NCBI RefSeq assembly: GCF_016756315.1
Contig: NZ_AP024235.1
Span: forward strand, 992,001 to 1,056,000
DNA: 64,000 nt
Source: Alteromonas sp. KC3
GTDB taxonomy: Bacteria > Pseudomonadota > Gammaproteobacteria > Enterobacterales > Alteromonadaceae
Reading direction: 5' to 3'
Shown here: positions 1 to 64,000 of the stretch, in pieces
Layout: the number at the start of each line of letters is the position of its first letter
How positions within the stretch are numbered: position 1 is the first letter of the stretch
The notes under the pieces: model-generated
What the model was told of the DNA's origin: nothing
Database searches by the model: none
Seen by the model: the letters and a program-made list of their open reading frames with translations, nothing else
Made by a program: the position numbers and the translations under genes

Positions 1-929
1 GAAACGTGTAATCGACCGTCTACGCCGCCCGACTTGTCTTGATTCGACTGTGTTGCAGAGGAGAGTACCCAATTGTTCTTATTGACGCCCTGCGTGCTTA
101 TATCAGTGTTTCCACGTCTTAGCATCTCTCGCAGTTCAACACGCACATAGTTTGTATTTGTAGATGTTTTGAAGCCAACTGTTGGCGAACGCATAACCAG
201 TGCGCCATCTTTGCTTACGTAGAAGTATTCAGAATGCGTGAAGCCATTGGCCAGTCTGCTCTCACTGATATTGTCGGCGGTACCAGAATCATCGTCGTCA
301 GTCGGTATGCTGAGATACCAGTCTTGTAAATCTATGCCGATTGAGTCGGTGGTAGTTGATGATATCTCGCCATCACCTTCAGAGCAGTTGAATACATCTA
401 CTTCAACAATGGCGTTATCACTATTTACGCTATTACCAAAGCCGGTTATACGAACAAAGCGCGCCGTGATTGGTGTGGGCAATGCAAAGAGTTCGAACCC
501 AGCAAGTTGGGTGTTAGAGTCTACATTAGATAGCTGGGAATGCCAGGAATCCCCGTCTAATGACGTTTCTACTGAAAACCGATAAGCACGCGATTCGCTT
601 TGATACCACTTAATTTGCAACGAACCCACTTGTTGTTCGCTTTTCAGCTGAAGTGTTAGTGCGTTGCCTGTACCTGTCGACTGCCAGCGCGACGTGCTCG
701 TTGTGTCATTGTCCACAGCATTTGATGGGGTAAAGCGAGTATCGTCATTTAGACCCGTTGCGCTAACCTCTTCAATAGGCTGGTTGATACAGCTGACGCT
801 GTTATCTTGAGGTGATGTACTTGGCTGTGAAGGAACATCGCTTGGTGTTTGTACTGATGTCGAAGATGAAGACGAGCCACAACCATTTAATAAAATACAT
901 GCAGATAAAAGTGCAACGAAACGAGCCAT
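1..929 (-). CDS. PL7 alginate lyase lipoprotein with F5/8C domain (3' end outside window)
   Basis: Secreted or outer-membrane polysaccharide lyase, probably beta-eliminating alginate. The ATG lies at 929-927 and opens a lipoprotein signal peptide with lipobox LLNGC followed by a Ser-rich linker. Residues of about 45-185 form an F5/8 type C (discoidin/CBM32-like) module (SRWQSTG, AYRFSVETSLDG, ARFVRITGFG). The PL7 domain then begins with LQDWYLSIPTDDD and carries VELREML, the family's usual R-S/V-E-L-R-E-M substrate-binding strand. The C-terminal half, with QIH and the catalytic Tyr, lies beyond the left edge. It follows the TonB receptor gene on the same strand after 68 bp that contain a terminator-like hairpin. 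Family assignment is firm; exact substrate preference is inferred. Confidence 0.85.
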   Translation of the reverse strand, partial: MARFVALLSACILLNGCGSSSSSTSVQTPSDVPSQPSTSPQDNSVSCINQPIEEVSATGLNDDTRFTPSNAVDNDTTSTSRWQSTGTGNALTLQLKSEQQVGSLQIKWYQSESRAYRFSVETSLDGDSWHSQLSNVDSNTQLAGFELFALPTPITARFVRITGFGNSVNSDNAIVEVDVFNCSEGDGEISSTTTDSIGIDLQDWYLSIPTDDDDSGTADNISESRLANGFTHSEYFYVSKDGALVMRSPTVGFKTSTNTNYVRVELREMLRRGNTDISTQGVNKNNWVLSSATQSNQDKSGGVDGRLHV

Positions 930-951
930 AGCCTTTCCTTACCCAATTCAA

Positions 952-977
952 CAAAAAAATGGGCCCTAGGGCCCAAA
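952..977 (-). terminator. Intrinsic terminator after the TonB receptor gene
   Basis: A perfect palindrome (TGGGCCC-TAGGGCCCA, 960-975) is followed on the minus strand by seven T residues (953-959). It sits between the receptor stop and the PL7 lyase start, so it probably limits read-through into the lyase gene. Confidence 0.75.
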
Positions 978-997
978 TACTCACAGCGAAACTAACA

Positions 998-3900
998 CTA
1001 GTAACGGAATTGCACGCCCGCGAACACTCTTGGACCATACACATTAATTTCAGCAAAATTGTCTTGTGTGGGGCGGTACTGGCGTCTTGGCTCGTCAAAT
1101 ATATTGATAGCCTCTAGGCTGAATTTCCAGTTTCTGTTCAAGCGATAAGAAACACGTGCCTCGAATACTTCTGTATCGCCAATGAAGCGAATAGCGCCAG
1201 GAGTATTGACGAACTGTTGGAAGTAGTTGCTTCTGTACTTGTAGTTCAATGAAGCACTGAGGTCTTCCCATTGGTAGTAAAGCTGTGTAGAGAGCACGTG
1301 CTCGGAAAAACCAAAGAGGTTAGCTGGCGCTACAATACCCGTACGCGAGATAAGGTCTCCAGTGCTTGGGTCAATAACAGTAGAGTCGCCAAAATTCTCA
1401 TCTTCGAATTCAAAATTTGAATCTGCATAGTTGTAGCTTAGCTTAATACCGAAACCACTCAGCCAGTTATCTAAGTACGAGAATGAATGGGTTGCAGTGA
1501 TCTCGGCTCCATAAATGGTGCTGGTGTCATCACTGGTTTGTGGTGCTGTTACAATCGTTTCTAATTCTTCACCATCAACTTCAAATATCTCTGTTTGAGA
1601 GGTATTCGAGAAGCCGCCTTCAAAGCTCTTGTAATATAAGCCAAGCGCAAGAATGGTATCTTCATTAGGGTACCACTCTATTGCAGTATCTACATTCCAA
1701 GATAAAAACGGTTCTAATACTGGGTTACCTACCGCGACAGCACGTGCCAATGCATCTGAAATCTCGCCAGTATCACTGTCTTCGTCGAGACCCAAGAAGT
1801 TGCGACCAAAGCCTAAGTCCGAAGGATCTGGACGAGACAATCCGCGATAGAGTGCACCACGAAACATGACATCGTCTGAAATATCAACAATAAGGTTAAA
1901 GCTTGGTAAAAACTCTGTGTAATCACCACCACCTTCTACTTGAATGAGTTCATCGGTAATGGGAGCGATACCCGTTATCAAGCCATTTTCATCTCGTGTA
2001 GCTCTTAGTGGGCCGCGATAGGACAATGATGATACTTCTGTTCTTACAACGCGAAGGCCAAAATTACCTCTTACGCCATAGTCCTTGATAAAGGTGTCAT
2101 AGTCGGCTTGTAAGTAGGCAGCGATAGTTTTTTCTTCAACGTCAACGGCGGCAATATCTTGTCGGTCAGACTCGTCTACGGTAGGAAATGCGTTGGCAAT
2201 TGTCAGCGCTTCACCTGCATCGTTGGTTACCGTGCCAAGCAAGGTTTCAGCCAAACAAATAGGGTCAAATGTCGCAAACGAATTGCCGGTACCCGCACTT
2301 ATGATATTACCATTGCTATCAACATTGGTGAAAAGTGGTGAGCCACCAGTTTCATCGTCTAGGAAGCCTGACTCAGGAAACGCGTCATTGCGGCAGGCCT
2401 GATTTGCCATTGCCGCTGCTTCATCACTAAAGGTTACTTGTGTTCTGTTATTAGTGCCGCTACCACCAGGGACGCTGTCATACTCAAGCTTTGAGAGTCT
2501 AACGCCACCCTTAATACCTATTATAAACTCTGAGTCAGGAATGTAATCAAAATCGGCGCGTACGGCAGAGATGGTATTGTTTCTAAACTGATTGAGATCT
2601 AAGCGTGTTCTGGCCTCATCGGCAAAAGCACCATGATAATTAACGTCAAAATTTTGCAGTGTCCATGTGGGCACTAATGAGCCGTTCGCAAAAATTTGTG
2701 CTGCCGTTCTTACTTCGCCATTACCGTCTGCTCCCTCAACATCGTTACCGTAGATATCGACGTCTTCCGATTGCAGTCTGGTTTGTATTATATTTTCTCG
2801 GCGTTCTGTTTCAGAGATAGACAGGTCAAGAGAGACGCTGAGTCTGTCATTAACCGTGTAATCGAAGCGAAGACCACCGCCACTATAATCTTCAATTCTT
2901 TCGGCAAATTGACTATTGGTTTCTATGTTTTGTGTCGCAGTGAACTGCCTAAGCGCACCATTCGAGGTGGCGACTAGGTCGAAAGGTAACCTATCTGACA
3001 ACGGCGTAGCAAACCCATCTATGTGGTTTACCTCAGCAAAGACAAGGTCGTTTCTAATCTCACTAAATTCCCTATTCGAAAGCTGAAGGTCCGCATTTAT
3101 TTCAAGTCGTTTGTTGGGGCGCCACTGTATTGCACCAAAAAACGATTCTCTATCATCGTCGGTTGTATTTTGCCTAAAAGAGTTCTGTGAACGGGAGAAA
3201 ACAAAAGGTGTTGAGGCATCAGGCGCTTCACCCGAGCCATCTGTGATAAGGTTTAATGCACCGCCATTATCTTCACAGTCTGTGCGGCTACTATTTATGC
3301 CATCGCCAAATGCTGGGGAGACTCTACACGCCTCCCAACTCGTACCCGTACGCGCTTCTTGCTCTGGATTTGTGGTTAGGTTTTTTTGATAGCCAATAGA
3401 GATACCGATGTCACCAAATTTATCGGTCTCAAACTGATCAACAAAGCTTGTTGTAATCCGCTGACCAAAGTCACGACTTGGATCTTCTAGATCGGTATTG
3501 TCAGGATTCCAGTTTCCTTTGTATTCAAATTGGAAGCGACGTTTGCCGAAATCGAGGGGCTTGATTGTGTCCAAGTGAATTTGACCAGAAACACCGCCTT
3601 CAATGAGTTCTGCAGACTGAGTTTTATAGATTGCTACTTTGTTAAATAGCTCTGATGGAAACTGAGAAAAGTTAACTGAGCGGTCACCACTGCCGTTAGC
3701 TGCTTCGCGACCGTTCATCACTGTACTTCCTAAATACGGACCCAGGCCTCGAATAGAGATTTCTGTTGCACCACCTTGCTCGCGGTGTGAAGACGCACCA
3801 GTAAGTGTCTCTAGCGCCTCACCGATTGATAGTGCGGGGAGATCGCCTATATCGTCTGCGGAAATACCGTCAACTATTTCTGTTGATTCTCGCTTAATCG

Positions 3901-4102
3901 AGATGGAGCTCTGAATAGTGCCTCGAATACCTTTAACTTCGATAATTTCTGTTGTTTCTTCATCGGCAACCTCTGTTTCTTGTGCCGAAATTGGGGCGCT
4001 GACAAGTAGACCTGCAGAGCACGCAGCATAAACCAGAGCTGGGCTAAAGTATTTGGCGCGAATGGCGTGTACGAACGGATTTGGTTTTCTCTGATTTATC
4101 AT
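998..4102 (-). CDS. TonB-dependent outer-membrane receptor (probable alginate oligosaccharide uptake)
   Basis: Outer-membrane, TonB-gated beta-barrel of about 1034 residues. The N-terminus has a signal peptide ending near PISAQ, followed by IIEVKGIRGTIQSSISIKR (TonB box region and start of the plug) and plug motifs DLPALSIGEAL and GATEISIRGLGPYLGSTVMNGRE. The C-terminus is the long TonB-dep-Rec barrel, ending in VFAGVQFRY with a terminal aromatic. It resembles the large Xanthomonas/Caulobacter/Alteromonas receptor class used for carbohydrates. Its position between alginate lyase genes implies import of alginate oligomers; the ligand is inferred. ATG at 4102 is preferred to the one at 4114 because GGAAG lies just upstream of it. 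The promoter region (4115-4579) is shared with the divergent PL6 gene. Confidence 0.92.
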   Translation of the reverse strand: MINQRKPNPFVHAIRAKYFSPALVYAACSAGLLVSAPISAQETEVADEETTEIIEVKGIRGTIQSSISIKRESTEIVDGISADDIGDLPALSIGEALETLTGASSHREQGGATEISIRGLGPYLGSTVMNGREAANGSGDRSVNFSQFPSELFNKVAIYKTQSAELIEGGVSGQIHLDTIKPLDFGKRRFQFEYKGNWNPDNTDLEDPSRDFGQRITTSFVDQFETDKFGDIGISIGYQKNLTTNPEQEARTGTSWEACRVSPAFGDGINSSRTDCEDNGGALNLITDGSGEAPDASTPFVFSRSQNSFRQNTTDDDRESFFGAIQWRPNKRLEINADLQLSNREFSEIRNDLVFAEVNHIDGFATPLSDRLPFDLVATSNGALRQFTATQNIETNSQFAERIEDYSGGGLRFDYTVNDRLSVSLDLSISETERRENIIQTRLQSEDVDIYGNDVEGADGNGEVRTAAQIFANGSLVPTWTLQNFDVNYHGAFADEARTRLDLNQFRNNTISAVRADFDYIPDSEFIIGIKGGVRLSKLEYDSVPGGSGTNNRTQVTFSDEAAAMANQACRNDAFPESGFLDDETGGSPLFTNVDSNGNIISAGTGNSFATFDPICLAETLLGTVTNDAGEALTIANAFPTVDESDRQDIAAVDVEEKTIAAYLQADYDTFIKDYGVRGNFGLRVVRTEVSSLSYRGPLRATRDENGLITGIAPITDELIQVEGGGDYTEFLPSFNLIVDISDDVMFRGALYRGLSRPDPSDLGFGRNFLGLDEDSDTGEISDALARAVAVGNPVLEPFLSWNVDTAIEWYPNEDTILALGLYYKSFEGGFSNTSQTEIFEVDGEELETIVTAPQTSDDTSTIYGAEITATHSFSYLDNWLSGFGIKLSYNYADSNFEFEDENFGDSTVIDPSTGDLISRTGIVAPANLFGFSEHVLSTQLYYQWEDLSASLNYKYRSNYFQQFVNTPGAIRFIGDTEVFEARVSYRLNRNWKFSLEAINIFDEPRRQYRPTQDNFAEINVYGPRVFAGVQFRY

Positions 4103-4114
4103 CGTGGCTTCCAT

Positions 4115-4579
4115 AATGCTGTGTATTTAGTTTTGTAGGGTTTTCAGCAATTCATCTAGTTATTCAAGCTAACCAAAAATTATCGCTGTTATTACCAATT
4201 TCTTGCATAATGTAAAACCAATGCTAAGGGTTTGTTTACGTATTGGCAACAAATTTACAAGAAAATAATTTAAATTGTCATTATTTCGTAGATCTATGAG
4301 ACAGATTTTCAAAAAACATAGACTGTGCTGACGTCTGTTTTTATGGGGTTAATATTATTAAAATCAGTGTGTTGGTGGTATTTCTGCTAAGTGCTTAACT
4401 TTGGGTGTGTCAAAAAAATGTTATCAGTTTGTTTTTGTGGTGGTAATAATTAATTCTTTGTGTTTACATACCAATAACTATTTTGGTTGTATATATTGGT
4501 AAGGTTGATTTGCTCTATTGGTAAGTTTTTGGGCGGTTGGGTTTATCAGCATCAAAGAAAATAAGCAGCGAGAGTAATA
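4115..4579. promoter_or_regulatory. Divergent promoter region with repeated TTACCAAT/ATTGGTAA motifs
   Basis: This 465-bp AT-rich gap has no gene that I can support. It holds exact copies of the 8-mer ATTGGTAA or its complement at 4192-4199, 4495-4502 and 4517-4524 (the last two 22 bp apart, about two helical turns). One-mismatch copies lie at 4242-4249 and 4468-4475. The same motif recurs upstream of the PL7 lyase at 8367-8394. This is the expected pattern for operators of a regulator of the alginate genes; the regulator is not in the window and its identity is unknown. Confidence 0.5.
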
Positions 4580-7099
4580 ATGAAAAAAGTAAGTATTATA
4601 ACGCTTAGCGCCTTGAGCCTAGGGCTTGCAGGGTGCGGTAGTGATGGTGGCGCTACAAACCAACCAGGTGCCTTATCTCTTTCTGGAACGGCCAAGGAAG
4701 GGGAAACGCTAACCGCGTCAGTCAGTGACCCTGATGGTATTGATCAAGACACAGTGATGTTTACTTGGTTTGCTGACGGCACGCAGATAGCAGATGCAAC
4801 AGATGCTTCTTACACGCTTACGGTAAATGAAGCCGGTACACGTATTCGCGTAGCAGTTACGTACGTTGATTTGGGCAATACGCGCGAAGGCTTTACTACT
4901 GAAGAAACGGATGTGGTTGAAGCGTTACCTGTTAATTTTGAGGGTGTTATAACCATTTCAGGTTCTACAACGGTTGGACAAACGTTAACAGCGGACATTA
5001 CAGACGATAACGGTTTGTCTGGCACCGTAACTTACAGTTGGGCTTCAGACGGTGTTGTTATCGAAGGAGCAGTATCTAATTCGCTTGAGCTTATTGAGGC
5101 TTACGAAGGAACTGTTATTACGGCTATGGCTTCATATGTTGATGATAGTGGATTTGACGAATCAATTACCTCTGAGCCCACTGAAGCTATTGCACCTGTA
5201 CCGGCTGACAATGAAACTGGCTCGCTTGACGACCCTATTACCGGTGAGCTTACGGTAGGTGCCACGCTTACTGCACCTACCCCTGTTGATGCCAATGGCG
5301 TTTCAGGTGAAATTAGTTACCAGTGGCAATCGCGTAACGTTGGCGAAGATTTATCTGCAGCGGTCAATATCGATGGTGCAACAGAAGCAACATTAGTAGT
5401 AACAGACGCTGACTCAGGTAAAATACTATCAGTTAACGTATCTTATACCGATGATGCAAACTATGAAGAAAACCTGTCGAAAAGTGCAGATGACCAAATA
5501 TTCACTTTTTATGTGCAAGGTGAAGTGTCGCTTACTGCAGCGCTAGCTAACGCACAAGAAGGCGATTCAATCGGTATCGCGGATGTGTTAAATACGAGTG
5601 ATACTGCAGATGATTATGAAGATATGGCTGAGCTTTCTATCGCTCAAAACAATCTACTTATTAAACGTGTAGCTGAGACTAACGCGGTTATTTCAGGCAC
5701 TACGTGTATTGCCTTTAATTCGTCAGTTAGCGGTGTGGTTTTGGATGGTCTTGTGTTCGAAGAGCTAGTGATCCCCGTTGCAGGAAGCTGCGGCGAAGGC
5801 CGCGGTTCCATTGATCTAAACGGTTCTGGCAATGTTATTAAGAACTCTAGCTTTTTGAGCGACTCAGGTGCAACACGCCCTAACCTCGGCTCAAGTGATG
5901 AATCCCATTACATTACGGTCAGCGGCACTGACAACATCATCGAGCGCAATCTATTTACCGGCAAAAGCGTCAATGAAGCCGAGGAAGGTTCAGCAATCAG
6001 TATGTTTCTAGGTGTTGGCGATTCGCCGAACACGCTTGGTGACCATCAAAGAAACATTGTTCAATACAATCTATTTAAAGACTTCCTTCCTACTACCATT
6101 GATGGCGATGGCGAGTTTGACACAGATTCAGGCAGTCACGCTGTGCAGGTGGGACGCTCAGGTAGCGGTGACGGCGCAGGCCGTGGAGAACATATTGTTC
6201 GGTATAATCGCTTTGATCGCGTATTGATGGATCGTGGATTGATCATTGTTCAAGGCGGTGGAAATAGTATTCATGCCAACACAATTGTAAATTCTTGGGG
6301 TAATGTCGAGTTGCGAAATGGATACGGCAATACCGTATCGCAAAACATTATCATCTCAAGCGGCGAGCCGTATACGGCAACTGTTGGTGGCGTAGAAGGT
6401 ACAAATAACAAAGACGGTGGTATTGCGTTTACACCGCTTGGTCATACTATTACCGACAATTTTGTAGCGAACGTTATTACTAACTCGTCAGATAGAGCGG
6501 CATTGCATATCGATTCTGATTACATCGACAGTGGTAACTCTTCAACACAAACGCTGATAGACGCTGGCCTTGATTTAAATACTGTGATAGCACGTAACAC
6601 GATATTAAATACGACTAATGCCATTCAGTTCGAGGATGACTCTTCTCGCGACGGCGCAGAAAACTGTACTAATTTAGATTATACATTGGATTTTGACAGT
6701 AACCTTATTGCTAACCAAAGTGCTGGCAACAATATCTTCGGTACGGCTTCAGGTGCTGGCGCGACTGCGATAAAACAAGATGAATATCCATCTCATGGCT
6801 GTGCGCTAGATAATGCTTCAGACTATGACAACAACCATATTTATGCACAAACGATTGCAGACTTAACGCCTATTATGCCAAAACGCGACAATACTGCGTT
6901 GGTCGATGGGGTAGACGGCAACGTACTTGCTGATGGTACCGAAGATGGTGCAACGCTGAGTGCGCCAACGGCGAATAATCTTGTCGAAGGCACAGGTAAT
7001 GATGCTGGCATTGGTGCGTCACTTGACAGTCTTATCTTCATTGAAGAGACGATGGTGGGTCCATACTCAACATGGGAAGCACCCGCAGAAGGCAACTAG
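4580..7099 (+). CDS. PL6-family (chondroitinase-B fold) alginate lyase-like lipoprotein with Ig-like repeats
   Basis: 839-residue lipoprotein: signal peptide with lipobox SLGLAGC. Three Ig-like repeats of the TLTA...D-G type span about residues 30-305 (EGETLTASVSD, VGQTLTADITD, VGATLTAPTPV), followed by a right-handed beta-helix of the PL6 type to the end. Repeated turns such as GNVIKNSSFLS, DNIIERNLFTG and GHTITDNFVANV support the beta-helix. In chondroitinase B the general base Lys and the Arg of the FRHG motif are 21 residues apart. Here the Lys position is Gln558 and the Arg position is Arg579 (ELRNG), so the base is replaced and the neighbouring His is Asn. It could be a divergent PL6 subfamily with altered chemistry, or a binding protein. 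It is followed by a bidirectional terminator and is divergent from the TonB receptor. Confidence 0.8.
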   Translation: MKKVSIITLSALSLGLAGCGSDGGATNQPGALSLSGTAKEGETLTASVSDPDGIDQDTVMFTWFADGTQIADATDASYTLTVNEAGTRIRVAVTYVDLGNTREGFTTEETDVVEALPVNFEGVITISGSTTVGQTLTADITDDNGLSGTVTYSWASDGVVIEGAVSNSLELIEAYEGTVITAMASYVDDSGFDESITSEPTEAIAPVPADNETGSLDDPITGELTVGATLTAPTPVDANGVSGEISYQWQSRNVGEDLSAAVNIDGATEATLVVTDADSGKILSVNVSYTDDANYEENLSKSADDQIFTFYVQGEVSLTAALANAQEGDSIGIADVLNTSDTADDYEDMAELSIAQNNLLIKRVAETNAVISGTTCIAFNSSVSGVVLDGLVFEELVIPVAGSCGEGRGSIDLNGSGNVIKNSSFLSDSGATRPNLGSSDESHYITVSGTDNIIERNLFTGKSVNEAEEGSAISMFLGVGDSPNTLGDHQRNIVQYNLFKDFLPTTIDGDGEFDTDSGSHAVQVGRSGSGDGAGRGEHIVRYNRFDRVLMDRGLIIVQGGGNSIHANTIVNSWGNVELRNGYGNTVSQNIIISSGEPYTATVGGVEGTNNKDGGIAFTPLGHTITDNFVANVITNSSDRAALHIDSDYIDSGNSSTQTLIDAGLDLNTVIARNTILNTTNAIQFEDDSSRDGAENCTNLDYTLDFDSNLIANQSAGNNIFGTASGAGATAIKQDEYPSHGCALDNASDYDNNHIYAQTIADLTPIMPKRDNTALVDGVDGNVLADGTEDGATLSAPTANNLVEGTGNDAGIGASLDSLIFIEETMVGPYSTWEAPAEGN

Positions 7100-7163
7100 C
7101 CTCATAATTAGCAAACACCATAACCTAGTGTGGTAGCAGACGTTAATGACTACCGCACATAAC

Positions 7164-7206
7164 AAAAAGCCCCCATAATTGAATGTTCAGTTATGGGGGC
7201 TTTTTT
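7164..7206 (+). terminator. Bidirectional intrinsic terminator
   Basis: Stem AGCCCCCATAA (7169-7179) pairs with TTATGGGGGCT (7191-7201), flanked by A5 and T6-7 tracts. It serves the PL6 gene and the convergent PL7 gene. Confidence 0.9.
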
Positions 7207-7241
7207 GCAGTGAGGTATTAATACTGCTGTGCGTTAAGCAC

Positions 7242-8309
7242 CTAGTCGGTAACCGGTGTACTTTCACCTACACTTAACTGGGTGAACGTCACGCGCGTAT
7301 AATCGCCATTTGCCATATCGGTTTCCCAGTCACCCGTTCCCAAACAGGCAGGATACCAAAATGCTGGGTCGTCTTTAGTACTGCATTGATTGTAAGCACC
7401 GGCTTTGAAATAGTTCCAATCGAGTGTATATCCATAAGGATGATCTAACTTGTCTAGTTGCCCATTTGCATCTACCGCGTTAGCAAGGTTAATTTTATAG
7501 TCTACAGGCTCATGGTTCGCGGACTCAAAACGCAGATGCATAATGTCACCATGCACATTCACCGTGTAGCTAAATGTTTCGTCTAACTTTATTCCTTGCT
7601 CACCGGGGTCAGAACTGTCTGTCCATATATGCCCCCAAACGGGGTAAGCAATATCTTTTCGGTTGGGATCGTTCTTTGCTAAATTTCGCTCGTATGTCCA
7701 AAACACAGAACCAGTCTCGTGGTCAGGCCATTTTTTATAATAAATTTTAAGTGGTTCGTTGCCCCAGCCAAACCCTTTTACTTGTTTTTTCCATTTTGTT
7801 GCATGAATTTGGCCGACAACTACCGAATATGCTGGAGGCTTTTCAGGATATGTGGCGCGCTTTGCAACGTGATTTACCTGCAATGTAGCCTGCATTTTAC
7901 CGCCCACGCGGCCAAACCGTCTTGCAATAGGGTTGCTGGCGACAGTAAAGCTATTCTCAGCTGACTGGGTTTTTATCTTTTTATTGCTGCCACGCAGCAT
8001 ATGCCTAAGTTCGCTTCGTGTATTAGTGGAGTTTTTGGTGGTTAATGCTTTGTTAGGGCTGGTAAACACCATCGCGCCATTGTCGTCGAGATAAAAAAAC
8101 GAAGGATGAGAAAAGGTTTGTAGACGTTCAACAGATATATTGTCTGCTTTCCCATCATTGTTGTCGTCGGTAGGGAGAGTGAGATACCACTCACTTAAAT
8201 CAAATTTTTGTGCGGGTAGCGTCACTTGCTCTGCGTGTAGCATTTTACCGCCCATAAGCGCAGTAGACAGCAACAGCCAATACTTCTTGTTTGGCAACAT
8301 CATGTTCAT
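7242..8309 (-). CDS. PL7 alginate lyase, single domain, secreted
   Basis: 355-residue polysaccharide lyase of family 7 that cleaves alginate by beta-elimination. A signal peptide ends near LHAEQ (about residue 26). The domain starts with FDLSEWYLTLPTDDN, and the three conserved family strands are visible: RSELRHM (98-104), VVVGQIH (163-169, catalytic His169 and Gln167) and YFKAGAYNQC near the C-terminus (catalytic Tyr). Unlike the left-edge PL7 gene it has no carbohydrate-binding module and no lipobox, so it is more likely released or periplasmic. Start ATG 8309 has AAGG at suitable spacing. It is convergent with the PL6 gene and has the TTACCAAT motif twice upstream, so it is probably co-regulated. 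Confidence 0.93.
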   Translation of the reverse strand: MNMMLPNKKYWLLLSTALMGGKMLHAEQVTLPAQKFDLSEWYLTLPTDDNNDGKADNISVERLQTFSHPSFFYLDDNGAMVFTSPNKALTTKNSTNTRSELRHMLRGSNKKIKTQSAENSFTVASNPIARRFGRVGGKMQATLQVNHVAKRATYPEKPPAYSVVVGQIHATKWKKQVKGFGWGNEPLKIYYKKWPDHETGSVFWTYERNLAKNDPNRKDIAYPVWGHIWTDSSDPGEQGIKLDETFSYTVNVHGDIMHLRFESANHEPVDYKINLANAVDANGQLDKLDHPYGYTLDWNYFKAGAYNQCSTKDDPAFWYPACLGTGDWETDMANGDYTRVTFTQLSVGESTPVTD

Positions 8310-8361
8310 AGATAAGCCTTCTTATTAGGTTGGCGTAAGTAGTGTAGGGCAAAAGCCGTAA

Positions 8362-8410
8362 CTATATTACCAATTTAATTTTGGCTTTACCAATGCATGT
8401 TAATTGGTTT
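8362..8410 (-). promoter_or_regulatory. TTACCAAT operator-like pair upstream of the PL7 lyase
   Basis: TTACCAAT occurs at 8367-8374 and 8387-8394, 20 bp apart, with a related ATTGGTTT at 8403-8410. It is 58-100 bp upstream of the PL7 start, matching the motif in the receptor/PL6 divergent region. Confidence 0.45.
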
Positions 8411-8474
8411 GTTTGTGTGTTCGGTTTTGGTTGTTTTTGGTAACCATTTAAGAGAGAGAGGGGATAATGAGGAT

Positions 8475-8507
8475 AAAAAAATGCCAGTCAACGTTGTCGA
8501 CTGGCAT
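8475..8507 (-). terminator. Intrinsic terminator of eno
   Basis: Stem ATGCCAGTC (8481-8489) / GACTGGCAT (8499-8507), followed on the minus strand by six T residues (8475-8480), 36 bp downstream of the eno stop. Confidence 0.88.
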
Positions 8508-8542
8508 TGCTTGTTTCGGCTTATGTGCGAGCTAAGGCAGTA

Positions 8543-9844
<1,302 letters not shown>

Positions 9845-9893
9845 TCAACAATTGATTGGGGCGCAACGGGAGAGAGCGCCCCTTTATTAGAAA

Positions 9894-11570
<1,677 letters not shown>

Positions 11571-11614
11571 TTAGAACAAAACCAGCTACACTTTGGACGG
11601 GGCGATAGTATACG

Positions 11615-11653
11615 CAAAATCATGTGGGCAGACAATCAATTTGCCCACATGAT
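11615..11653 (-). terminator. Intrinsic terminator of mutS
   Basis: A 12-bp perfect stem, ATCATGTGGGCA (11619-11630) / TGCCCACATGAT (11642-11653), is followed on the minus strand by ATTTTGC, 18 bp after the mutS stop. Confidence 0.8.
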
Positions 11654-11670
11654 GCACAATTTGTATGCGC

Positions 11671-14277
11671 TTAGGATTGGCTTAAGCGTTTTAATGTGTA
11701 GATAAGATCAAGAGCTTGGCGAGGTGATAGTTCATCCGGCGCTAAGTTCTCTAGGGCTTCTATAACTGGATGTGGTTTATCAGGGAACAGCATTTCTGCT
11801 TGACCGACGACAGTTTGACCGACGACAGTAGCCCCCTTGGATTTAGCAGAGGTACTCTTACCATGTTTTTTCGCCTCATCGCTACTCATTATGTGCGACG
11901 ACTCAAGAATAGCGAGTTTTTGCTGCGCTGCTTTTATTACAGGTTTAGGTACCCCGGCTAATTGTGCAACTTGTAAACCAAAGCTCTTACTGGCCGCGCC
12001 TTCTGATACCGTGTGCATAAAGCGAATGGTATCTTCGTGCTCTATGGCATCAAGATGCACGTTTACCACGCCGGGTTGCGAATCTGGTAATTCAGTAAGT
12101 TCGAAATAGTGCGTAGCAAATAGCGTGTATGCGTTTAGCTGCTTCGCGAGATAACTGGCACACGCCCACGCCAATGATAAGCCATCGTACGTACTGGTTC
12201 CGCGGCCAATCTCATCCATTAATACTAGTGAGTGCTCTGTGGCATTATTTAAGATATTCGCGGTTTCTGTCATTTCCACCATAAAGGTTGAACGTCCAGA
12301 CGCCAAATCGTCAGAGGCGCCAATGCGGGTGAAAATACGGTCTATCTTTCCAATATGCGCATTTTCAGCGGGCACAAAACTGCCGATACAGGCCAGTAAT
12401 GCAATGAGCGCCGTTTGACGCATGTACGTTGATTTACCGCCCATATTAGGGCCGGTGATAACTAGCATTCGTCGTGTGTCGTTAAGCACAAGCGGGTTAG
12501 CAATGAACGGGTCCTTCATGACGTTTTCGACAACAGGATGACGACCTGCATCATAAGTTAGCGCGCATTCGTGACTTAACTGCGGACGGTGCCAGTCAAG
12601 CGAGAGCGCACGCTCTGCAAAACAACATAGCACATCAAGTTTTGCCAACGCCGATGCAGTTTCAATCAGGTTATTAAGATAAGGTGCGAAGTTATCAAAC
12701 AACGCCTCGTAAAGCTGCTTTTCAAGTGCAAGTGCTGCGCCTTGGCTGCTAAGTACCTTGTCTTCGTGCTCTTTTAACTCGGGCGTAATGTAGCGCTCGG
12801 TATTTTTTAAGGTTTGTCTGCGAATATACTCTGCTGGCGCTAAGGCACTATTTGCTCGGCTTATTTCAATGAAGAAACCGTGCACTTTATTGTAGCCCAC
12901 TTTAAGGGTGGAAATTCCTGTGCGCTCGCGTTCGCGCTGCTCCATAGCATCTAAGTAGTCGGTCGCACCTTGCGAGAGTTTGCGTAACTCATCAAGTTCA
13001 GCGTTGTACCCTTCAGCAATGACGCCACCATCGCGGATGACTACGGGTGGGTTGTCGATGATGGCTTCGTTCAATAACGCCTGAAGTTCAGGATAAGTGC
13101 CAATGGTTTCGCTGATGCTTTTTACTTGCCCTGTCTCGAAACGGCCAAGGGCATCTTGCAAATCAGGTAGCGCGTTAAACGCGTTTTTCAAACGCGCAAA
13201 ATCTCGAGGTCGAGCAGAGCGAAGCGCCAAACGCGCCATAATACGTTCTATGTCACCGATATGTTTCAGGGCACCGCGAATGTCTTCTGGGTCATCGTTA
13301 ATAAAGGTCTCTACTGCATCCAAGCGGCTATGAAGTTCATGCTGGTCAGTAAGCGGTGAATGGATTATGCGCTGTAACATACGGCTACCCATAGCCGTAG
13401 TGGTGGTGTCCATAACGCTAAATAAGGTGTTTTCCTGACCCCCAGATAAATTGTGAGTAAGCTCTAGGTTTCTACGTGTGGCGGCGTCAAGCTGTACTCG
13501 GCTGTCTTGCTGCTCGGTTTGAATACGGCGAATGTGCGGTAACGCCGTACGCTGGGTATCTTTTACATATTGTAAAACACAGCCTGCGGCACCTAAGCCT
13601 TTAGTGACTCCTTTGATACCAAAACCGTCGAGGGTCTTTGTTTCAAACTGCGCATTTAGCTGCTCGTTAGCCGTGTCTATATCAAATTCCCACTCTGGGC
13701 GACGGCGAAGCCCTTTGCGGTTTTCAATAAGCGCTAGGCTCTCAAACCCTTCAGGATAGAGCAACTCGGCGGGATTTACTCGCTGGATTTCGGCAAGAAG
13801 TCCTTCATCGCTGTCGCTTTCGAAAATCACAAAGCGTCCGCTGGTAACATCAAGGGTAGCAAGGCCGTAGTGCATGCTGTGGCCGCACACCGCCGCTAGA
13901 ATATTATCGCGACGTTCTTCTAATAGTGCTTCATCGGTGACTGTGCCAGGCGTGACAATACGTTGAACGGCGCGCTCAACAGGGCCCTTACTGGTTGCTG
14001 GGTCGCCTACTTGCTCACAAATAGCAACAGATTCGCCCATTTTAACAAGTCGAGATAAGTAACTTTCAACCGCGTGATAGGGCACACCCGCCATAGGAAT
14101 AGGCTCACCGCCTGACTTACCTCGAGCGGTTAAAGAAATATCCAACAGCTCGGCAGCTTTTTTGGCATCGTCATAAAACAACTCGTAAAAGTCACCCATG
14201 CGATAAAACAATAAAATATTCGGATGCTGCGCCTTAATAGTAAGGTATTGGCGCATCATGGGAGTATGTGATTCCAA
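11671..14277 (-). CDS. mutS: DNA mismatch repair protein MutS
   Basis: Mismatch-recognition ATPase. The N-terminal mismatch-binding domain has HTPMMRQYL followed by [17 protein letters not shown] (the Phe-x-Glu DNA-contact motif). The C-terminal ABC ATPase has Walker [26 protein letters not shown], Walker [14 protein letters not shown] and [11 protein letters not shown] place the start at TTG 14277 (about 868 residues). It gives an N-terminus of family length just before HTPMM, and AGAGG lies six bases upstream. The frame stays open to an ATG at 14409, but that would add 44 residues absent from the family and overlap the divergent gene's leader. Read divergently from pncC. Confidence 0.97.
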
Positions 14278-14365
14278 AAAAAGCCTCTGTAATTTTGTTG
14301 CTGGGTTTAATGCCTGTTGAAGGGAATAAATGATAAACTCACGGCCATTAAGATCAAGCACGGAT

Positions 14366-14425
14366 CTTATAAAGCACATGCTTATAAAGAACAACCTTGC
14401 AAAGCGCAAACTTATAAAAGCACAA
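14366..14425. repeat. Four 15-bp imperfect tandem repeats between mutS and pncC
   Basis: Units start at 14366, 14381, 14396 and 14411, each close to CTTATAAAGCACAAC. The first two and the fourth share CTTATAA; the third reads CTTGCAA. The array lies in the 171-bp divergent gap between mutS and pncC, so it may affect both promoters. A weak fifth unit may precede it. Confidence 0.75.
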
Positions 14426-14448
14426 CAGGTGTAATCAGGTATAACGTT

Positions 14449-14988
14449 ATGAATTCGACATTTTCAACTGAATCTAATGCAAACGCTAGCCCTTTACAGC
14501 TTGATAGCGCATTAACTGCACAAGTATTGGCGCTAGGCGACGTGTTAAGGGAAAAAAAGTGGACGGTCTCTACAGCAGAGTCGTGCACAGGGGGCGGGGT
14601 TGCCTTTGCGTTTACAAGCGTTGCTGGCAGTTCAGATTGGTTTAATCAGTCGTGGGTGACCTATTCTAATGAAGCAAAGCAGCGCGAGCTTGGCGTCACT
14701 TTGCAAACACTTGAGCAATATGGTGCGGTATCAGAGCAAACCGTAAAAGAAATGGCGCTAGGCGTGTGTGGTAAAAGTGGTGCACAGCTAGCGGTAACGG
14801 TTAGCGGAATAGCCGGGCCGGGGGGCGGTAGTGATGAAAAGCCGGTAGGCACCGTTTGGTTTGGCTTTGTTTGCGGTGATAGCACAGCACAGATAAAGCA
14901 GGTGTTTAGTGGCGATCGTGACCAGGTGCGAAGTGCGGCAATTTCCTTTGCCATAACCCATTTGATAAAAATGTTGAGTGAAAAATAA
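14449..14988 (+). CDS. pncC: Nicotinamide-nucleotide amidohydrolase (CinA C-terminal domain)
   Basis: NMN deamidase of the pyridine nucleotide salvage cycle, the stand-alone CinA C-terminal domain (179 residues here; about 165 in E. coli). Motifs: [24 protein letters not shown] with the active-site Ser/Cys region, then [25 protein letters not shown]. An in-frame ATG exists at 14317, but that leader would be encoded by the 15-bp repeat array and would not match the family, so ATG 14449 is chosen. Neighbour of recA on the same strand, as in enteric bacteria and many other gammaproteobacteria. Confidence 0.95.
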
Positions 14989-14997
14989 AAACACTGG

Positions 14998-15025
14998 TTG
15001 AAACTGTATGCTTGTACAGTATAGA
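14998..15025 (+). promoter_or_regulatory. recA promoter with LexA (SOS) box
   Basis: -35 TTGAAA (14998-15003) and -10 TATAGA (15020-15025) are separated by 16 bp that are exactly the SOS palindrome CTGT-N8-ACAG (15004-15019; extended form 15002-15021). LexA bound there would occlude the promoter, which is the expected control of recA. Confidence 0.9.
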
Positions 15026-15106
15026 ATGCACATATCATTTGGTAGTGTTATTGATAACAACGCTACTTAATACAGAATTTAACCGCTAATCCTAGAGGAT
15101 AATGAC

Positions 15107-16153
15107 GTGGACGATAATAAATCAAAAGCTTTAACCGCCGCAGTTGGCCAAATTGAAAAGCAATTTGGTAAAGGTGCAATCATGCGCTTGGGCGACAACC
15201 AAGCCATGGATATTGAAGCTATTTCAACAGGCTCACTTACCATCGATATTGCATTGGGTATAGGCGGTTTGCCATGTGGTCGTGTTGTAGAAATTTATGG
15301 TCCAGAGTCATCAGGTAAAACAACGCTAACTCTTCAGGTTATCGCTGAAGCACAGAAGAAAGGCAAAACTTGTGCGTTCGTTGATGCCGAGCATGCGCTT
15401 GACCCTGTGTATGCCGAAAAACTTGGCGTAAACATTGATGAGCTGCTTGTATCTCAGCCTGATACGGGTGAGCAAGCGCTAGAAATTTGCGACATGCTAG
15501 TACGCTCAGGCGCGGTAGATGTGGTTATTGTTGACTCGGTAGCGGCACTTACACCGAAAGCAGAAATTGAAGGCGACATGGGTGATTCTCACGTTGGTCT
15601 TCAGGCACGTCTTATGTCGCAAGCACTGCGTAAGCTAACGGCAAACATTAAACGTTCAAACACACTATGTATCTTCATCAACCAAATTCGTATGAAGATT
15701 GGTGTTATGTTTGGTAACCCAGAAACCACCACTGGTGGTAACGCGCTTAAATTCTACTCGTCTGTTCGTCTAGATATCCGCCGTATTGGTGCGGTTAAAG
15801 AAGGCGACGAGGTAGTGGGTAACGAAACTCGCGTTAAGGTTGTGAAGAACAAAGTCGCGCCTCCGTTTAAACAAGCAGAATTTATGATCCGTTACGGCGA
15901 AGGTATCAGTAAAGAAGCTGAACTTATCGACCTAGGCGTTAAGCAAAAGTTAGTTGATAAAGCGGGCGCATGGTATAGCTACAAGGGCGATCGCATTGGT
16001 CAGGGTAAAGCGAACGTAATGAAGTTCCTTAAAGAGAACCCTGAAATTGCCAACGAAATTGAAACTAAGATTCGTCAGGAATTATTACTTTCTAAGACGA
16101 TGAAAGCAGAAGAAGCAATTCCTCAGCAAGAAGATGATGTGTTGCCAGAATAA
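15107..16153 (+). CDS. recA: Recombinase RecA
   Basis: DNA strand-exchange ATPase and LexA co-protease. 348 residues, full length. Walker [13 protein letters not shown] (about 67-78), [27 protein letters not shown], the L1/L2 DNA-binding loop region [18 protein letters not shown] and [20 protein letters not shown] are all present. The C-terminal tail is acidic (QQEDDVLPE). It has its own LexA-controlled promoter and ends in a strong terminator. No recX follows; the next gene is an ABC exporter. Confidence 0.99.
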
Positions 16154-16177
16154 CAAGTAGCGCTCATATAATTAAGA

Positions 16178-16203
16178 AGCCCACCGTTTAGGTGGGTTTT
16201 TTT
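16178..16203 (+). terminator. Intrinsic terminator of recA
   Basis: Stem CCCACC (16180-16185) / GGTGGG (16191-16196) with loop GTTTA, then seven T residues. Confidence 0.9.
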
Positions 16204-16436
16204 ATGTGTACGATTTTGTGGAAATCAATTGCGAGCACAACATATTTGTTAACACTTCTTTTTCTTTAGAAGCTTGTGCAATCAAAAAAAAGTAGGGATG
16301 CTGTAATAAAAATAAAATTGCAAAGACTACCTAAGCAATGTTTAAGCAAAGTTCTCACTGACTTAGTGGGCATATTGCTTGTTCTATCAATAAATAACGA
16401 AAAAGCTAAAAATTAGGTTTAAAAGAGGGAAGGGAA

Positions 16437-17243
16437 ATGATTGAAATATCAGGTCTCGCAAAGCGTTTTGAGGTAGAAAACCCCAAAAAGCTAAGTGAGC
16501 AAGAGAAGAAGGATCCGCGATTAAAGGGGCGCTATTTTCAGTCTGTAAGAGACGTTTCTTTTACATGTGAAAAAGGCCAAGTGCTTGGGCTTTTAGGGCC
16601 TAACGGAGCGGGTAAAACAACAACACTTCGTATGCTATCGACCGCGCTTAAGCCAGACAGCGGTAAAGTGTTAATTGGTGGTGAAGACGTGTTAGCTAAC
16701 CCTAATATTGCTCGCAAGAAAATTGGTTTCTTGTCAAGCTCTACCGGTTTGTACGGGCGCTTGAGTGGCCGTGAAAATATTAGCTACTTTGGCGAACTGC
16801 ACGGTATCTCAAAAGACGTGATAAACGCGCGTATTGAAGAGATGGCGGACTTACTTGATATGCAAAGCTTCTTAGATAGACGCGCGGAAAACTTCTCGTC
16901 TGGTATGAAGCAAAAAGTGTCTATTGCTCGTGCCGTCATTCACGAGCCTGCACTGGTAGTACTTGATGAGCCTACTACGGGTTTGGATATCATGGCAACC
17001 AGCACGGTAATGGAGTTTATTCAGCGTCTAAAAGATAAAGGCACGCCAGTTATTTTCTCTACTCACCACCTTGACGAAGTACAAGCCCTTTGTGACAAAG
17101 TCACCGTTATTAACCAAGGTGAAACGGTATTTAACGACACTTTATCAGCCTTTAGTGACTTGTCTGGTGGACAGATGCACAAGAGCTTCTTAAAAACACT
17201 ATCTATGGATACTGAGGAGATGAGCAATGTGGTTAATCTTTAA
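16437..17243 (+). CDS. natA: NatA-type ABC transporter ATP-binding protein
   Basis: Cytoplasmic ATPase of an ABC-2 exporter, 268 residues. Walker A GLLGPNGAGKTTTLRML, signature FSSGMKQKVSIARAV, Walker B LVVLDEPTTGLD and switch STHHLDEV are intact. A lysine-rich insertion (PKKLSEQEKKDPRLKGRYFQ) after the first strand is typical of NatA-like proteins. The start ATG follows GGGAAGGGAA. The 3' end overlaps the permease gene by 17 bp, so the two are coupled. NatAB in Bacillus exports Na+; the substrate here is inferred only from family resemblance. Confidence 0.88.
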   Translation: MIEISGLAKRFEVENPKKLSEQEKKDPRLKGRYFQSVRDVSFTCEKGQVLGLLGPNGAGKTTTLRMLSTALKPDSGKVLIGGEDVLANPNIARKKIGFLSSSTGLYGRLSGRENISYFGELHGISKDVINARIEEMADLLDMQSFLDRRAENFSSGMKQKVSIARAVIHEPALVVLDEPTTGLDIMATSTVMEFIQRLKDKGTPVIFSTHHLDEVQALCDKVTVINQGETVFNDTLSAFSDLSGGQMHKSFLKTLSMDTEEMSNVVNL

Positions 17244-18423
17244 GAAGGAATTTAAAGAGCTCTTGCGCGATAAAAAAACCATTATCTTTATGATTGGTCT
17301 TCCGCTCTTGTTGTTTCCAGCAATTTTTGGTGTGGCGTTCTTCTTTATGAGCTCAGCCGCCGACAAAGCTGAAAATAAAGTGCTGAAATATGCCATTGTT
17401 GGTGAAGCTTATGCCCCTGCTATTGTACAGTCGTTCAATGATGCTTCAGACAAGTTTGAATCAGTATCCATTGGAAATGAAACAGACTATGCGAAGCTTA
17501 TCAAAAACGAGACGTTAGACTTTGTGTTAGTGATTCCAGAGACGTTTAACAGTGACGTTCTTCAATCAGGACAGCATAAAATACAGCTGTATTTGAATGA
17601 TGCTGGGCTCAATAAGGTGATGGGACGTGTATCAGACATTGTTGATGAATTCTCTGATGCTTACCAACAAACAGCATTTTCTCAGTTGGGTCTTAACGAA
17701 ACGCAACAAACAGCTTTGCTCAAGCCCATTGAAATTGAAAAGCAAAATGTTGCTGATGATCGAGAAGTATGGGGCGAGCGCTTAGGCGGCATGTTACCGT
17801 ACTTTATCTTTATCTTATGCTTGCAAGGGGCAATGGCGCCAGCAGCAGATTTAGGTGCAGGTGAAAAGGAGCGAGGCACGCTTGAAACCCTTCTTATTTC
17901 TCCTATGGATCGTCATAAACTGGTACTGGGTAAGTTTATTACCATTGCCACTGCAGGGATTATTACGGCGCTTATTACAGTGTCGTCCATGGCCTTATGG
18001 GGGCTGGTGCTGTCCCAAGGTATGGCTGTAGAGTTTGTCGTAAAAATCATGTCGATGATTGGTCTTGTGGACTTTTTACTTATTTTCTTGATGCTTGTAC
18101 CTGTTGTGGCAGTGTTTGCTGCGGTTTTATTATCGCTATCAATCTATGCGCGCTCGTTCAAAGAAGCACAAAGCTACATGGGCTCATTAATTATGGTGGT
18201 AATCTTCCCAGTAATTATTGCCATGATGCCTGGCGTAGAGCTGAAAGGCGGATGGGTTTGGGTGCCATTAACTAACGTTGCATTAGCAATGAAGGAATTG
18301 TTTAAAGGCACAATGGACTACTTTGCGTTGTTTGGTATTTTTACCTCAACAGCGGTGATTGCGGCGGGTCTAATAATGTTCTGTATTCACTGGTTCAACA
18401 AAGAGAAAGTACTATTTAGATAA
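17227..18423 (+). CDS. natB: NatB-type ABC-2 permease
   Basis: Integral membrane partner of the preceding ATPase, 398 residues. The ABC-2 topology is clear: one N-terminal helix (about residues 20-42), a periplasmic domain to about residue 180, then five or six helices. The conserved segment [21 protein letters not shown] marks the ABC-2/NatB family. Coupled to natA by a 17-bp overlap. Likely exports Na+ or another small cation or xenobiotic; the substrate is not determinable from sequence. Confidence 0.88.
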
Positions 18424-18469
18424 TGTTTATTGTTTGACTATGACGTTGAACACATTAATGCGATAAATA

Positions 18470-18506
18470 AAAAACCGTTTTGTGCTAGTACTAAACGGTT
18501 TTTTTA
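18470..18506 (+). terminator. Bidirectional terminator between natB and the sensor kinase gene
   Basis: Stem AAACCGTTT (18472-18480) / AAACGGTTT (18493-18501) with flanking A and T tracts, between convergent genes. Confidence 0.88.
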
Positions 18507-18512
18507 TTAGTA

Positions 18513-19733
18513 CTATTTTGGATAAGTTAGGATAAAACTTGCACCACCTAAATCGCTAGGAACTACGCTTGCCGTGCCTTTGTGCCAACTTTGGATCCGC
18601 TGCACAATCGCCAGACCCAATCCTGCGCCACCCGAGTAGCGAACGCGACTATTGTCGGGTCGATAAAAGGGTTCAAATATGCGCTCTGCTAAGTCTTCAG
18701 AGACACCGTCTCCGTCATCACACACTGAAATGCTAATAGTATTTGTATATGTCTGAATTCGTATAGACACCATATTATGTGCATGTCGAATGGCGTTAGT
18801 AAGTAAGTTAGACACCGCCCGCTCGACAAAGTGGCCATCGCCACGCATTACAACGTTTTCTCCCTGTACAGCCAATGACTTACTCGTTGTCAAAGCAAGA
18901 CGTTCAACAAGGTTTTCGCATAACTCTTTGATGGGAATATCAGAGATGCTGAGTTCAGGTGTAATGGCATCGTACTGTGTATAGTCGAGCATCTCTTGAA
19001 CGAGGCCTTCTAGTTCGTCGATATCGGCAAGGATCCCGTCGAACGCTTCACTATTTGGATGAGGATTCATCTCCAAAGCAAATTTTAGTCTTGCAATCGG
19101 TGTTCTAAATTCATGTGCGACGGCACCGGTTAGTTCTCGTTGATCGCGAAGTAAGCCGTGTACGCGATCGCTTAGTAAATTTAGCCGATTAGCAATAGGC
19201 TGCATGATAGAACGTTTTTTAAGTGAAATAGAAAAGCGCTCTGTTTCTTGACCTAGATGGCTTACTTCTCGAGTTATATGAGAGAGATCCCGCCATAAAG
19301 GCCAAAGCCATACCGCCATTGCTAAGCCAAGCAAAACGAGGAAAACAAACAGATAAACAATGAGATAGGGAGTGGATATTTTTTCGTAGGGCAGTGTAAG
19401 CGCAATGAATTCCTCGTTCCCAATTGGTGCATAGATATATTTGGCCTCTTCATCGAATAAAGTAATGACGCGTTTTTCGGAAAATGCATCACGTTCGTTA
19501 GACGACCAGCCAATAGAGTCTATCGGCTTTATTTCATAGTCCACACCAATGCTATCGAGTCGTTCAATAAGTGATGTTCTGTCTGAAACAACAAGTGGCA
19601 GCACAGACTCTAAAATATGGGTTTCTCTCGTTTTCTCATGATTTTCGTTAGGTAATACGATCTCTAATGTACTACTTATAAGCACAAGTGCGATGGCGAC
19701 AAAGAGATAAAAGCTTACAAATAGACGGGTCAT
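18513..19733 (-). CDS. RstB-like sensor histidine kinase
   Basis: Inner-membrane sensor of a two-component system, 406 residues. Helices at about 5-27 and 123-145 flank a short periplasmic domain; a HAMP-like linker follows WLWPLWRDL. HisKA H-box AVAHEFRTPIARLKF has the phosphorylated His207. HATPase motifs are SNLLTNAIRHA (N box), CDDGDGVSEDLAERIFEPF (G1/F) and GGAGLGLAIVQRI (G2). The start ATG 19733 overlaps the regulator stop as TAATG. The short periplasmic domain and the WPLWRDL segment resemble E. coli RstB. Signal unknown. Confidence 0.9.
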   Translation of the reverse strand: MTRLFVSFYLFVAIALVLISSTLEIVLPNENHEKTRETHILESVLPLVVSDRTSLIERLDSIGVDYEIKPIDSIGWSSNERDAFSEKRVITLFDEEAKYIYAPIGNEEFIALTLPYEKISTPYLIVYLFVFLVLLGLAMAVWLWPLWRDLSHITREVSHLGQETERFSISLKKRSIMQPIANRLNLLSDRVHGLLRDQRELTGAVAHEFRTPIARLKFALEMNPHPNSEAFDGILADIDELEGLVQEMLDYTQYDAITPELSISDIPIKELCENLVERLALTTSKSLAVQGENVVMRGDGHFVERAVSNLLTNAIRHAHNMVSIRIQTYTNTISISVCDDGDGVSEDLAERIFEPFYRPDNSRVRYSGGAGLGLAIVQRIQSWHKGTASVVPSDLGGASFILTYPK

Positions 19734-20434
19734 TACTCGTTCCAAGCATCACTGACAAAAAAGAAACCCTTACCCCATATTGTCTTGATGCGATAGGGAT
19801 TTTGAGGGTCGTCAGATAGCTTTTTTCTAAGGCGTGATACGCGAACATCAGCGGACCTATCAAGTCCATCGTATTCTCGACCAATGAGTTCTCTATACAG
19901 AGTCGTTCGGTCTACGACCTGCGAGGCATTGTCAGCAAGGAGGCAAAGTAAGTCGAATTCGTGACTGGTTAGTGTAACGACGTTACCGGCAAGTGTTACT
20001 CGACGCGATGTTTTATCAATAGAAAGCGAACCAAAATTTAAGACATCACTTTTGCTATCTTGTGGAATTGTAGACATTGTTCGTCGAAGCAATGCATTGA
20101 GCCGCGCCAAAAGCACGCGGGGTTCTACGGGTTTGACGACATAATCATCTGCACCTAGTTCAAGACCTATCACTTGATCAAAGTCTTCGTTTTTGGCGGT
20201 CATAAAGAGTAATGGGCCCGTATAGAATTGTCGTAGTTGGTTGCACAAGGCAAAGCCATCTTCACCGGGTAACATAACGTCAAGTATGACAATGTCTGGC
20301 CTTACCGACTTAACCAATTCCACAAGGCCTTCACCGCAGGCCAGTCGCGAAACGCTAAAGCCATTGCGCTGGAGATACTCAACAACTAATGAGGCTAAAC
20401 GCTCGTCATCTTCAACCAAAACTAACTTTTTCAT
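19733..20434 (-). CDS. RstA-like OmpR-family response regulator
   Basis: DNA-binding response regulator, 233 residues. Receiver domain with acidic pocket VEDD (8-10), phospho-acceptor Asp52 (VILDVMLPGEDG) and Lys in VVKPVEP. The C-terminal winged helix has VTLTSHEFDLLCLLA and YDGLDRSADVRVSRLRKKL, ending with RIKTIWGKGFFFVSDAWNE, very like the RstA C-terminus. The ATG at 20434 overlaps the stop of the DUF3019 gene as TAATG, so the system is translated as part of the mipA operon. That suggests feedback control of the envelope proteins encoded upstream. Confidence 0.92.
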   Translation of the reverse strand: MKKLVLVEDDERLASLVVEYLQRNGFSVSRLACGEGLVELVKSVRPDIVILDVMLPGEDGFALCNQLRQFYTGPLLFMTAKNEDFDQVIGLELGADDYVVKPVEPRVLLARLNALLRRTMSTIPQDSKSDVLNFGSLSIDKTSRRVTLAGNVVTLTSHEFDLLCLLADNASQVVDRTTLYRELIGREYDGLDRSADVRVSRLRKKLSDDPQNPYRIKTIWGKGFFFVSDAWNE

Positions 20435-20811
20435 TAGAATATACTCCACGGATTTCTAACACGCCGTCGATGTGTAGAGGCTTGTCGGTATTTTACTTTA
20501 AGTAATACAGAGGGAGTTTTTTTGTTGTCTTCATTAACAAGAGTGAGTGTAGAGTCCGCATCTAACTCTACGTTAAGCTCAGTGGGGAGCTGGTTAGGTA
20601 ACCAGCACCCTAAAACCTGTTCATTCATGTGCAAGCAGTGCTCGTGTGAACTTAGTTCAGGGTAGGTCAATGTGATAGGCAAAACGCAAATATCACCTTT
20701 TTGAGTCGCTATGCATTCATTTGGGAATACGGAAAATGAGGTAGGGTTTTGCTCTGTAGCGAAAACTGGCAACCACATTAGTGAGTAAGTGACAAACAGT
20801 GAAATACGCAT
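20434..20811 (-). CDS. DUF3019 family periplasmic protein
   Basis: 125-residue exported protein with an N-terminal signal peptide (cleavage near VFATEQ), two Cys pairs (Cys at IATQKGDIC, HEHC and VLGCWL) and a basic tail RRRVRNPWSIF typical of DUF3019. It lies between a MipA-like outer-membrane gene (9 bp) and the RstA-like regulator (TAATG overlap). The function is unknown; the position suggests a periplasmic partner of the sensor or of MipA. Confidence 0.75.
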   Translation of the reverse strand: MRISLFVTYSLMWLPVFATEQNPTSFSVFPNECIATQKGDICVLPITLTYPELSSHEHCLHMNEQVLGCWLPNQLPTELNVELDADSTLTLVNEDNKKTPSVLLKVKYRQASTHRRRVRNPWSIF

Positions 20812-20820
20812 TACGCCACC

Positions 20821-21705
20821 CTAAAACCGATAGCCAACGCCGAAAAACATATTGGTAACGAAGCGTTTTGATACCAATGGACTATCAGTCATTCCACTGC
20901 CTAACGTGGTGAATTGAATTCTACCAAGCCAATGCCATTGCTGATTTAGTGGTTTGTTAAAAAGCAGACCGCCAGTAAATTGAAAAGTACTATCGGCGCT
21001 ATACCATAGCGTTTCTTCATTTGTATCTCGTTCGCTGATACCGTAGTAGTAATCTATAAGCGCGCTGCTCTTGTACGTGACCGAGAAGTGGGTAGAGAAA
21101 GTCCAATCTCGCCACTTGGTATCGTGCTGATACCGGCCTGTGGCGCTAAATCCATTGTGTACGTTAAGCGCATCATGAATGAAAGTCAGTGACCATCTGT
21201 CTTGGTCATTAAACCAATTAGTGCGAACACCTGCGTCCAACGACCACTTGCGGCTAGCAATATCATTAACTGAAATATAGCGCGGCGGCGTTTCCTCTGG
21301 TTCATTAGGGTTTGGCGTGTCCACGCCATCAGTCACACTTGTTGTGGGTAATAGAATGTTACTAGGTTGCCAAAAAGCAAAATACGCGCGTTCTGTATTG
21401 GCACGAAAGAATACTTCGGTTGTTATATCTTGGTGAGGTTGCCACTGATAGCCAAACTCACCATTGTCGAAATAGGCATGCTCACCATACCACGCAACAT
21501 CGGGCAAAATGATAAGTGGAATTGCGTCGCCATCAACTAATGGGTTTGTGCGCGCGCCGACACCAAAGGCGACGCCAACAGACCAGTTGTCTTCTTCAAT
21601 ACAGACTAGCGAGTTTTCACAGCCCCATGCAGATGCATGATAAATACTTGTGAATAACAAACAAAGAGCGAAACGCAGCAGCACACAAATTCCCTTTAAC
21701 AACAT
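20821..21705 (-). CDS. MipA/OmpV-family outer-membrane protein
   Basis: 294-residue beta-barrel of the MipA/OmpV type: signal peptide MLLKGICVLLRFALCLLFTS ending near YHASAWG, then WSVGVAFGVGARTNPLVDGD, a motif seen at the start of this family. Alternating strands follow, ending in TNMFFGVGYRF with terminal Phe. The frame is open further upstream (to 21864), but only ATG 21705 gives a proper signal peptide. First gene of a four-gene unit with DUF3019 and the RstAB-like pair. MipA proteins have been linked to murein enzymes and to antibiotic or metal response; the role here is not known. Confidence 0.82.
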   Translation of the reverse strand: MLLKGICVLLRFALCLLFTSIYHASAWGCENSLVCIEEDNWSVGVAFGVGARTNPLVDGDAIPLIILPDVAWYGEHAYFDNGEFGYQWQPHQDITTEVFFRANTERAYFAFWQPSNILLPTTSVTDGVDTPNPNEPEETPPRYISVNDIASRKWSLDAGVRTNWFNDQDRWSLTFIHDALNVHNGFSATGRYQHDTKWRDWTFSTHFSVTYKSSALIDYYYGISERDTNEETLWYSADSTFQFTGGLLFNKPLNQQWHWLGRIQFTTLGSGMTDSPLVSKRFVTNMFFGVGYRF

Positions 21706-21752
21706 TGTGGTGATAAGACTACCAAACTGTAAAGCGTGAAACAGTACTCGAT

Positions 21753-21766
21753 TACAAATTGTCACA
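21753..21766. promoter_or_regulatory. Candidate RstA-type box upstream of the mipA operon
   Basis: TACAAATTGTCACA differs at two defined positions from the E. coli RstA box TACATNTNGTTACA. It is 48 bp upstream of the mipA start in the 144-bp divergent gap shared with the beta-propeller gene. Weak by itself, but the operon encodes an RstA-like regulator. Confidence 0.35.
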
Positions 21767-21849
21767 TTTATATTCAGTTTGGATCTGATTGATATGCAAT
21801 GCGATTCTATTATGGATTTCAGGGTTTCACTCAAACAAGGATATGGAAC

Positions 21850-23802
21850 ATGAAATCGAAACACGGGATAGACGGCATTTCAAAATGCATGGCAGTACTT
21901 ATTTTCTCTACTTGCGTGATAACCGCGTGTAGCAGTGGAGATGGCGGCGATGAAGAACAAGCGCCACAGCTTACGTTAACCACCTCTACTGATTCACCAT
22001 TGGGACAAAGTCCACATATATCGGCGAGCCAGTATGTCAAAAATGGTCTGTATTTAGTAAATGTGCAACAACGCGAAAGTTCCAGTGATGGAAGTGGTGA
22101 TGTAGCCGCAGAAGCCCCTGAGTTTTCAACGACCACAACGCAGATTGATGGCGTAGACGAGGCCGACCGTATTGAATATGACGGCGAGTATTTTTATGTC
22201 GCCAATTTACCTACGTGGAACTCACAATCAGGCATAGAAAATCGCGTGAGAATATTGAAACGACAAAATGATTTTTCTCTTGACGTTATTGCTGATATAC
22301 CGCTTGAGTCTGAGCAAGAAATGGCTGGCATGTATCTTCATGATAAGCGCCTTGGTGTGATTACCCGTAAGTTTGGCTACTATCCATTAGAAGACGCTGT
22401 TGCCACCTCAAGCCCATGGCACAGCCCAGACAACGACACTCAGATAGAATTCATTGACGTTACCTTACCTAATGCGCCAACAACACCTCATAAAGTCAAA
22501 ATTGATGGGCGTCTCATTAGCTCTAGGCGAATAGGGAATGATTTATATCTTGCGATGCAGTATGTGCCTTTTGCTGACAACTTGCCAGCCGTTGATGACA
22601 CTACAAGCAGCCGCATTAAGTATTACCAACATTTACTCGCATTGGATAATGCGTCGTTAGTGCCACACATTACAATCAATGATCAGTCTTCACCGCTTTA
22701 TGACTTAGATAGCTGTCTCGTGCCCGAAAATGCGAGCAATAAGAATGGCCACGTGCAAATGCTTAGTGTGGTAAAAATTGATATGTCATCGCCTTCAACA
22801 TATTCGGCTCTATGTACCATTGTAGAAGCACATGGCTTATTCATGACACATAACAATATGTACTTACATGCAACCCAAGGCAATGATACTGTTTTTCATA
22901 AGGTATCATTGGACAACGGCATTGAATATCAAGCTACGGGGAAGGTGCAAGGCATATTTGGCTGGAGTAGTTCTGCTCAACTCAAGATGTCTGAGCGTGA
23001 TAATTATTTTATGGCACTCACAACACAAGGCCTTTTAGCGGATGACCCTGAACACTATCTACATGTTCTTAAGCAGCAAGGTCGCCAGTTAGTTGAAGTG
23101 ACCACACTTCCTAATGACAACGAGCCCTCGCCAATAGGAAAGCCCGGAGAAGATGTTTATGCAGTACGCTTCTTTGACGATAAGGCATATGTGGTTACTT
23201 TTGAGCAAATCGACCCGCTTTACGTTATTGATCTCTTGGATGTAGAAGCACCATTTATACGCGGAGAACTTACAATTCCTGGCTTTTCAAGCTATTTACA
23301 TCCAATGGAAAATGGCTTGCTGTTAGGAATAGGGCAACAAGTCATTGGGGCGAATATTCCGAGCGCTGGCGAGCAACCCATGACAACGCCGGTGGAAGAT
23401 GGGATGAAGGTAAGCTTGTTTGATGTCGTAGACCCTGAAAACCCTATATTACTTAACGAGTACGTGTGGCCTGATACGTATACTGGGGCTGAATACGATT
23501 ATAGAGCGTTGTCGGTGTTAAAAACGCCAACGGGGTATCGCTTTGCACTGCCATCTGAATCATGGATAAGCGATGAAGGTATATTTTCAATACACTATGC
23601 TTTGCAAATGTTAGCGGTTGATAGCGACGAAAGAACATTATCCCTCGTGGGAAGCATCACTCAGCCTCAAGATAATGACAATTATTATGGCAGCTACGAA
23701 GATAGAAGTGTGTTGCATAGTGATCATGTGTATTACTTAAGAGGCAACAACATCTATCACTCTTTGTGGCAGCAAGAGTCTGTCATAGACGGTCCTTACT
23801 AA
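21850..23802 (+). CDS. Lipoprotein with C-terminal beta-propeller domain
   Basis: 650-residue exported lipoprotein: signal peptide with lipobox VITACSS, an acidic linker, then TTQIDGVDEADRIEYDGEYFYVAN, the hallmark start of the secreted beta-propeller family (Beta_propel, PF09826 as I recall). Several blade-like repeats follow, e.g. LIEFIDVTLPNAP-type and LYVIDLLDVEAPFIRGELTIPGF. ATG 21850 is selected because AAGGA lies upstream and it begins the signal peptide; the frame extends to 21799. Faces the outside or the periplasm. The function is unknown; transcribed divergently from mipA. Confidence 0.8.
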   Translation: MKSKHGIDGISKCMAVLIFSTCVITACSSGDGGDEEQAPQLTLTTSTDSPLGQSPHISASQYVKNGLYLVNVQQRESSSDGSGDVAAEAPEFSTTTTQIDGVDEADRIEYDGEYFYVANLPTWNSQSGIENRVRILKRQNDFSLDVIADIPLESEQEMAGMYLHDKRLGVITRKFGYYPLEDAVATSSPWHSPDNDTQIEFIDVTLPNAPTTPHKVKIDGRLISSRRIGNDLYLAMQYVPFADNLPAVDDTTSSRIKYYQHLLALDNASLVPHITINDQSSPLYDLDSCLVPENASNKNGHVQMLSVVKIDMSSPSTYSALCTIVEAHGLFMTHNNMYLHATQGNDTVFHKVSLDNGIEYQATGKVQGIFGWSSSAQLKMSERDNYFMALTTQGLLADDPEHYLHVLKQQGRQLVEVTTLPNDNEPSPIGKPGEDVYAVRFFDDKAYVVTFEQIDPLYVIDLLDVEAPFIRGELTIPGFSSYLHPMENGLLLGIGQQVIGANIPSAGEQPMTTPVEDGMKVSLFDVVDPENPILLNEYVWPDTYTGAEYDYRALSVLKTPTGYRFALPSESWISDEGIFSIHYALQMLAVDSDERTLSLVGSITQPQDNDNYYGSYEDRSVLHSDHVYYLRGNNIYHSLWQQESVIDGPY

Positions 23803-23843
23803 CGCGTACTAAGCGTTTACGGTATACGCTGCTTCAGTGCAGG

Positions 23844-24161
23844 TTATACCTCAAAGTCTATACGTTTAATTATTCCCTCCCAGCCGGGAGGGATCTTTCC
23901 TTGAAGTACATAGGAATACGCTAGCAACTCAGCTATTACGTAGTACAAGGATTCTGGAATATCTTGTCCAACATCTAAAGTAGCGAGTACTTCACTTAGG
24001 TAGGGATCTTCGTGTATGAGGATCCCGGTTTCCTGCGCCATCGCAATAATTGCCTCAGCGAGATCGCCGTAGCCTTTTGCAACTACTTTTGGGGTGTTTT
24101 TCTTATCACCCCCTTCGTATTTAAGCCCTATAGCCCGTTTTGCTTTTTGTGTGTCACTCAT
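23844..24161 (-). CDS. FlhB C-terminal-domain-like protein (orphan export switch)
   Basis: 105 residues equivalent to the cytoplasmic FlhB-CC fragment. IGLKYEGGDKKNTPKVVAKG aligns with the FlhB segment that follows the NPTH autocleavage site, and ESLYYVIAELLAYSYVLQG matches the FlhB C-terminus. The membrane domain and the NPTH motif are missing, so the protein resembles FlhB after cleavage (compare FlhX of Helicobacter). The ATG overlaps the FliK-like stop (ATGA), so the two are coupled. Probably influences flagellar export or hook-length control; not demonstrated. Confidence 0.85.
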   Translation of the reverse strand: MSDTQKAKRAIGLKYEGGDKKNTPKVVAKGYGDLAEAIIAMAQETGILIHEDPYLSEVLATLDVGQDIPESLYYVIAELLAYSYVLQGKIPPGWEGIIKRIDFEV

Positions 24162-26641
24162 ACGCGCGTCTCAAATATTTGATGAGGACGTGTATTTAAC
24201 GACTCGGGAATATGGCCTCGCTGAAAGGTAGATTGCTCAACGGTTAAGCCTAGTTCGGTAAGGCGTTTTTTGAGGTAGGGAAGGGTATCTGCAAGTCGCT
24301 TAAGTATCACATCGTTAGACGCGTACAAGTCGAGGGTAATGGTGTCATTGTCTATTTTGGATTTTGCCAACACTGCTCCGGTACTTCCGATATCTAACTT
24401 CATTGTTACGTTCCATAACTTGCGTTCGCCTTTTTGTTGCCGTGCTTGATTAGGCTTTTCTTGCTCGCGCTGAACAAACAGTTCGGTAGGCGAATGCTGT
24501 TGAGATAGCGAGGGAAATACGTAGTAAAGACTATCTTGCCCTTGAATTCTGCTTTCTGCACTGGCTAATTTTGCTTGCTGATGGGAGGCCAATAAGGTTT
24601 TCAATTGGGATAACAGTTGATGGCGACTATCTAATTGATTTAGCTCCTGGCTTACTTTACTTGGCTGCGCGGGCACGCCCATATTTGTGAGTGTTTTCGA
24701 AATGATTGAGTCGGGGGCGTCAGCAAGTGATTTTAGCGATGGTTGGCGCTGTATTGCGCGACCAGCTAGAGCAAGCTGAACTAAAGCGACCAACCCTTGA
24801 ACAAAGCTTGATGAGGCTACCGGAGAGGTCAGCGTCAATGGTGTCGCAAGCAGTGCATTGGCGGTAAATACCTGTTGAATTCGTTGTGATAAACCTTGCT
24901 CTGCCAACTCCATGGTTGGTTTGGACGACGCTATTTGTTCACCAGAAACGCTGCCCTGTGCAGGTGACTGCAATTTTTGCTCTACGTCAGCCATGACAGA
25001 CGAGGTTACATTAGTCTTGGTGCTTGTGCCGGTGAGTTGTTGTAGCGCACTTGAAAGTAAACTGTTTGAAGCCGCCTTTGCTTGATTACCCAGTAGTTTT
25101 GCAAGTGCTGCAAGGTCATGTTTCGCGGTAGTTTCTGTTTTTTGCTGCTCGGCTTGATGCGCGCTATCTCGTTGCAGGCTGTTGGTCGCCACAGTTGAAG
25201 TATTGGTGTTTTGTGGCTCGCCGCTCATATTCAACGCCTGTCGGGTTGAAGGTTTTGCGTTTAGCACATCAAGGGATTTTAATTGCTGTAAGAGCTTTTC
25301 TATTGCCAGTTTTTCAGTAGGGCTAGCCGTGGCGTTTGGGGGAGGATTGACCGCACTATTACTTGTACCCTCTACAATAGAAAGTAGTTGAGACAAGGCG
25401 TGCTGAGTATTCCCCGTTTGACTGAGCAAGACGCGCGATAAGGTCATAATAGCGCGGTGTACATCACTGTCTTTCAGAGAAGCAGATAAAAGCGCAGTGG
25501 ATGCGTGTTTATTGATCCCATCTTGTTGCTGGAGAGACTGAGTCTCCAAAGGCGTTTTACCGTCTATAAGCATCGCCTTTGGCAGCAATGCTAGATCGAT
25601 TTGCGCTACTTGTTTGTTATCTAATACAGGCAGTGCTTGCGCCTGAGTTTGAGAAAGTGCGATAGAAACTAAGGCTCTATGGTGTGCCGATTGAATGGTA
25701 ATAACCCCATCGCGAGTTTTGCCTGCATTGTCACTTAATCCAATTAATGCTGCACTTTTTAAAACGTTAGGCGTTTGCGTGATTTCACTCGGTAAAAAAG
25801 ATTTTAAAGAAGCGCTATTAAGACTTTTAGACTCAAGTGCGACTGTACCCTGCTTTAACGCAGCTTCAATAACTTGGGTGTGCGTAGCGCTAGTCATATT
25901 ACTGAGCCTGAGAGGCGTTGTGCGACTTTGTGCGTCTAATGTATTTGCGCTAGTAGGCGAGAGCGTTGCTTGTATCGTGCTTGCGCCTGAATTTGTGGCA
26001 TTTGCTAGAGTCATGGTTACGTGGGAACCCAGCCATTTTTGCAGTAGCGCTTTTTGCTCTGCGCTGCTGATGGAAAGCGCTATTGCACCTTGTGTTTGTG
26101 CCGAAAGTGTCGCCGAAGATACATTGGAAGATGAATTTGGTAAGCGCTTATTGTTCGTATCAAGGGCAAACTGACCATTAGCTAGGGTAACTAATTTTCC
26201 ATTGACAGAAGCCGCTGAGTTGCCGCTTTCCAGTGCCTGCATAAGGGCCTTAAACAGTGCACCACGCTCAGCATGAGGTAACTCGATTTGATGCGTGGTG
26301 TTCGTAGTGGCGCTTAGAATAGCTGAAACGTTCTTGTCACCAATATTGTTATTGGGGAGCACTGCAAGTTGCGGGTTTTGGTGCGCTTGCTGTGTTACCT
26401 CAACGGGTACTTTAATGTTGAGCGACTGTGATGTTGATGACGGTGTCCTTATCGCAAGAATATGCTCTGGCAATCGCGCCACGGTTACCCTCGCAGCATT
26501 AGCCAATGCGACAGTTTGAGAGAGCGCTACTTGATTTCCCGTTGCTTGATTGGCTAAGGTTGATTGCCCAGCAGCGTTTACCACAGAGGCCGATTCTTGG
26601 CGAACTGCGTTGGCAATAAGTGAAGTAAGGTGTGATGTCAT
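24158..26641 (-). CDS. FliK-like hook-length control protein
   Basis: 827 residues. A long low-complexity, Ala/Ser/Gln/Thr-rich region precedes a C-terminal domain of about 90 residues (WNVTMKLDIGSTGAVLAKSKI, ITLDLYASNDVILKRLADTLPYLKKRLTELGL). That domain fits the FliK C-terminal (Flg_hook) fold that contacts FlhB. ATG 26641 (MTSHLTSLI) is preferred over the upstream in-frame ATG 26716. No other flagellar genes are in the window. Pairing with a FlhB-C mimic suggests a second length or export switch module. Divergent from ccmA. Confidence 0.75.
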   Translation of the reverse strand: MTSHLTSLIANAVRQESASVVNAAGQSTLANQATGNQVALSQTVALANAARVTVARLPEHILAIRTPSSTSQSLNIKVPVEVTQQAHQNPQLAVLPNNNIGDKNVSAILSATTNTTHQIELPHAERGALFKALMQALESGNSAASVNGKLVTLANGQFALDTNNKRLPNSSSNVSSATLSAQTQGAIALSISSAEQKALLQKWLGSHVTMTLANATNSGASTIQATLSPTSANTLDAQSRTTPLRLSNMTSATHTQVIEAALKQGTVALESKSLNSASLKSFLPSEITQTPNVLKSAALIGLSDNAGKTRDGVITIQSAHHRALVSIALSQTQAQALPVLDNKQVAQIDLALLPKAMLIDGKTPLETQSLQQQDGINKHASTALLSASLKDSDVHRAIMTLSRVLLSQTGNTQHALSQLLSIVEGTSNSAVNPPPNATASPTEKLAIEKLLQQLKSLDVLNAKPSTRQALNMSGEPQNTNTSTVATNSLQRDSAHQAEQQKTETTAKHDLAALAKLLGNQAKAASNSLLSSALQQLTGTSTKTNVTSSVMADVEQKLQSPAQGSVSGEQIASSKPTMELAEQGLSQRIQQVFTANALLATPLTLTSPVASSSFVQGLVALVQLALAGRAIQRQPSLKSLADAPDSIISKTLTNMGVPAQPSKVSQELNQLDSRHQLLSQLKTLLASHQQAKLASAESRIQGQDSLYYVFPSLSQQHSPTELFVQREQEKPNQARQQKGERKLWNVTMKLDIGSTGAVLAKSKIDNDTITLDLYASNDVILKRLADTLPYLKKRLTELGLTVEQSTFQRGHIPESLNTRPHQIFETRV

Positions 26642-26836
26642 AGAAAGCGTATCGGCAACAAGCAGGCAAACATTATTTAATTCATTTAAGCACAATACAC
26701 AGCAGCCAGCACACAAACTCGTGCTTTGTCATTGAAGTAAATCATATTTAATTGGAATTCACGACTGCGAAAAAGCCGTCATGTGGTAAACTATCGCGGT
26801 TTTTTCAGATTGACGATTTTTTGGGGTTTATAGGCT

Positions 26837-27460
26837 GTGTTAGAAGCATGCAGTTTAACGTGCATTAAAAGAGATAGAAGCCTGTTTGAAGGGCTTTCGC
26901 TGGTAGTTAACACTGGTGAACTCTTATACTTGCGCGGTCCCAACGGCGCTGGAAAAACCAGCTTACTGCGTATTTTAACAGGGTTAAGCGATGCTGACGC
27001 TGGACAAGTTAAATACGACGGGAGCAATATCAAGGAGATAAAAGCGGACTACTACGCAGCCCTTTTTTATCTCGGCCACAAAACAGGTAATAACAATAGT
27101 CTTTCCGCGCTAGATAACTTGTCATTTTGGCTCTTACAGCATGGTGTTAGTGTTACGCAAGATAAATTGTATGACGCCCTTGCTCGCGTTGGCTTGGTTG
27201 GTCTTGAGGATGTTCCGGTTCGATATTTATCCGCAGGGCAACAGCGACGTGTGGCGCTTGCTCGCCTCTGGCTTAAGCCAGCAAAAGTCTGGATTTTAGA
27301 CGAGCCCTTTACGGCGCTTGATGTAAAAGGCATTGCATTACTTGAACAAACAATGAAGTCTCACGTAGATAAAGGGGGGATTGTGCTGACAACTTCGCAT
27401 CAACCTTTATCAGATTTGGCGGGTGCGCATCGCGTGTTTGACTTGGAGTATCGATTTTAA
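26837..27460 (+). CDS. ccmA: Cytochrome c biogenesis ATP-binding protein CcmA
   Basis: ATPase of the CcmAB(CD) complex that releases haem-loaded CcmE. 207 residues starting at GTG (MLEACSLTCIKRDRSLFEGL). Walker A RGPNGAGKTSLLRIL, signature LSAGQQRRVALARLWL, Walker B VWILDEPFTALD. First gene of a tight operon ccmABCDEFGHI-mlaA; it shares its last base with the ccmB start codon. Confidence 0.97.
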   Translation: MLEACSLTCIKRDRSLFEGLSLVVNTGELLYLRGPNGAGKTSLLRILTGLSDADAGQVKYDGSNIKEIKADYYAALFYLGHKTGNNNSLSALDNLSFWLLQHGVSVTQDKLYDALARVGLVGLEDVPVRYLSAGQQRRVALARLWLKPAKVWILDEPFTALDVKGIALLEQTMKSHVDKGGIVLTTSHQPLSDLAGAHRVFDLEYRF

Positions 27461-28125
27461 TGTCATTGTATCACGGGATTTTCAAACGTGATTTACACAT
27501 CGCGTTTAAGCAAAAAGCTGAATTGGTGCAGCCCCTCATGTTTTTGCTAATGGTGGTAACGCTCTTTCCCCTTGGCGTAAGCCCGTCACCTGATACGTTG
27601 CAACGTATCGGTCCAGGCGTTATTTGGATAGCAGCGATATTATCGTCATTGATGGCGATGGAACGCTTGTTCCGAGATGACTTTAATGATGGTTCGTTAG
27701 AGCAGTACGTTTTGTCGGGCATGGCACTCCCAGCCATTAGCGCGGTGAAAGTTGCAACACATTGGTTAGTGAGTTTCGTTCCTTTACTCTTATTGTCGCC
27801 CTTATTGGCGATGTTTTTGAATTTATCATTTGATATGTACTTGGCGTTGTTGCTTACGTTGTTACTAGGCACACCGTTATTGTCGCTAATTGGTGCCATT
27901 GCAGTGGGTCTGACAGTGGGGTTACAGAAAGGGGGCGTACTTTTAGCCCTGTTGCTCATTCCTGTTTTCATTCCGTTACTGATATTTGCCACATCTGCTG
28001 TGGATTCTGCCGCACTGCAATTACCTTATCATTCACAACTTGCTATCATCGCCGCTATGCTTTTGCTGGCAGCGGCCTTAGCTCCGTTCGCCATAGCGTA
28101 TTCGTTAAAAGTGAGTCAAAATTAA
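27460..28125 (+). CDS. ccmB: Haem exporter subunit CcmB
   Basis: 221-residue integral membrane partner of CcmA with six predicted helices. Family features: IFKRDLHIAFKQKAELVQPL at the N-terminus, LFPLGVSPSPDTLQRIGPGVIWIAA and DDFNDGSLEQ. Start and stop overlap by one base with both neighbours, so translation is coupled. Confidence 0.97.
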   Translation: MSLYHGIFKRDLHIAFKQKAELVQPLMFLLMVVTLFPLGVSPSPDTLQRIGPGVIWIAAILSSLMAMERLFRDDFNDGSLEQYVLSGMALPAISAVKVATHWLVSFVPLLLLSPLLAMFLNLSFDMYLALLLTLLLGTPLLSLIGAIAVGLTVGLQKGGVLLALLLIPVFIPLLIFATSAVDSAALQLPYHSQLAIIAAMLLLAAALAPFAIAYSLKVSQN

Positions 28126-28877
28126 TGTGGAAGTGGTTACACCCCTACGCTAAAACTGAGCGTGCCTACCAACTTTGTTTAACATTACAACCTTGGTTTT
28201 GGGTTGGTGCAGCATTGTGCTTGAGTGTTGGAACCGTTTGGGGTTTGGCATTCGCACCGCAAGATTATCAACAAGGCGATTCTTTTCGCATTATTTATAT
28301 CCATGTACCCAGCGCTATTTTGTCCATGGGGACCTACGTTGCAATGGCAGTGGCTGCATTAGTTGGTATGGTGTGGCAGTGGCGTACTGCATACATGTCC
28401 ATGATTGCCATGGCGCCGGTGGGTGCAGTGATGACCTTTATTGCGTTATTTACCGGCGCAGCATGGGGCAAACCTATGTGGGGAGCGTGGTGGGTATGGG
28501 ATGCTCGGTTAACTTCGGAGCTAATTCTATTGTTTTTGTATATGGGAGTTATTGCGCTATACGGTGCATTTGAAGATAAACAGCAGGCTGGCAAAGCGGC
28601 AGGTGTTATGGCACTTGTGGGCGTGGTGAATATCCCCATTATTCATTACTCAGTAGAGTGGTGGAATACGCTTCATCAGGGAGCAACAATCAGTAAATTT
28701 GATAACCCGTCAATTGCGCCGGAAATGTTATGGCCATTGCTGATTAACTTATTAGGGTTTGCGTTGTTTATTGGTGCAGTCACAACCGTAAGATTGCGCA
28801 ATGAAATTGTTTTAAGAGAAATGCATCGCCCCTGGGTGCAACAATTAGCGAAACATGCACTAAAGGCAGGTAAGTAA
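28125..28877 (+). CDS. ccmC: Haem lyase/delivery protein CcmC
   Basis: Inner-membrane protein that attaches haem to CcmE. 250 residues, six helices. The periplasmic tryptophan-rich WWD motif is WGAWWVWDARLTSELILLFLY, and the haem-ligand histidines sit in IIYIHVPSAILS and IIHYSVEWWNTLHQG. Overlaps ccmB by one base; ccmD follows after one base. Confidence 0.98.
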   Translation: MWKWLHPYAKTERAYQLCLTLQPWFWVGAALCLSVGTVWGLAFAPQDYQQGDSFRIIYIHVPSAILSMGTYVAMAVAALVGMVWQWRTAYMSMIAMAPVGAVMTFIALFTGAAWGKPMWGAWWVWDARLTSELILLFLYMGVIALYGAFEDKQQAGKAAGVMALVGVVNIPIIHYSVEWWNTLHQGATISKFDNPSIAPEMLWPLLINLLGFALFIGAVTTVRLRNEIVLREMHRPWVQQLAKHALKAGK

Positions 28878-28878
28878 T

Positions 28879-29094
28879 ATGCAGTTTGATTCCGTTGCCG
28901 ACTTTCTCAATATGGGCGGATATGCTTTTTATGTGTGGCTATCTTTCGGTATTACTTTTGGTGCAATGGCGCTGGTAGTAATTCAAAGCTATATCAAGCA
29001 AAAATTGTTGCTCAAAGCAGTGATAACCGAGCAAGCGCGCAAAGCACGCATTAAGAAAGCACGTTTACAGGAAGCGCAGGATGATAAGTCTTAG
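28879..29094 (+). CDS. ccmD: Haem exporter protein CcmD
   Basis: 71-residue small single-span protein: FLNMGGYAFYVWLSFGITFGAM, the CcmD signature, followed by a basic cytoplasmic tail. Stabilises CcmC-CcmE with CcmAB. It is followed by a 120-bp gap with a terminator-like hairpin, the only sizeable gap inside the ccm operon. Confidence 0.93.
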   Translation: MQFDSVADFLNMGGYAFYVWLSFGITFGAMALVVIQSYIKQKLLLKAVITEQARKARIKKARLQEAQDDKS

Positions 29095-29157
29095 TGTATT
29101 CATTGAGCATACACGTACTGCGTAGCAAACGTGTTCAAGTGGAATAAAGTTCAAGAA

Positions 29158-29183
29158 GGCACATCACCGAGGTGCCATTTTTT
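29158..29183 (+). terminator. Terminator-like hairpin between ccmD and ccmE
   Basis: Stem GGCAC (29158-29162) / GTGCC (29172-29176) followed by ATTTTTTT (29177-29184). The stem is only 5 bp, so it may attenuate rather than stop transcription, giving ccmABCD and ccmEFGHI different levels. Confidence 0.45.
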
Positions 29184-29214
29184 TAGTATTAGAAATTCGA
29201 AGTGAGATAGTTGC

Positions 29215-29727
29215 ATGAACCCGAGACGAAAGCAGCGATTAGCCGTAGTTGGAATTATCGGTTTTTTGGTTGTAAGTGCAATTGGATTAATGCTTTATGC
29301 GTTAAACGACAGTATTGACCTGTTTTATACGCCAAGTGAAATTATTGAAGGCAAAAACGGGCAGAAGCCACAAATCGGACAGCGTTTACGCATAGGTGGT
29401 ATGGTCGTACCCGGCAGTGTTAAGCGTGACAGCGAGAGCTTGGCGGTGAGCTTCGACTTAATCGACACGGGCCCTACAGTAACGGTAACTTACACAGGTA
29501 TTTTGCCCGATTTATTTCGTGAGGGACAAGGCATAGTTGCGACAGGTGTTTTAACCCAAACTGGACACATAAAAGCGCAAGAAGTACTGGCAAAGCATGA
29601 TGAAGAATATATGCCTCCAGAATTAGCTGAAAAAATGAAAGGCATAAAGCACGTCAAGCCTGACAATATGCCCAAGAGCGCGAATTCTGAAAGCAGTGAT
29701 GCAAGTCAATCGGCACAAGGATACTAA
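29215..29727 (+). CDS. ccmE: Haem chaperone CcmE
   Basis: Membrane-anchored periplasmic haem chaperone, 170 residues. One N-terminal helix (about 8-29), an OB-fold domain, and the haem-binding His128 in [13 protein letters not shown]. The tail is hydrophilic. Start ATG 29215 lies 120 bp after ccmD; ccmF starts three bases after the stop. Confidence 0.98.
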
Positions 29728-29730
29728 GGC

Positions 29731-31800
29731 ATGGTTCCCGAGATTGGAAATATTGCACTAACACTCGCATTAGTATTATCTATCCTCCTCGCCGTTTATC
29801 CACTGTGGGGGGCACATCGCCAACATGAAGCGCTAATGGCGACGGCAAAACCTTTGGCGATAGGGTTATTCATCTTCACGCTTATTGCCTATGTATGTCT
29901 TACCTACGCCTTTGTGACAGATGATTTTAGCGTGGCTTACGTAGCGCAGCATTCTAATAGTCGATTGCCTATTTACTACAAAATAACGGCAGTGTGGGGC
30001 GGACACGAAGGTTCTTTCTTGCTGTGGGTTTTGATGCTGTCAGTATGGACAGTGGCGGTCGCTATTTTCAGTAAGGGAATTCCGCTTGCGATGGTCGCAC
30101 GTGTGCTTGCCGTGCTAGGAATGGTAGGCATCGGCTTTTATCTGTTTATGTTATTAACCTCTAATCCATTTAATAGCATGTTGCCGTTTTTCCCTGTCGA
30201 TGGAAGGGATTTAAACCCGTTACTTCAAGATTTTGGCATGATAATCCATCCGCCCATGTTGTACATGGGCTACGTTGGTTTTTCTGTTGCTTTTGCTTTT
30301 GCTATTTCAGCGCTTATCTCTGGTCAATTAGATTCAACATGGGCCCGTTGGTCACGTCCATGGGTGATTGCTGCTTGGGCGTTTCTTACAGTAGGTATTG
30401 CGCTTGGTAGCTGGTGGGCATATTACGAACTCGGCTGGGGAGGCTGGTGGTTCTGGGACCCGGTTGAAAACGCATCCTTTATGCCGTGGTTGGTAGGTAC
30501 TGCGCTAATGCACTCTCTTGCGGTAACTGAAAAGCGAAAAGCCTTTAAATCGTGGACAGTGTTATTAGCCATAGCGGCATTCAGCCTCAGTTTGTTGGGA
30601 ACCTTTTTAGTTCGCTCAGGTGTTATTGTTTCCGTTCATTCTTTTGCCAGTGATCCTACGCGGGGACTGTTCATCCTTGGTATTTTAATTGTACTAAGCG
30701 GGTTAGGGTTATTGCTTTATGCCCTCCGTGCAGCGTCACTGAAAAGCCCTGGTCGTTATCAAGCATTTTCACGTGAAGTATTGCTAATGGGCAATAATGT
30801 GTTTCTTTGTGCAGCGACATTAGTTGTGCTGTTAGGAACGCTTTTACCGTTAATTCACAAGGAGCTGGGGCTAGGAAGTATCTCTGTTGGCGCCCCGTTT
30901 TTTAATCAAATGTTTACCCTTTTGATAGTGCCTTTTGTACTGATTCTTGGCCTTGGACCACTAACACGTTGGAAGCAACAAAAGGCCAGTGAGCTTCAAA
31001 AACAGTTACTTGTTGCCGGTGGCATTGCAATGAGTGCTGGCGTGCTGGTGAATTTTGCCTACGATGCACCCACCTATATGGGTGTATTGGGGATGGTGCT
31101 GGTATTTTGGATCCTCGTCACAACTGTTCAAGAAGTGGTTCAGCGTATTAGTGCCATGCCCGAAAAAGGCGCTGACAAAAATAGCTTGATGACCAAACTT
31201 CGCAAATTAACGCCAAGTCACTGGGGAATGGTGTTAGGTCATGTTGGTTTTGCCATTGTCATTATTGGTATCACGTTGGTATCTAATTATGAGTTGGAAA
31301 GAGATGTGCGAATGGATGTGGGTGATACGGTAAGTTTGGGTGGCTATGACTTTACCTTTAAAGATGTAAGGAAAGTTCAGGGGCCCAATTATCAAGCTGA
31401 TGCAGGCATTTTCGATGTATATAAAGATGGAGAGAAAGTGGCTCATCTTATGCCTGAAAAACGCCTATACATCGTGCAGCGAATGCCAATGACGGAAGCG
31501 GCTATCCACTCAAATGTGGCCAGGGATTTGTTTATTGCAATGGGTGAGCCATTAGACAACGGGGCTTGGGCGATTCGTATTTACATTAAGCCATTTGTTA
31601 TATGGCTATGGGCCGGTGCCGTTGTAATGGCTATTGGTGGGATTTTCTCAATTTGTGACAAGCGCTATCGTATGGCGAAGGTTAAGAAAGTGAGCGCAGT
31701 GTTGAATAAAATGACTGCAGGTAAGCGCGGTGTCTCGAACAAAAGCAACGTCAGTGTTGATCACGTTGCACAAAACTCTGCGACAAAAGGAGAGGCATAA
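29731..31800 (+). CDS. ccmF: Cytochrome c haem lyase subunit CcmF
   Basis: Large polytopic subunit of the haem ligase CcmFH(I), 689 residues, about 14-15 helices. WWD motif GWGGWWFWDPVENASFMPWL, with nearby HS in TALMHSLAVTEKRKAFKSW and periplasmic histidines (GGHEGSFLLW, VSVHSFASDPTRG). Its stop and the ccmG start overlap as TAATG. Confidence 0.98.
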   Translation: MVPEIGNIALTLALVLSILLAVYPLWGAHRQHEALMATAKPLAIGLFIFTLIAYVCLTYAFVTDDFSVAYVAQHSNSRLPIYYKITAVWGGHEGSFLLWVLMLSVWTVAVAIFSKGIPLAMVARVLAVLGMVGIGFYLFMLLTSNPFNSMLPFFPVDGRDLNPLLQDFGMIIHPPMLYMGYVGFSVAFAFAISALISGQLDSTWARWSRPWVIAAWAFLTVGIALGSWWAYYELGWGGWWFWDPVENASFMPWLVGTALMHSLAVTEKRKAFKSWTVLLAIAAFSLSLLGTFLVRSGVIVSVHSFASDPTRGLFILGILIVLSGLGLLLYALRAASLKSPGRYQAFSREVLLMGNNVFLCAATLVVLLGTLLPLIHKELGLGSISVGAPFFNQMFTLLIVPFVLILGLGPLTRWKQQKASELQKQLLVAGGIAMSAGVLVNFAYDAPTYMGVLGMVLVFWILVTTVQEVVQRISAMPEKGADKNSLMTKLRKLTPSHWGMVLGHVGFAIVIIGITLVSNYELERDVRMDVGDTVSLGGYDFTFKDVRKVQGPNYQADAGIFDVYKDGEKVAHLMPEKRLYIVQRMPMTEAAIHSNVARDLFIAMGEPLDNGAWAIRIYIKPFVIWLWAGAVVMAIGGIFSICDKRYRMAKVKKVSAVLNKMTAGKRGVSNKSNVSVDHVAQNSATKGEA

Positions 31801-32429
31801 TGAAAAAGACATCGTTAGTGGCCATTCCTTTGGTGCTTTTCATATTGCTGGTAGTTTTCTTGTTTAAAGGGCTCTTTTCGGACCCGCGTGAGTTGGACTC
31901 GCAAGTGCAAGACAAAACGCTGCCAGCGTTTTCTCTACCTGATTTAATGAATCCAGAGAAAATGTACACGCCAAGCGATCTTAAAGGCAAGGTGACCATT
32001 CTGAACGTGTGGGGTGTATGGTGCGTAACATGCGCTGTGGAAATGCCCTACTTAACACAGCTTAAAAACGAGCAAGGTGTTCATATTGTGGGTTTGTACT
32101 TTGACCAAGACTTAGACCCCGATTTTGGTACTAAGACCCTAAGTCGTGTTCAGCAAGAAGTGACAGAGATGCTCAGTCGTTATGGCAACCCTTATGCGTT
32201 CAACATTTTTGATGTCTACCGTGATACGTCACTCGATTTAGGGGTTACTGGCGCACCAGAGCACTTTGTTATAGATGTCGAAGGAATTATCCGTATGCAT
32301 CATATTGGCGATATCAACGAAAGGGTATGGAACAATAAAATAGGTCCTCTATATAACAAGTTGGTGACTCAAGCTGAAATGACTTCAAGCAATACTTACG
32401 AGGTAGACACGCAGGGAGAGAGTGAATGA
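31800..32429 (+). CDS. ccmG: Thiol:disulfide reductase CcmG/DsbE
   Basis: Periplasmic membrane-tethered thioredoxin-like protein that reduces the apocytochrome CXXCH cysteines. 209 residues; N-terminal anchor helix (about 6-24), active site WGVWCVTCAVEMPYL with Cys75/Cys78, and cis-Pro region GAPEHFVID. Overlaps ccmF by one base and ccmH by four. The C-terminus is slightly longer than E. coli DsbE. Confidence 0.96.
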   Translation: MKKTSLVAIPLVLFILLVVFLFKGLFSDPRELDSQVQDKTLPAFSLPDLMNPEKMYTPSDLKGKVTILNVWGVWCVTCAVEMPYLTQLKNEQGVHIVGLYFDQDLDPDFGTKTLSRVQQEVTEMLSRYGNPYAFNIFDVYRDTSLDLGVTGAPEHFVIDVEGIIRMHHIGDINERVWNNKIGPLYNKLVTQAEMTSSNTYEVDTQGESE

Positions 32430-32884
32430 TTCGATCCTTTAAGTTTATGCTGCTCATCCTGCTGAGTGTATTAAGCCTGTCATCTGCACAGGCGGTTGAA
32501 GAGAGCTTTAGTTTTGACTCAGCCGAACAGCGCGCCAGTTTCTTGCGATTAACCGCCGAGTTGCGCTGCCCTATGTGTCAAAACCAGAACATTGCTGATA
32601 GCGATGCAATGATTGCGCATGACATGCGACGTAAGGTTTATAGCCTGCTCAAACAAGGTAAAACTGAGCAGGAGGTTATCGACTTCATGAAAGCGCGCTA
32701 TGGTGATTTTGTTCATTATCAGCCACCAGTAACTGCAGCAACACTCTGGCTTTGGGCGGGGCCAGTATTGTTTATATTTATTGCACTTGTTGTGATTGTA
32801 AGGCGTAAATCTGTAACGCCGCCAGAAGATATGGCGGCTAAGCTCGCGAAAGCCGACGCTATGCTGGAGCAAGAAAAAGAATGA
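32426..32884 (+). CDS. ccmH: Cytochrome c biogenesis protein CcmH (CcmL-type)
   Basis: 152-residue redox subunit with signal peptide (cleavage near SSAQA), the family motif LRCPMCQNQNIADSDA (Cys48/Cys51) and one C-terminal membrane helix. It represents only the N-terminal half of E. coli CcmH; the TPR half is the next gene (ccmI), the split form common outside enterics. Confidence 0.96.
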   Translation: MIRSFKFMLLILLSVLSLSSAQAVEESFSFDSAEQRASFLRLTAELRCPMCQNQNIADSDAMIAHDMRRKVYSLLKQGKTEQEVIDFMKARYGDFVHYQPPVTAATLWLWAGPVLFIFIALVVIVRRKSVTPPEDMAAKLAKADAMLEQEKE

Positions 32885-34149
32885 GTTGGTCTGAATTTTA
32901 TCTCGTAGTTTCCGGACTTATCACGTTAGTGTTGCTGATTATTGCCTTTCCGTGGCTAAAGAGAAAGAACCACGCGAAGCAAGACAGCTTAAGTAACACA
33001 CAAATCGTCAAACAGCGTTTGGCTGAGTTAGAACGCGAAGTGGATGAAGGACTCATCAGTGAGCACGACAAACGTCAAGCGGTTGATGAGTTAAAACTCG
33101 CCCTTGTTGATGAAAGCGCGTTTCAAGCACACAGGAAAGGCAACGCAAAGCTGCCTTTGGTCATAGGCGGTGCGTTGGCATTAGGTGCTGGTATTGTGGT
33201 TTATTCACAAGTAAACCAAATGTCTCGTGTAGTACAAGCAAGCGAAGCGATAGCCGCATTGCCAGAGCTCAGTCAGCAATTAACCAGTGGTAATGCGAAT
33301 GAGCTTACTCAGCAAGATATCGCAAACCTTGCATTAGCAATTAGACAGCGATTGCGTAATGAGCCTGAAGACGATACGGGTTGGATGTATTTTGGCAGGC
33401 TTATGCTCAGCATTGGGCAAGAGGTGCAGGCAATTGAGGCAATTGATAAGGCTGTGAGTCTCGACCCGACTAATTCAAGCAGTCGAATTACCCTAGCCCA
33501 AGCGTTAATGACAACAGGTGACGTAAACAACCTAGAACGTGCACAACAATTGCTTTTAGGATTGCTCGATGAGAATCCACAAAACGACAATTTAGCATTA
33601 ATGATGGCTGTGGTATCGGCGCAACTCGGTGATTTGGATAATACGAAGCGTTTCTTCAACCAAGTAAAAGATAAACTACCAAAAGACAGTGACATGTCTA
33701 AGCGTTTAACTGCACGCTTGAATGAACTTGAGGGACAGTCTATCGCATTAGGCGCGTTACCTTCTCAAGGCGAGATAGAGCGAGATGCGCAAGACAGCCA
33801 GACAGGTTTTACTGTTTCAATAGAATTATCGCAAAGCGCGAAAGAAAAAGCGCCTACATCGGGTCATCTCATTGTATTTGCACAGGACCTTAATTCGGGC
33901 AATAGAATGCCCGCTGCGGTAGTTAAGTTACCTATCGGTGAATTCCCTTTGTCTGTTAGGTTAACCGCTGACAATGCTATGATGCCCCAGTATACGCTTT
34001 TATCATTATCAGACGTGCGTATAACTGCTAGGCTTTCACTCGATGAAAATGTGGCTGTGGCACAAGGAGAGTGGCAAGGTAGTATAGAGAGCCCTGTCAA
34101 GCAAGGCCAGATTACACCAATCAATATCACGATTAATAAGGAATTGTAG
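32881..34149 (+). CDS. ccmI: Cytochrome c biogenesis protein CcmI (TPR)
   Basis: Apocytochrome chaperone of the haem ligase complex, 422 residues. Two N-terminal helices (about 6-24 and 95-113) flank a cytoplasmic loop with IVKQRLAELEREVDEGLIS, then periplasmic TPR units (GWMYFGRLMLSIGQEVQAIEAIDKAV, NSSSRITLAQALMTTGD). A C-terminal beta-rich segment (GFTVSIELSQSAK, HLIVFAQDL) follows. ATGA overlap with ccmH. Confidence 0.93.
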   Translation: MSWSEFYLVVSGLITLVLLIIAFPWLKRKNHAKQDSLSNTQIVKQRLAELEREVDEGLISEHDKRQAVDELKLALVDESAFQAHRKGNAKLPLVIGGALALGAGIVVYSQVNQMSRVVQASEAIAALPELSQQLTSGNANELTQQDIANLALAIRQRLRNEPEDDTGWMYFGRLMLSIGQEVQAIEAIDKAVSLDPTNSSSRITLAQALMTTGDVNNLERAQQLLLGLLDENPQNDNLALMMAVVSAQLGDLDNTKRFFNQVKDKLPKDSDMSKRLTARLNELEGQSIALGALPSQGEIERDAQDSQTGFTVSIELSQSAKEKAPTSGHLIVFAQDLNSGNRMPAAVVKLPIGEFPLSVRLTADNAMMPQYTLLSLSDVRITARLSLDENVAVAQGEWQGSIESPVKQGQITPINITINKEL

Positions 34150-34151
34150 TT

Positions 34152-35024
34152 ATGAATTTTTCAAAGTCGCTCGTTGCAGGACTGCTAATTGCCAGCAGTT
34201 TTTTGGGTGGGTGTGCGAGTAATAACGCACAAGAGCAGGCTGCAACTAACAATTCTATTACGACCGCGGATACTTCTGATCCTCGCGACCCCTTTGAGTC
34301 GGTAAACCGTGAAGTATGGGATTTTAACTGGGAAGTATTAGACGCCTATATCCTTCGACCTGTAACCATCACCTACGTGACTGTTATGCCTCAGTTTGCT
34401 CGCACTGGTTTGGTTAACGCTGCCGAAAACTTAAGAGAACCTGCAAACTTCACCAACAATCTATTACAAGGAAAGATTGATGATAGCTTAGATAGCTTGG
34501 CACGTTTTCTAATAAATACGACAGTTGGTTTGGTAGGAACAATTGATGTTGCGTCTAAAATTGGACTGGAACGCAAAGAAGAGCAATTCGGTGAAACGCT
34601 GGCCGTGTGGGGTGTTGAAACAGGCCCTTATCTTATGTTGCCATTTTTAGGCCCAAGTGACCCAAGAAGTTTCACCGGCGACTATGTAGATGGTTTTGCA
34701 TTTCCGATGACGCTTATTGACGGCACACTCAATCTTGCGCGTATTGGTATATCGTTATTAGAAACACGCGCGCAGCTAATTGATCAAGAAGCTCAACTAG
34801 AGCAAGCTGTAGATGATTATGCCTTTATCAAAAACGCTTATTTTGAGCGTTTAGAATTTAGAGTTACCGACGGAAAAAGTGCTGATAAAGCGTTAGGTGA
34901 AGAGCAGCTTGATGACTTTGCCGATTTCGAAGCCATGCTTGAAGGCAATGATTTTGATTCTTACGATCTTCCCGAAGAAGACAAGAAAGAAGATAAAGAA
35001 AAAGACGATATAGACAATAAGTAG
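34152..35024 (+). CDS. mlaA: Phospholipid-asymmetry lipoprotein MlaA (VacJ)
   Basis: Outer-membrane lipoprotein that removes phospholipids from the outer leaflet. 290 residues; lipobox FLGGCAS, core motifs DPFESVNREVWDFNW, ENLREPANFTNNLLQG, EEQFGETLAVWGVETGPYLMLPFLGPSDPR, and an acidic Asp/Lys-rich tail (EEDKKEDKEKDDIDNK). Two bases after ccmI, so probably transcribed with the ccm operon although functionally separate. Confidence 0.96.
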   Translation: MNFSKSLVAGLLIASSFLGGCASNNAQEQAATNNSITTADTSDPRDPFESVNREVWDFNWEVLDAYILRPVTITYVTVMPQFARTGLVNAAENLREPANFTNNLLQGKIDDSLDSLARFLINTTVGLVGTIDVASKIGLERKEEQFGETLAVWGVETGPYLMLPFLGPSDPRSFTGDYVDGFAFPMTLIDGTLNLARIGISLLETRAQLIDQEAQLEQAVDDYAFIKNAYFERLEFRVTDGKSADKALGEEQLDDFADFEAMLEGNDFDSYDLPEEDKKEDKEKDDIDNK

Positions 35025-35042
35025 ATGCGCTCTACTTGTTTT

Positions 35043-35095
35043 CACCGCTGATACACGCTTAAAGTTGATTAACTTCCAGTGTGTAATCGGCGGTG
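35043..35095. repeat. Nested inverted repeats (cruciform-like) after mlaA
   Basis: Outer stem CACCGC (35043-35048) pairs with GCGGTG (35090-35095), continued by GAT/ATC and ACAC/GTGT. The loop contains a second hairpin, AAGTT-GATT-AACTT (35062-35075). It lacks a T tract, and it overlaps the 3' end of the disrupted DUF4402 frame. Confidence 0.5.
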
Positions 35096-35521
35096 TACGC
35101 CCCTGACAACGACAAATCATTTTGTAAGGTTAGAGTGCCAAAACGGTTATCGTGAAATCGGCACCATTTCCTTTACGGTCACGTTAACCGGCTGGTTATC
35201 ATATAACAAAACGGTTCCGCCCTTTGCTCCTGTAAGTTCTGCGATGGGCGCGTATTGTAGCGCTGTGTTCGTGCTTCCCGTAATCATTACTTCAACGTTG
35301 CCGTTTCTTGGCAAGTTAGTCACCAAGACCTCTCCAAGGGTAATATCAATATCCGTTGTGTCACACGCACCAGAAATAACACCAAACTGCGACATTGTGC
35401 ATGTTAACCCTGATTGAGCAGAGACCGAGCCAAAATGTACCGGTGCAATTTCACTTATGGTAATAGCGCCAAGGCTGGACGAAATTGAAAGCAAAAAGAG
35501 AGAGTAAACAAGGTGTTTCAC
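35059..35521 (-). pseudogene. Frame-disrupted DUF4402-like secreted protein
   Basis: The first frame (35521 down to 35147) gives 124 residues with a signal peptide (SSLGAITISEI), the DUF4402-type core ISEIAPVHFGSVSAQSG and GGTVLLYDNQPVNVTVK, and then stops early at VPISR. A second frame, shifted by one, continues to 35059. It encodes FGTLTLQNDLSLSGAYTADY and then TLEVNQL, exactly the kind of C-terminal strand pair expected for this family (G-T-L-x ... G-x-Y-x-A-x-Y-x-L-x-V). The break lies at about 35150-35185. It is either a real frameshift or a sequencing error. DUF4402 proteins are adhesin-like surface subunits of unknown role. Confidence 0.6.
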
Positions 35522-35580
35522 GGGGCAACCAAAATTTTTTTATTTATAGTAGCCAAGAAAAAAAATAGAAGGAATTAGTC

Positions 35581-35614
35581 AAAAGTCGAGCACTTAGGCA
35601 ACGAAGTGCTCGAC
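35581..35614 (-). terminator. Intrinsic terminator of galE
   Basis: 11-bp stem GTCGAGCACTT (35585-35595) / AAGTGCTCGAC (35604-35614), followed on the minus strand by TTTT, 12 bp after the galE stop. Confidence 0.8.
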
Positions 35615-35625
35615 AGGCGGATTGC

Positions 35626-36648
35626 TTAATCTTTAGGGTAACCCATGGGGTTTTGAGACTGCCAGTTCCATGTGTCGGCGCACATTTCGTCCAGTCCTTT
35701 TTGTGCATGCCAGTTAAGCTCTGTTGCGGCTTTTGTAGGGTCTGCATAACAGGCTGCGACATCGCCACTTCTGCGTGGTGCAATCTTGTAAGGCACCGCT
35801 TTACCCGAGCCTTTTTCAAAGGCCTTAACCATTTCTAGCACCGAATAGCCTTGACCAGTACCTAAGTTGTACTTGTCCAATCCCATATTGAGGGCTAAAC
35901 GGTCTAGCGCTTTCAAGTGGCCGTTTGCCAAGTCAACCACGTGAATATAATCACGCACGCCAGTGCCATCAACCGTGTCGTAGTCATCACCGAACACGCT
36001 TAACTGTTGGAGTTTTCCTGTAGCAACTTGGGAAATATAAGGCATGAGGTTATTCGGAATACCATTAGGATCTTCGCCAATTTGACCAGAGTGATGAGCG
36101 CCTACTGGGTTGAAATAGCGAAGTAGTACAATATTCCACTCGTTATCCGACATATAGAGATCGCTTAGCATATGTTCAACCATTAGCTTGGACATGCCGT
36201 AAGGGTTAGTAGGTTGACCAGTAGCCATATCTTCACGAAGTGGAAGTGAAGCAGGGTCGCCATACACAGTAGCTGACGAGCTAAATACAATATTCTTCAC
36301 ATTGTGTTTTTGCATTGCCTTACACAAAGTTAGCGTGCCGTACACATTGTTTTCGTAGTAGGAAAGTGGCTTTTCAACAGACTCTCCGACAGCTTTTAGG
36401 CCCGCGAAATGGATGACAGCAAAGATACTGTGCTCACTGAAAATATCGTCTAGTACGGCAGTGTCGCGAATATCACCTTGAACAAAGGTGACAGACTTTC
36501 CGGTAAGTGATTCTACGCGGCGCAAAGATTCTGCACTGGCATTTGATAAATTATCTAAAACCACAACGCCATAGTCTTGCTCAAGTAACTGTAATACCGT
36601 GTGGCTACCAATATAGCCAGCACCACCAGTAACTAAGATAGTTTTCAT
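35626..36648 (-). CDS. galE: UDP-glucose 4-epimerase
   Basis: Interconverts UDP-glucose and UDP-galactose for surface polysaccharide and Leloir metabolism. 340 residues, extended SDR fold: NAD-binding [19 protein letters not shown], catalytic Ser/Thr and YxxxK in [11 protein letters not shown] and [14 protein letters not shown], and substrate residues [17 protein letters not shown]. Overlaps the upstream small gene by ATGA. With galU about 10 kb away it supplies UDP-sugars for the capsule and lipopolysaccharide genes nearby. Confidence 0.97.
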
Positions 36649-36947
36649 GCATTCTCCTTGCTTGATGAAGACGCTATATATTTAGCGCACATTGAATATT
36701 GAATGGGTTTGATAAATAGCGGATAACATAAAAATACCACAAAAGCCCACAGTAACGAGGTCCAATTTGCTGCTGTCTGCAAAATAAGTGCAAACACTGG
36801 CACTATCACAAGTAACTTCAACACATTGAGCATGGTTTTCTCAGGAACAGATAGACGTTTTGATGCTTTATCTAACAGCTTCATTCGCTCTGTGAGAGGG
36901 AGCCCTTTTAGAGCGGGGATGTCACGAGTGGAAAAATAAAACTTCAT
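36645..36947 (-). CDS. Small two-helix membrane protein, unknown function
   Basis: 100 residues: a hydrophilic N-terminus ([20 protein letters not shown]), then two hydrophobic segments ([12 protein letters not shown] about 46-57, and [16 protein letters not shown] about 64-80) with a short cytoplasmic tail. It looks like a small family conserved in Alteromonadales (possibly DUF6170, from memory and uncertain). Its stop overlaps the galE start (ATGA), so the two are co-translated. No function can be assigned. Confidence 0.65.
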
Positions 36948-36964
36948 ACATTGCTCTTAAAATA

Positions 36965-36996
36965 GAAAAACCGCCGAAACTAGACGTTGCGGCGGT
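36965..36996 (-). terminator. Intrinsic terminator of the POT transporter gene
   Basis: Stem ACCGCCG (36970-36976) / CGGCGGT (36990-36996), then TTTTTC on the minus strand. Confidence 0.85.
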
Positions 36997-37035
36997 CATT
37001 GTATGGCAATCTACTTGTTATTTAAACAAGGTAAG

Positions 37036-38556
37036 TTATGCCTTCTGTTCCACACCTGCTTTTTCCCAGAATCGAGACTTTATGCTAAACAAGCCAATCA
37101 CGATTGCGATAGCAATGCTAAACAGGGCAATTTGTAAGTATAGGTTTGGCATCTCTTGTACGTTTTCAGGATCGAAGTTTCCTGAAAGTAAACCAGCGAT
37201 TATGTTACCGATAGAGTAGGTCAGTACGAACACACCCATCATTTGGCCGGCAAAGCGTTTTGGTGACAATTTACTTACTGCGCTTAATGCAACTGGACTT
37301 AAGCAAAGTTCACCAACTGTGTGAAGGAAGTATGTAGTAACCAACCACATAGGTGCTACCTTTAATCCTTGTGCCGCATACTGAGATGCCATAAACATTA
37401 CAAGGAAACCCGACGCCATAATGATGATACCGACTGCACATTTAATCGTATACGACGGATCAATCATGCGCTTGGCTAAATTAATCCAAAGTGCAGCAAA
37501 GAAAGGCGAAAGAATAATGATAAATAGTGAATTAGAAAGCTGGAACCACACGGTAGGAATTGCGTCCATTCCGAACCATGAAGTAAGCAAAGAGCCACTT
37601 TCTAATACTCGGTCAGTATAATTTTGTGCAAAAAGGTTAAGTGATGAGCCCGCTTGCTCAAAGCCAGACCAGAAGCACGCCGAGGCAACACACACCAAAA
37701 ATAGCGCCCACATGCGCTTTTTCTCGTTGTCGCTTAGCTCACCTTTGAAATAAATGAATCCAAAGTATAAAAAGAAGATTACCGTAAACGCGATAGCGAC
37801 TTGCTGAGCAAGTACAACAGGCTCGATAACAATGGTGCCCATATGAGCTAAAATAATAACCACAACAGCGGCTGCTATAACACCAAACACACCCATCCAT
37901 GCGCGCTGCTTTGCAGCACCTTCATAAGGGTTTGCTGGCGCAACAGACTCAGCTGATAACGAACGATTGCTAAAGTAGTATTGAACTAGACCGATAGCCA
38001 TGCCCACGGCTGCTGCACCAAAGGCATAGTGCCAGCCCCAGTTTTCCTGAAGGTAGCCAGTTACTAGGTAAGCAATAAGAGAACCAATGTTAATACCCAT
38101 GTAGTAAAGCGCATAGCCACTGTCACGGCGTCCATCGTCGTCGCCATATTGCTGTCCCACCATTGCTGAGATATTTGGTTTAAGTAAACCAGTACCTGTA
38201 GCAACAAGGATAAGGCCAACAAAGAATAAGTTCTGTAAGTCTATCGCCAGCACAACGTGACCAGCAAAAATTATAAGACCACCGTACCAAACGGCTTTTT
38301 TACCACCAATTAAGCGGTCTGCCAGCCAACCGCCGGGCAAACCTAGAAAATATACCGCACCGGTATATAGGCCATAGATAGCGCCAGCTGTTGCCACAGT
38401 GAAGCCCAACCCTTGGGTTTGTAGGCTTGCTGTCATGAAAAGTACAAGAAGCGCGCGCATGCCGTAATAACTCATGCGTTCCCACATCTCTGTAAAAAAT
38501 AGCGTTCTAAGGCCCCCTGGATGGCCGAAAAAGCTAGTATCGTTAGATGATTTCAT
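37036..38556 (-). CDS. POT-family proton-dependent oligopeptide transporter
   Basis: Inner-membrane di-/tripeptide:H+ symporter of the PTR2/POT branch of the MFS, 506 residues, 12-14 helices. Signatures: FFTEMWERMSYYGMRALLVLF (ExxERFxYY motif with Met for Phe), GGWLADRLIGGKK and a FYLGINIGSL-type motif (YYMGINIGSLIAYLVTGYL). DtpA/B-like. It has its own terminator and promoter region (212 bp upstream) and is unlinked in function to the sugar genes around it. Confidence 0.93.
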   Translation of the reverse strand: MKSSNDTSFFGHPGGLRTLFFTEMWERMSYYGMRALLVLFMTASLQTQGLGFTVATAGAIYGLYTGAVYFLGLPGGWLADRLIGGKKAVWYGGLIIFAGHVVLAIDLQNLFFVGLILVATGTGLLKPNISAMVGQQYGDDDGRRDSGYALYYMGINIGSLIAYLVTGYLQENWGWHYAFGAAAVGMAIGLVQYYFSNRSLSAESVAPANPYEGAAKQRAWMGVFGVIAAAVVVIILAHMGTIVIEPVVLAQQVAIAFTVIFFLYFGFIYFKGELSDNEKKRMWALFLVCVASACFWSGFEQAGSSLNLFAQNYTDRVLESGSLLTSWFGMDAIPTVWFQLSNSLFIIILSPFFAALWINLAKRMIDPSYTIKCAVGIIIMASGFLVMFMASQYAAQGLKVAPMWLVTTYFLHTVGELCLSPVALSAVSKLSPKRFAGQMMGVFVLTYSIGNIIAGLLSGNFDPENVQEMPNLYLQIALFSIAIAIVIGLFSIKSRFWEKAGVEQKA

Positions 38557-38710
38557 AATTATATTTCTATTCCATATTGCTTATGGTTGTTATTGTAGAG
38601 CACTTATTTGCACAGGCTCTTTGATATAGGTCCTTAGGCGGATAGCTTCTTATACTAGAGCTTGCATAAAGACACAAGATTTCGACGATAAACTTCATCA
38701 AAGGTTTGTC

Positions 38711-38741
38711 AACCGACTAAGGATTAATCACTTAGTCGGTT
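38711..38741 (-). terminator. Strong hairpin downstream of the capsule export operon
   Basis: 11-bp perfect stem AACCGACTAAG (38711-38721) / CTTAGTCGGTT (38731-38741), whose loop contains the palindrome GATTAATC. There is no long T tract on the minus strand, so termination is likely but not certain. Confidence 0.55.
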
Positions 38742-38768
38742 GTTGTTCTTACTAGAAAGATAAAAAAA

Positions 38769-39887
38769 TTACAGTTCGCGGATAGTGGCAACAACAATGC
38801 GAACAATGCCATAGATAAGTAGCAGTGCTACGCCAAACAGTACCAAGTTGTAAATAACGGTGGGGTAGGCGTTATCATCGGGTAAGGTGGGTGACTCAAC
38901 CGTGACAAGGTGCTGAAGTTTTTGGTAGGTTTCTACCCGGGCATTTTCAAGTGTGATTAGCGATGAGGAGTATGCCTGAATAGCCAACTGAAGTTGCACT
39001 TGCAGGTTGCTGTACTGTGCCATAAGTTCGGTGACAGAAAGTGCCTCACTTTCATCTTCGGCAGTGCTCAAGCGCTCTTTTTGTTTTTCTACTTCTTTTT
39101 GTAGGGCGGCTATTTCGCGTTTAACGTTAATTATCTCAGGCGCAGCGTCAGACATCATAGTAGACATGGTGCTCAATTGCGCTTTTTTCTGTGCCAGTGT
39201 GGCTTCTAGTGAAAATGCTATTTGCTGAAATGCAGCGCCTTCGGCTGTCGGGTCTAATACGTTGTATTTTGACTGGAAGGCCAAGATATCAGTTTTAGCC
39301 TGCTGAAGTTTCTGTTCAACAATTTCATGTTCACCTTTCGCAAATGCCAACTTCGATTTGGCTAGGTTGTTATTGATGTTGTTGATGAATTGTTCAGCTT
39401 TATCTACGATAGCCTGGTTGATTACTTGTGCAAACTCAGCGTTAAATGCTCGGGTTTTTAAGGTGATTACGGAAGATGCAGAGTCAACACTGACGTCGAT
39501 GTGTGATAAGTAGAATTCATAAAAGCTCTCTCGAGTGTGAGAGGTTGCCAGGCCACTAAAAAAATCAGCTTCATCAGAGATATAGTGCTCTCGAAGACCT
39601 ACAGTTTCGTCTAAATAGTTAATCATATCTGCAGATTGTATATAAGCCTCAATTAACTGGCTTTCGCTTGCTGAAGCGGCGCCGGGGACACCAGCAGCCA
39701 TTAATAGCGATGAGGGATCAAAGCTACTGCCACCATCAGTTGATTTTACAATAAGTTGGCTTTGACTTTCATATTGGGGCGCAGCCCAAAGAACTAGATA
39801 AAATGCGTATAATGCCCAAGGCAAAACAAGAATAAGCGTTTTGTTTTTCTTGAGAAGAGCATTGAGCTGAGTAAGAGATTTTTCCAC
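38769..39887 (-). CDS. Capsule export inner-membrane protein, KpsE/CtrB-like (PCP-3)
   Basis: Polysaccharide co-polymerase-like subunit of an ABC-dependent capsule export complex. 372 residues: N-terminal helix (about 17-36), a long periplasmic coiled-coil region (about 165-330, with QKKAQLSTM, REIAALQKEVEKQKERL), and a C-terminal helix (about 343-365). PQYESQSQLIVKS after the first helix is typical for this family. Last gene of the kpsD-M-T-E order, 12 bp after the ATPase gene. Confidence 0.88.
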   Translation of the reverse strand: MEKSLTQLNALLKKNKTLILVLPWALYAFYLVLWAAPQYESQSQLIVKSTDGGSSFDPSSLLMAAGVPGAASASESQLIEAYIQSADMINYLDETVGLREHYISDEADFFSGLATSHTRESFYEFYLSHIDVSVDSASSVITLKTRAFNAEFAQVINQAIVDKAEQFINNINNNLAKSKLAFAKGEHEIVEQKLQQAKTDILAFQSKYNVLDPTAEGAAFQQIAFSLEATLAQKKAQLSTMSTMMSDAAPEIINVKREIAALQKEVEKQKERLSTAEDESEALSVTELMAQYSNLQVQLQLAIQAYSSSLITLENARVETYQKLQHLVTVESPTLPDDNAYPTVIYNLVLFGVALLLIYGIVRIVVATIREL

Positions 39888-39899
39888 TGTTATTTAAAC

Positions 39900-40574
39900 C
39901 TATTTTAGTGTTTTCTTATTGTCTGCATCCTGCGTATAAACGTCGATGCCTTCTTCGAGATTGTTATAATATGTAAGCTTTCCATCATCGATAATGACAG
40001 CTGAAGTGCAAAACTCGCGAATTTGGTCTAGCTCGTGGCTTACCATGATAACGCCCGCTGTTTCACTTTTTTCCTTAAGTGACAAGCGCGCTTTTTTTCT
40101 AAAAAGCGGATCGCCAACAGATGTTGCTTCATCAATAAGATAAATGTCGAAATCAATATTCATACAGCACGCAAAAACAAGTTTCGCACGCATCCCTGAA
40201 GAATAATTTTTGACCGGCAAATCGAAGCGTTTATCTAATTCGGCAAAAGCTTGAACTCTTGCTTCATAGTCTGGGAGTGAGGTTACATTATTGATTCGCC
40301 CAATAAAGCGAGTGTTCTCTCGCCCCGTCATTTGAGGGTGAATCCCGGTCTGTAAGGCGACTGGCCACGACATGGATTTATTGGTTAACACGCGCCCTCT
40401 GTCAGGGTATTCGCTTTTAGCGAGCATCCTAAACAAGGTAGATTTACCTGCACCATTTTTACCTAAAATGGCCACGTTATTCTCAGTTGGAAAATCAAAA
40501 TTTAGATTTCTGAAAATATACTGTGGCCCCAATTTACTTGGATAACTCTTTGTAAGATTCTCTATTCTAATCAT
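39900..40574 (-). CDS. Capsule export ABC ATPase, KpsT/CtrD-like
   Basis: Cytoplasmic ATPase of the capsule exporter, 224 residues. Walker A ILGKNGAGKSTLFRML, signature YSSGMRAKLVFACCMN, Walker B IYLIDEATSVGD, H-loop MVSHELDQI. It starts at ATG 40574, overlapping the permease stop by ATGA; the frame extends slightly upstream. The GKNGAGKS and DEATSVGD variants are characteristic of KpsT/CtrD/BexA. Confidence 0.93.
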   Translation of the reverse strand: MIRIENLTKSYPSKLGPQYIFRNLNFDFPTENNVAILGKNGAGKSTLFRMLAKSEYPDRGRVLTNKSMSWPVALQTGIHPQMTGRENTRFIGRINNVTSLPDYEARVQAFAELDKRFDLPVKNYSSGMRAKLVFACCMNIDFDIYLIDEATSVGDPLFRKKARLSLKEKSETAGVIMVSHELDQIREFCTSAVIIDDGKLTYYNNLEEGIDVYTQDADNKKTLK

Positions 40575-41350
40575 CGAGATAGCACCCTTTTCCAAGTGAT
40601 GTGGTACATCGACAAGCTCAAGAAGAGTGATATGACAGTGACTTCAAAGAGAAAGCTTAGCGATACACCCTTTTGTCCATAGGATTCAAAACAGGCATAG
40701 CGTGCTATTTCAACAAAATGTACAAGAGGGTTCCAGGTTAAATAAGACCAAAATTCCTCTGGCAAGTCTTGAAGGCTAAAAAATATACAAGAAATGAATA
40801 TTAAAGGTCGACTCATTATCGCTTTTAATTTATCGACCTCTGGAACAAAAGCTGATGCTATGGCGAACATTAATCCTATAGCCATTCCAAATATCCAAAG
40901 GCAAAAAAACAAAAAAATAAGAAGCAATGGATTGCTTATATGGAATGAGTCATTGAGTAAATAAAGAGAAATAGCAATAAATAATGTAACTACAGTTTTG
41001 ATTGATAGCTCTAGAAATCCACTGGAAATTATTGAGCTAATTGGTTGTACCTGCCTGAAAGCATAGAGAGGTTTGTTTCGCCGAATAGCAGTTGACACTG
41101 AATTCATTGTTGCTGTAAATGTTTGAAGTCCTACCAAGCCGATCATCATAAAGACTAATAGAGGAACAGTATGTACATCCCCTTCTTTGAGCAAGCTTCT
41201 AAAAAAGGATAGTGCGAAAATAAAAACAAATGGTTCGAAAAAAGCCCAAGCTAGACCAAATTTATCATTAAATTTACTTTGTAACTCACGCAGAAAAAGC
41301 GCGAATATCACGCTTCTCCATGCGTAGAGTTGTTCTTTAAATGTAATCAT
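40571..41350 (-). CDS. Capsule export ABC permease, KpsM/CtrC-like
   Basis: 259-residue ABC-2 permease with six hydrophobic segments: LRELQSKFNDKFGLAWAFFEPFVFI at the N-terminus, MMIGLVGLQTFTATMN, and LTWNPLVHFVEIARYACFESY near the C-terminus, typical of KpsM/Wzm. This gene is visibly AT-richer than its neighbours. It overlaps kpsT and follows the export protein gene after 5 bp. Confidence 0.92.
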   Translation of the reverse strand: MITFKEQLYAWRSVIFALFLRELQSKFNDKFGLAWAFFEPFVFIFALSFFRSLLKEGDVHTVPLLVFMMIGLVGLQTFTATMNSVSTAIRRNKPLYAFRQVQPISSIISSGFLELSIKTVVTLFIAISLYLLNDSFHISNPLLLIFLFFCLWIFGMAIGLMFAIASAFVPEVDKLKAIMSRPLIFISCIFFSLQDLPEEFWSYLTWNPLVHFVEIARYACFESYGQKGVSLSFLFEVTVISLFLSLSMYHITWKRVLSR

Positions 41351-41355
41351 AATTT

Positions 41356-43167
41356 CTATCTGTCGATAGCATTTGCTGCAACGGCGATCTGAAAGATAAT
41401 TTGCGAGACATCTTTAACCGCTTGCATGATTTTGGTGTCGATTGCCGGAAGCACGATAATTTGATCGCCAGGCTGAAGCATTGTGTGCTCGTCAGATAAA
41501 AATGTACCGCTGACACTCGCAAACGACACATTACCGTTCTTATGCATGATAAGAATTCGCTCATCTTCAGCGCGCTCTGTAAAGCCTCCGGCCCATGCAA
41601 CATAATCCTCTGTCGTCGCATCTGGGTTAAATACAACAGATTGCGGTAGCAGTACTTCCCCGCCTACATGAATGAGATCGGTGATCTCAGGTATAACAAT
41701 GGTGTCATTAGGCTCAAGCAAAATATTTGCAACGTCACCGTTTTCAGACACAACAACGCGGCCTTGGGGCTCGACCTGTCGCGCTCGCGCGATAAAATCT
41801 GCAACAAGCTGTGCTTCTTGCGCTCGAATTGTACCCTCACCCGTTGAGCTTATTGGGGCGGTATACATACTTCTTTCTAAGCGTTGCAACCCTTCTTCAA
41901 TAATTTCTCTTTGCTTTATCGCGACGCTTTCACGCAAAAGGTAGATATTCTGAGTGTCAGATAGTTTAGTATCAACTTCAATGTGATCGAGCACGTCTAT
42001 TAATCGCGCTCCCTTATCAACCATGACCTGTGAAGCGCCAGAGAAGGCTCCGGCTACGTTTATGCGATAAATTTGCGGTTCGTGATCGGCTACATACTCA
42101 ACAGTGTCTCCCGCTTTTAAAGGCAAAGATTCAAAGTCTTGGATACTCAGGTAGCGAGCAAATTGTTTATTATTACGCACACCTGCAACAGATGCATGTG
42201 AGGCGAATTCACCTGGGCGCGCAAAGTAATTTACCACGCTACCATTTAGCTCTTCATTAAGAAATTCAAAGGTAAAGCTGTTGCGCGCACCAGTTTCAAC
42301 AACGATGGTATTGCCAATCGGATGCACTAAAATGGTGTCGCCATCTTTAAATGACAATTCTGGTAACTTTCCGTTTCTAAAAAACGCGTAAAGGTCGGCC
42401 GTTGCTACCACCTCGCCGTTTCTGACAACATCAATTTGACGAAAACTTCCGCGCTGGAAATCAACGCCACCAGCGCGTTTAAGGTAATAAAGTACGCTAT
42501 CAGACGCCAAGCCAGCGTATTGACCAGGGCGCAAAACGGGGCCAGAAACAAATACTGAAACAGGGGTTGAGGTAAGCAGATTGACATAAATATTTACGTC
42601 ATTGGTGTAGACTTGTTTGATTCTGCTTGTCACCGTTTGATTTACACTACCTGCTGGTGTATTTGCTACGCTTATTGGCCCGATATTGGGAATAAAAATA
42701 TTCCCTTGATTGTCTACGGTGACTACATTTGAAAAATTGACCGCACCCCACAAATAAATAGCGATTTTATCACCCGGCGCAACAAGGTAGTTATCGTTTA
42801 AGCCTGAGGTTCTCTCAGACTCAAAACCACCGATGAATAGATTAGCCGCAAACGGAGGGTTTTCCATTGGGGCTTGAGCGGGAAATACCGTATCAATAGT
42901 AGGCTCGCCAGGCAGACGCATGCCGTTTCTAGGCTGCGTAGAAAATTGGCCCATGGTGCTCTCAACGCCAGTCGCGCCAGGAAGTGTGCGCTGGCTAGAA
43001 ATATCTAATGGCGATATTGGTCTTGCAGCATTCGATGTTGTGTCGTTTTGCTGTGCACGCTGACGCAACTCTTGCAATTGTTCAATAGACTGCGCGTTTG
43101 TTACAAGAGACGTTGTCATGGAAAAAGCGCAAAAAGATAGCAGTAGCGGCGTAATTATTTTTTTCAT
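41356..43167 (-). CDS. Polysaccharide export outer-membrane protein, KpsD/Wza-like (OPX, SLBB)
   Basis: 603 residues. Signal peptide ending at TNAQS, Gln-rich linker, export motif YLVAPGDKIAIYLWGAVN, then several SLBB/beta-grasp repeats (VSVFVSGPVLRPGQYAG, YRINVAGAFSGASQVMVDKGARL, DLIHVGGEVLLPQSVVFNP). It has the group-2 capsule KpsD organisation and should form the outer-membrane end of the export channel. ATG 43167 has GGAGAG upstream and is preferred over one at 43182. First exporter gene after a small lipoprotein gene. Confidence 0.9.
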   Translation of the reverse strand: MKKIITPLLLSFCAFSMTTSLVTNAQSIEQLQELRQRAQQNDTTSNAARPISPLDISSQRTLPGATGVESTMGQFSTQPRNGMRLPGEPTIDTVFPAQAPMENPPFAANLFIGGFESERTSGLNDNYLVAPGDKIAIYLWGAVNFSNVVTVDNQGNIFIPNIGPISVANTPAGSVNQTVTSRIKQVYTNDVNIYVNLLTSTPVSVFVSGPVLRPGQYAGLASDSVLYYLKRAGGVDFQRGSFRQIDVVRNGEVVATADLYAFFRNGKLPELSFKDGDTILVHPIGNTIVVETGARNSFTFEFLNEELNGSVVNYFARPGEFASHASVAGVRNNKQFARYLSIQDFESLPLKAGDTVEYVADHEPQIYRINVAGAFSGASQVMVDKGARLIDVLDHIEVDTKLSDTQNIYLLRESVAIKQREIIEEGLQRLERSMYTAPISSTGEGTIRAQEAQLVADFIARARQVEPQGRVVVSENGDVANILLEPNDTIVIPEITDLIHVGGEVLLPQSVVFNPDATTEDYVAWAGGFTERAEDERILIMHKNGNVSFASVSGTFLSDEHTMLQPGDQIIVLPAIDTKIMQAVKDVSQIIFQIAVAANAIDR

Positions 43168-43185
43168 TGTTAAACTCTCCACGGA

Positions 43186-43584
43186 TTACTTCGCAGCCAA
43201 GGATGATGACTCCACTAATGGTGCAATGACCTTCCATTGACCATTTCGTTGACACGTGGTTAATCGATTTTCAATTTCTGTTTTTTGTATCTCACTGTCC
43301 CGTAACATAAAGCGAATACATTTATTACCAGTAGCCGAGATATAGTATTTATAAGCATTGTATTGCTGACCATTAAAAAGTATCTCGAATGATTCTTGGT
43401 TATTGAATAATAGATTGGCTTTGGGAATATTAATTGCATGTTCTGAGTCTGGCGTTAATGAGTAAGCCAGAGATGAATGCACCAGTGGAATATCGGCATG
43501 CGTCGCTTTGGGGGCGCTTGTACACCCGCTTACGCTGATAGTAAGCACGACTGGAAGAATATAGCGCGTAATTTGTTTTAACAT
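43186..43584 (-). CDS. Small lipoprotein preceding the capsule export genes, unknown function
   Basis: 132 residues with lipobox SVSGCTS and a compact domain (SFEILFNGQQYNAYKYYIS, NKCIRFMLRD, TTCQRNGQWKVIAPL) containing two Cys that could form a disulfide. I do not recognise the family. It lies 18 bp upstream of the KpsD-like gene on the same strand and is the first gene of the operon, so a role in assembly or gating of the export channel is plausible but inferred. Confidence 0.7.
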   Translation of the reverse strand: MLKQITRYILPVVLTISVSGCTSAPKATHADIPLVHSSLAYSLTPDSEHAINIPKANLLFNNQESFEILFNGQQYNAYKYYISATGNKCIRFMLRDSEIQKTEIENRLTTCQRNGQWKVIAPLVESSSLAAK

Positions 43585-43978
43585 TAGCTTTGATATCCAT
43601 ATAGCAATTTGGCGCTAGGATACCACAAGTTTATGAAAAAGCATGTTTGTAGAAATGTCTGTAAGCGTTTTTGGAGTGACTGTAATACAGTTGCTAGGCT
43701 CTTTTTGCGAGTATGAAATGACCACAATGGCTCTAAAAAACAAATTTGTGTTGCGTTGAAGCAGTTATTTTTACATGAGAGGGTGGTGAGCAGCGTAAAT
43801 GTCTTATATCATAGTACAGTTTTCTATCCACAAACTCATAATAACGAAACCCTCATGATGTTGGATGAAATGGAAGTTGTAAATAAATGGAATCGATAGC
43901 ATTTTTAAAATCTAAATTATTTAGCTTGCTGCAAACGTTCTGGAATGGAATTAGCGGAGGCTCGAGGTTGTACGTTTT
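43585..43978. other. Intergenic region between capsule export operon and wecA
   Basis: 394 bp, AT-rich, upstream of both the leftward export operon and the rightward wecA-like gene, so it should hold both promoters. I see only very short frames, no tRNA, no JUMPstart/ops element and no clear terminator. GGAGG at about 43955 is the nearest Shine-Dalgarno-like sequence to wecA but is far from its ATG. Confidence 0.5.
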
Positions 43979-45040
43979 ATGTTAGCATATTTGCAGTTTG
44001 TACCTCTTTTTACTGCATTTTTTGTGGCTCTCATACTATTAGTTGTGATGACGCCGCTAGCGCATCAATTTGGTTTGGTTGATCAGCCCTCTGCGCGAAA
44101 ACGCCATTCAGGTATAGTCCCGTTGACGGGAGGCGTAGCCATTTTTATGGCAGTGTTGGTGGCAAGTGTTGCCACTGATGTCTGGATGAAAAATGATCCA
44201 CTCTTTTTTACTGCGTCTGCATTTGTTGTTTTGCTGGGTATGTTAGATGATCGCTTTGACTTAAGTGCAAAGGGACGTCTTATGTGTCAGTTCGGCGTTG
44301 CCGCTATAATGGCGTGGAGTGCGCAAAACTATATTACATCATTAGGAAATATCTTTGGCACTGGTGATGTAGTGCTTGGTATCGGCGGGTATTTTTTCAC
44401 TATCATCTGTGTAGTAGGCGTTATTAACGCGTTCAATATGATTGATGGAATTGATGGTCTAGCCGGCGGAATGAGTTTGGTTATTTTGTTGACGGTTGCT
44501 GGCTTTTTGATAGCTACAGGCAATGGCGCGTCGATCATGGAACCACTTATTATAGTCGCCGCTATTGTACCTTTTCTTGCATTTAACTTAAGTTGGAAGG
44601 GGTTCAAAGGCAATAAGATATTTATGGGCGATGCGGGCAGTATGTTCGTTGGTCTCACCATTGTTTGGTTGTTGGTTGATCATACACAGAATGAAGCAGC
44701 AGCGTTTAGGCCAATTACAGCGGTGTGGCTAGTAGGCCTTCCCTTGATGGATATGGCCGCGATTATGTATCGCAGGGCGAGAAAAGGGCAGTCTATGCTT
44801 AAGCCCGATCGTCAGCATTTGCATAATATTTTTATGCGTGCAGGACTCAGCAGCAGAAAGTCACTAGTTGCCATTCTAATGCTGGGGGCGTGCTATTGCC
44901 TCATTGGTATTTTAGGTGAGGTATATCAAGTGCCAGAACCCGTAATGTTTTGGGGCTTTATTGGTATGCTCATCGTATATAGCTTAGTTATCCAACACAT
45001 TTGGAGTGTGTTGCGTTTCGTTAAACGGTTTACCGCATAG
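43979..45040 (+). CDS. wecA: WecA-like undecaprenyl-phosphate GlcNAc-1-phosphate transferase
   Basis: Polytopic enzyme (353 residues, about 11 helices) that starts a lipid-linked polysaccharide by transferring a HexNAc-1-phosphate from UDP-sugar to undecaprenyl phosphate. Motifs: GLVDQPSARKRHSGIVPLTGG, LLGMLDDRFDLSAKGR (DD), NAFNMIDGIDGLAGG, FMGDAGSMFVG, and the cytoplasmic His loop PDRQHLHNIFMRAG. Strong match to the WecA/TagO family. Begins a polysaccharide gene group with two glycosyltransferases and galU. Confidence 0.93.
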   Translation: MLAYLQFVPLFTAFFVALILLVVMTPLAHQFGLVDQPSARKRHSGIVPLTGGVAIFMAVLVASVATDVWMKNDPLFFTASAFVVLLGMLDDRFDLSAKGRLMCQFGVAAIMAWSAQNYITSLGNIFGTGDVVLGIGGYFFTIICVVGVINAFNMIDGIDGLAGGMSLVILLTVAGFLIATGNGASIMEPLIIVAAIVPFLAFNLSWKGFKGNKIFMGDAGSMFVGLTIVWLLVDHTQNEAAAFRPITAVWLVGLPLMDMAAIMYRRARKGQSMLKPDRQHLHNIFMRAGLSSRKSLVAILMLGACYCLIGILGEVYQVPEPVMFWGFIGMLIVYSLVIQHIWSVLRFVKRFTA

Positions 45041-45165
45041 CTTCAGCAAAGTCATGGAATCCTCTGTATTTTCTCTGTAACATGCTGTTTTTAAAAAGCG
45101 CAGTGTTCTGCGCTTATTGTGTTTTTCCTTAGCATTGTTACTACTTCTAGCCTTGGTGTCTTTAT

Positions 45166-46053
45166 TTGAAAAATCAATTTGCCATTCTCAATAACAATTT
45201 TAAATATGAGAAAGTAGAGACCATAGTGGCTATGTCTGTCTATGAGGCAGATAATGCAGAGTGGTTAAATGAGGCCATCGAAAGTATTGAGCACCAAACT
45301 TACCGTGATTTCTTGTTTATCATCGTGCTCGATGGCCCAGTTCCTGATTCAATACTGGAGTCAGTGACCGCGGCATCTGCACGCGATGAAAGAATTGTTC
45401 TCGTCTCTAGTGAAGAGAATAAGGGCTTGGCTACGGCAATGAATTTTGCCATTGATTTTGGCTTAAAATATCAGCCTTCCTATTTTGCTCGAATGGATGC
45501 GGACGATGTCTCTGAAGTAAATCGCCTTTCTCGGCAAGTACACTATTTAAAGCGCCACAATAATATTTCGGTACTCGGTTCAGCATTAACAGAAATTAAC
45601 GAGCGAGGTAAAAAGGTTGGCGCACGGGTTATGCCTGCATCGCATCGCCAGATTGTCAGAATTCTACCTAGACGTTGTTCACTTAACCACCCAACCGTTG
45701 TTGTTCGATATAATGTGTTCACTGATGGGCATCGATATGATGGGCAGCTACGTAACACGCAAGACTACTTCTTATGGATTCGACTGGCTTCTAAAGGTTA
45801 TGTTTTCAGGAATCTAAAAGACAGGTTGCTGAAATTTAGACGAGTCAATAATTTCTATAAACGTCGAGGTCTGAGTAAATCTCTCAATGAATTTAAGGCT
45901 CGACTCTACGCAATAAAAGCGCTGAGACAGTACTCCTTTTACAACCTTTTCTATGCGTGCGGTGTATTATCTTTACGCATAATGCCAGGAAAAGTTGTAA
46001 AATTAGCATACAAGGTAGATAGACATTTCTTAGAAAGGTTTGGAAAGCATTGA
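45166..46053 (+). CDS. Family 2 glycosyltransferase
   Basis: 295-residue GT-A fold enzyme: first strand ETIVAMSVYEADNAEWLNEAIESI, DGPVP, LVSSEENKGLATAMNFAI, metal-binding DxD YFARMDADDVSEVNRL, and acceptor/base region NTQDYFLWIRLASKGY. No membrane helix. The TTG at 45166 is the only way to include the first beta strand fully, because the first ATG (45232) cuts into it; no clear Shine-Dalgarno is visible. Probably adds a sugar to the lipid-linked oligosaccharide started by the WecA-like enzyme. Donor and linkage unknown. Confidence 0.83.
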   Translation: MKNQFAILNNNFKYEKVETIVAMSVYEADNAEWLNEAIESIEHQTYRDFLFIIVLDGPVPDSILESVTAASARDERIVLVSSEENKGLATAMNFAIDFGLKYQPSYFARMDADDVSEVNRLSRQVHYLKRHNNISVLGSALTEINERGKKVGARVMPASHRQIVRILPRRCSLNHPTVVVRYNVFTDGHRYDGQLRNTQDYFLWIRLASKGYVFRNLKDRLLKFRRVNNFYKRRGLSKSLNEFKARLYAIKALRQYSFYNLFYACGVLSLRIMPGKVVKLAYKVDRHFLERFGKH

Positions 46054-46904
46054 ACGCGGGTATTGTAGTCATTTTGTATCATCCAGATATTGCGCATATT
46101 AATCACTTTGTTGGTATGTTCGATACAAGCTTATGGCCAATATTGCTTGTCGACAATTCTCCAACATCTTGTGAAGCGCAAATCAAGGGCAATATAACTT
46201 ATATACATTGCCCCAAGAATGTGGGCATTGCTGAGGCACAGAATATTGGGTTAAGAGCGTTATTTTCGACGTCATGCAATTATGCTTTTTTACTCGACCA
46301 AGATAGCCTTTTTACGCCTGACGTCGCTTTGATGCTTTTTGAACAATTCAAAGACGTAGAAAACAAAGCGGCTATTGCTGCGCTTGGCCCTTCTATCTTC
46401 TGCCAGTTTTCAGAGTGTGTTGACCAAGGCGTTCTCCAGAAGGGTAAAGCGTATTCGGCATGTTTGAAGGAAGTAAAACAGATCATCGCCTCTGGAATGT
46501 TATTATCTAAGCATGCGTTTGAATGCGTAGGTGAAAAAGAGACAGGACTGTTTATTGACGGGGTTGATCACGAGTGGTGTTGGCGCGCGCGAAGCAAGGG
46601 GTTTAAGGTTTTTCAGTCTCAAACTGCGTGTATGCCCCACCGCCAAGGTGACGCACGTGTTAAAGTGATGGGGGTGACTTTCAAGCAAGGCTCACCAATT
46701 CGCCTCTATTATCAATTTCGCAATGTCCTTACACTGGCAAACAGAAGTTATGTACCGCTTTATTGGAAATGTCGTCATCTTTTAGCAATACCTTTGCGTT
46801 ACCTTGTTAATAGGTACTGCTTTGAGCAAGGCGATTTACGTGGCACTTACATGCGTAAAGGTCTCCTAGATGGCGTGAAAAAACGCTCAGGCCCAATTGG
46901 CTAA
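46050..46904 (+). CDS. Family 2 glycosyltransferase (rhamnosyltransferase-like)
   Basis: 284 residues, starting at TTG 46050 that overlaps the previous stop (TTGA). Motifs: GIVVILYHPD, LVDNSP, PKNVGIAEAQNIGLR, YAFLLDQDSLF (DQD metal motif typical of RfbF/WbbL-like rhamnosyltransferases), and FIDGVDHEWCWRARSKGF. Coupled to the preceding GT2 gene; works with it and WecA in surface polysaccharide synthesis. Donor is unproven; no rhamnose biosynthesis genes are in the window. Confidence 0.83.
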   Translation: MNAGIVVILYHPDIAHINHFVGMFDTSLWPILLVDNSPTSCEAQIKGNITYIHCPKNVGIAEAQNIGLRALFSTSCNYAFLLDQDSLFTPDVALMLFEQFKDVENKAAIAALGPSIFCQFSECVDQGVLQKGKAYSACLKEVKQIIASGMLLSKHAFECVGEKETGLFIDGVDHEWCWRARSKGFKVFQSQTACMPHRQGDARVKVMGVTFKQGSPIRLYYQFRNVLTLANRSYVPLYWKCRHLLAIPLRYLVNRYCFEQGDLRGTYMRKGLLDGVKKRSGPIG

Positions 46905-47192
46905 GTTGCAATACTAAATGTGGTAAATGAGAGACACTTTACGAAATTTTTACTAGAATCACTTTCACCATTTTAGTGCATTCGCTAGAATTGAGCGCAA
47001 AAAAAGTGCTTGTTATGGTAAAAAATTAGCCAAATGCCCTGTTTTAATACAATGGCGTACCAAAATGGTAATTGGAACACCCATTGCATTACCTAAACGA
47101 GTAATGATAGATAATTCGAACACGATCTTGAAAATTGGCCACGAAATGTGTCATTGGCGTGTGACTAGGATTTTAAAAAAGGATATTAACTT

Positions 47193-48086
47193 ATGAGTCA
47201 GGTTAAAAAAGCGGTCATCCCTGTTGCAGGTTTGGGTACACGAATGCTTCCAGCCACCAAGGCAATTCCAAAAGAGATGCTTCCGGTTGTTGATAAACCA
47301 TTAATTCAGTATGTCGTTAGTGAATGTGTTGCAGCGGGCGTCAAAGAAATAATTCTGGTTACTCATGCAAGTAAAAACAGTATCGAAAACCACTTTGATA
47401 CATCATTCGAGTTAGAAGCTACCCTTGAAAAGCGTGTAAAACGTCAGTTGCTAGAAGAAGTGCAATCAATCTGCCCGAAAGGCGTAACGATTATGCAAGT
47501 TCGTCAAGGTGTTGCCAACGGTCTTGGCCACGCTATTTTGTGTGCTCGTCCAGTTATTGGCGACGCTCCCTTTGCCGTAGTACTTCCAGACGTCATCATT
47601 GATGATGCTGCAAGCGATCCTAAAAAGGATAATTTAGCGGATATGGTCGCTAAGTTTAATACGAGCCGCGTAAGTCAGGTAATGGTTGAACAGGTACCAC
47701 AAGAAGATATTTCAAAGTTTGGTATTGCCGACTTAGATGGTGCATCTATAGCACCTGGTGAATCAGCTAAAATCCATAAAATGGTAGAAAAGCCGCCATT
47801 GGATGAGGCTCCGTCTGACTTAGCCGTAGTGGGGCGTTATGTGCTTTCTGAAAAGATTTGGGACTTACTTGAATTCACACCGCCAGGCGCGGGGGGAGAA
47901 ATTCAGCTAACAGATGCTATTGATGCGCTGATGAAACTTGAACAAGTTGATGCCTATTACATGAAAGGTAAGAGCCATGATTGTGGTAGTAAGCTAGGTT
48001 ATATGAAAGCAAACGTAGAGTACGCACTTCGTCATCCAGCACTTGCAGATGACTTTAAAGAATACCTTGCTTCTGTTGTTGGCTAG
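47193..48086 (+). CDS. galU: UTP-glucose-1-phosphate uridylyltransferase
   Basis: Makes UDP-glucose from UTP and glucose-1-phosphate. 297 residues, with [72 protein letters not shown] and [10 protein letters not shown]. Preceded by a 288-bp non-coding region with AAAGGA near the start codon, followed by a strong terminator. Provides substrate for GalE and the glycosyltransferases. Confidence 0.98.
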
Positions 48087-48113
48087 CGCCACTTTAGTTT
48101 ACAACTCCTATTG

Positions 48114-48140
48114 AAAATGCGCCTACTTAGGCGCATTTTA
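48114..48140 (+). terminator. Bidirectional terminator galU / comEA-like
   Basis: 12-bp perfect stem AAAATGCGCCTA (48114-48125) / TAGGCGCATTTT (48128-48139) between convergent genes. Confidence 0.88.
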
Positions 48141-48145
48141 TATTT

Positions 48146-48463
48146 CTACGGTTTTACTTCTACATACTGTTGTATTTTCGACAACATTTTCTCGCCAATT
48201 CCTTTTACTTGCGTAAGTTGCGCAACTTCCAGAAAGGGGCCAATCTCTTCTCGATATTTAATAATCGCTTGTGCTTTAGCGCTACCTACGCCAGGCAGAG
48301 AGGTTAGCTGCTCAATAGAAGCATTGTTGAGGTCAATTCGCTTGCTCGTCACCTCACTGTATGCAGAAGGGCTGTCATCATCATTGAATACTGCCGCTGT
48401 TGCTACAGGTGATTGTATTGTTATTGCTACTAATGCAGCTAAACCAATTAGTCTTTTCTTCAT
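48146..48463 (-). CDS. ComEA-like helix-hairpin-helix protein
   Basis: About 105-residue exported protein: signal peptide MKKRLIGLAALVAITIQSPV ending near TAA, an acidic spacer, then two HhH motifs (DLNNASIEQLTSLPGVGSAKAQAI and LTQVKGIGEKMLSKI). Small secreted ComEA-like proteins bind DNA in the periplasm during uptake in naturally transformable gammaproteobacteria. The ATG at 48463 sits seven bases after AAGGA; the one at 48469 is too close to it. Confidence 0.88.
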   Translation of the reverse strand: MKKRLIGLAALVAITIQSPVATAAVFNDDDSPSAYSEVTSKRIDLNNASIEQLTSLPGVGSAKAQAIIKYREEIGPFLEVAQLTQVKGIGEKMLSKIQQYVEVKP

Positions 48464-48615
48464 TGTCATTCCTTGTCATGCATTTGTAATGCTGTTGTTC
48501 CGTGAAGGGCACGCATTACATCGTAGTAGATTTGCGTACAAAATGTGTACAAGTGAGATGGTACGAAGTTTGAGAGAAAAAGGTAGACCAGTTTTAGTAC
48601 AGTTTTATCGAGGGT

Positions 48616-48644
48616 AAAAAAATAGCGAGCACACGCTCGCTATT
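48616..48644 (-). terminator. Intrinsic terminator of the isocitrate dehydrogenase gene
   Basis: 10-bp stem AATAGCGAGC (48621-48630) / GCTCGCTATT (48635-48644), followed by T7 on the minus strand. Confidence 0.88.
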
Positions 48645-48694
48645 TTAAATGTGAATATCACATGGTTACTGCTAGTTGCAGTAACCAATGATCT

Positions 48695-49702
48695 TTATAG
48701 ACGCTCTAGAAGCGCTTCTGTGAATTCTGTAGTACCAGCTTCACCACCAAGATCGCGAGTAGTACGATCACCCGTTTCAATCACATCTTTAAGTGCTGCG
48801 CGAATCTTCTCAGCTTTGTCACCCATGTTAAGGTATTCAAGCATTTGCGCAGCAGCAAGAATTACTGATGTAGGGTTTGCAAGGTTCTTACCTGCGATAT
48901 CTGGTGCAGAGCCGTGTACGGCTTCAAAAATTGCACAATCTTCGCCGATGTTCGCACCAGGTGCCATACCAAGACCACCTACAAGACCTGCACAAAGATC
49001 TGAAAGGATATCACCAAATAGGTTGGTAGTTACGATTACGTCGAACTGATGAGGGTTCATAACAAGCTGCATACAGCAGTTATCTACGATCATCTCTGCA
49101 GATTCAATATCTGGGTAACGCTCACCAACTTCACGGGCTACTTTTAGGAACAAACCTGAAGTTGATTTAAGGATATTTGCTTTGTGAACAGCGGTTACTT
49201 TCTTGCGACCTTCACGGCGAGCAAGCTCATAAGCAAAAGTAACGATCTTTTCTGCGCCGTCACGAGTAATTTTACTCATTGCTTCAGCTTCATTACCGTC
49301 TTCAGAAACAACCTGACCAAGACCTGAGTACATGCCTTGCGTGTTTTCGCGAACCGTAATGATATCGATGTCTTCATAACGGGCTTTGGTGCCTTTGAAT
49401 GACATTACAGGGCGAAGGTTCGCATACAGTTTGAACTGCTTGCGAAGGCTTACGTTAATTGAGGTGAAGCCTTCACCTACCGGCGTAGTTAGAGGACCTT
49501 TTAGTGCAACTTTGTTTTTTGCAATAAGGTCTAGCGTTTCTTGTGGTAGAAGCTCACCGTGCTCTTCTAATGCCACTAAACCTGCATCGGCATAATCATA
49601 GGCAAAGTCACAGCCAACCTTATCTAGAATTTTTGTGGTTGCATCGATAATGTCCGGGCCAATGCCGTCGCCACGAATGACTGTAATGCGTTGCTGAGTC
49701 AT
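48695..49702 (-). CDS. NAD-type isocitrate dehydrogenase
   Basis: Decarboxylating dehydrogenase of the isocitrate/isopropylmalate family, 335 residues. [38 protein letters not shown] (substrate Ser/Asn loop), [20 protein letters not shown], and [20 protein letters not shown] with the metal Asp residues. The short length and the TPVGEGFxSxNV form fit NAD-dependent IDH rather than the long NADP enzyme; isopropylmalate dehydrogenase is less likely. ATG 49702 with GAGG upstream is chosen over the in-frame 49870, which would add 56 unrelated residues. Single-gene unit. Confidence 0.9.
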
Positions 49703-49949
49703 GTTGAGGGATCCTCTGATAATTCTGTTGTCAAAATCGTTAGGTTTAAATTGTAGTCTGGCGAGCGAAATGCGCCAAAGTCTGCCTGCTAGCTTATTAT
49801 AATTGATTTTGTAGGGATGTTGCGTAAAGCAGCGCAAAAGTTGCCGTATTTTATACGATAGTCGGCGCAAGTTATAGCCACTTATCGAGATTTATTCGCA
49901 TAAACCGTATTTACAAAAATGATGAACAATAAAGGTCGATGTACCTTTT

Positions 49950-51563
49950 TTAAGCGAGCGGGCAGAAAAGTAGCGCCGATTGGGATGTGATTATTGATTG
50001 TATGTCTTTTTGACTAAGCGAAAGTTGATTTAAAAGTGTTTTAAACGTGATGTCTTGGCCTAAAGCAAAAATGTTGCCATGAAATAGACTGATTTTTCCA
50101 AGTGCAAACGCCAGTTGCATGAGTGCGTGTTCTTTTCTCAATGACGATGGAATCTCTTCATTTTGCTTGTTGCAGTGATGAATAACGGCACGCCATGTGG
50201 CACTTTGATGCCAGTTCCCAGCAAGCTCACCTGCACTCGTTATCCAAGGTATCTCACTCTTAACGTGAAAAGCGTGATTAAATGAAAAGGGGTTTTCTAG
50301 GTTTACTGGAAGCTTACGCGCTATTTTCAAACCAGGTAGGGTAAAAAGCGGAGAGCACAAAAATGTCATTGTTAGCGCTGCAGATTGAGGGCTGAATTTG
50401 GTATTGGTCATACTGGCAAGGGAGCTGGCTATTGCGCAGCAAACCAATGTGAATTGCTTGCACGTTGACATAAGTGGAAATTGTTTTTGCGTGAGCCTTT
50501 CCATCAAAGCAAACTGAACGAGCATGTCGCCAACGCGTTCAATGCCATAGGTCATCACGGCCTGTTTTATATTTTTAACCTGTAACTGTAGCCGGTTGTC
50601 CTGACTTGCGGTGTGCATTAGAAATCGGTTAAAGGATTCAACGTTTTCTATTTTCTCGCACAGTGACGGAATTTCGCAATCCCGCTTTTGTAACTCATCT
50701 ATGATGGCGGTAAGTGAAGCAGGCGGTGCTTGAATTGCATATGTGGCTGGTAGAAATCCGTTTCCTCCCTTGTACTGTCTGTTGTCAGAGGTTTGGGAAT
50801 ATAAGGCTACCAAGTGTTCGTAGGGTATAAATAGCGGTTTTGGAAACATCAAACGAGTGAAAGGTTGCCATGTGCCATCTATATCATTATCACTTAATGC
50901 AATAACAAAAGCGTGATCTTTCTGGATATCAACAACCACGCCAGCCTTGCCGCCAACGAACACTTTCGCTCCAGGACCGGCGCGTGTAAAAAGCGTAGCG
51001 AGATTTGATACGAGCGCTCTGTGTAATGGAGCAATATTACGAACGACAATTTCAAATATCGTACTGGCACTGGAATTGACACTCCTTGTTGCGCACAATC
51101 GCGAAATTACACTCAAACGTTGCGCTTGCGTTAACCGCAAGTCAGCCAAGATACGACGTAAACTAGCACTATTAGCAAATGCTTTCTGCAATCGAATGAT
51201 ATCGCGCCAGACAAACAATTGGCGCTTGGTTAAAAAGCTTATAAGTGCTTTGCGTTCCTCGTGCACGTTATTCGTGGTGATCCAGTGCGTTGCAAGTAGT
51301 GCGGCAATAATGTGTTGAAGGTAGTGCTCGTTAAACTGATTTAATTTTCCAAATAACGCGAGCAATAACACATGCCGTGAAATTTCACCCATCGGTGTTT
51401 CAATATGAATGATAGGTACAACAATAGCGGGATCACGGTTAACTATTGTTAAAATCCGTTTCGCATTCTTGAGCCAGTGATTAACACACTGGTCTATTGG
51501 CGTTGAATGTTTGGGAGGGTGTACAAGACGCGAAAGGGCGGAAATGATATTGTTCACTTCCAT
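49950..51563 (-). CDS. HDOD-like regulatory protein
   Basis: 537 residues, no signal peptide. The N-terminal half is not recognised; its middle has a small beta-rich stretch (GPGAKVFVGGKAGVVVDIQ, DGTWQPFTRLMFP). The C-terminal half (about residues 290-500) resembles an HDOD domain: CEIPSLCEKIENVESFNRFL, VKNIKQAVMTYGIERVGDMLVQFALMERL, and FNHAFHVKSEIPW. Active-site HD residues are not obvious, as usual for HDOD proteins. The function is unknown; such proteins often work in signal transduction. It starts six bases after the DUF3192 gene, suggesting joint transcription. Confidence 0.65.
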   Translation of the reverse strand: MEVNNIISALSRLVHPPKHSTPIDQCVNHWLKNAKRILTIVNRDPAIVVPIIHIETPMGEISRHVLLLALFGKLNQFNEHYLQHIIAALLATHWITTNNVHEERKALISFLTKRQLFVWRDIIRLQKAFANSASLRRILADLRLTQAQRLSVISRLCATRSVNSSASTIFEIVVRNIAPLHRALVSNLATLFTRAGPGAKVFVGGKAGVVVDIQKDHAFVIALSDNDIDGTWQPFTRLMFPKPLFIPYEHLVALYSQTSDNRQYKGGNGFLPATYAIQAPPASLTAIIDELQKRDCEIPSLCEKIENVESFNRFLMHTASQDNRLQLQVKNIKQAVMTYGIERVGDMLVQFALMERLTQKQFPLMSTCKQFTLVCCAIASSLASMTNTKFSPQSAALTMTFLCSPLFTLPGLKIARKLPVNLENPFSFNHAFHVKSEIPWITSAGELAGNWHQSATWRAVIHHCNKQNEEIPSSLRKEHALMQLAFALGKISLFHGNIFALGQDITFKTLLNQLSLSQKDIQSIITSQSALLFCPLA

Positions 51564-51569
51564 TTAAAC

Positions 51570-51944
51570 TCAACTATTTTGATAGCTTGAGTAGGCCCCT
51601 TCACCCCACGCTATGAGCTTATCATTCTCAAATAAAAGCGGTGTGCATTCGTCTTGGGTTGTTAATCCGTCTGCTCTAACGTGTTGGGTTCTAAAGAACA
51701 TAACTTGAATAACGGTCGCGCCTTGTTGTTTCGCTTCCGTAATATCTGGCGTACCAAGCAGAGCGAGCACCTCTTCACGGGTGCTACCGAGTTTTAGCTT
51801 GGTAATTTGAACACGGTTGTATTCTTCACGGTCTTTCCAGTCCATATTTTCAGGTTTGTCTGGATAAAATGCGATGACCATAAAAACAAACACCGCATAC
51901 AATGCAATGCCAGCCAAAATTAAACGAATAACTTTGCTATTCAT
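51570..51944 (-). CDS. DUF3192 family membrane-anchored protein
   Basis: 124 residues: N-terminal helix (IRLILAGIALYAVFVFMVIAF, residues 6-26) and a small domain with the DUF3192 pattern. EDREEYNRVQITKLKLGSTREEV is the SmpA/OmlA-like helix-turn; then VMFFRTQHVRADGLTTQDECTPLLFEN and KLIAWGEGAYSSY. A second DUF3192 gene, a lipoprotein, lies at 57503-57868. Envelope role inferred; function unknown. Directly upstream of the HDOD-like gene. Confidence 0.82.
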   Translation of the reverse strand: MNSKVIRLILAGIALYAVFVFMVIAFYPDKPENMDWKDREEYNRVQITKLKLGSTREEVLALLGTPDITEAKQQGATVIQVMFFRTQHVRADGLTTQDECTPLLFENDKLIAWGEGAYSSYQNS

Positions 51945-52185
51945 AACCGTTACTTCTCGTGTTCTTAACGCTATGTAGAGGCGCGTTTTTAGCCCATATA
52001 GTCGTTAAAACCCTATGAGCGTATAAAAATATAAGATAACAAATACAGGCAGATCGTTACTGTAGGCACACGGCATAGCAAATTCGGTAACAATCTATCA
52101 GTTAGTGTAACCTAAATTTGTCTGTAAACATAAGTGCCAAACGTAAGCAAATGCGTCGTGTTATGCTAAAAATGTAAAAAATTGC

Positions 52186-53547
52186 TTATGCTTCTTTAAC
52201 CACGTAGCAGGGTTTGTAAGCAGAGCCTGGTAATTTCATTCGATGTTGAGCAACAAACGATTCAAGCAAAGTATCTACTTTCTGCATTAACATTGCATCA
52301 CCTGTAATCTCAAAAGGTCCGCGTTCTTTAATCTGTTTTATACCCTCTGCTTTAACGTTACCCGCGACTATACCCGAAAACACTTTTCGTAAATTTGCTG
52401 CTAAATCACTTTTACTTTGATCGTGGTTAAGTTGAAGTGCAGCCATACTTTCGTGTGTTGGCACAAAGGGCTGTTGAAAATCGGTTTCAATTTTGAGTGA
52501 CCAGTTGAAACTGAAAGCATCGCCCATAGCCCCCCTAAATTTTTTCACTTTTTCTAAACCTGTGCACAGTATTCGTGCTACTTCTTCAGGATCATCCACA
52601 ACAATTTGATACTTAGCCTGGGCTTCGCTACCTAGTGTTTCACCAATAAAAGTATCGATTGCCTCGAAGTAGCCTTCACTGCCAGCGGGGCCCGTCAGTA
52701 CTACTGGAAAGGGCTGTTGTGCGTTGCGCTCATTCATTAAAATTCCCAAAAGGTACAGTAGTTCCTCTGCCGTACCTACACCACCAGGAAATACGATAAT
52801 ACCGTGTCCCAAGCGAACAAATGCTTCAAGACGTTTTTCAATATCCGGCATGATGATAAGTTCGTTTACAATAGCATTAGGTGGCTCAGCTGCAATAATA
52901 CTTGGTTCTGATATGCCAATATAGCGACCTGATTTATGTCTTTGTTTGGCATGACCTATAGTGGCACCTTTCATTGGCCCTTTCATGGCACCAGGGCCGC
53001 AGCCGGTACAAATATGCATATCGCGCAAGCCCAGTTGGTAGCCCACTTCTTTTGTGTACTTATATTCAACCTGATTGATTGAATGGCCGCCCCAACATAC
53101 GATAGTATTTACTCCATCGTTGCCTTCAAGTGCCTGTGCGTGGCGTAACATGTCAAATACCATATCGGTAATTTCAGAACTGTCGGCTGGGTGAGCTTGA
53201 TGCAGAAACGCATATTTGTTGCCCATATAAAGCAAGTCACGAAGAACCGCAAACAAGTGTTCATGTACACCTCTGACCAACTTATCGTCAACGAAAGCAA
53301 CTTCTGGCGGGTTCACAAGTTCAATCTTAACGCCTCGCTCTCTTCGAATCAGTCTGATATCGAAATTTTCATATGGTGCAAACAGGGTTTCGTAATTGTC
53401 TTCATCAACACCACTGTTGAGTACCGCTAAACTACAATTCCTGAACATAGAGAAAAGTTCACTATTGGTCGTGTCTTGCAATTTAGCGACTTCAACTTGA
53501 GAGAGCTGGCTCATTGAGCCAACAGGGTTAAGCTGCACTTTTTTCAT
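52186..53547 (-). CDS. ppnN: Nucleotide 5'-monophosphate nucleosidase PpnN
   Basis: Cytoplasmic YgdH/PpnN, a (p)ppGpp-regulated enzyme that splits purine and pyrimidine nucleoside monophosphates to base and ribose-5-phosphate. 453 residues, complete, with LOG-family motifs VCWGGHSIN, CTGCGPGAMKGPMKGATIGH and the catalytic IVFPGGVGTAEELLYLLGI. Single gene between the GGDEF gene and a 241-bp gap. Confidence 0.97.
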   Translation of the reverse strand: MKKVQLNPVGSMSQLSQVEVAKLQDTTNSELFSMFRNCSLAVLNSGVDEDNYETLFAPYENFDIRLIRRERGVKIELVNPPEVAFVDDKLVRGVHEHLFAVLRDLLYMGNKYAFLHQAHPADSSEITDMVFDMLRHAQALEGNDGVNTIVCWGGHSINQVEYKYTKEVGYQLGLRDMHICTGCGPGAMKGPMKGATIGHAKQRHKSGRYIGISEPSIIAAEPPNAIVNELIIMPDIEKRLEAFVRLGHGIIVFPGGVGTAEELLYLLGILMNERNAQQPFPVVLTGPAGSEGYFEAIDTFIGETLGSEAQAKYQIVVDDPEEVARILCTGLEKVKKFRGAMGDAFSFNWSLKIETDFQQPFVPTHESMAALQLNHDQSKSDLAANLRKVFSGIVAGNVKAEGIKQIKERGPFEITGDAMLMQKVDTLLESFVAQHRMKLPGSAYKPCYVVKEA

Positions 53548-53558
53548 ACATCTGCGTC

Positions 53559-55103
53559 CTATTGCGCAGTACTTAAGTCCGTCACTACGCGATTACGGCC
53601 ATCTCGTTTGGCTTGATAGAGATACTCGTCTGCGCGCTCAAAAACGGATTCAGTACTGTCATTTGTATTGAAACACGTAGCGCCGAAAGAGGCGGTTATC
53701 TTGACTTTTTCCTGCTTAAACTTGAAAGGCATTGAAGCGAGTTTATTGCGTAACGCGTTGAGTTTATCTTCTACCATTTCAATGGTGGTATCTGGGAAGA
53801 GCATAACAAACTCTTCTCCGCCCCAGCGTGCAATAAACTCTGGGCGTTTTAAATGCTGTTTTAAAAATTTACTCACTACTTGAAGTGTTTTGTCACCAGC
53901 AGCATGACCAAATCTATCGTTAACTGACTTAAAGTGATCAATATCGACAACCGCAACCGCCAGGGGTTTACCGGATTCTTTATATTGCGCAAAGGCCTCA
54001 TCTAACTTCTCATTGTACGCTTGTCTATTTGGTAAACGTGTAAGTGAATCGGTGCGACTTTGCATTACTTGTTCAGCAAGTTTTTTCTTGTATACACTTG
54101 TTTGCTGTTGCAGCGTATTTATCTTTTCCTGCATAGAAGAAAGCAACGCCATCAAAGCCTCTTGGCCTTGTTCATCGTTGTTTTGTTGTTCACTAAGTGT
54201 GTTAACAAGGTTCTGCACACAAAATTGAGTTTGTTCTTTAAGCGTCTCTAACGAATCGCTTACTGAGACGGCTTCTTCAATACTATCTATATGAGACTTT
54301 AGTTGCTCATTACCCGCTTTGCGCTGTTCGAACTGGCTTTGGCTGCCCTTTATACTCTCACCAACTTCATCATTAATCTGACCCAGTGAGTTATGTAGGC
54401 TCTGAATTACTTTTCCGGTGAAACTGGCCTCTGACATAGCGTCCTGCACAATCATACGTAAAATAACAACGCAACTTTTCAGTAACTGATCTTCGTCCAT
54501 GCCTTGTTCTAGTCGCTGCTTGATATCCATAAGTTGTTTATCATTAGGCTTTTTTTGTGCATACGACGCTATCAATTGATTCAGTTCAACCAATATAGAG
54601 CGGTAGTGTGGGTTTTCATTTTGTGTAGAACTACTCGTTCCCGGGTCTGGCGTTATTTCTTTTTCAGAATGTTTTAGGCCGACAATTTTCTTGTTTAGTG
54701 CAATGCGGTGAAGTGCTATAGCCTTTGCGAAAAGTTTATAAATTCCAAAAATATCGTTATGTGGTTGATTTAACTTAATAAGCTCATTGGTGGTAAGAGT
54801 CTTTAGCTCTTCATCTTCAAAAACAATCTTCTGCAATTGCTTCATTGCGTCTTCAAGTGAAGAGAGCGTTTCGACACTGTATTTTCTAAGCGTTACTTCT
54901 TGATGTTGAAGCGCTTTATTTAGCTTATCAATACTAACTGCAGCAAGGCTGAAGTTAGGGGTGCCAGAAAGGTGGCCGCGCAACGTCCGAAGTTCGTCAT
55001 CAAGTTTGTCGGAGAAACCTTCATAAAACGCTGAGAGCCTCACAATAAATTGGCAAAGAAGCGCGTTATTTTGTTTTAGAGCCTGTAGTTGTTTTGCTTC
55101 CAT
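53559..55103 (-). CDS. Diguanylate cyclase (GGDEF) with coiled-coil N-terminus
   Basis: 514-residue cytoplasmic protein. The N-terminal about 340 residues are helical and coiled-coil (e.g. SMQEKINTLQQQTSVYKKKL just before the catalytic domain), with no membrane helices or known sensor fold. The GGDEF domain starts at DSLTRLPNRQAYNEKL and has the active loop ARWGGEEFVMLFPDT, so it should make c-di-GMP. The inhibitory I-site, normally RxxD five residues before GGEEF, reads KRPE, so product inhibition is probably weak or absent. Its stop is 12 bp from ppnN. Confidence 0.92.
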   Translation of the reverse strand: MEAKQLQALKQNNALLCQFIVRLSAFYEGFSDKLDDELRTLRGHLSGTPNFSLAAVSIDKLNKALQHQEVTLRKYSVETLSSLEDAMKQLQKIVFEDEELKTLTTNELIKLNQPHNDIFGIYKLFAKAIALHRIALNKKIVGLKHSEKEITPDPGTSSSTQNENPHYRSILVELNQLIASYAQKKPNDKQLMDIKQRLEQGMDEDQLLKSCVVILRMIVQDAMSEASFTGKVIQSLHNSLGQINDEVGESIKGSQSQFEQRKAGNEQLKSHIDSIEEAVSVSDSLETLKEQTQFCVQNLVNTLSEQQNNDEQGQEALMALLSSMQEKINTLQQQTSVYKKKLAEQVMQSRTDSLTRLPNRQAYNEKLDEAFAQYKESGKPLAVAVVDIDHFKSVNDRFGHAAGDKTLQVVSKFLKQHLKRPEFIARWGGEEFVMLFPDTTIEMVEDKLNALRNKLASMPFKFKQEKVKITASFGATCFNTNDSTESVFERADEYLYQAKRDGRNRVVTDLSTAQ

Positions 55104-55172
55104 TATTTTCGTCTTTATAATTTAGCTTAGCCTGAAACGAGTAACTAGTGCTGCAAGTTAACAACTCACAAG

Positions 55173-56030
55173 CTACTGGCGTGCTTGACGGTGATTCCCA
55201 TAAGGCGCTTCAAAATTAGAACGGAAAGGATTGATATCCAAACCGCCTCTTCGTGTATAACGTGCGCACACTGTTAACTTTTCTGGGGCACAGTGTTGCA
55301 TAATGTCATTATATATACGCTCAACACATTGTTCGTGGAACTCATTATGTTGGCGAAAACTAATCAAGTATTTCAGTAAACCTTCTCGATTAATTTTATT
55401 GCCTTCATATCTTATTTGAATACTAGCCCAATCTGGCTGACTTGTGATCAAACAATTTGATTTAAGTAGATGAGATACAAGCGTTTCACTAACAATCTCA
55501 GTTGAAGGTGATAACGATAAATACTGTGTATTGGGCGAATAGTCAGTAATTTCTATATCCAAATCATCCAACAGTTCTCCTGCAAACTCCCTAAACTCCA
55601 GTTGCCCAAATGCACTAGGCAAAGTGAGTGTTACTTCCACGGGTTCGCCGGCGCAAGCAGAAAGGTCTTTGGTTAACGTCGCTTTTACGTCATCTGCAGA
55701 GTTAAATTTAGTTTGATTGAAACTGTTTAAGTACAGTTTAAATGATTTAGACTCTATTAGGTTTTCAGACGAAATCGGAACATTACACTCAAGGATAGCA
55801 ACATGAGGCTTACCCTTCGCGTTTAGCCAAGAAAGCTCATAGCCAGTCCAAGTGTCAACACCAGTGAAAGGTAGCGATTCACCAAGGCTTAATGTATCGC
55901 GACTTAAGCTTCTTGGTACGCCTTGTAGCAAGCCGGGGTTGTACTCGTATTCGTACTCAACTTGTTTTCCTAACGAAAGATCATCAGGTGCTTGAATTGA
56001 AATTTTCTCGAATGTGTTATCCGTTGACAT
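55173..56030 (-). CDS. queF: NADPH-dependent 7-cyano-7-deazaguanine reductase QueF
   Basis: Queuosine pathway enzyme that reduces preQ0 to preQ1. 285 residues, the two-domain long (YqcD) form, with motif [17 protein letters not shown] and catalytic Cys in [26 protein letters not shown] 56030 gives the family N-terminus; the frame is open to 56186. Divergent from syd, as in E. coli. Confidence 0.97.
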
Positions 56031-56339
56031 ACTAACCTTTATAAACATCATTGGTATGGGCTTCACGTTTTGCAAAACCAAAGCTACCAAAACGAAACTG
56101 ATATTGAAGAACGTACTACGTACTATAGGTATAGTGTACCCCAAAATAGTAAGAGCGTGTTGACCTTTGCGGTACACGGTTCGCATATTTCATGCGAGTT
56201 TCAGGCAATAAACAAGGTACGTGGTTTGGTTATTCCAAATAAGCGCCTAGTGAAGTAGTATGACGCTCGCTTGGGTAAACCTTGCAAGCAGCTGCAAAAA
56301 CGTAGCACAAAGGTCAGCGCGTTCTATGGTAACTTCACA

Positions 56340-56912
56340 ATGACACTAACTATAACTGAACAATTAGATAATTTTGTATCATCTTATGTCGAGCTCGGTG
56401 AGCCGGACAAACTTGTTATACCTTACGATGAAGAGTGGCCTTCAGAATGTTACGTTGAAAATGAGCCTGGTATGGCGAGTAATCAAGGCAATAGCAAAGA
56501 AAGAGGCATGGTTGCATGGAGGCCAGTGCGTCAAACTGAGACACTTTCTTTTAGCAATGTTGAAGACGCAATGTCGCTTACTCTCGACCCGCAATACTGT
56601 GTGTTTTTCACTCGCTACTTTAGTGACAGTTTAAAAGCAACCGCTCCACAAGGTGAATGCGAACTTCTTCAAGTGTGGAATAAAGACGATTTTGTGCGAC
56701 TGCAGCAAAACCTCATCGGTCATTTATTGATGAAGCAACGTCTTAATCAAGCGCCAACTTTGTTTTTCGGATTAACAGACGAAGAAGATTTCATTTTGAC
56801 AGTTGTTAATGAGACGGGGGAAGTTGCTCTTGAACAGGTTGGTAAACCTGCACAAAAGATTCTTGCGCCGTCACTTGCTCATTTTATCGCTGACTTGAGC
56901 CCGAGGCTCTAA
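56340..56912 (+). CDS. syd: SecY-interacting protein Syd
   Basis: Soluble protein that binds SecY at the cytoplasmic membrane face. 190 residues; E. coli Syd is about 180. Conserved blocks: PYDEEWPSECYVE, GMVAWRPVRQT, YCVFFTRYFSDSL, LLQVWNKDDFVRLQQNLIGHLLMKQRL, and FFGLTDEEDFILTVVNETGEV. ATG 56340 is chosen; the frame extends to 56271. Its place between queF and the csrB-like RNA gene reproduces E. coli order. Confidence 0.95.
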   Translation: MTLTITEQLDNFVSSYVELGEPDKLVIPYDEEWPSECYVENEPGMASNQGNSKERGMVAWRPVRQTETLSFSNVEDAMSLTLDPQYCVFFTRYFSDSLKATAPQGECELLQVWNKDDFVRLQQNLIGHLLMKQRLNQAPTLFFGLTDEEDFILTVVNETGEVALEQVGKPAQKILAPSLAHFIADLSPRL

Positions 56913-56922
56913 ACAGCAGAAA

Positions 56923-57216
56923 TTATTTTGGTTTGTTAAGCAATGCTGAAAGGGATTGCTTCAACGCTGCCACTTCTTGTTCCAGAATTATCACGCGCCT
57001 TTCTAACGCCGACTCGTGCGTTTCTTTATTCTTAGTCGGGACGTGCTGTGAACCTAGTTCACTTTCCTTCGACGCATTAAAGCGTTTAATCGCATCAATA
57101 GCATCTGTAACAGAAGCCTTAAAGGGGGCTTTCGAGCGAAGCATTCCTACTGAAGGCGTTTTACCCTCACTATGCATTTTTTGGCAGATGATAATAAGCT
57201 GTTGAATGTTGTCCAT
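56923..57216 (-). CDS. Small protein with possible N-terminal HTH and C-terminal coiled coil
   Basis: 97 residues from ATG 57216. The N-terminal half (IQQLIIICQKMHSEGKTPSVGMLRSK, then SVTDAIDAIKRFN) looks like a winged or KfrA-like helix-turn-helix with the GKTPSVGMLR turn. The C-terminal half is a leucine-rich coiled coil (LERRVIILEQEVAALKQSL). I do not recognise a named family. Convergent with syd, with 10 bp between the stops. A DNA-binding role is inference. Confidence 0.6.
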   Translation of the reverse strand: MDNIQQLIIICQKMHSEGKTPSVGMLRSKAPFKASVTDAIDAIKRFNASKESELGSQHVPTKNKETHESALERRVIILEQEVAALKQSLSALLNKPK

Positions 57217-57502
57217 AAAATTCGCAATGAAAAGTACGTAATGACTAGTGTAAACGGGTATTGCGGTCAATTTAACTAAAATTTTGTCATATTCACCAAT
57301 TTTCTTGACGAAATATGTGTTGCTTATTTGAATAATTTAATTAAATCAATGTGTTATATTTTGGCGCCATTCTTGATTGTATCTGGTTACGAATCTAACT
57401 CAAAAGAACGCATTAAAAGCTCGATAATCAGTAGTATTCAGTTACCGTTCATTCGAGCTTCAGTAAATTTAAAAAAGTAAAATGTTTCAACAAGGAAAAC
57501 AC

Positions 57503-57868
57503 ATGAAAACGCTTCTTATTTCAGCTGCTTTGGCTTCTTCAGTACTTATTTCTGGTTGTGTGGTATCTGTCGGTGGTGGTTCAGACAGCCACTATGGTGC
57601 AGATTGGGAAGATAGAGAGTTCAATAACCGCAAACATATTGCTAATTTGGAGACAGGCACAGCATATGAAAGTGTTTTACGCAAAATGGGTGTAGCTGAC
57701 TTTAACGAATTATTTGAAAAGCAAGATGGTACATACCGCGTGCTTTATTATCGTACCCAAAAAACAATGGGCGATGGCATTACAACCAAAGATGAGTGCA
57801 CACCGCTGGTCTTCAAAAATGGTAGTCTGATTGGTTGGGGAGATAGTGCATACAGTCTCATGCACTAA
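57503..57868 (+). CDS. DUF3192 family lipoprotein
   Basis: 121-residue lipoprotein: MKTLLISAALASSVLISGC with the lipobox, a Gly/Ser spacer, then the DUF3192 domain (DREFNNRKHIANLETGTAYESVL, YRVLYYRTQKTMGDGITTKDECTPLVFKN, LIGWGDSAYSL). It is clearly paralogous to the protein at 51570-51944, sharing the T-K/Q-D-E-C-T-P-L-x-F block. ATG 57503 is preceded by AAGGA and is preferred over 57482. Function unknown; the SmpA/BamE-like fold suggests outer-membrane location. Confidence 0.85.
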   Translation: MKTLLISAALASSVLISGCVVSVGGGSDSHYGADWEDREFNNRKHIANLETGTAYESVLRKMGVADFNELFEKQDGTYRVLYYRTQKTMGDGITTKDECTPLVFKNGSLIGWGDSAYSLMH

Positions 57869-58180
57869 TACCGATTAATGATATTGGCCTTTGAGAGAAC
57901 GCCCTATTGCTTGTTCTAGGGCCTTTAGCGAAAAGGTCAATATCTCATTCTAGTCTTATTTCTTCCTTTTTTTTCTTTCCTTTCTAGCTTTGGTTCCTCG
58001 TAGTTGTTATTGGTTTTAACAAAAAGTTAACATTTGTTGTTTTTTAGCGTAGGCTAAAGTTTAATCAAGGGCGCTGTTTGTTTGTGTGTACTAAACTCAT
58101 CGCCTAATAAGTAAGTAAAAATGGTGTGTCGTATCATTTTGCTCAACCTATAATGCTTGCCGGACAGTGAGGAACTCTTC
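57869..58180. other. Intergenic region with nested stem-loop (57880-57944)
   Basis: 312 bp without a supported gene. The outer stem GATATTGGCCTTT (57880-57892) pairs with AAAGGTCAATATC (57932-57944). Inside it GCCCTA (57901-57906) pairs with TAGGGC (57917-57922). A pyrimidine-rich run with eight T residues follows at about 57967. This may be the terminator of the DUF3192 gene or a small structured RNA. The remainder probably holds the GNAT promoter. Confidence 0.5.
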
Positions 58181-58843
58181 ATGACAACAAACGCTTCTAC
58201 AAATGCAATAGCGCCAATTCATGAGAGCGTTAAAGCGGTCTATCTGTGTGTGGATGATCTGAAAGTCGCGGCATCGATTTTGTATAATGCCTATGTTGAT
58301 GACCCACTTTTTGTCGAGATCTTTCAAGCAGAAAAAGAAGGGTACGAAAGTCGACTTCGCTCAGCTATTCGCGAAGAATTAAATGCCTTTTGGGTAGCAG
58401 AACAACCCATGATTGGATTATTTGATGATGACCGTTTAATAGCCTTGGCGTGCCTTACCTCACCCGATGCTGCTTTTGGCTCTGGCCGTTACTGGCATTG
58501 GCGTCTAAGAATGCTATTAACTGCCGGTTTGTTTGGTACTAAGCAAATGCTTCAAAAAGAAGAAAAAGTGCGCGCATTGGTACCAGCAGACAACTTTCAC
58601 ATGCTGAGCTTTATTGCGGTCCACCCAGATTATCAAGATCATGGTTTAGGTCATATTTTGCTTGGCGCAATCGACAGCGTTGTTGACGAAGATAATAAGA
58701 GTGAGGGGGTGGCGGTCTTTGTCACAGTACCTAAGCATCGCTCTTTCTTTGGTGACGATAATTACAGCGTAGTGGGAAATCTGACGCTTTCTCATGTTAA
58801 TGGTGAAGTCATGTTTAGAGCGCAAAGAAAGTCATCTCATTAA
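58181..58843 (+). CDS. GNAT-family N-acetyltransferase
   Basis: 220 residues. Acetyl-CoA binding core FIAVHPDYQDHGLGHILLGAI (Q/RxxGxG/A form QDHGLG), followed by VAVFVTVPKHRSFFGDDNYSVVG, the usual GNAT strands. An N-terminal extension precedes YLCVDDLKVAASILYNAYVDDPL. ATG 58181 has GAGGAA upstream. Substrate unknown. It lies directly upstream of the csrB-like RNA gene with a hairpin between. Confidence 0.85.
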   Translation: MTTNASTNAIAPIHESVKAVYLCVDDLKVAASILYNAYVDDPLFVEIFQAEKEGYESRLRSAIREELNAFWVAEQPMIGLFDDDRLIALACLTSPDAAFGSGRYWHWRLRMLLTAGLFGTKQMLQKEEKVRALVPADNFHMLSFIAVHPDYQDHGLGHILLGAIDSVVDEDNKSEGVAVFVTVPKHRSFFGDDNYSVVGNLTLSHVNGEVMFRAQRKSSH

Positions 58844-58877
58844 CAGAATTTTCGTTCGCTTTTTGTACTTTCGGTCT

Positions 58878-58914
58878 CAGAAAAGTATGTTGGTGAGCGA
58901 CCAACACTTTTCTG
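58878..58914 (+). terminator. Hairpin downstream of the GNAT gene
   Basis: CAGAAAAG + TGTTGGT (58878-58894, with a 2-nt bulge) pairs with ACCAACA + CTTTTCTG (58900-58914); loop GAGCG. No good T tract follows, so its terminator role is tentative. Confidence 0.45.
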
Positions 58915-58948
58915 TATTCATCCCTTTCTCCCTAACGTCCCATTCGTT

Positions 58949-58966
58949 TGTAAGACATTTCCTACA
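58949..58966 (+). promoter_or_regulatory. GacA/UvrY-type upstream activating palindrome
   Basis: TGTAAG-ACATTT-CCTACA matches the GacA/UvrY consensus TGTAAG-N6-CTTACA with one mismatch. Its centre is about 178 bp upstream of the likely csrB-like start, a distance similar to the distal sites known for rsmZ/rsmY and csrB. Confidence 0.65.
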
Positions 58967-59123
58967 AAATATGTGAGTGATCTTACCTTTTTTTTGAAGT
59001 TTAAAATTATACTAAAGTATAAAGTGTTTGATTTTTATCGTTTTTTTATTCATTAGCCGAAAGTAGAAGAAAATAGTTCATTAAAATCGTGTAATTCCAT
59101 ATGGCGGTAATAATTAGAAGGGA

Positions 59124-59129
59124 TACTAT
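59124..59129 (+). promoter_or_regulatory. Candidate -10 element of the csrB-like RNA gene
   Basis: TACTAT is seven bases before G59136, where the RNA resembles the 5' end of E. coli CsrB. No good -35 is visible, consistent with an activator-dependent promoter. Confidence 0.45.
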
Positions 59130-59135
59130 GAACAT

Positions 59136-59691
59136 GTCACAGGGAATCACGACGAGTCAGGAAGATTTAACAGGGACGACCTAGGACAACTTAAGGATGA
59201 GAATCTCACAAGGCGGTGGGTACAGGAAAAGGAAACACAGCGAGGATGCTGTAATTACACGGATTTATGGACTGTAAGGGACTTAACGGATTAATTGAGT
59301 GACGGGATGTCACGACAGGATGTAGCAGGAAGCCAGAGTTCAGGACGAATTTGCACGGACGAGCAAACCAAGGAAGACATGAGGACACGCCAAGGATTGG
59401 TAAGACTGTAGCAGGAAGTACAGTGAAAAATGGAGCAACGGAAAGGACTGTCAGCGGAGTCTGACATAGGACAGCCCTAGGATGGGGAACGCTGTATGAA
59501 GGATGTACAGTAAGTCATGGAGAAATGGAAAGGGACCTACGCAAGGACGGGTAGCTCGCACAGGATGTCGCGAGATTAGAAGGAAAGGGGCGTATACGGA
59601 TTTTAATCGGGAAGATTTTAGTTGCAAGGGATCGCAGAGAGGGAAACTCAAAATTCCAAGAAAAAGGGGAACCGTTTGGTTCCCCTTTTTT
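59136..59691 (+). ncRNA. csrB: CsrB-family CsrA-sequestering RNA
   Basis: A 556-nt untranslated region with about 40 GGA triplets on the plus strand, many as AGGA or CAGGATG. At least six hairpins with different but complementary stems put GGA in the loop: 59237-59252 (ACAGC/GCTGT), 59299-59313 (GTGAC/GTCAC), 59406-59423 (CTGTA/TACAG), 59449-59466 (TGTCAG/CTGACA), 59492-59510 (CTGTA/TACAG) and 59555-59574 (CTCGC/GCGAG). The 5' end GTCACAGGGAATCA resembles E. coli CsrB GTCGACAGGGAGTCA. It lies between syd and yqcC as in E. coli, but with extra genes. A GacA/UvrY box upstream and an intrinsic terminator complete the unit. It should titrate CsrA. 5' end approximate. Confidence 0.93.
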
Positions 59692-59692
59692 A
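59661..59692 (+). terminator. Intrinsic terminator of the csrB-like RNA
   Basis: 13-bp stem AAAAAGGGGAACC (59661-59673) / GGTTCCCCTTTTT (59678-59690) with loop GTTT and a T run. Confidence 0.95.
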
Positions 59693-59759
59693 CCTATTTG
59701 TGGGCGAATAGTACGTACAGTCTGCGCACAATGATCTCATAGTACGTCACGCATTCTGC

Positions 59760-60062
59760 TTAAACACGATGCGGTGGGACTTCAGTGCGCACAATGCGTA
59801 ATCCAACCAACTCTACTTGTCCACTGTATCTATCCTCTCCATTACTGGAAAATTCGAAATTAAATGAACTATGCCAATCAGGTTTTCCATATTTAAACGA
59901 AAAGCGGGTTTTGGCGCGCGCGACGCTTAGCAGCTGAAGCTGATGTGTATTGCAATAGTGTGTTAAGTATTTATACGTGGCCTCTGAAATTGCGCGAATT
60001 CGCCAAAATTGATAAGCCGCAAATGCAATAACCAGCCAAACTACAAGTTCTAATAGCGTCAT
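59760..60062 (-). CDS. DUF3301 family membrane protein
   Basis: 100 residues: N-terminal helix (LLELVVWLVIAFAAYQFW, residues 3-20), then a soluble domain with HQLQLLSVARAKTRFSFKYG and a C-terminal YSGQVELVGLRIVRTEVPPHRV. Matches the DUF3301 family found next to DUF3549 and yqcC in Alteromonadales and Vibrionales. ATG 60062, one base after the DUF3549 stop; the frame extends to 60083. Function unknown. Confidence 0.82.
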   Translation of the reverse strand: MTLLELVVWLVIAFAAYQFWRIRAISEATYKYLTHYCNTHQLQLLSVARAKTRFSFKYGKPDWHSSFNFEFSSNGEDRYSGQVELVGLRIVRTEVPPHRV

Positions 60063-60063
60063 G

Positions 60064-61113
60064 TCACTTTCTCGCTTGAGCAAAGAGTTGATTGAATGCT
60101 TTCATCAGACTTTGAGAATGAGTAGAAGAATGAAGCAATGTCAACACTTGGCGACGTAACTTGGGGATCTGAACTAAGTCAGAAAAAAAGCCTGAAAATA
60201 GCGCGCCATTGTGCCCTTCTTTTTCGTCCACTTTCGCCGCCTGTTCTAAAAATGCTTCTAGCAGCACTTCATCCATTTGTTCGAAATGCCGTGCGGCTAT
60301 TACACTTAAAATATCTAGACGTGAAGATACTTCTTGTCTTAAAAGTGCAACTAATTGCGTATTAATGCGCTTAGAAAAAACATCACTGGAAAGTGCACGC
60401 AGAGCGCTAAGTGAGACATCACCGCTGTTTTGTAGACGTTCGATTGCAAATGTTTCTATCTGCTCTGGCAATGAGATGTTTTCACTCATCTCTAAGAAGG
60501 TATTGAGAAAAACGTCCGAATAAAGCGCCTTGTTAGTGCAAAACGCGCTAACGATGGCGTCATAGTGTTCGTGGCTTTTGAGACCGTGAACAAAGTCAGC
60601 GACACTTTGCATTGATATTTGTTGCCAATCGACTAATTGAGGCGCCTTTATATACGCTTCTACTTTTTGAGCATCTTCACTAAGTGGTTGTTTAAGTGTG
60701 TGTTTCACGAATGCGTTAAACTGAGCGAGTAGAGATTGACCAGGGACGAAGGAATACGGATTATCTGGTAGCGTTTGCGCTTTTTCAGAGTCGTCCGCGA
60801 CAGATTGCCCCAAAGCATCAACGATGATTTCTAAAAAATGATTTCGTGTGGCGGATACAACCAACCCTTGCTCATCAAGCGGTAACTTAATAAACCAAAT
60901 GTAATGCTGATTAGAAGCGCGTTTATTCCAAAAAACAATACCAAACCACGCATGCTGCTGACGAGGATAGGGGGCGTAGGCGCTGCCATTTTCAATATCT
61001 AAGAACTGTTGGCTATCAAGTGGGGTTAGTCTGCGACCCATGTCAAATACTTGATATTCTGTACCAGCGTGTAATAAAAACTCGCTGATTGAATTTATGC
61101 TATTGGCGCTCAT
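60064..61113 (-). CDS. DUF3549 family protein
   Basis: 349-residue soluble protein without signal peptide. The N-terminal block INSISEFLLHAGTEYQVFDMGRRLTPLD and HAWFGIVFWNKRASNQHYIWFIKLPLDEQGL is typical of DUF3549; the rest is helical and repeat-like, perhaps HEAT-like (e.g. RLDILSVIAARHFEQMDEVLLEAFL). ATG 61113 is chosen; the frame continues to 61188. Paired with DUF3301 downstream and divergent from yqcC, a neighbourhood conserved in related bacteria. Function unknown. Confidence 0.82.
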   Translation of the reverse strand: MSANSINSISEFLLHAGTEYQVFDMGRRLTPLDSQQFLDIENGSAYAPYPRQQHAWFGIVFWNKRASNQHYIWFIKLPLDEQGLVVSATRNHFLEIIVDALGQSVADDSEKAQTLPDNPYSFVPGQSLLAQFNAFVKHTLKQPLSEDAQKVEAYIKAPQLVDWQQISMQSVADFVHGLKSHEHYDAIVSAFCTNKALYSDVFLNTFLEMSENISLPEQIETFAIERLQNSGDVSLSALRALSSDVFSKRINTQLVALLRQEVSSRLDILSVIAARHFEQMDEVLLEAFLEQAAKVDEKEGHNGALFSGFFSDLVQIPKLRRQVLTLLHSSTHSQSLMKAFNQLFAQARK

Positions 61114-61210
61114 CGTGTATTCCGAAATTACTGCTAATGTTTTTGCTTTAAGGCGCAAGTTTATCACAGCTGTTGTTTTTTCTGACACGCCCAGCGAACT
61201 TTGTTTCCTA

Positions 61211-61219
61211 TGCTATACT
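61211..61219 (+). promoter_or_regulatory. Extended -10 promoter upstream of yqcC
   Basis: TGCTATACT contains an extended TG and -10 TATACT (61214-61219), about 60 bp upstream of yqcC. Confidence 0.5.
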
Positions 61220-61281
61220 GCGCCGCAATTTTAGTATTTGAAAAAATTTGAAGTAAGCCGTTAAACGAGGTGACGTCGACA

Positions 61282-61641
61282 GTGTCTTATATTGCTTTAA
61301 GCGCAGCGCTTGATGTATTGGCAATTACAATGCAAAAGGCAAACTTGTGGCCTGAACAGGTGCCTACAAAAGAAGCATTGCAAAGTAGTGAACCTTTCGC
61401 AATCGACACCATGCCATTTGAAAGCTGGTTGGCATTTATATTTATTCCCAAAATGCGCATGATTGTGGATGAGAAGATGCCTATTCCACCGATGAATATC
61501 GCACCTGCCGCCGAGGTCTATCTTCACTTAACCAACGAAGACTCTGCGGGCAAAGGCGTTGTGGAACAATTGCAGCGAATAGATGCTATAGCGAAGCAAT
61601 ATCAGGTTAGCTTTAAAAATAGCGATGGGAAGTACAGCTAG
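61282..61641 (+). CDS. yqcC: YqcC family protein (DUF446)
   Basis: 119-residue small soluble helical protein of the YqcC/DUF446 family: ANLWPEQVPTKEALQSSEPFAIDTM, WLAFIFIPKMRMIVDEKMPIPP and IAPAAEVYL. No ATG is available; GTG 61282 is 11 bases after GAGG and is preferred, with GTG 61270 as the alternative. Its last base overlaps the truC GTG. Function unknown; the yqcC-truC-yqcA order is the same as in E. coli. Confidence 0.9.
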   Translation: MSYIALSAALDVLAITMQKANLWPEQVPTKEALQSSEPFAIDTMPFESWLAFIFIPKMRMIVDEKMPIPPMNIAPAAEVYLHLTNEDSAGKGVVEQLQRIDAIAKQYQVSFKNSDGKYS

Positions 61642-62393
61642 TGGAAGCGTTAAGTCTCAGTAGTGAAAAACTAAATGTGCTTTTTCAAGATGAGCATGTA
61701 GTGGCAATTGATAAACCGCCTGGCTTATTGGTGCATCGCAGCCCGATTGATAAACATGAAACAGTTTTTGCAGTGCAGACCCTTCGCGACCAACTTGGCA
61801 AACATGTTTACCCCGCTCACCGGTTGGATAGACCTACATCTGGCGTTTTGCTATTTAGTTTTAATTCAGAGATTGCTGCCCAGCTTGGCAAGCAAATGAT
61901 GGAAAAACAAGTGACAAAGACGTATCACGCTGTTGTTCGCGGCTTTGTACATAATACTGGTCTTATCGACTATGCACTAAAATATCGCTACGATAAAATT
62001 GCAGATAAACACAAACGCCCCCAACAGCCACCTCAGCAAGCAACTACTGTGTATGAGTCAATCGCACACTTTGAGGTGCCTGAACCAGTAGGCAAGTATC
62101 AAAGTGCTCGATATTCGTTAGTAAAGCTTCATCCTAGTACGGGGCGCAAACATCAGCTAAGACGTCACATGGTGCATATTCGTCATCCCATCATTGGTGA
62201 TACAACGCATGGCGACGGCAAACAAAACAAATTCGCAAAGGCATACTTTAATTTTGCTAACTTGGCCTTAAGTTGTACTCATATGGGCTTTACGCACCCT
62301 GTTACTGGCCAGTGGGTGGATGTGAATACGGGCATGCATCAAGAGATGCAAAGGCTAGTAGATACATTACAGCCATTTAAAATAACGAAGTAA
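61641..62393 (+). CDS. truC: tRNA pseudouridine(65) synthase TruC
   Basis: RluA-family pseudouridine synthase that modifies U65 of tRNAs, 250 residues. The catalytic motif HRLDRPTSGVLLFSF carries the active Asp; LHPSTGRKHQLRRHM and the preceding YHAVVRG strand are present. GTG start shares a base with the yqcC stop (TAGTG). Followed 71 bp later by yqcA. Confidence 0.95.
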   Translation: MEALSLSSEKLNVLFQDEHVVAIDKPPGLLVHRSPIDKHETVFAVQTLRDQLGKHVYPAHRLDRPTSGVLLFSFNSEIAAQLGKQMMEKQVTKTYHAVVRGFVHNTGLIDYALKYRYDKIADKHKRPQQPPQQATTVYESIAHFEVPEPVGKYQSARYSLVKLHPSTGRKHQLRRHMVHIRHPIIGDTTHGDGKQNKFAKAYFNFANLALSCTHMGFTHPVTGQWVDVNTGMHQEMQRLVDTLQPFKITK

Positions 62394-62464
62394 CATGCAC
62401 GCTTAAGTATGGTGTTCGCTTGTTGCGAAAGTAATAAATTTATTATGAATTAAAAGAGGTAAAA

Positions 62465-62914
62465 ATGGCGACATTAACGATAATCGCGGGCACGGTTTAC
62501 GGTAATGCTCAGCATGTTGCGGAGCAAGTTGAAGAAAACTTAGCACAGCAGGGGATAGACTGCGTTCTAGAAAGTGATCCTTCAGTTACTGACTTTTCAG
62601 ACGCCGACGCTCTACTTGTTATTACTTCAACCACTGGGCAGGGCGATGTGCCACCTAATCTAGAATTTGTTTTTTCTGACTTGAAGGATGAGTCGCCGAT
62701 GTTAACAGGAAAGCCATTTGCAGTGGCTGCATTAGGTGATAGCAGCTACGGGGAAAGCTTTTGTGGCGCAGGTAAGCAATTTCAAGCACTACTTAATGAA
62801 CTTCAAGCGACTGCCGTTGCAGATTTATTAGAAGTTGATGCAATGGAGACATTGGAGCCAGAGAAAGACGTGGTTGAGTGGGTGAATAGCATTAAAGATA
62901 AGTTAATCGCGTAA
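62465..62914 (+). CDS. yqcA: Flavodoxin YqcA
   Basis: 149-residue flavodoxin. FMN phosphate loop TIIAGTVYGNAQHVAEQV, 50s loop TSTTGQGDVPPNL and 90s loop ALGDSSYGESFCGAGKQF. ATG has AGAGG upstream. Electron carrier of unknown partner; in E. coli it lies next to truC as here. Ends in a bidirectional terminator. Confidence 0.95.
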   Translation: MATLTIIAGTVYGNAQHVAEQVEENLAQQGIDCVLESDPSVTDFSDADALLVITSTTGQGDVPPNLEFVFSDLKDESPMLTGKPFAVAALGDSSYGESFCGAGKQFQALLNELQATAVADLLEVDAMETLEPEKDVVEWVNSIKDKLIA

Positions 62915-62920
62915 AGACAA

Positions 62921-62947
62921 AAAAATGGCGCGTTAAGCGCCATTTTT
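62921..62947 (+). terminator. Bidirectional terminator yqcA / dapD
   Basis: 11-bp stem AAAAATGGCGC (62921-62931) / GCGCCATTTTT (62937-62947) between convergent genes. Confidence 0.9.
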
Positions 62948-62972
62948 CGGATAAATCGCTACCTTCAAAAGG

Positions 62973-63797
62973 CTATTCAACACCGCGAAGTAAAGCGTTA
63001 ATACCTACTTTAGCGCGAGTCTTTGCATCAACTTTCTTAACAATGATTGCAGCGTACAAGCTGTACTTCCCATCTGCACTTGGCAAGTTGCCTGCAACAA
63101 CCACAGAACCCGCTGGTACACGACCATAATGGATTTCACCGGTTTCTCGATCATAAATACGCGTGCTTTGACCGATATAAACACCCATAGAGATCACTGA
63201 GCCTTCCTCGACGATTACGCCTTCTACAATTTCAGAACGCGCGCCAATAAAGCAGTTATCTTCAATAATTGTCGGGTTAGCTTGAAGCGGCTCTAGAACG
63301 CCACCAATCCCCACACCACCAGAAAGGTGAACATTTTTACCAATTTGAGCACATGAACCAACAGTTGCCCATGTATCTACCATAGTACCTTCATCTACAA
63401 ACGCACCAATATTGACATAAGAAGGCATGACCACTGCGTTCTTACCCACGAAAGTACCCGTACGAACGGCCGCTGGCGGAACGATACGTGCGCCATCTGC
63501 AGCAAATTGCTCAGCAGTATAGTTGGTATATTTCAGTGGTACCTTATCGTAAAATTTGCTTTCAGCACCTTCAATTACATCGTTATTGTGTAAGCGGAAG
63601 AAAAGCAGTACAGCTTTTTTTAGCCACTGGTGTACTACCCACTCGCCAGCTATTTTTTCAGCAACACGCGCTTTACCAGTGTTAAGTAGCTCAATAGCTT
63701 GTGCTACCGCGTTTTTAACATCTTCAGGTGCCGACGTTGGGCTAATGCTGTCGCGATTTTCGAAGGCGTCTTCAATAATGGCTTTCAATTCATTCAT
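62973..63797 (-). CDS. dapD: Tetrahydrodipicolinate N-succinyltransferase
   Basis: Lysine/diaminopimelate pathway enzyme, 274 residues. Left-handed beta-helix hexapeptide repeats ([47 protein letters not shown]) with [25 protein letters not shown] and a C-terminal segment. The start overlaps the glnD stop (ATGA), the known glnD-dapD order. Confidence 0.98.
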
Positions 63798-64000
63798 GGT
63801 ATCGTGATATCTTCAAGTTGATCGAGTTTAAACAGTATACGCTTTTTAAGGCTTACCTGTTGTTCTTGGGTTAATGCTTTGCCAGATTCATTGCTGACAA
63901 TAAAAATGTCTTCCGCGCGTTCGCCAATGGTGGCGATTTTTGCAAGCTTAAGTGTGGTGTTGGTATCGACGAAAGCGTGTCCAATTTTAGCCAAAATGCC
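63794..64000 (-). CDS. glnD: PII uridylyltransferase GlnD, C-terminal end (5' part outside window)
   Basis: Only the last about 68 residues are in the window. [39 protein letters not shown] is the C-terminal ACT domain of GlnD, the enzyme that uridylylates and deuridylylates PII proteins in response to glutamine. The catalytic nucleotidyltransferase and HD domains lie beyond the right edge. The stop overlaps the dapD start. Confidence 0.9.

What the first reader, a model, noticed from the sequence alone, without database searches (positions are those of the whole stretch)
59136..59691. Long CsrB-family RNA gene with about 40 GGA sites
The gap between the GNAT and DUF3301 genes is not empty. 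I count about 40 GGA triplets in 556 nt, six or more hairpins with different but complementary stems that expose GGA, a CsrB-like 5' end and a strong terminator. E. coli CsrB has about 369 nt and about 22 sites, so this one would be one of the largest CsrA sponges. Gene-based annotation would miss it.
Basis: partly seen in the sequence, partly recalled or inferred. Interest (0 to 1): 0.88.

Follow-up and report, generated by a model that had tools for sequence, protein, structure and literature searches.

The report
Enlarged CsrB sponge RNA in Alteromonas
This stretch is a non-coding RNA gene of the CsrB type, a sponge that soaks up the regulatory protein CsrA; it sits where E. coli keeps its csrB gene but is about one and a half times as long with nearly twice the binding motifs, and the standard RNA model misses it.

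Summary
Window 59136-59691 (+) carries 40 GGA on the sense strand and 2 on the other; the best of 2000 dinucleotide shuffles has 36. It has covarying GGA-loop hairpins, a terminator, a CsrB-like 5' end and no ORF beyond chance. Rfam CsrB scores 40.9 bits, under its 71-bit gathering score. Independent evidence supports csrB orthology: it lies between syd and yqcC-truC-yqcA like E. coli csrB; a GacA/UvrY box sits at -179/-178 (E. coli -183/-182); csrA and uvrY are present. A model of its 3' module hits 59 of 59 genus genomes. Both ends are fixed and the middle varies: 331-835 nt, 20-53 GGA, near-constant spacing (54 loci). Of 59 genomes 47 have one copy (28-53 GGA) and 12 have two or three shorter ones. 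It is large, not a record. In A. macleodii this is very probably the locus published as Aln1a-c, described as three highly expressed small RNAs (PMC5864184). CsrA binding and the full-length transcript remain untested.

The parts
59136..59691 (+). CsrB-type sRNA gene, 556 nt, 40 GGA
58949..58966 (+). GacA/UvrY inverted repeat TGTAAGACATTTCCTACA, centred at -179/-178 if the RNA starts at 59136
   Evidence: repeat-to-5'-element distance 175-188 nt in 54 of 54 loci; E. coli csrB repeat at -183/-182 in PMC4682653
58972..58977 (+). TGTGAG half-site 5 bp after the inverted repeat, as the TGTAGGAGA 5 bp after the E. coli csrB repeat
   Evidence: E. coli arrangement in PMC4682653
59124..59129 (+). -10-like hexamer TACTAT; no consensus -35 seen, which would fit an activator-dependent promoter (inference)
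   Evidence: conserved in A3; the sigma-70 scan found no + strand promoter
59136..59162 (+). fixed 5' element GTCACAGGGAATCACGACGAGTCAGGA; compare E. coli CsrB GTCGACAGGGAGTCAG
59163..59526 (+). middle part rich in GGA hairpins; its length differs between species
59237..59252 (+). GGA hairpin ACAGC-GAGGAT-GCTGT (covariation not tested)
59299..59313 (+). GGA hairpin GTGAC-GGGAT-GTCAC (covariation not tested)
59350..59367 (+). GGA hairpin TTTGC-ACGGACGA-GCAAA (91.4% of cells paired)
59405..59424 (+). GGA hairpin ACTGTA-GCAGGAAG-TACAGT
59449..59466 (+). GGA hairpin TGTCAG-CGGAGT-CTGACA (outermost pair not conserved; 87.5% of cells paired)
59475..59487 (+). GGA hairpin CCCT-AGGAT-GGGG
59491..59511 (+). 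GGA hairpin around CTGTA...TACAG
59537..59554 (+). GGA hairpin CTAC...GTAG
59555..59574 (+). GGA hairpin CTCGC...GCGAG
59605..59617 (+). GGA hairpin AATC-GGGAA-GATT (no pair changed on both sides)
59623..59636 (+). short GGA hairpin TGC-AAGGGATC-GCA
59527..59691 (+). fixed 3' module (153-169 nt in 51 genus loci) with CTCAAAATTC at 59647-59656
59660..59691 (+). intrinsic terminator, 14-pair stem ending in a T run; near-symmetric, so it may also end the convergent DUF3301 transcript (inference)
56271..56912 (+). Syd gene (csrB neighbour in E. coli)
   Evidence: PF07348, 185 bits
58181..58843 (+). upstream GNAT acetyltransferase gene
59760..60083 (-). DUF3301 gene, convergent
60064..61188 (-). 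DUF3549 gene
61270..61641 (+). YqcC-like (DUF446) gene
61641..62393 (+). TruC-like pseudouridine synthase gene
62465..62914 (+). YqcA-like flavodoxin gene

Best explanation
The region is the Alteromonas csrB gene. Phosphorylated UvrY (GacA) binds the inverted repeat at 58949 and activates a promoter with its -10 at 59124. RNA polymerase makes an untranslated RNA of about 555 nt ending at the terminator at 59691. Its roughly 40 GGA motifs, many in hairpin loops or single-stranded linkers, about 13 nt apart, bind CsrA dimers and keep them off target mRNAs. Shown here: sequence, conservation, covariation, promoter box, synteny, presence of csrA and uvrY. Inferred: transcription start, UvrY control, CsrA binding and titration. 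The extra length is a lineage-specific enlargement of the middle between a fixed 5' end and a fixed 3' module, which should raise the number of CsrA bound per RNA (inference).
For: 40 GGA against at most 36 in 2000 dinucleotide shuffles. Sub-threshold CsrB match, 40.9 bits at 59369-59696, with a second weak one, 16.6 bits at 59115-59357. csrB synteny. GacA/UvrY box at the E. coli distance, 54 of 54 loci. uvrY at 304.8 bits over a 280 cut-off, one csrA. Covariation: 16 pairs changed on both sides against 5.9 +- 1.8 in shuffles, 0 of 500 reach it; 20 of 31 pairs compensated in at least one of 37 sequences. GGA conserved 0.92 against 0.52 for other triplets. 59 of 59 genus genomes hit by the 3'-module model. 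In A. macleodii Te101, GGA-rich RNAs very probably from this locus gave most primary reads of non-coding starts (PMC5864184; locus match).
Against: Below the Rfam gathering score, as are 19 of 19 same-genus loci tested while E. coli passes. Whole-molecule folding is no better than shuffles, and GGA are less exposed than in E. coli CsrB. BarA-like kinase: best hit 599.7 bits, below the 890 cut-off. One of five covariation measures, further pair types, is not above shuffles (125 of 500), and the tested structure was drawn from the window's own sequence. No CsrA-binding or transcript data for this genome.
Confidence: 0.93

Rival explanations
1. The locus makes several short CsrA-binding RNAs (as Aln1a-c in A. 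macleodii Te101), by internal starts or processing, rather than mainly one long RNA.
For: PMC5864184 reports three non-coding transcription starts and three sRNAs from one 404-bp intergenic region; gene-order counts place it at this locus.
Against: A fixed 5' element at a fixed distance after one GacA/UvrY box in 54 of 54 loci, and a fixed 3' module with terminator in 51 of 52 loci searched for it. No + strand sigma-70-like promoter was found in 58840-59760, though that scan also misses the presumed main start. The published gap of 404 bp does not match the 995-nt GNAT-DUF3301 gap in the A. macleodii-like genome.
Confidence: 0.2
2. A small protein is encoded in or antisense to the region and the GGA richness is a by-product.
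For: Antisense ORFs of 58-66 aa exist in the window, up to 123 aa in a relative.
Against: In 22 of 22 loci examined the longest ORF on each strand stays within the range of 50 shuffles, and sizes differ between relatives; stems covary and GGA triplets are the conserved units.
Confidence: 0.01
3. The region is the 3' untranslated part of the GNAT mRNA with a chance GGA-rich composition.
For: Same strand as the GNAT gene, next to it.
Against: A terminator-like hairpin follows the GNAT gene (58888-58906, 7 pairs, modest T run); a conserved activator box and -10 lie between; GGA exceeds composition.
Confidence: 0.02
4. It is a sponge for a different RNA-binding protein, or acts mainly by base pairing.
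For: Binding was not measured here; similarity to the E. coli CsrB model is weak.
Against: csrA is present, GGA in loops is the CsrA motif (recalled; also stated in PMC5864184), and the positional relative in E. coli is csrB.
Confidence: 0.03

Closest known systems
E. coli CsrB (Rfam RF00018)
   Same: Same gene neighbourhood (syd, yqcC, truC, yqcA), UvrY repeat at nearly the same distance, similar 5' end, GGA hairpins and terminator.
   Different: 369 nt and 22 GGA against 556 nt and 40 GGA; 380.4 bits against 40.9 bits with the Rfam model; DUF3192, GNAT, DUF3301 and DUF3549 genes lie between syd and yqcC in the window.
Aln1a-c of Alteromonas macleodii Te101 (PMC5864184) and AltRN1 of A. mediterranea (PMC4223743)
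   Same: Same genus, GGA-rich, very high expression, assigned by the authors of PMC5864184 to a CsrA-B-C-like system; a gene-order count places Aln1 at this locus.
   Different: Described as three small RNAs from a 404-bp gap; the comparative data here indicate one longer unit. PMC5864184 says that its region was highly expressed in the A. mediterranea study; that AltRN1 is that region is my inference from both texts.
Pf1, Pf2, Pf3 of Pseudoalteromonas fuliginea (PMC9927453, PMC11882849)
   Same: CsrB-type RNAs of another marine gammaproteobacterium, with 25, 21 and 9 GGA by the 2025 paper (21 for Pf1 in the 2023 paper) and a putative GacA site for Pf1; Pf1 counteracts CsrA in an E. coli glycogen assay.
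   Different: Three genes, each with fewer GGA than this one.
CsrB1 and CsrB2 of Shewanella oneidensis (PMC3171408)
   Same: UvrY-dependent CsrB RNAs with TGTAAG-N6-CTTACA boxes.
   Different: Two genes of 420 and 421 bp as predicted; Northern bands of about 450 nt for csrB1 and about 700, 600 and 450 nt for csrB2.

Membership tests
CsrB/RsmB-type CsrA-sponge sRNAs | Many GGA motifs beyond chance on one strand | tested here: met
   40 against a shuffle maximum of 36 in 2000
CsrB/RsmB-type CsrA-sponge sRNAs | GGA shown in loops of conserved hairpins or single strand | tested here: met
   whole-molecule energy not exceptional
CsrB/RsmB-type CsrA-sponge sRNAs | No protein coding | tested here: met
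   ORFs within shuffles in 22 of 22 loci
CsrB/RsmB-type CsrA-sponge sRNAs | GacA/UvrY inverted repeat far upstream | tested here: met
   E. coli reference in PMC4682653
CsrB/RsmB-type CsrA-sponge sRNAs | Intrinsic terminator | tested here: met
CsrB/RsmB-type CsrA-sponge sRNAs | csrA and uvrY in the same genome | tested here: met
CsrB/RsmB-type CsrA-sponge sRNAs | BarA sensor kinase in the same genome | tested here: inconclusive
   best hit 599.7 bits, below the 890 cut-off
CsrB/RsmB-type CsrA-sponge sRNAs | Binds and titrates CsrA; transcript abundant and UvrY-dependent | not testable with these tools
   only indirect: Aln1 expression in PMC5864184
Ortholog of E. coli csrB | Between syd and yqcC-truC-yqcA | tested here: met
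   other genes are inserted in between in the window
Rfam RF00018 as curated | Score at or above 71 bits | tested here: not met
   40.9 bits; 0 of 19 same-genus loci reach it, while 67 of 197 genomes of the order do. So it is not filed under RF00018 as curated; the threshold is a detection setting, not a biological feature (inference)

The most novel reading that the evidence does not exclude
Alteromonas CsrB is an accordion sponge: both ends (activator distance, 5' element, about 165-nt 3' module) are held fixed while the middle grows or shrinks at near-constant GGA spacing (13.5 +- 0.8 nt), so CsrA-binding capacity is tuned by length. Total capacity per genome is kept in one range either by one long copy (47 genomes, 28-53 GGA) or by two or three short copies (12 genomes, totals 38-79), so length and copy number replace each other.
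Probability: 0.3. Interest if true: 0.65.

Novelty: new member of a known kind. Interest (0 to 1): 0.45.

Why it matters
If it is the Aln1 locus, it is among the most highly expressed genes of a common marine genus (PMC5864184), yet Rfam at its own threshold misses it in 19 of 19 same-genus loci tested. A covariance model of the 3' module finds it in 59 of 59 genus genomes, so it can be annotated. The natural series from 20 to 53 GGA with fixed ends offers a ready test of how sponge size sets CsrA titration, and of whether length can replace gene copies.

Tried and rejected
Rejected: protein gene, chance composition, GNAT 3' UTR, recent tandem duplication as the source of the extra length (no direct repeat of 14 nt or more in the window array). 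Whole-molecule folding energy gave no support. An IHF site between box and promoter, as proposed for E. coli csrB, was not established: 36 of 54 loci have a site with at most one mismatch against 24 of 54 shuffled. A second sponge of this type in the same genome was not found: the next R1 hit has 29.6 bits, and the seven fetched weak-hit loci (L098-L104) hold no GGA cluster; a sequence-unrelated sponge is not excluded. 'Constant total capacity' is weakened by phylogeny: all 12 multi-copy genomes have DUF3301 identity of 51% or less to the window (one single-copy genome, G028, also has 51%), so there may be few independent events; their totals (median 47) also differ from the single-copy values (median 41; p = 0.002); and 18 of 22 fetched loci from other genera of the family hold an array of only 18-26 GGA, copy number there not examined further. 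Two of the 29 multi-copy loci gave incomplete counts, 13 (no box found) and 9 (contig end), and both were kept in the totals. My regex found the 5' end in only 4 of 54 loci and was replaced by mismatch scoring. Dropped before counts: L002-L009 (contig lengths equal those of G-handle loci already counted), L010 (the window's own locus), and L021, L057, L064-L066 (contig ends, or array not beside DUF3301); their five genomes were recovered by the model. In one search L040 and L045 were also left out (3' element not recognised) and L042 gave no module start. A1 holds 16 and A2 37 chosen sequences, not every locus.

Full report
Observation. The 556 bases at 59136-59691 hold 40 GGA on the + strand and 2 on the - strand. 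Shuffles give 18.7 +- 3.3 (mononucleotide, max 31 of 2000) and 24.1 +- 3.1 (dinucleotide, max 36 of 2000); elsewhere in the window the densest + strand stretch of equal length has 12. GGA-loop hairpin counts are 27 against 6.7 +- 3.8 in 300 shuffles, nested variants of one hairpin counted apart. GGA triplets are more exposed than others (0.53 against 0.31; that difference in 100 shuffles is 0.075 +- 0.048), though less than in E. coli CsrB (0.70 against 0.23). The terminator is at 59660-59691. The whole molecule does not fold better than shuffles (z -0.92), while the antisense strand does (z -3.71), so global energy is no argument for the RNA.

Identity. The window's genus is Alteromonas: eight named Alteromonas contigs have the same lengths as contigs of genomes listed as same genus. 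Rfam at gathering scores finds nothing in the window. With relaxed thresholds on 58840-59760 CsrB is the best family, 40.9 bits over 59369-59696 and, weakly, 16.6 bits over 59115-59357. Of 20 loci scanned at gathering scores, the E. coli control passes with 380.4 bits and 0 of the 19 same-genus loci pass. Whole-genome RF00018 searches also miss it, although 67 of 197 genomes of the order have a match over the cut-off and one of the four same-genus genomes sampled there, G051, has a weak one (E 4.8e-6). Position is independent evidence: the window has Syd, then (after other genes) the sRNA, then DUF446/YqcC, a TruC-like synthase and a flavodoxin; E. coli has syd, csrB, yqcC, truC, yqcA.

Promoter. 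An 18-bp repeat TGTAAGACATTTCCTACA lies at 58949-58966, centred 179/178 nt before 59136. PMC4682653 (passages read) places the UvrY repeat of E. coli csrB at -183/-182 with a second TGTAGGAGA 5 bp downstream; the window has TGTGAG 5 bp downstream. In 54 of 54 genus loci examined the repeat starts 175-188 nt before the 5' element, median 187. A -10-like TACTAT ends 6 nt before 59136. UvrY is in the genome over its cut-off and CsrA once; a BarA-like kinase is only a sub-cut-off hit.

Conservation. An alignment of the 3' 347 nt with 15 chosen relatives (A1) keeps 97.0% of cells paired in ten helices; 16 pairs change on both sides against 5.9 +- 1.8 in shuffles, with 0 of 500 reaching that; slid controls pair 34-51%. 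The structure was read from the window sequence, which favours it, and one of five measures (further pair types) is not above shuffles. Over 37 chosen genus sequences of the 3' module, 20 of 31 predicted pairs are compensated in at least one sequence. GGA is the best conserved triplet among those occurring at least 4 times, 0.92 against 0.52 for other triplets in A1 and 0.80 against 0.44 in A2. ORFs stay within 50 shuffles in 22 of 22 loci.

Distribution. A covariance model of the 3' module gives one strong hit in the window's genome (175 bits), the next being 29.6 bits without GGA cluster. It hits 59 of 59 genus genomes at E <= 1e-8 (37 of these loci built the model), and 71 of 196 family genomes at E <= 0.001, weak ones not inspected.

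Size. In 54 loci, one per genome, the RNA from 5' element to T run is 331-835 nt with 20-53 GGA, mean spacing 13.5 +- 0.8 nt; length and GGA correlate (rho 0.95), and GGA falls with distance from the window species (rho 0.79 with DUF3301 identity; not corrected for phylogeny). The 3' module measures 153-169 nt in 51 of the 52 loci searched for it. Of 22 fetched, best-scoring loci from other genera of the family, 18 have 18-26 GGA and 4 have 31-47. Of the 30 fetched, best-scoring CsrB loci in the order, 7 have 35-43 GGA. E. coli CsrB has 22 in 369 nt. So this gene is large, not unique, and the long form looks derived within the family (inference from the best-scoring loci only).

Copy number. 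47 of 59 genus genomes have one copy (28-53 GGA, median 41); 12 have two or three (29 copies, per copy median 23, totals 38-79, median 47); an activator box with 5' element was found for 27 of the 29. These 12 are all at 51% DUF3301 identity or less, so this may be one historical event.

Literature. PMC5864184 (section 15 read whole, other passages) describes Aln1a-c in A. macleodii Te101: three GGA-rich sRNAs from a 404-bp gap between TE101_04650 and TE101_04655, with csrA at TE101_05290; about 87% of primary reads came from non-coding starts, most of them from this gap. In G021, a genome whose length I recall as that of A. macleodii ATCC 27126, the only GGA cluster found in 880-1200 kb is this locus, and 126 ORFs of 100 aa or more (131 of 80 or more, 137 of 60 or more) lie between it and csrA, against 127 tags if tags step by 5. 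I therefore take Aln1a-c to be this locus with high probability. Against it: the GNAT-DUF3301 gap in G021 is 995 nt, not 404. PMC4223743 (passages) reported AltRN1, without database match and expressed like ribosomal genes; PMC5864184 cites that study for high expression of its region. My searches listed no other paper on a CsrB-type RNA of Alteromonas, and I saw no description of a full-length unit, its csrB synteny or its size series in what I read; figures and supplements could not be read. PMC9927453, PMC11882849 and PMC3171408 were read as passages only; other papers only as search listings.

Verdict. A CsrB ortholog acting as a CsrA sponge is the explanation by a wide margin; the molecule is not new in kind. 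What is added here is its boundaries, the evidence of csrB orthology, the failure of the curated model on this genus, and the fixed-ends, variable-middle, variable-copy pattern.

Noticed in passing
L176-L204: Twelve divergent genus members carry two or three separate csrB-type genes, 27 of 29 with a GacA/UvrY box; one type starts GTCACA, the other GTCGCA or GTTGCA.
   Followed up: partly
window 59007-59022: Perfect 7-bp inverted repeat TTATACT-AA-AGTATAA, 114-129 nt before the RNA start, largely kept in close relatives; possibly another regulator site, function unknown.
   Followed up: no
L049, L053, L054: Activator box 175 nt instead of about 187 nt before the 5' element, 12 nt or roughly one helical turn shorter.
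   Followed up: no
L152, L161, L164, L165, L169, L171-L173 (other families of the order): Two GGA arrays near each other in one locus, i.e. probable neighbouring csrB copies.
   Followed up: no
window 59136-59691, - strand: The antisense strand folds much better than shuffles (z -3.71) while the sense strand does not; unexplained beyond GGA sites being kept unpaired.
   Followed up: no
G024:C1:3295722-3295820: Weak second CsrA-like match (23 bits, below cut-off) in one relative.
   Followed up: no
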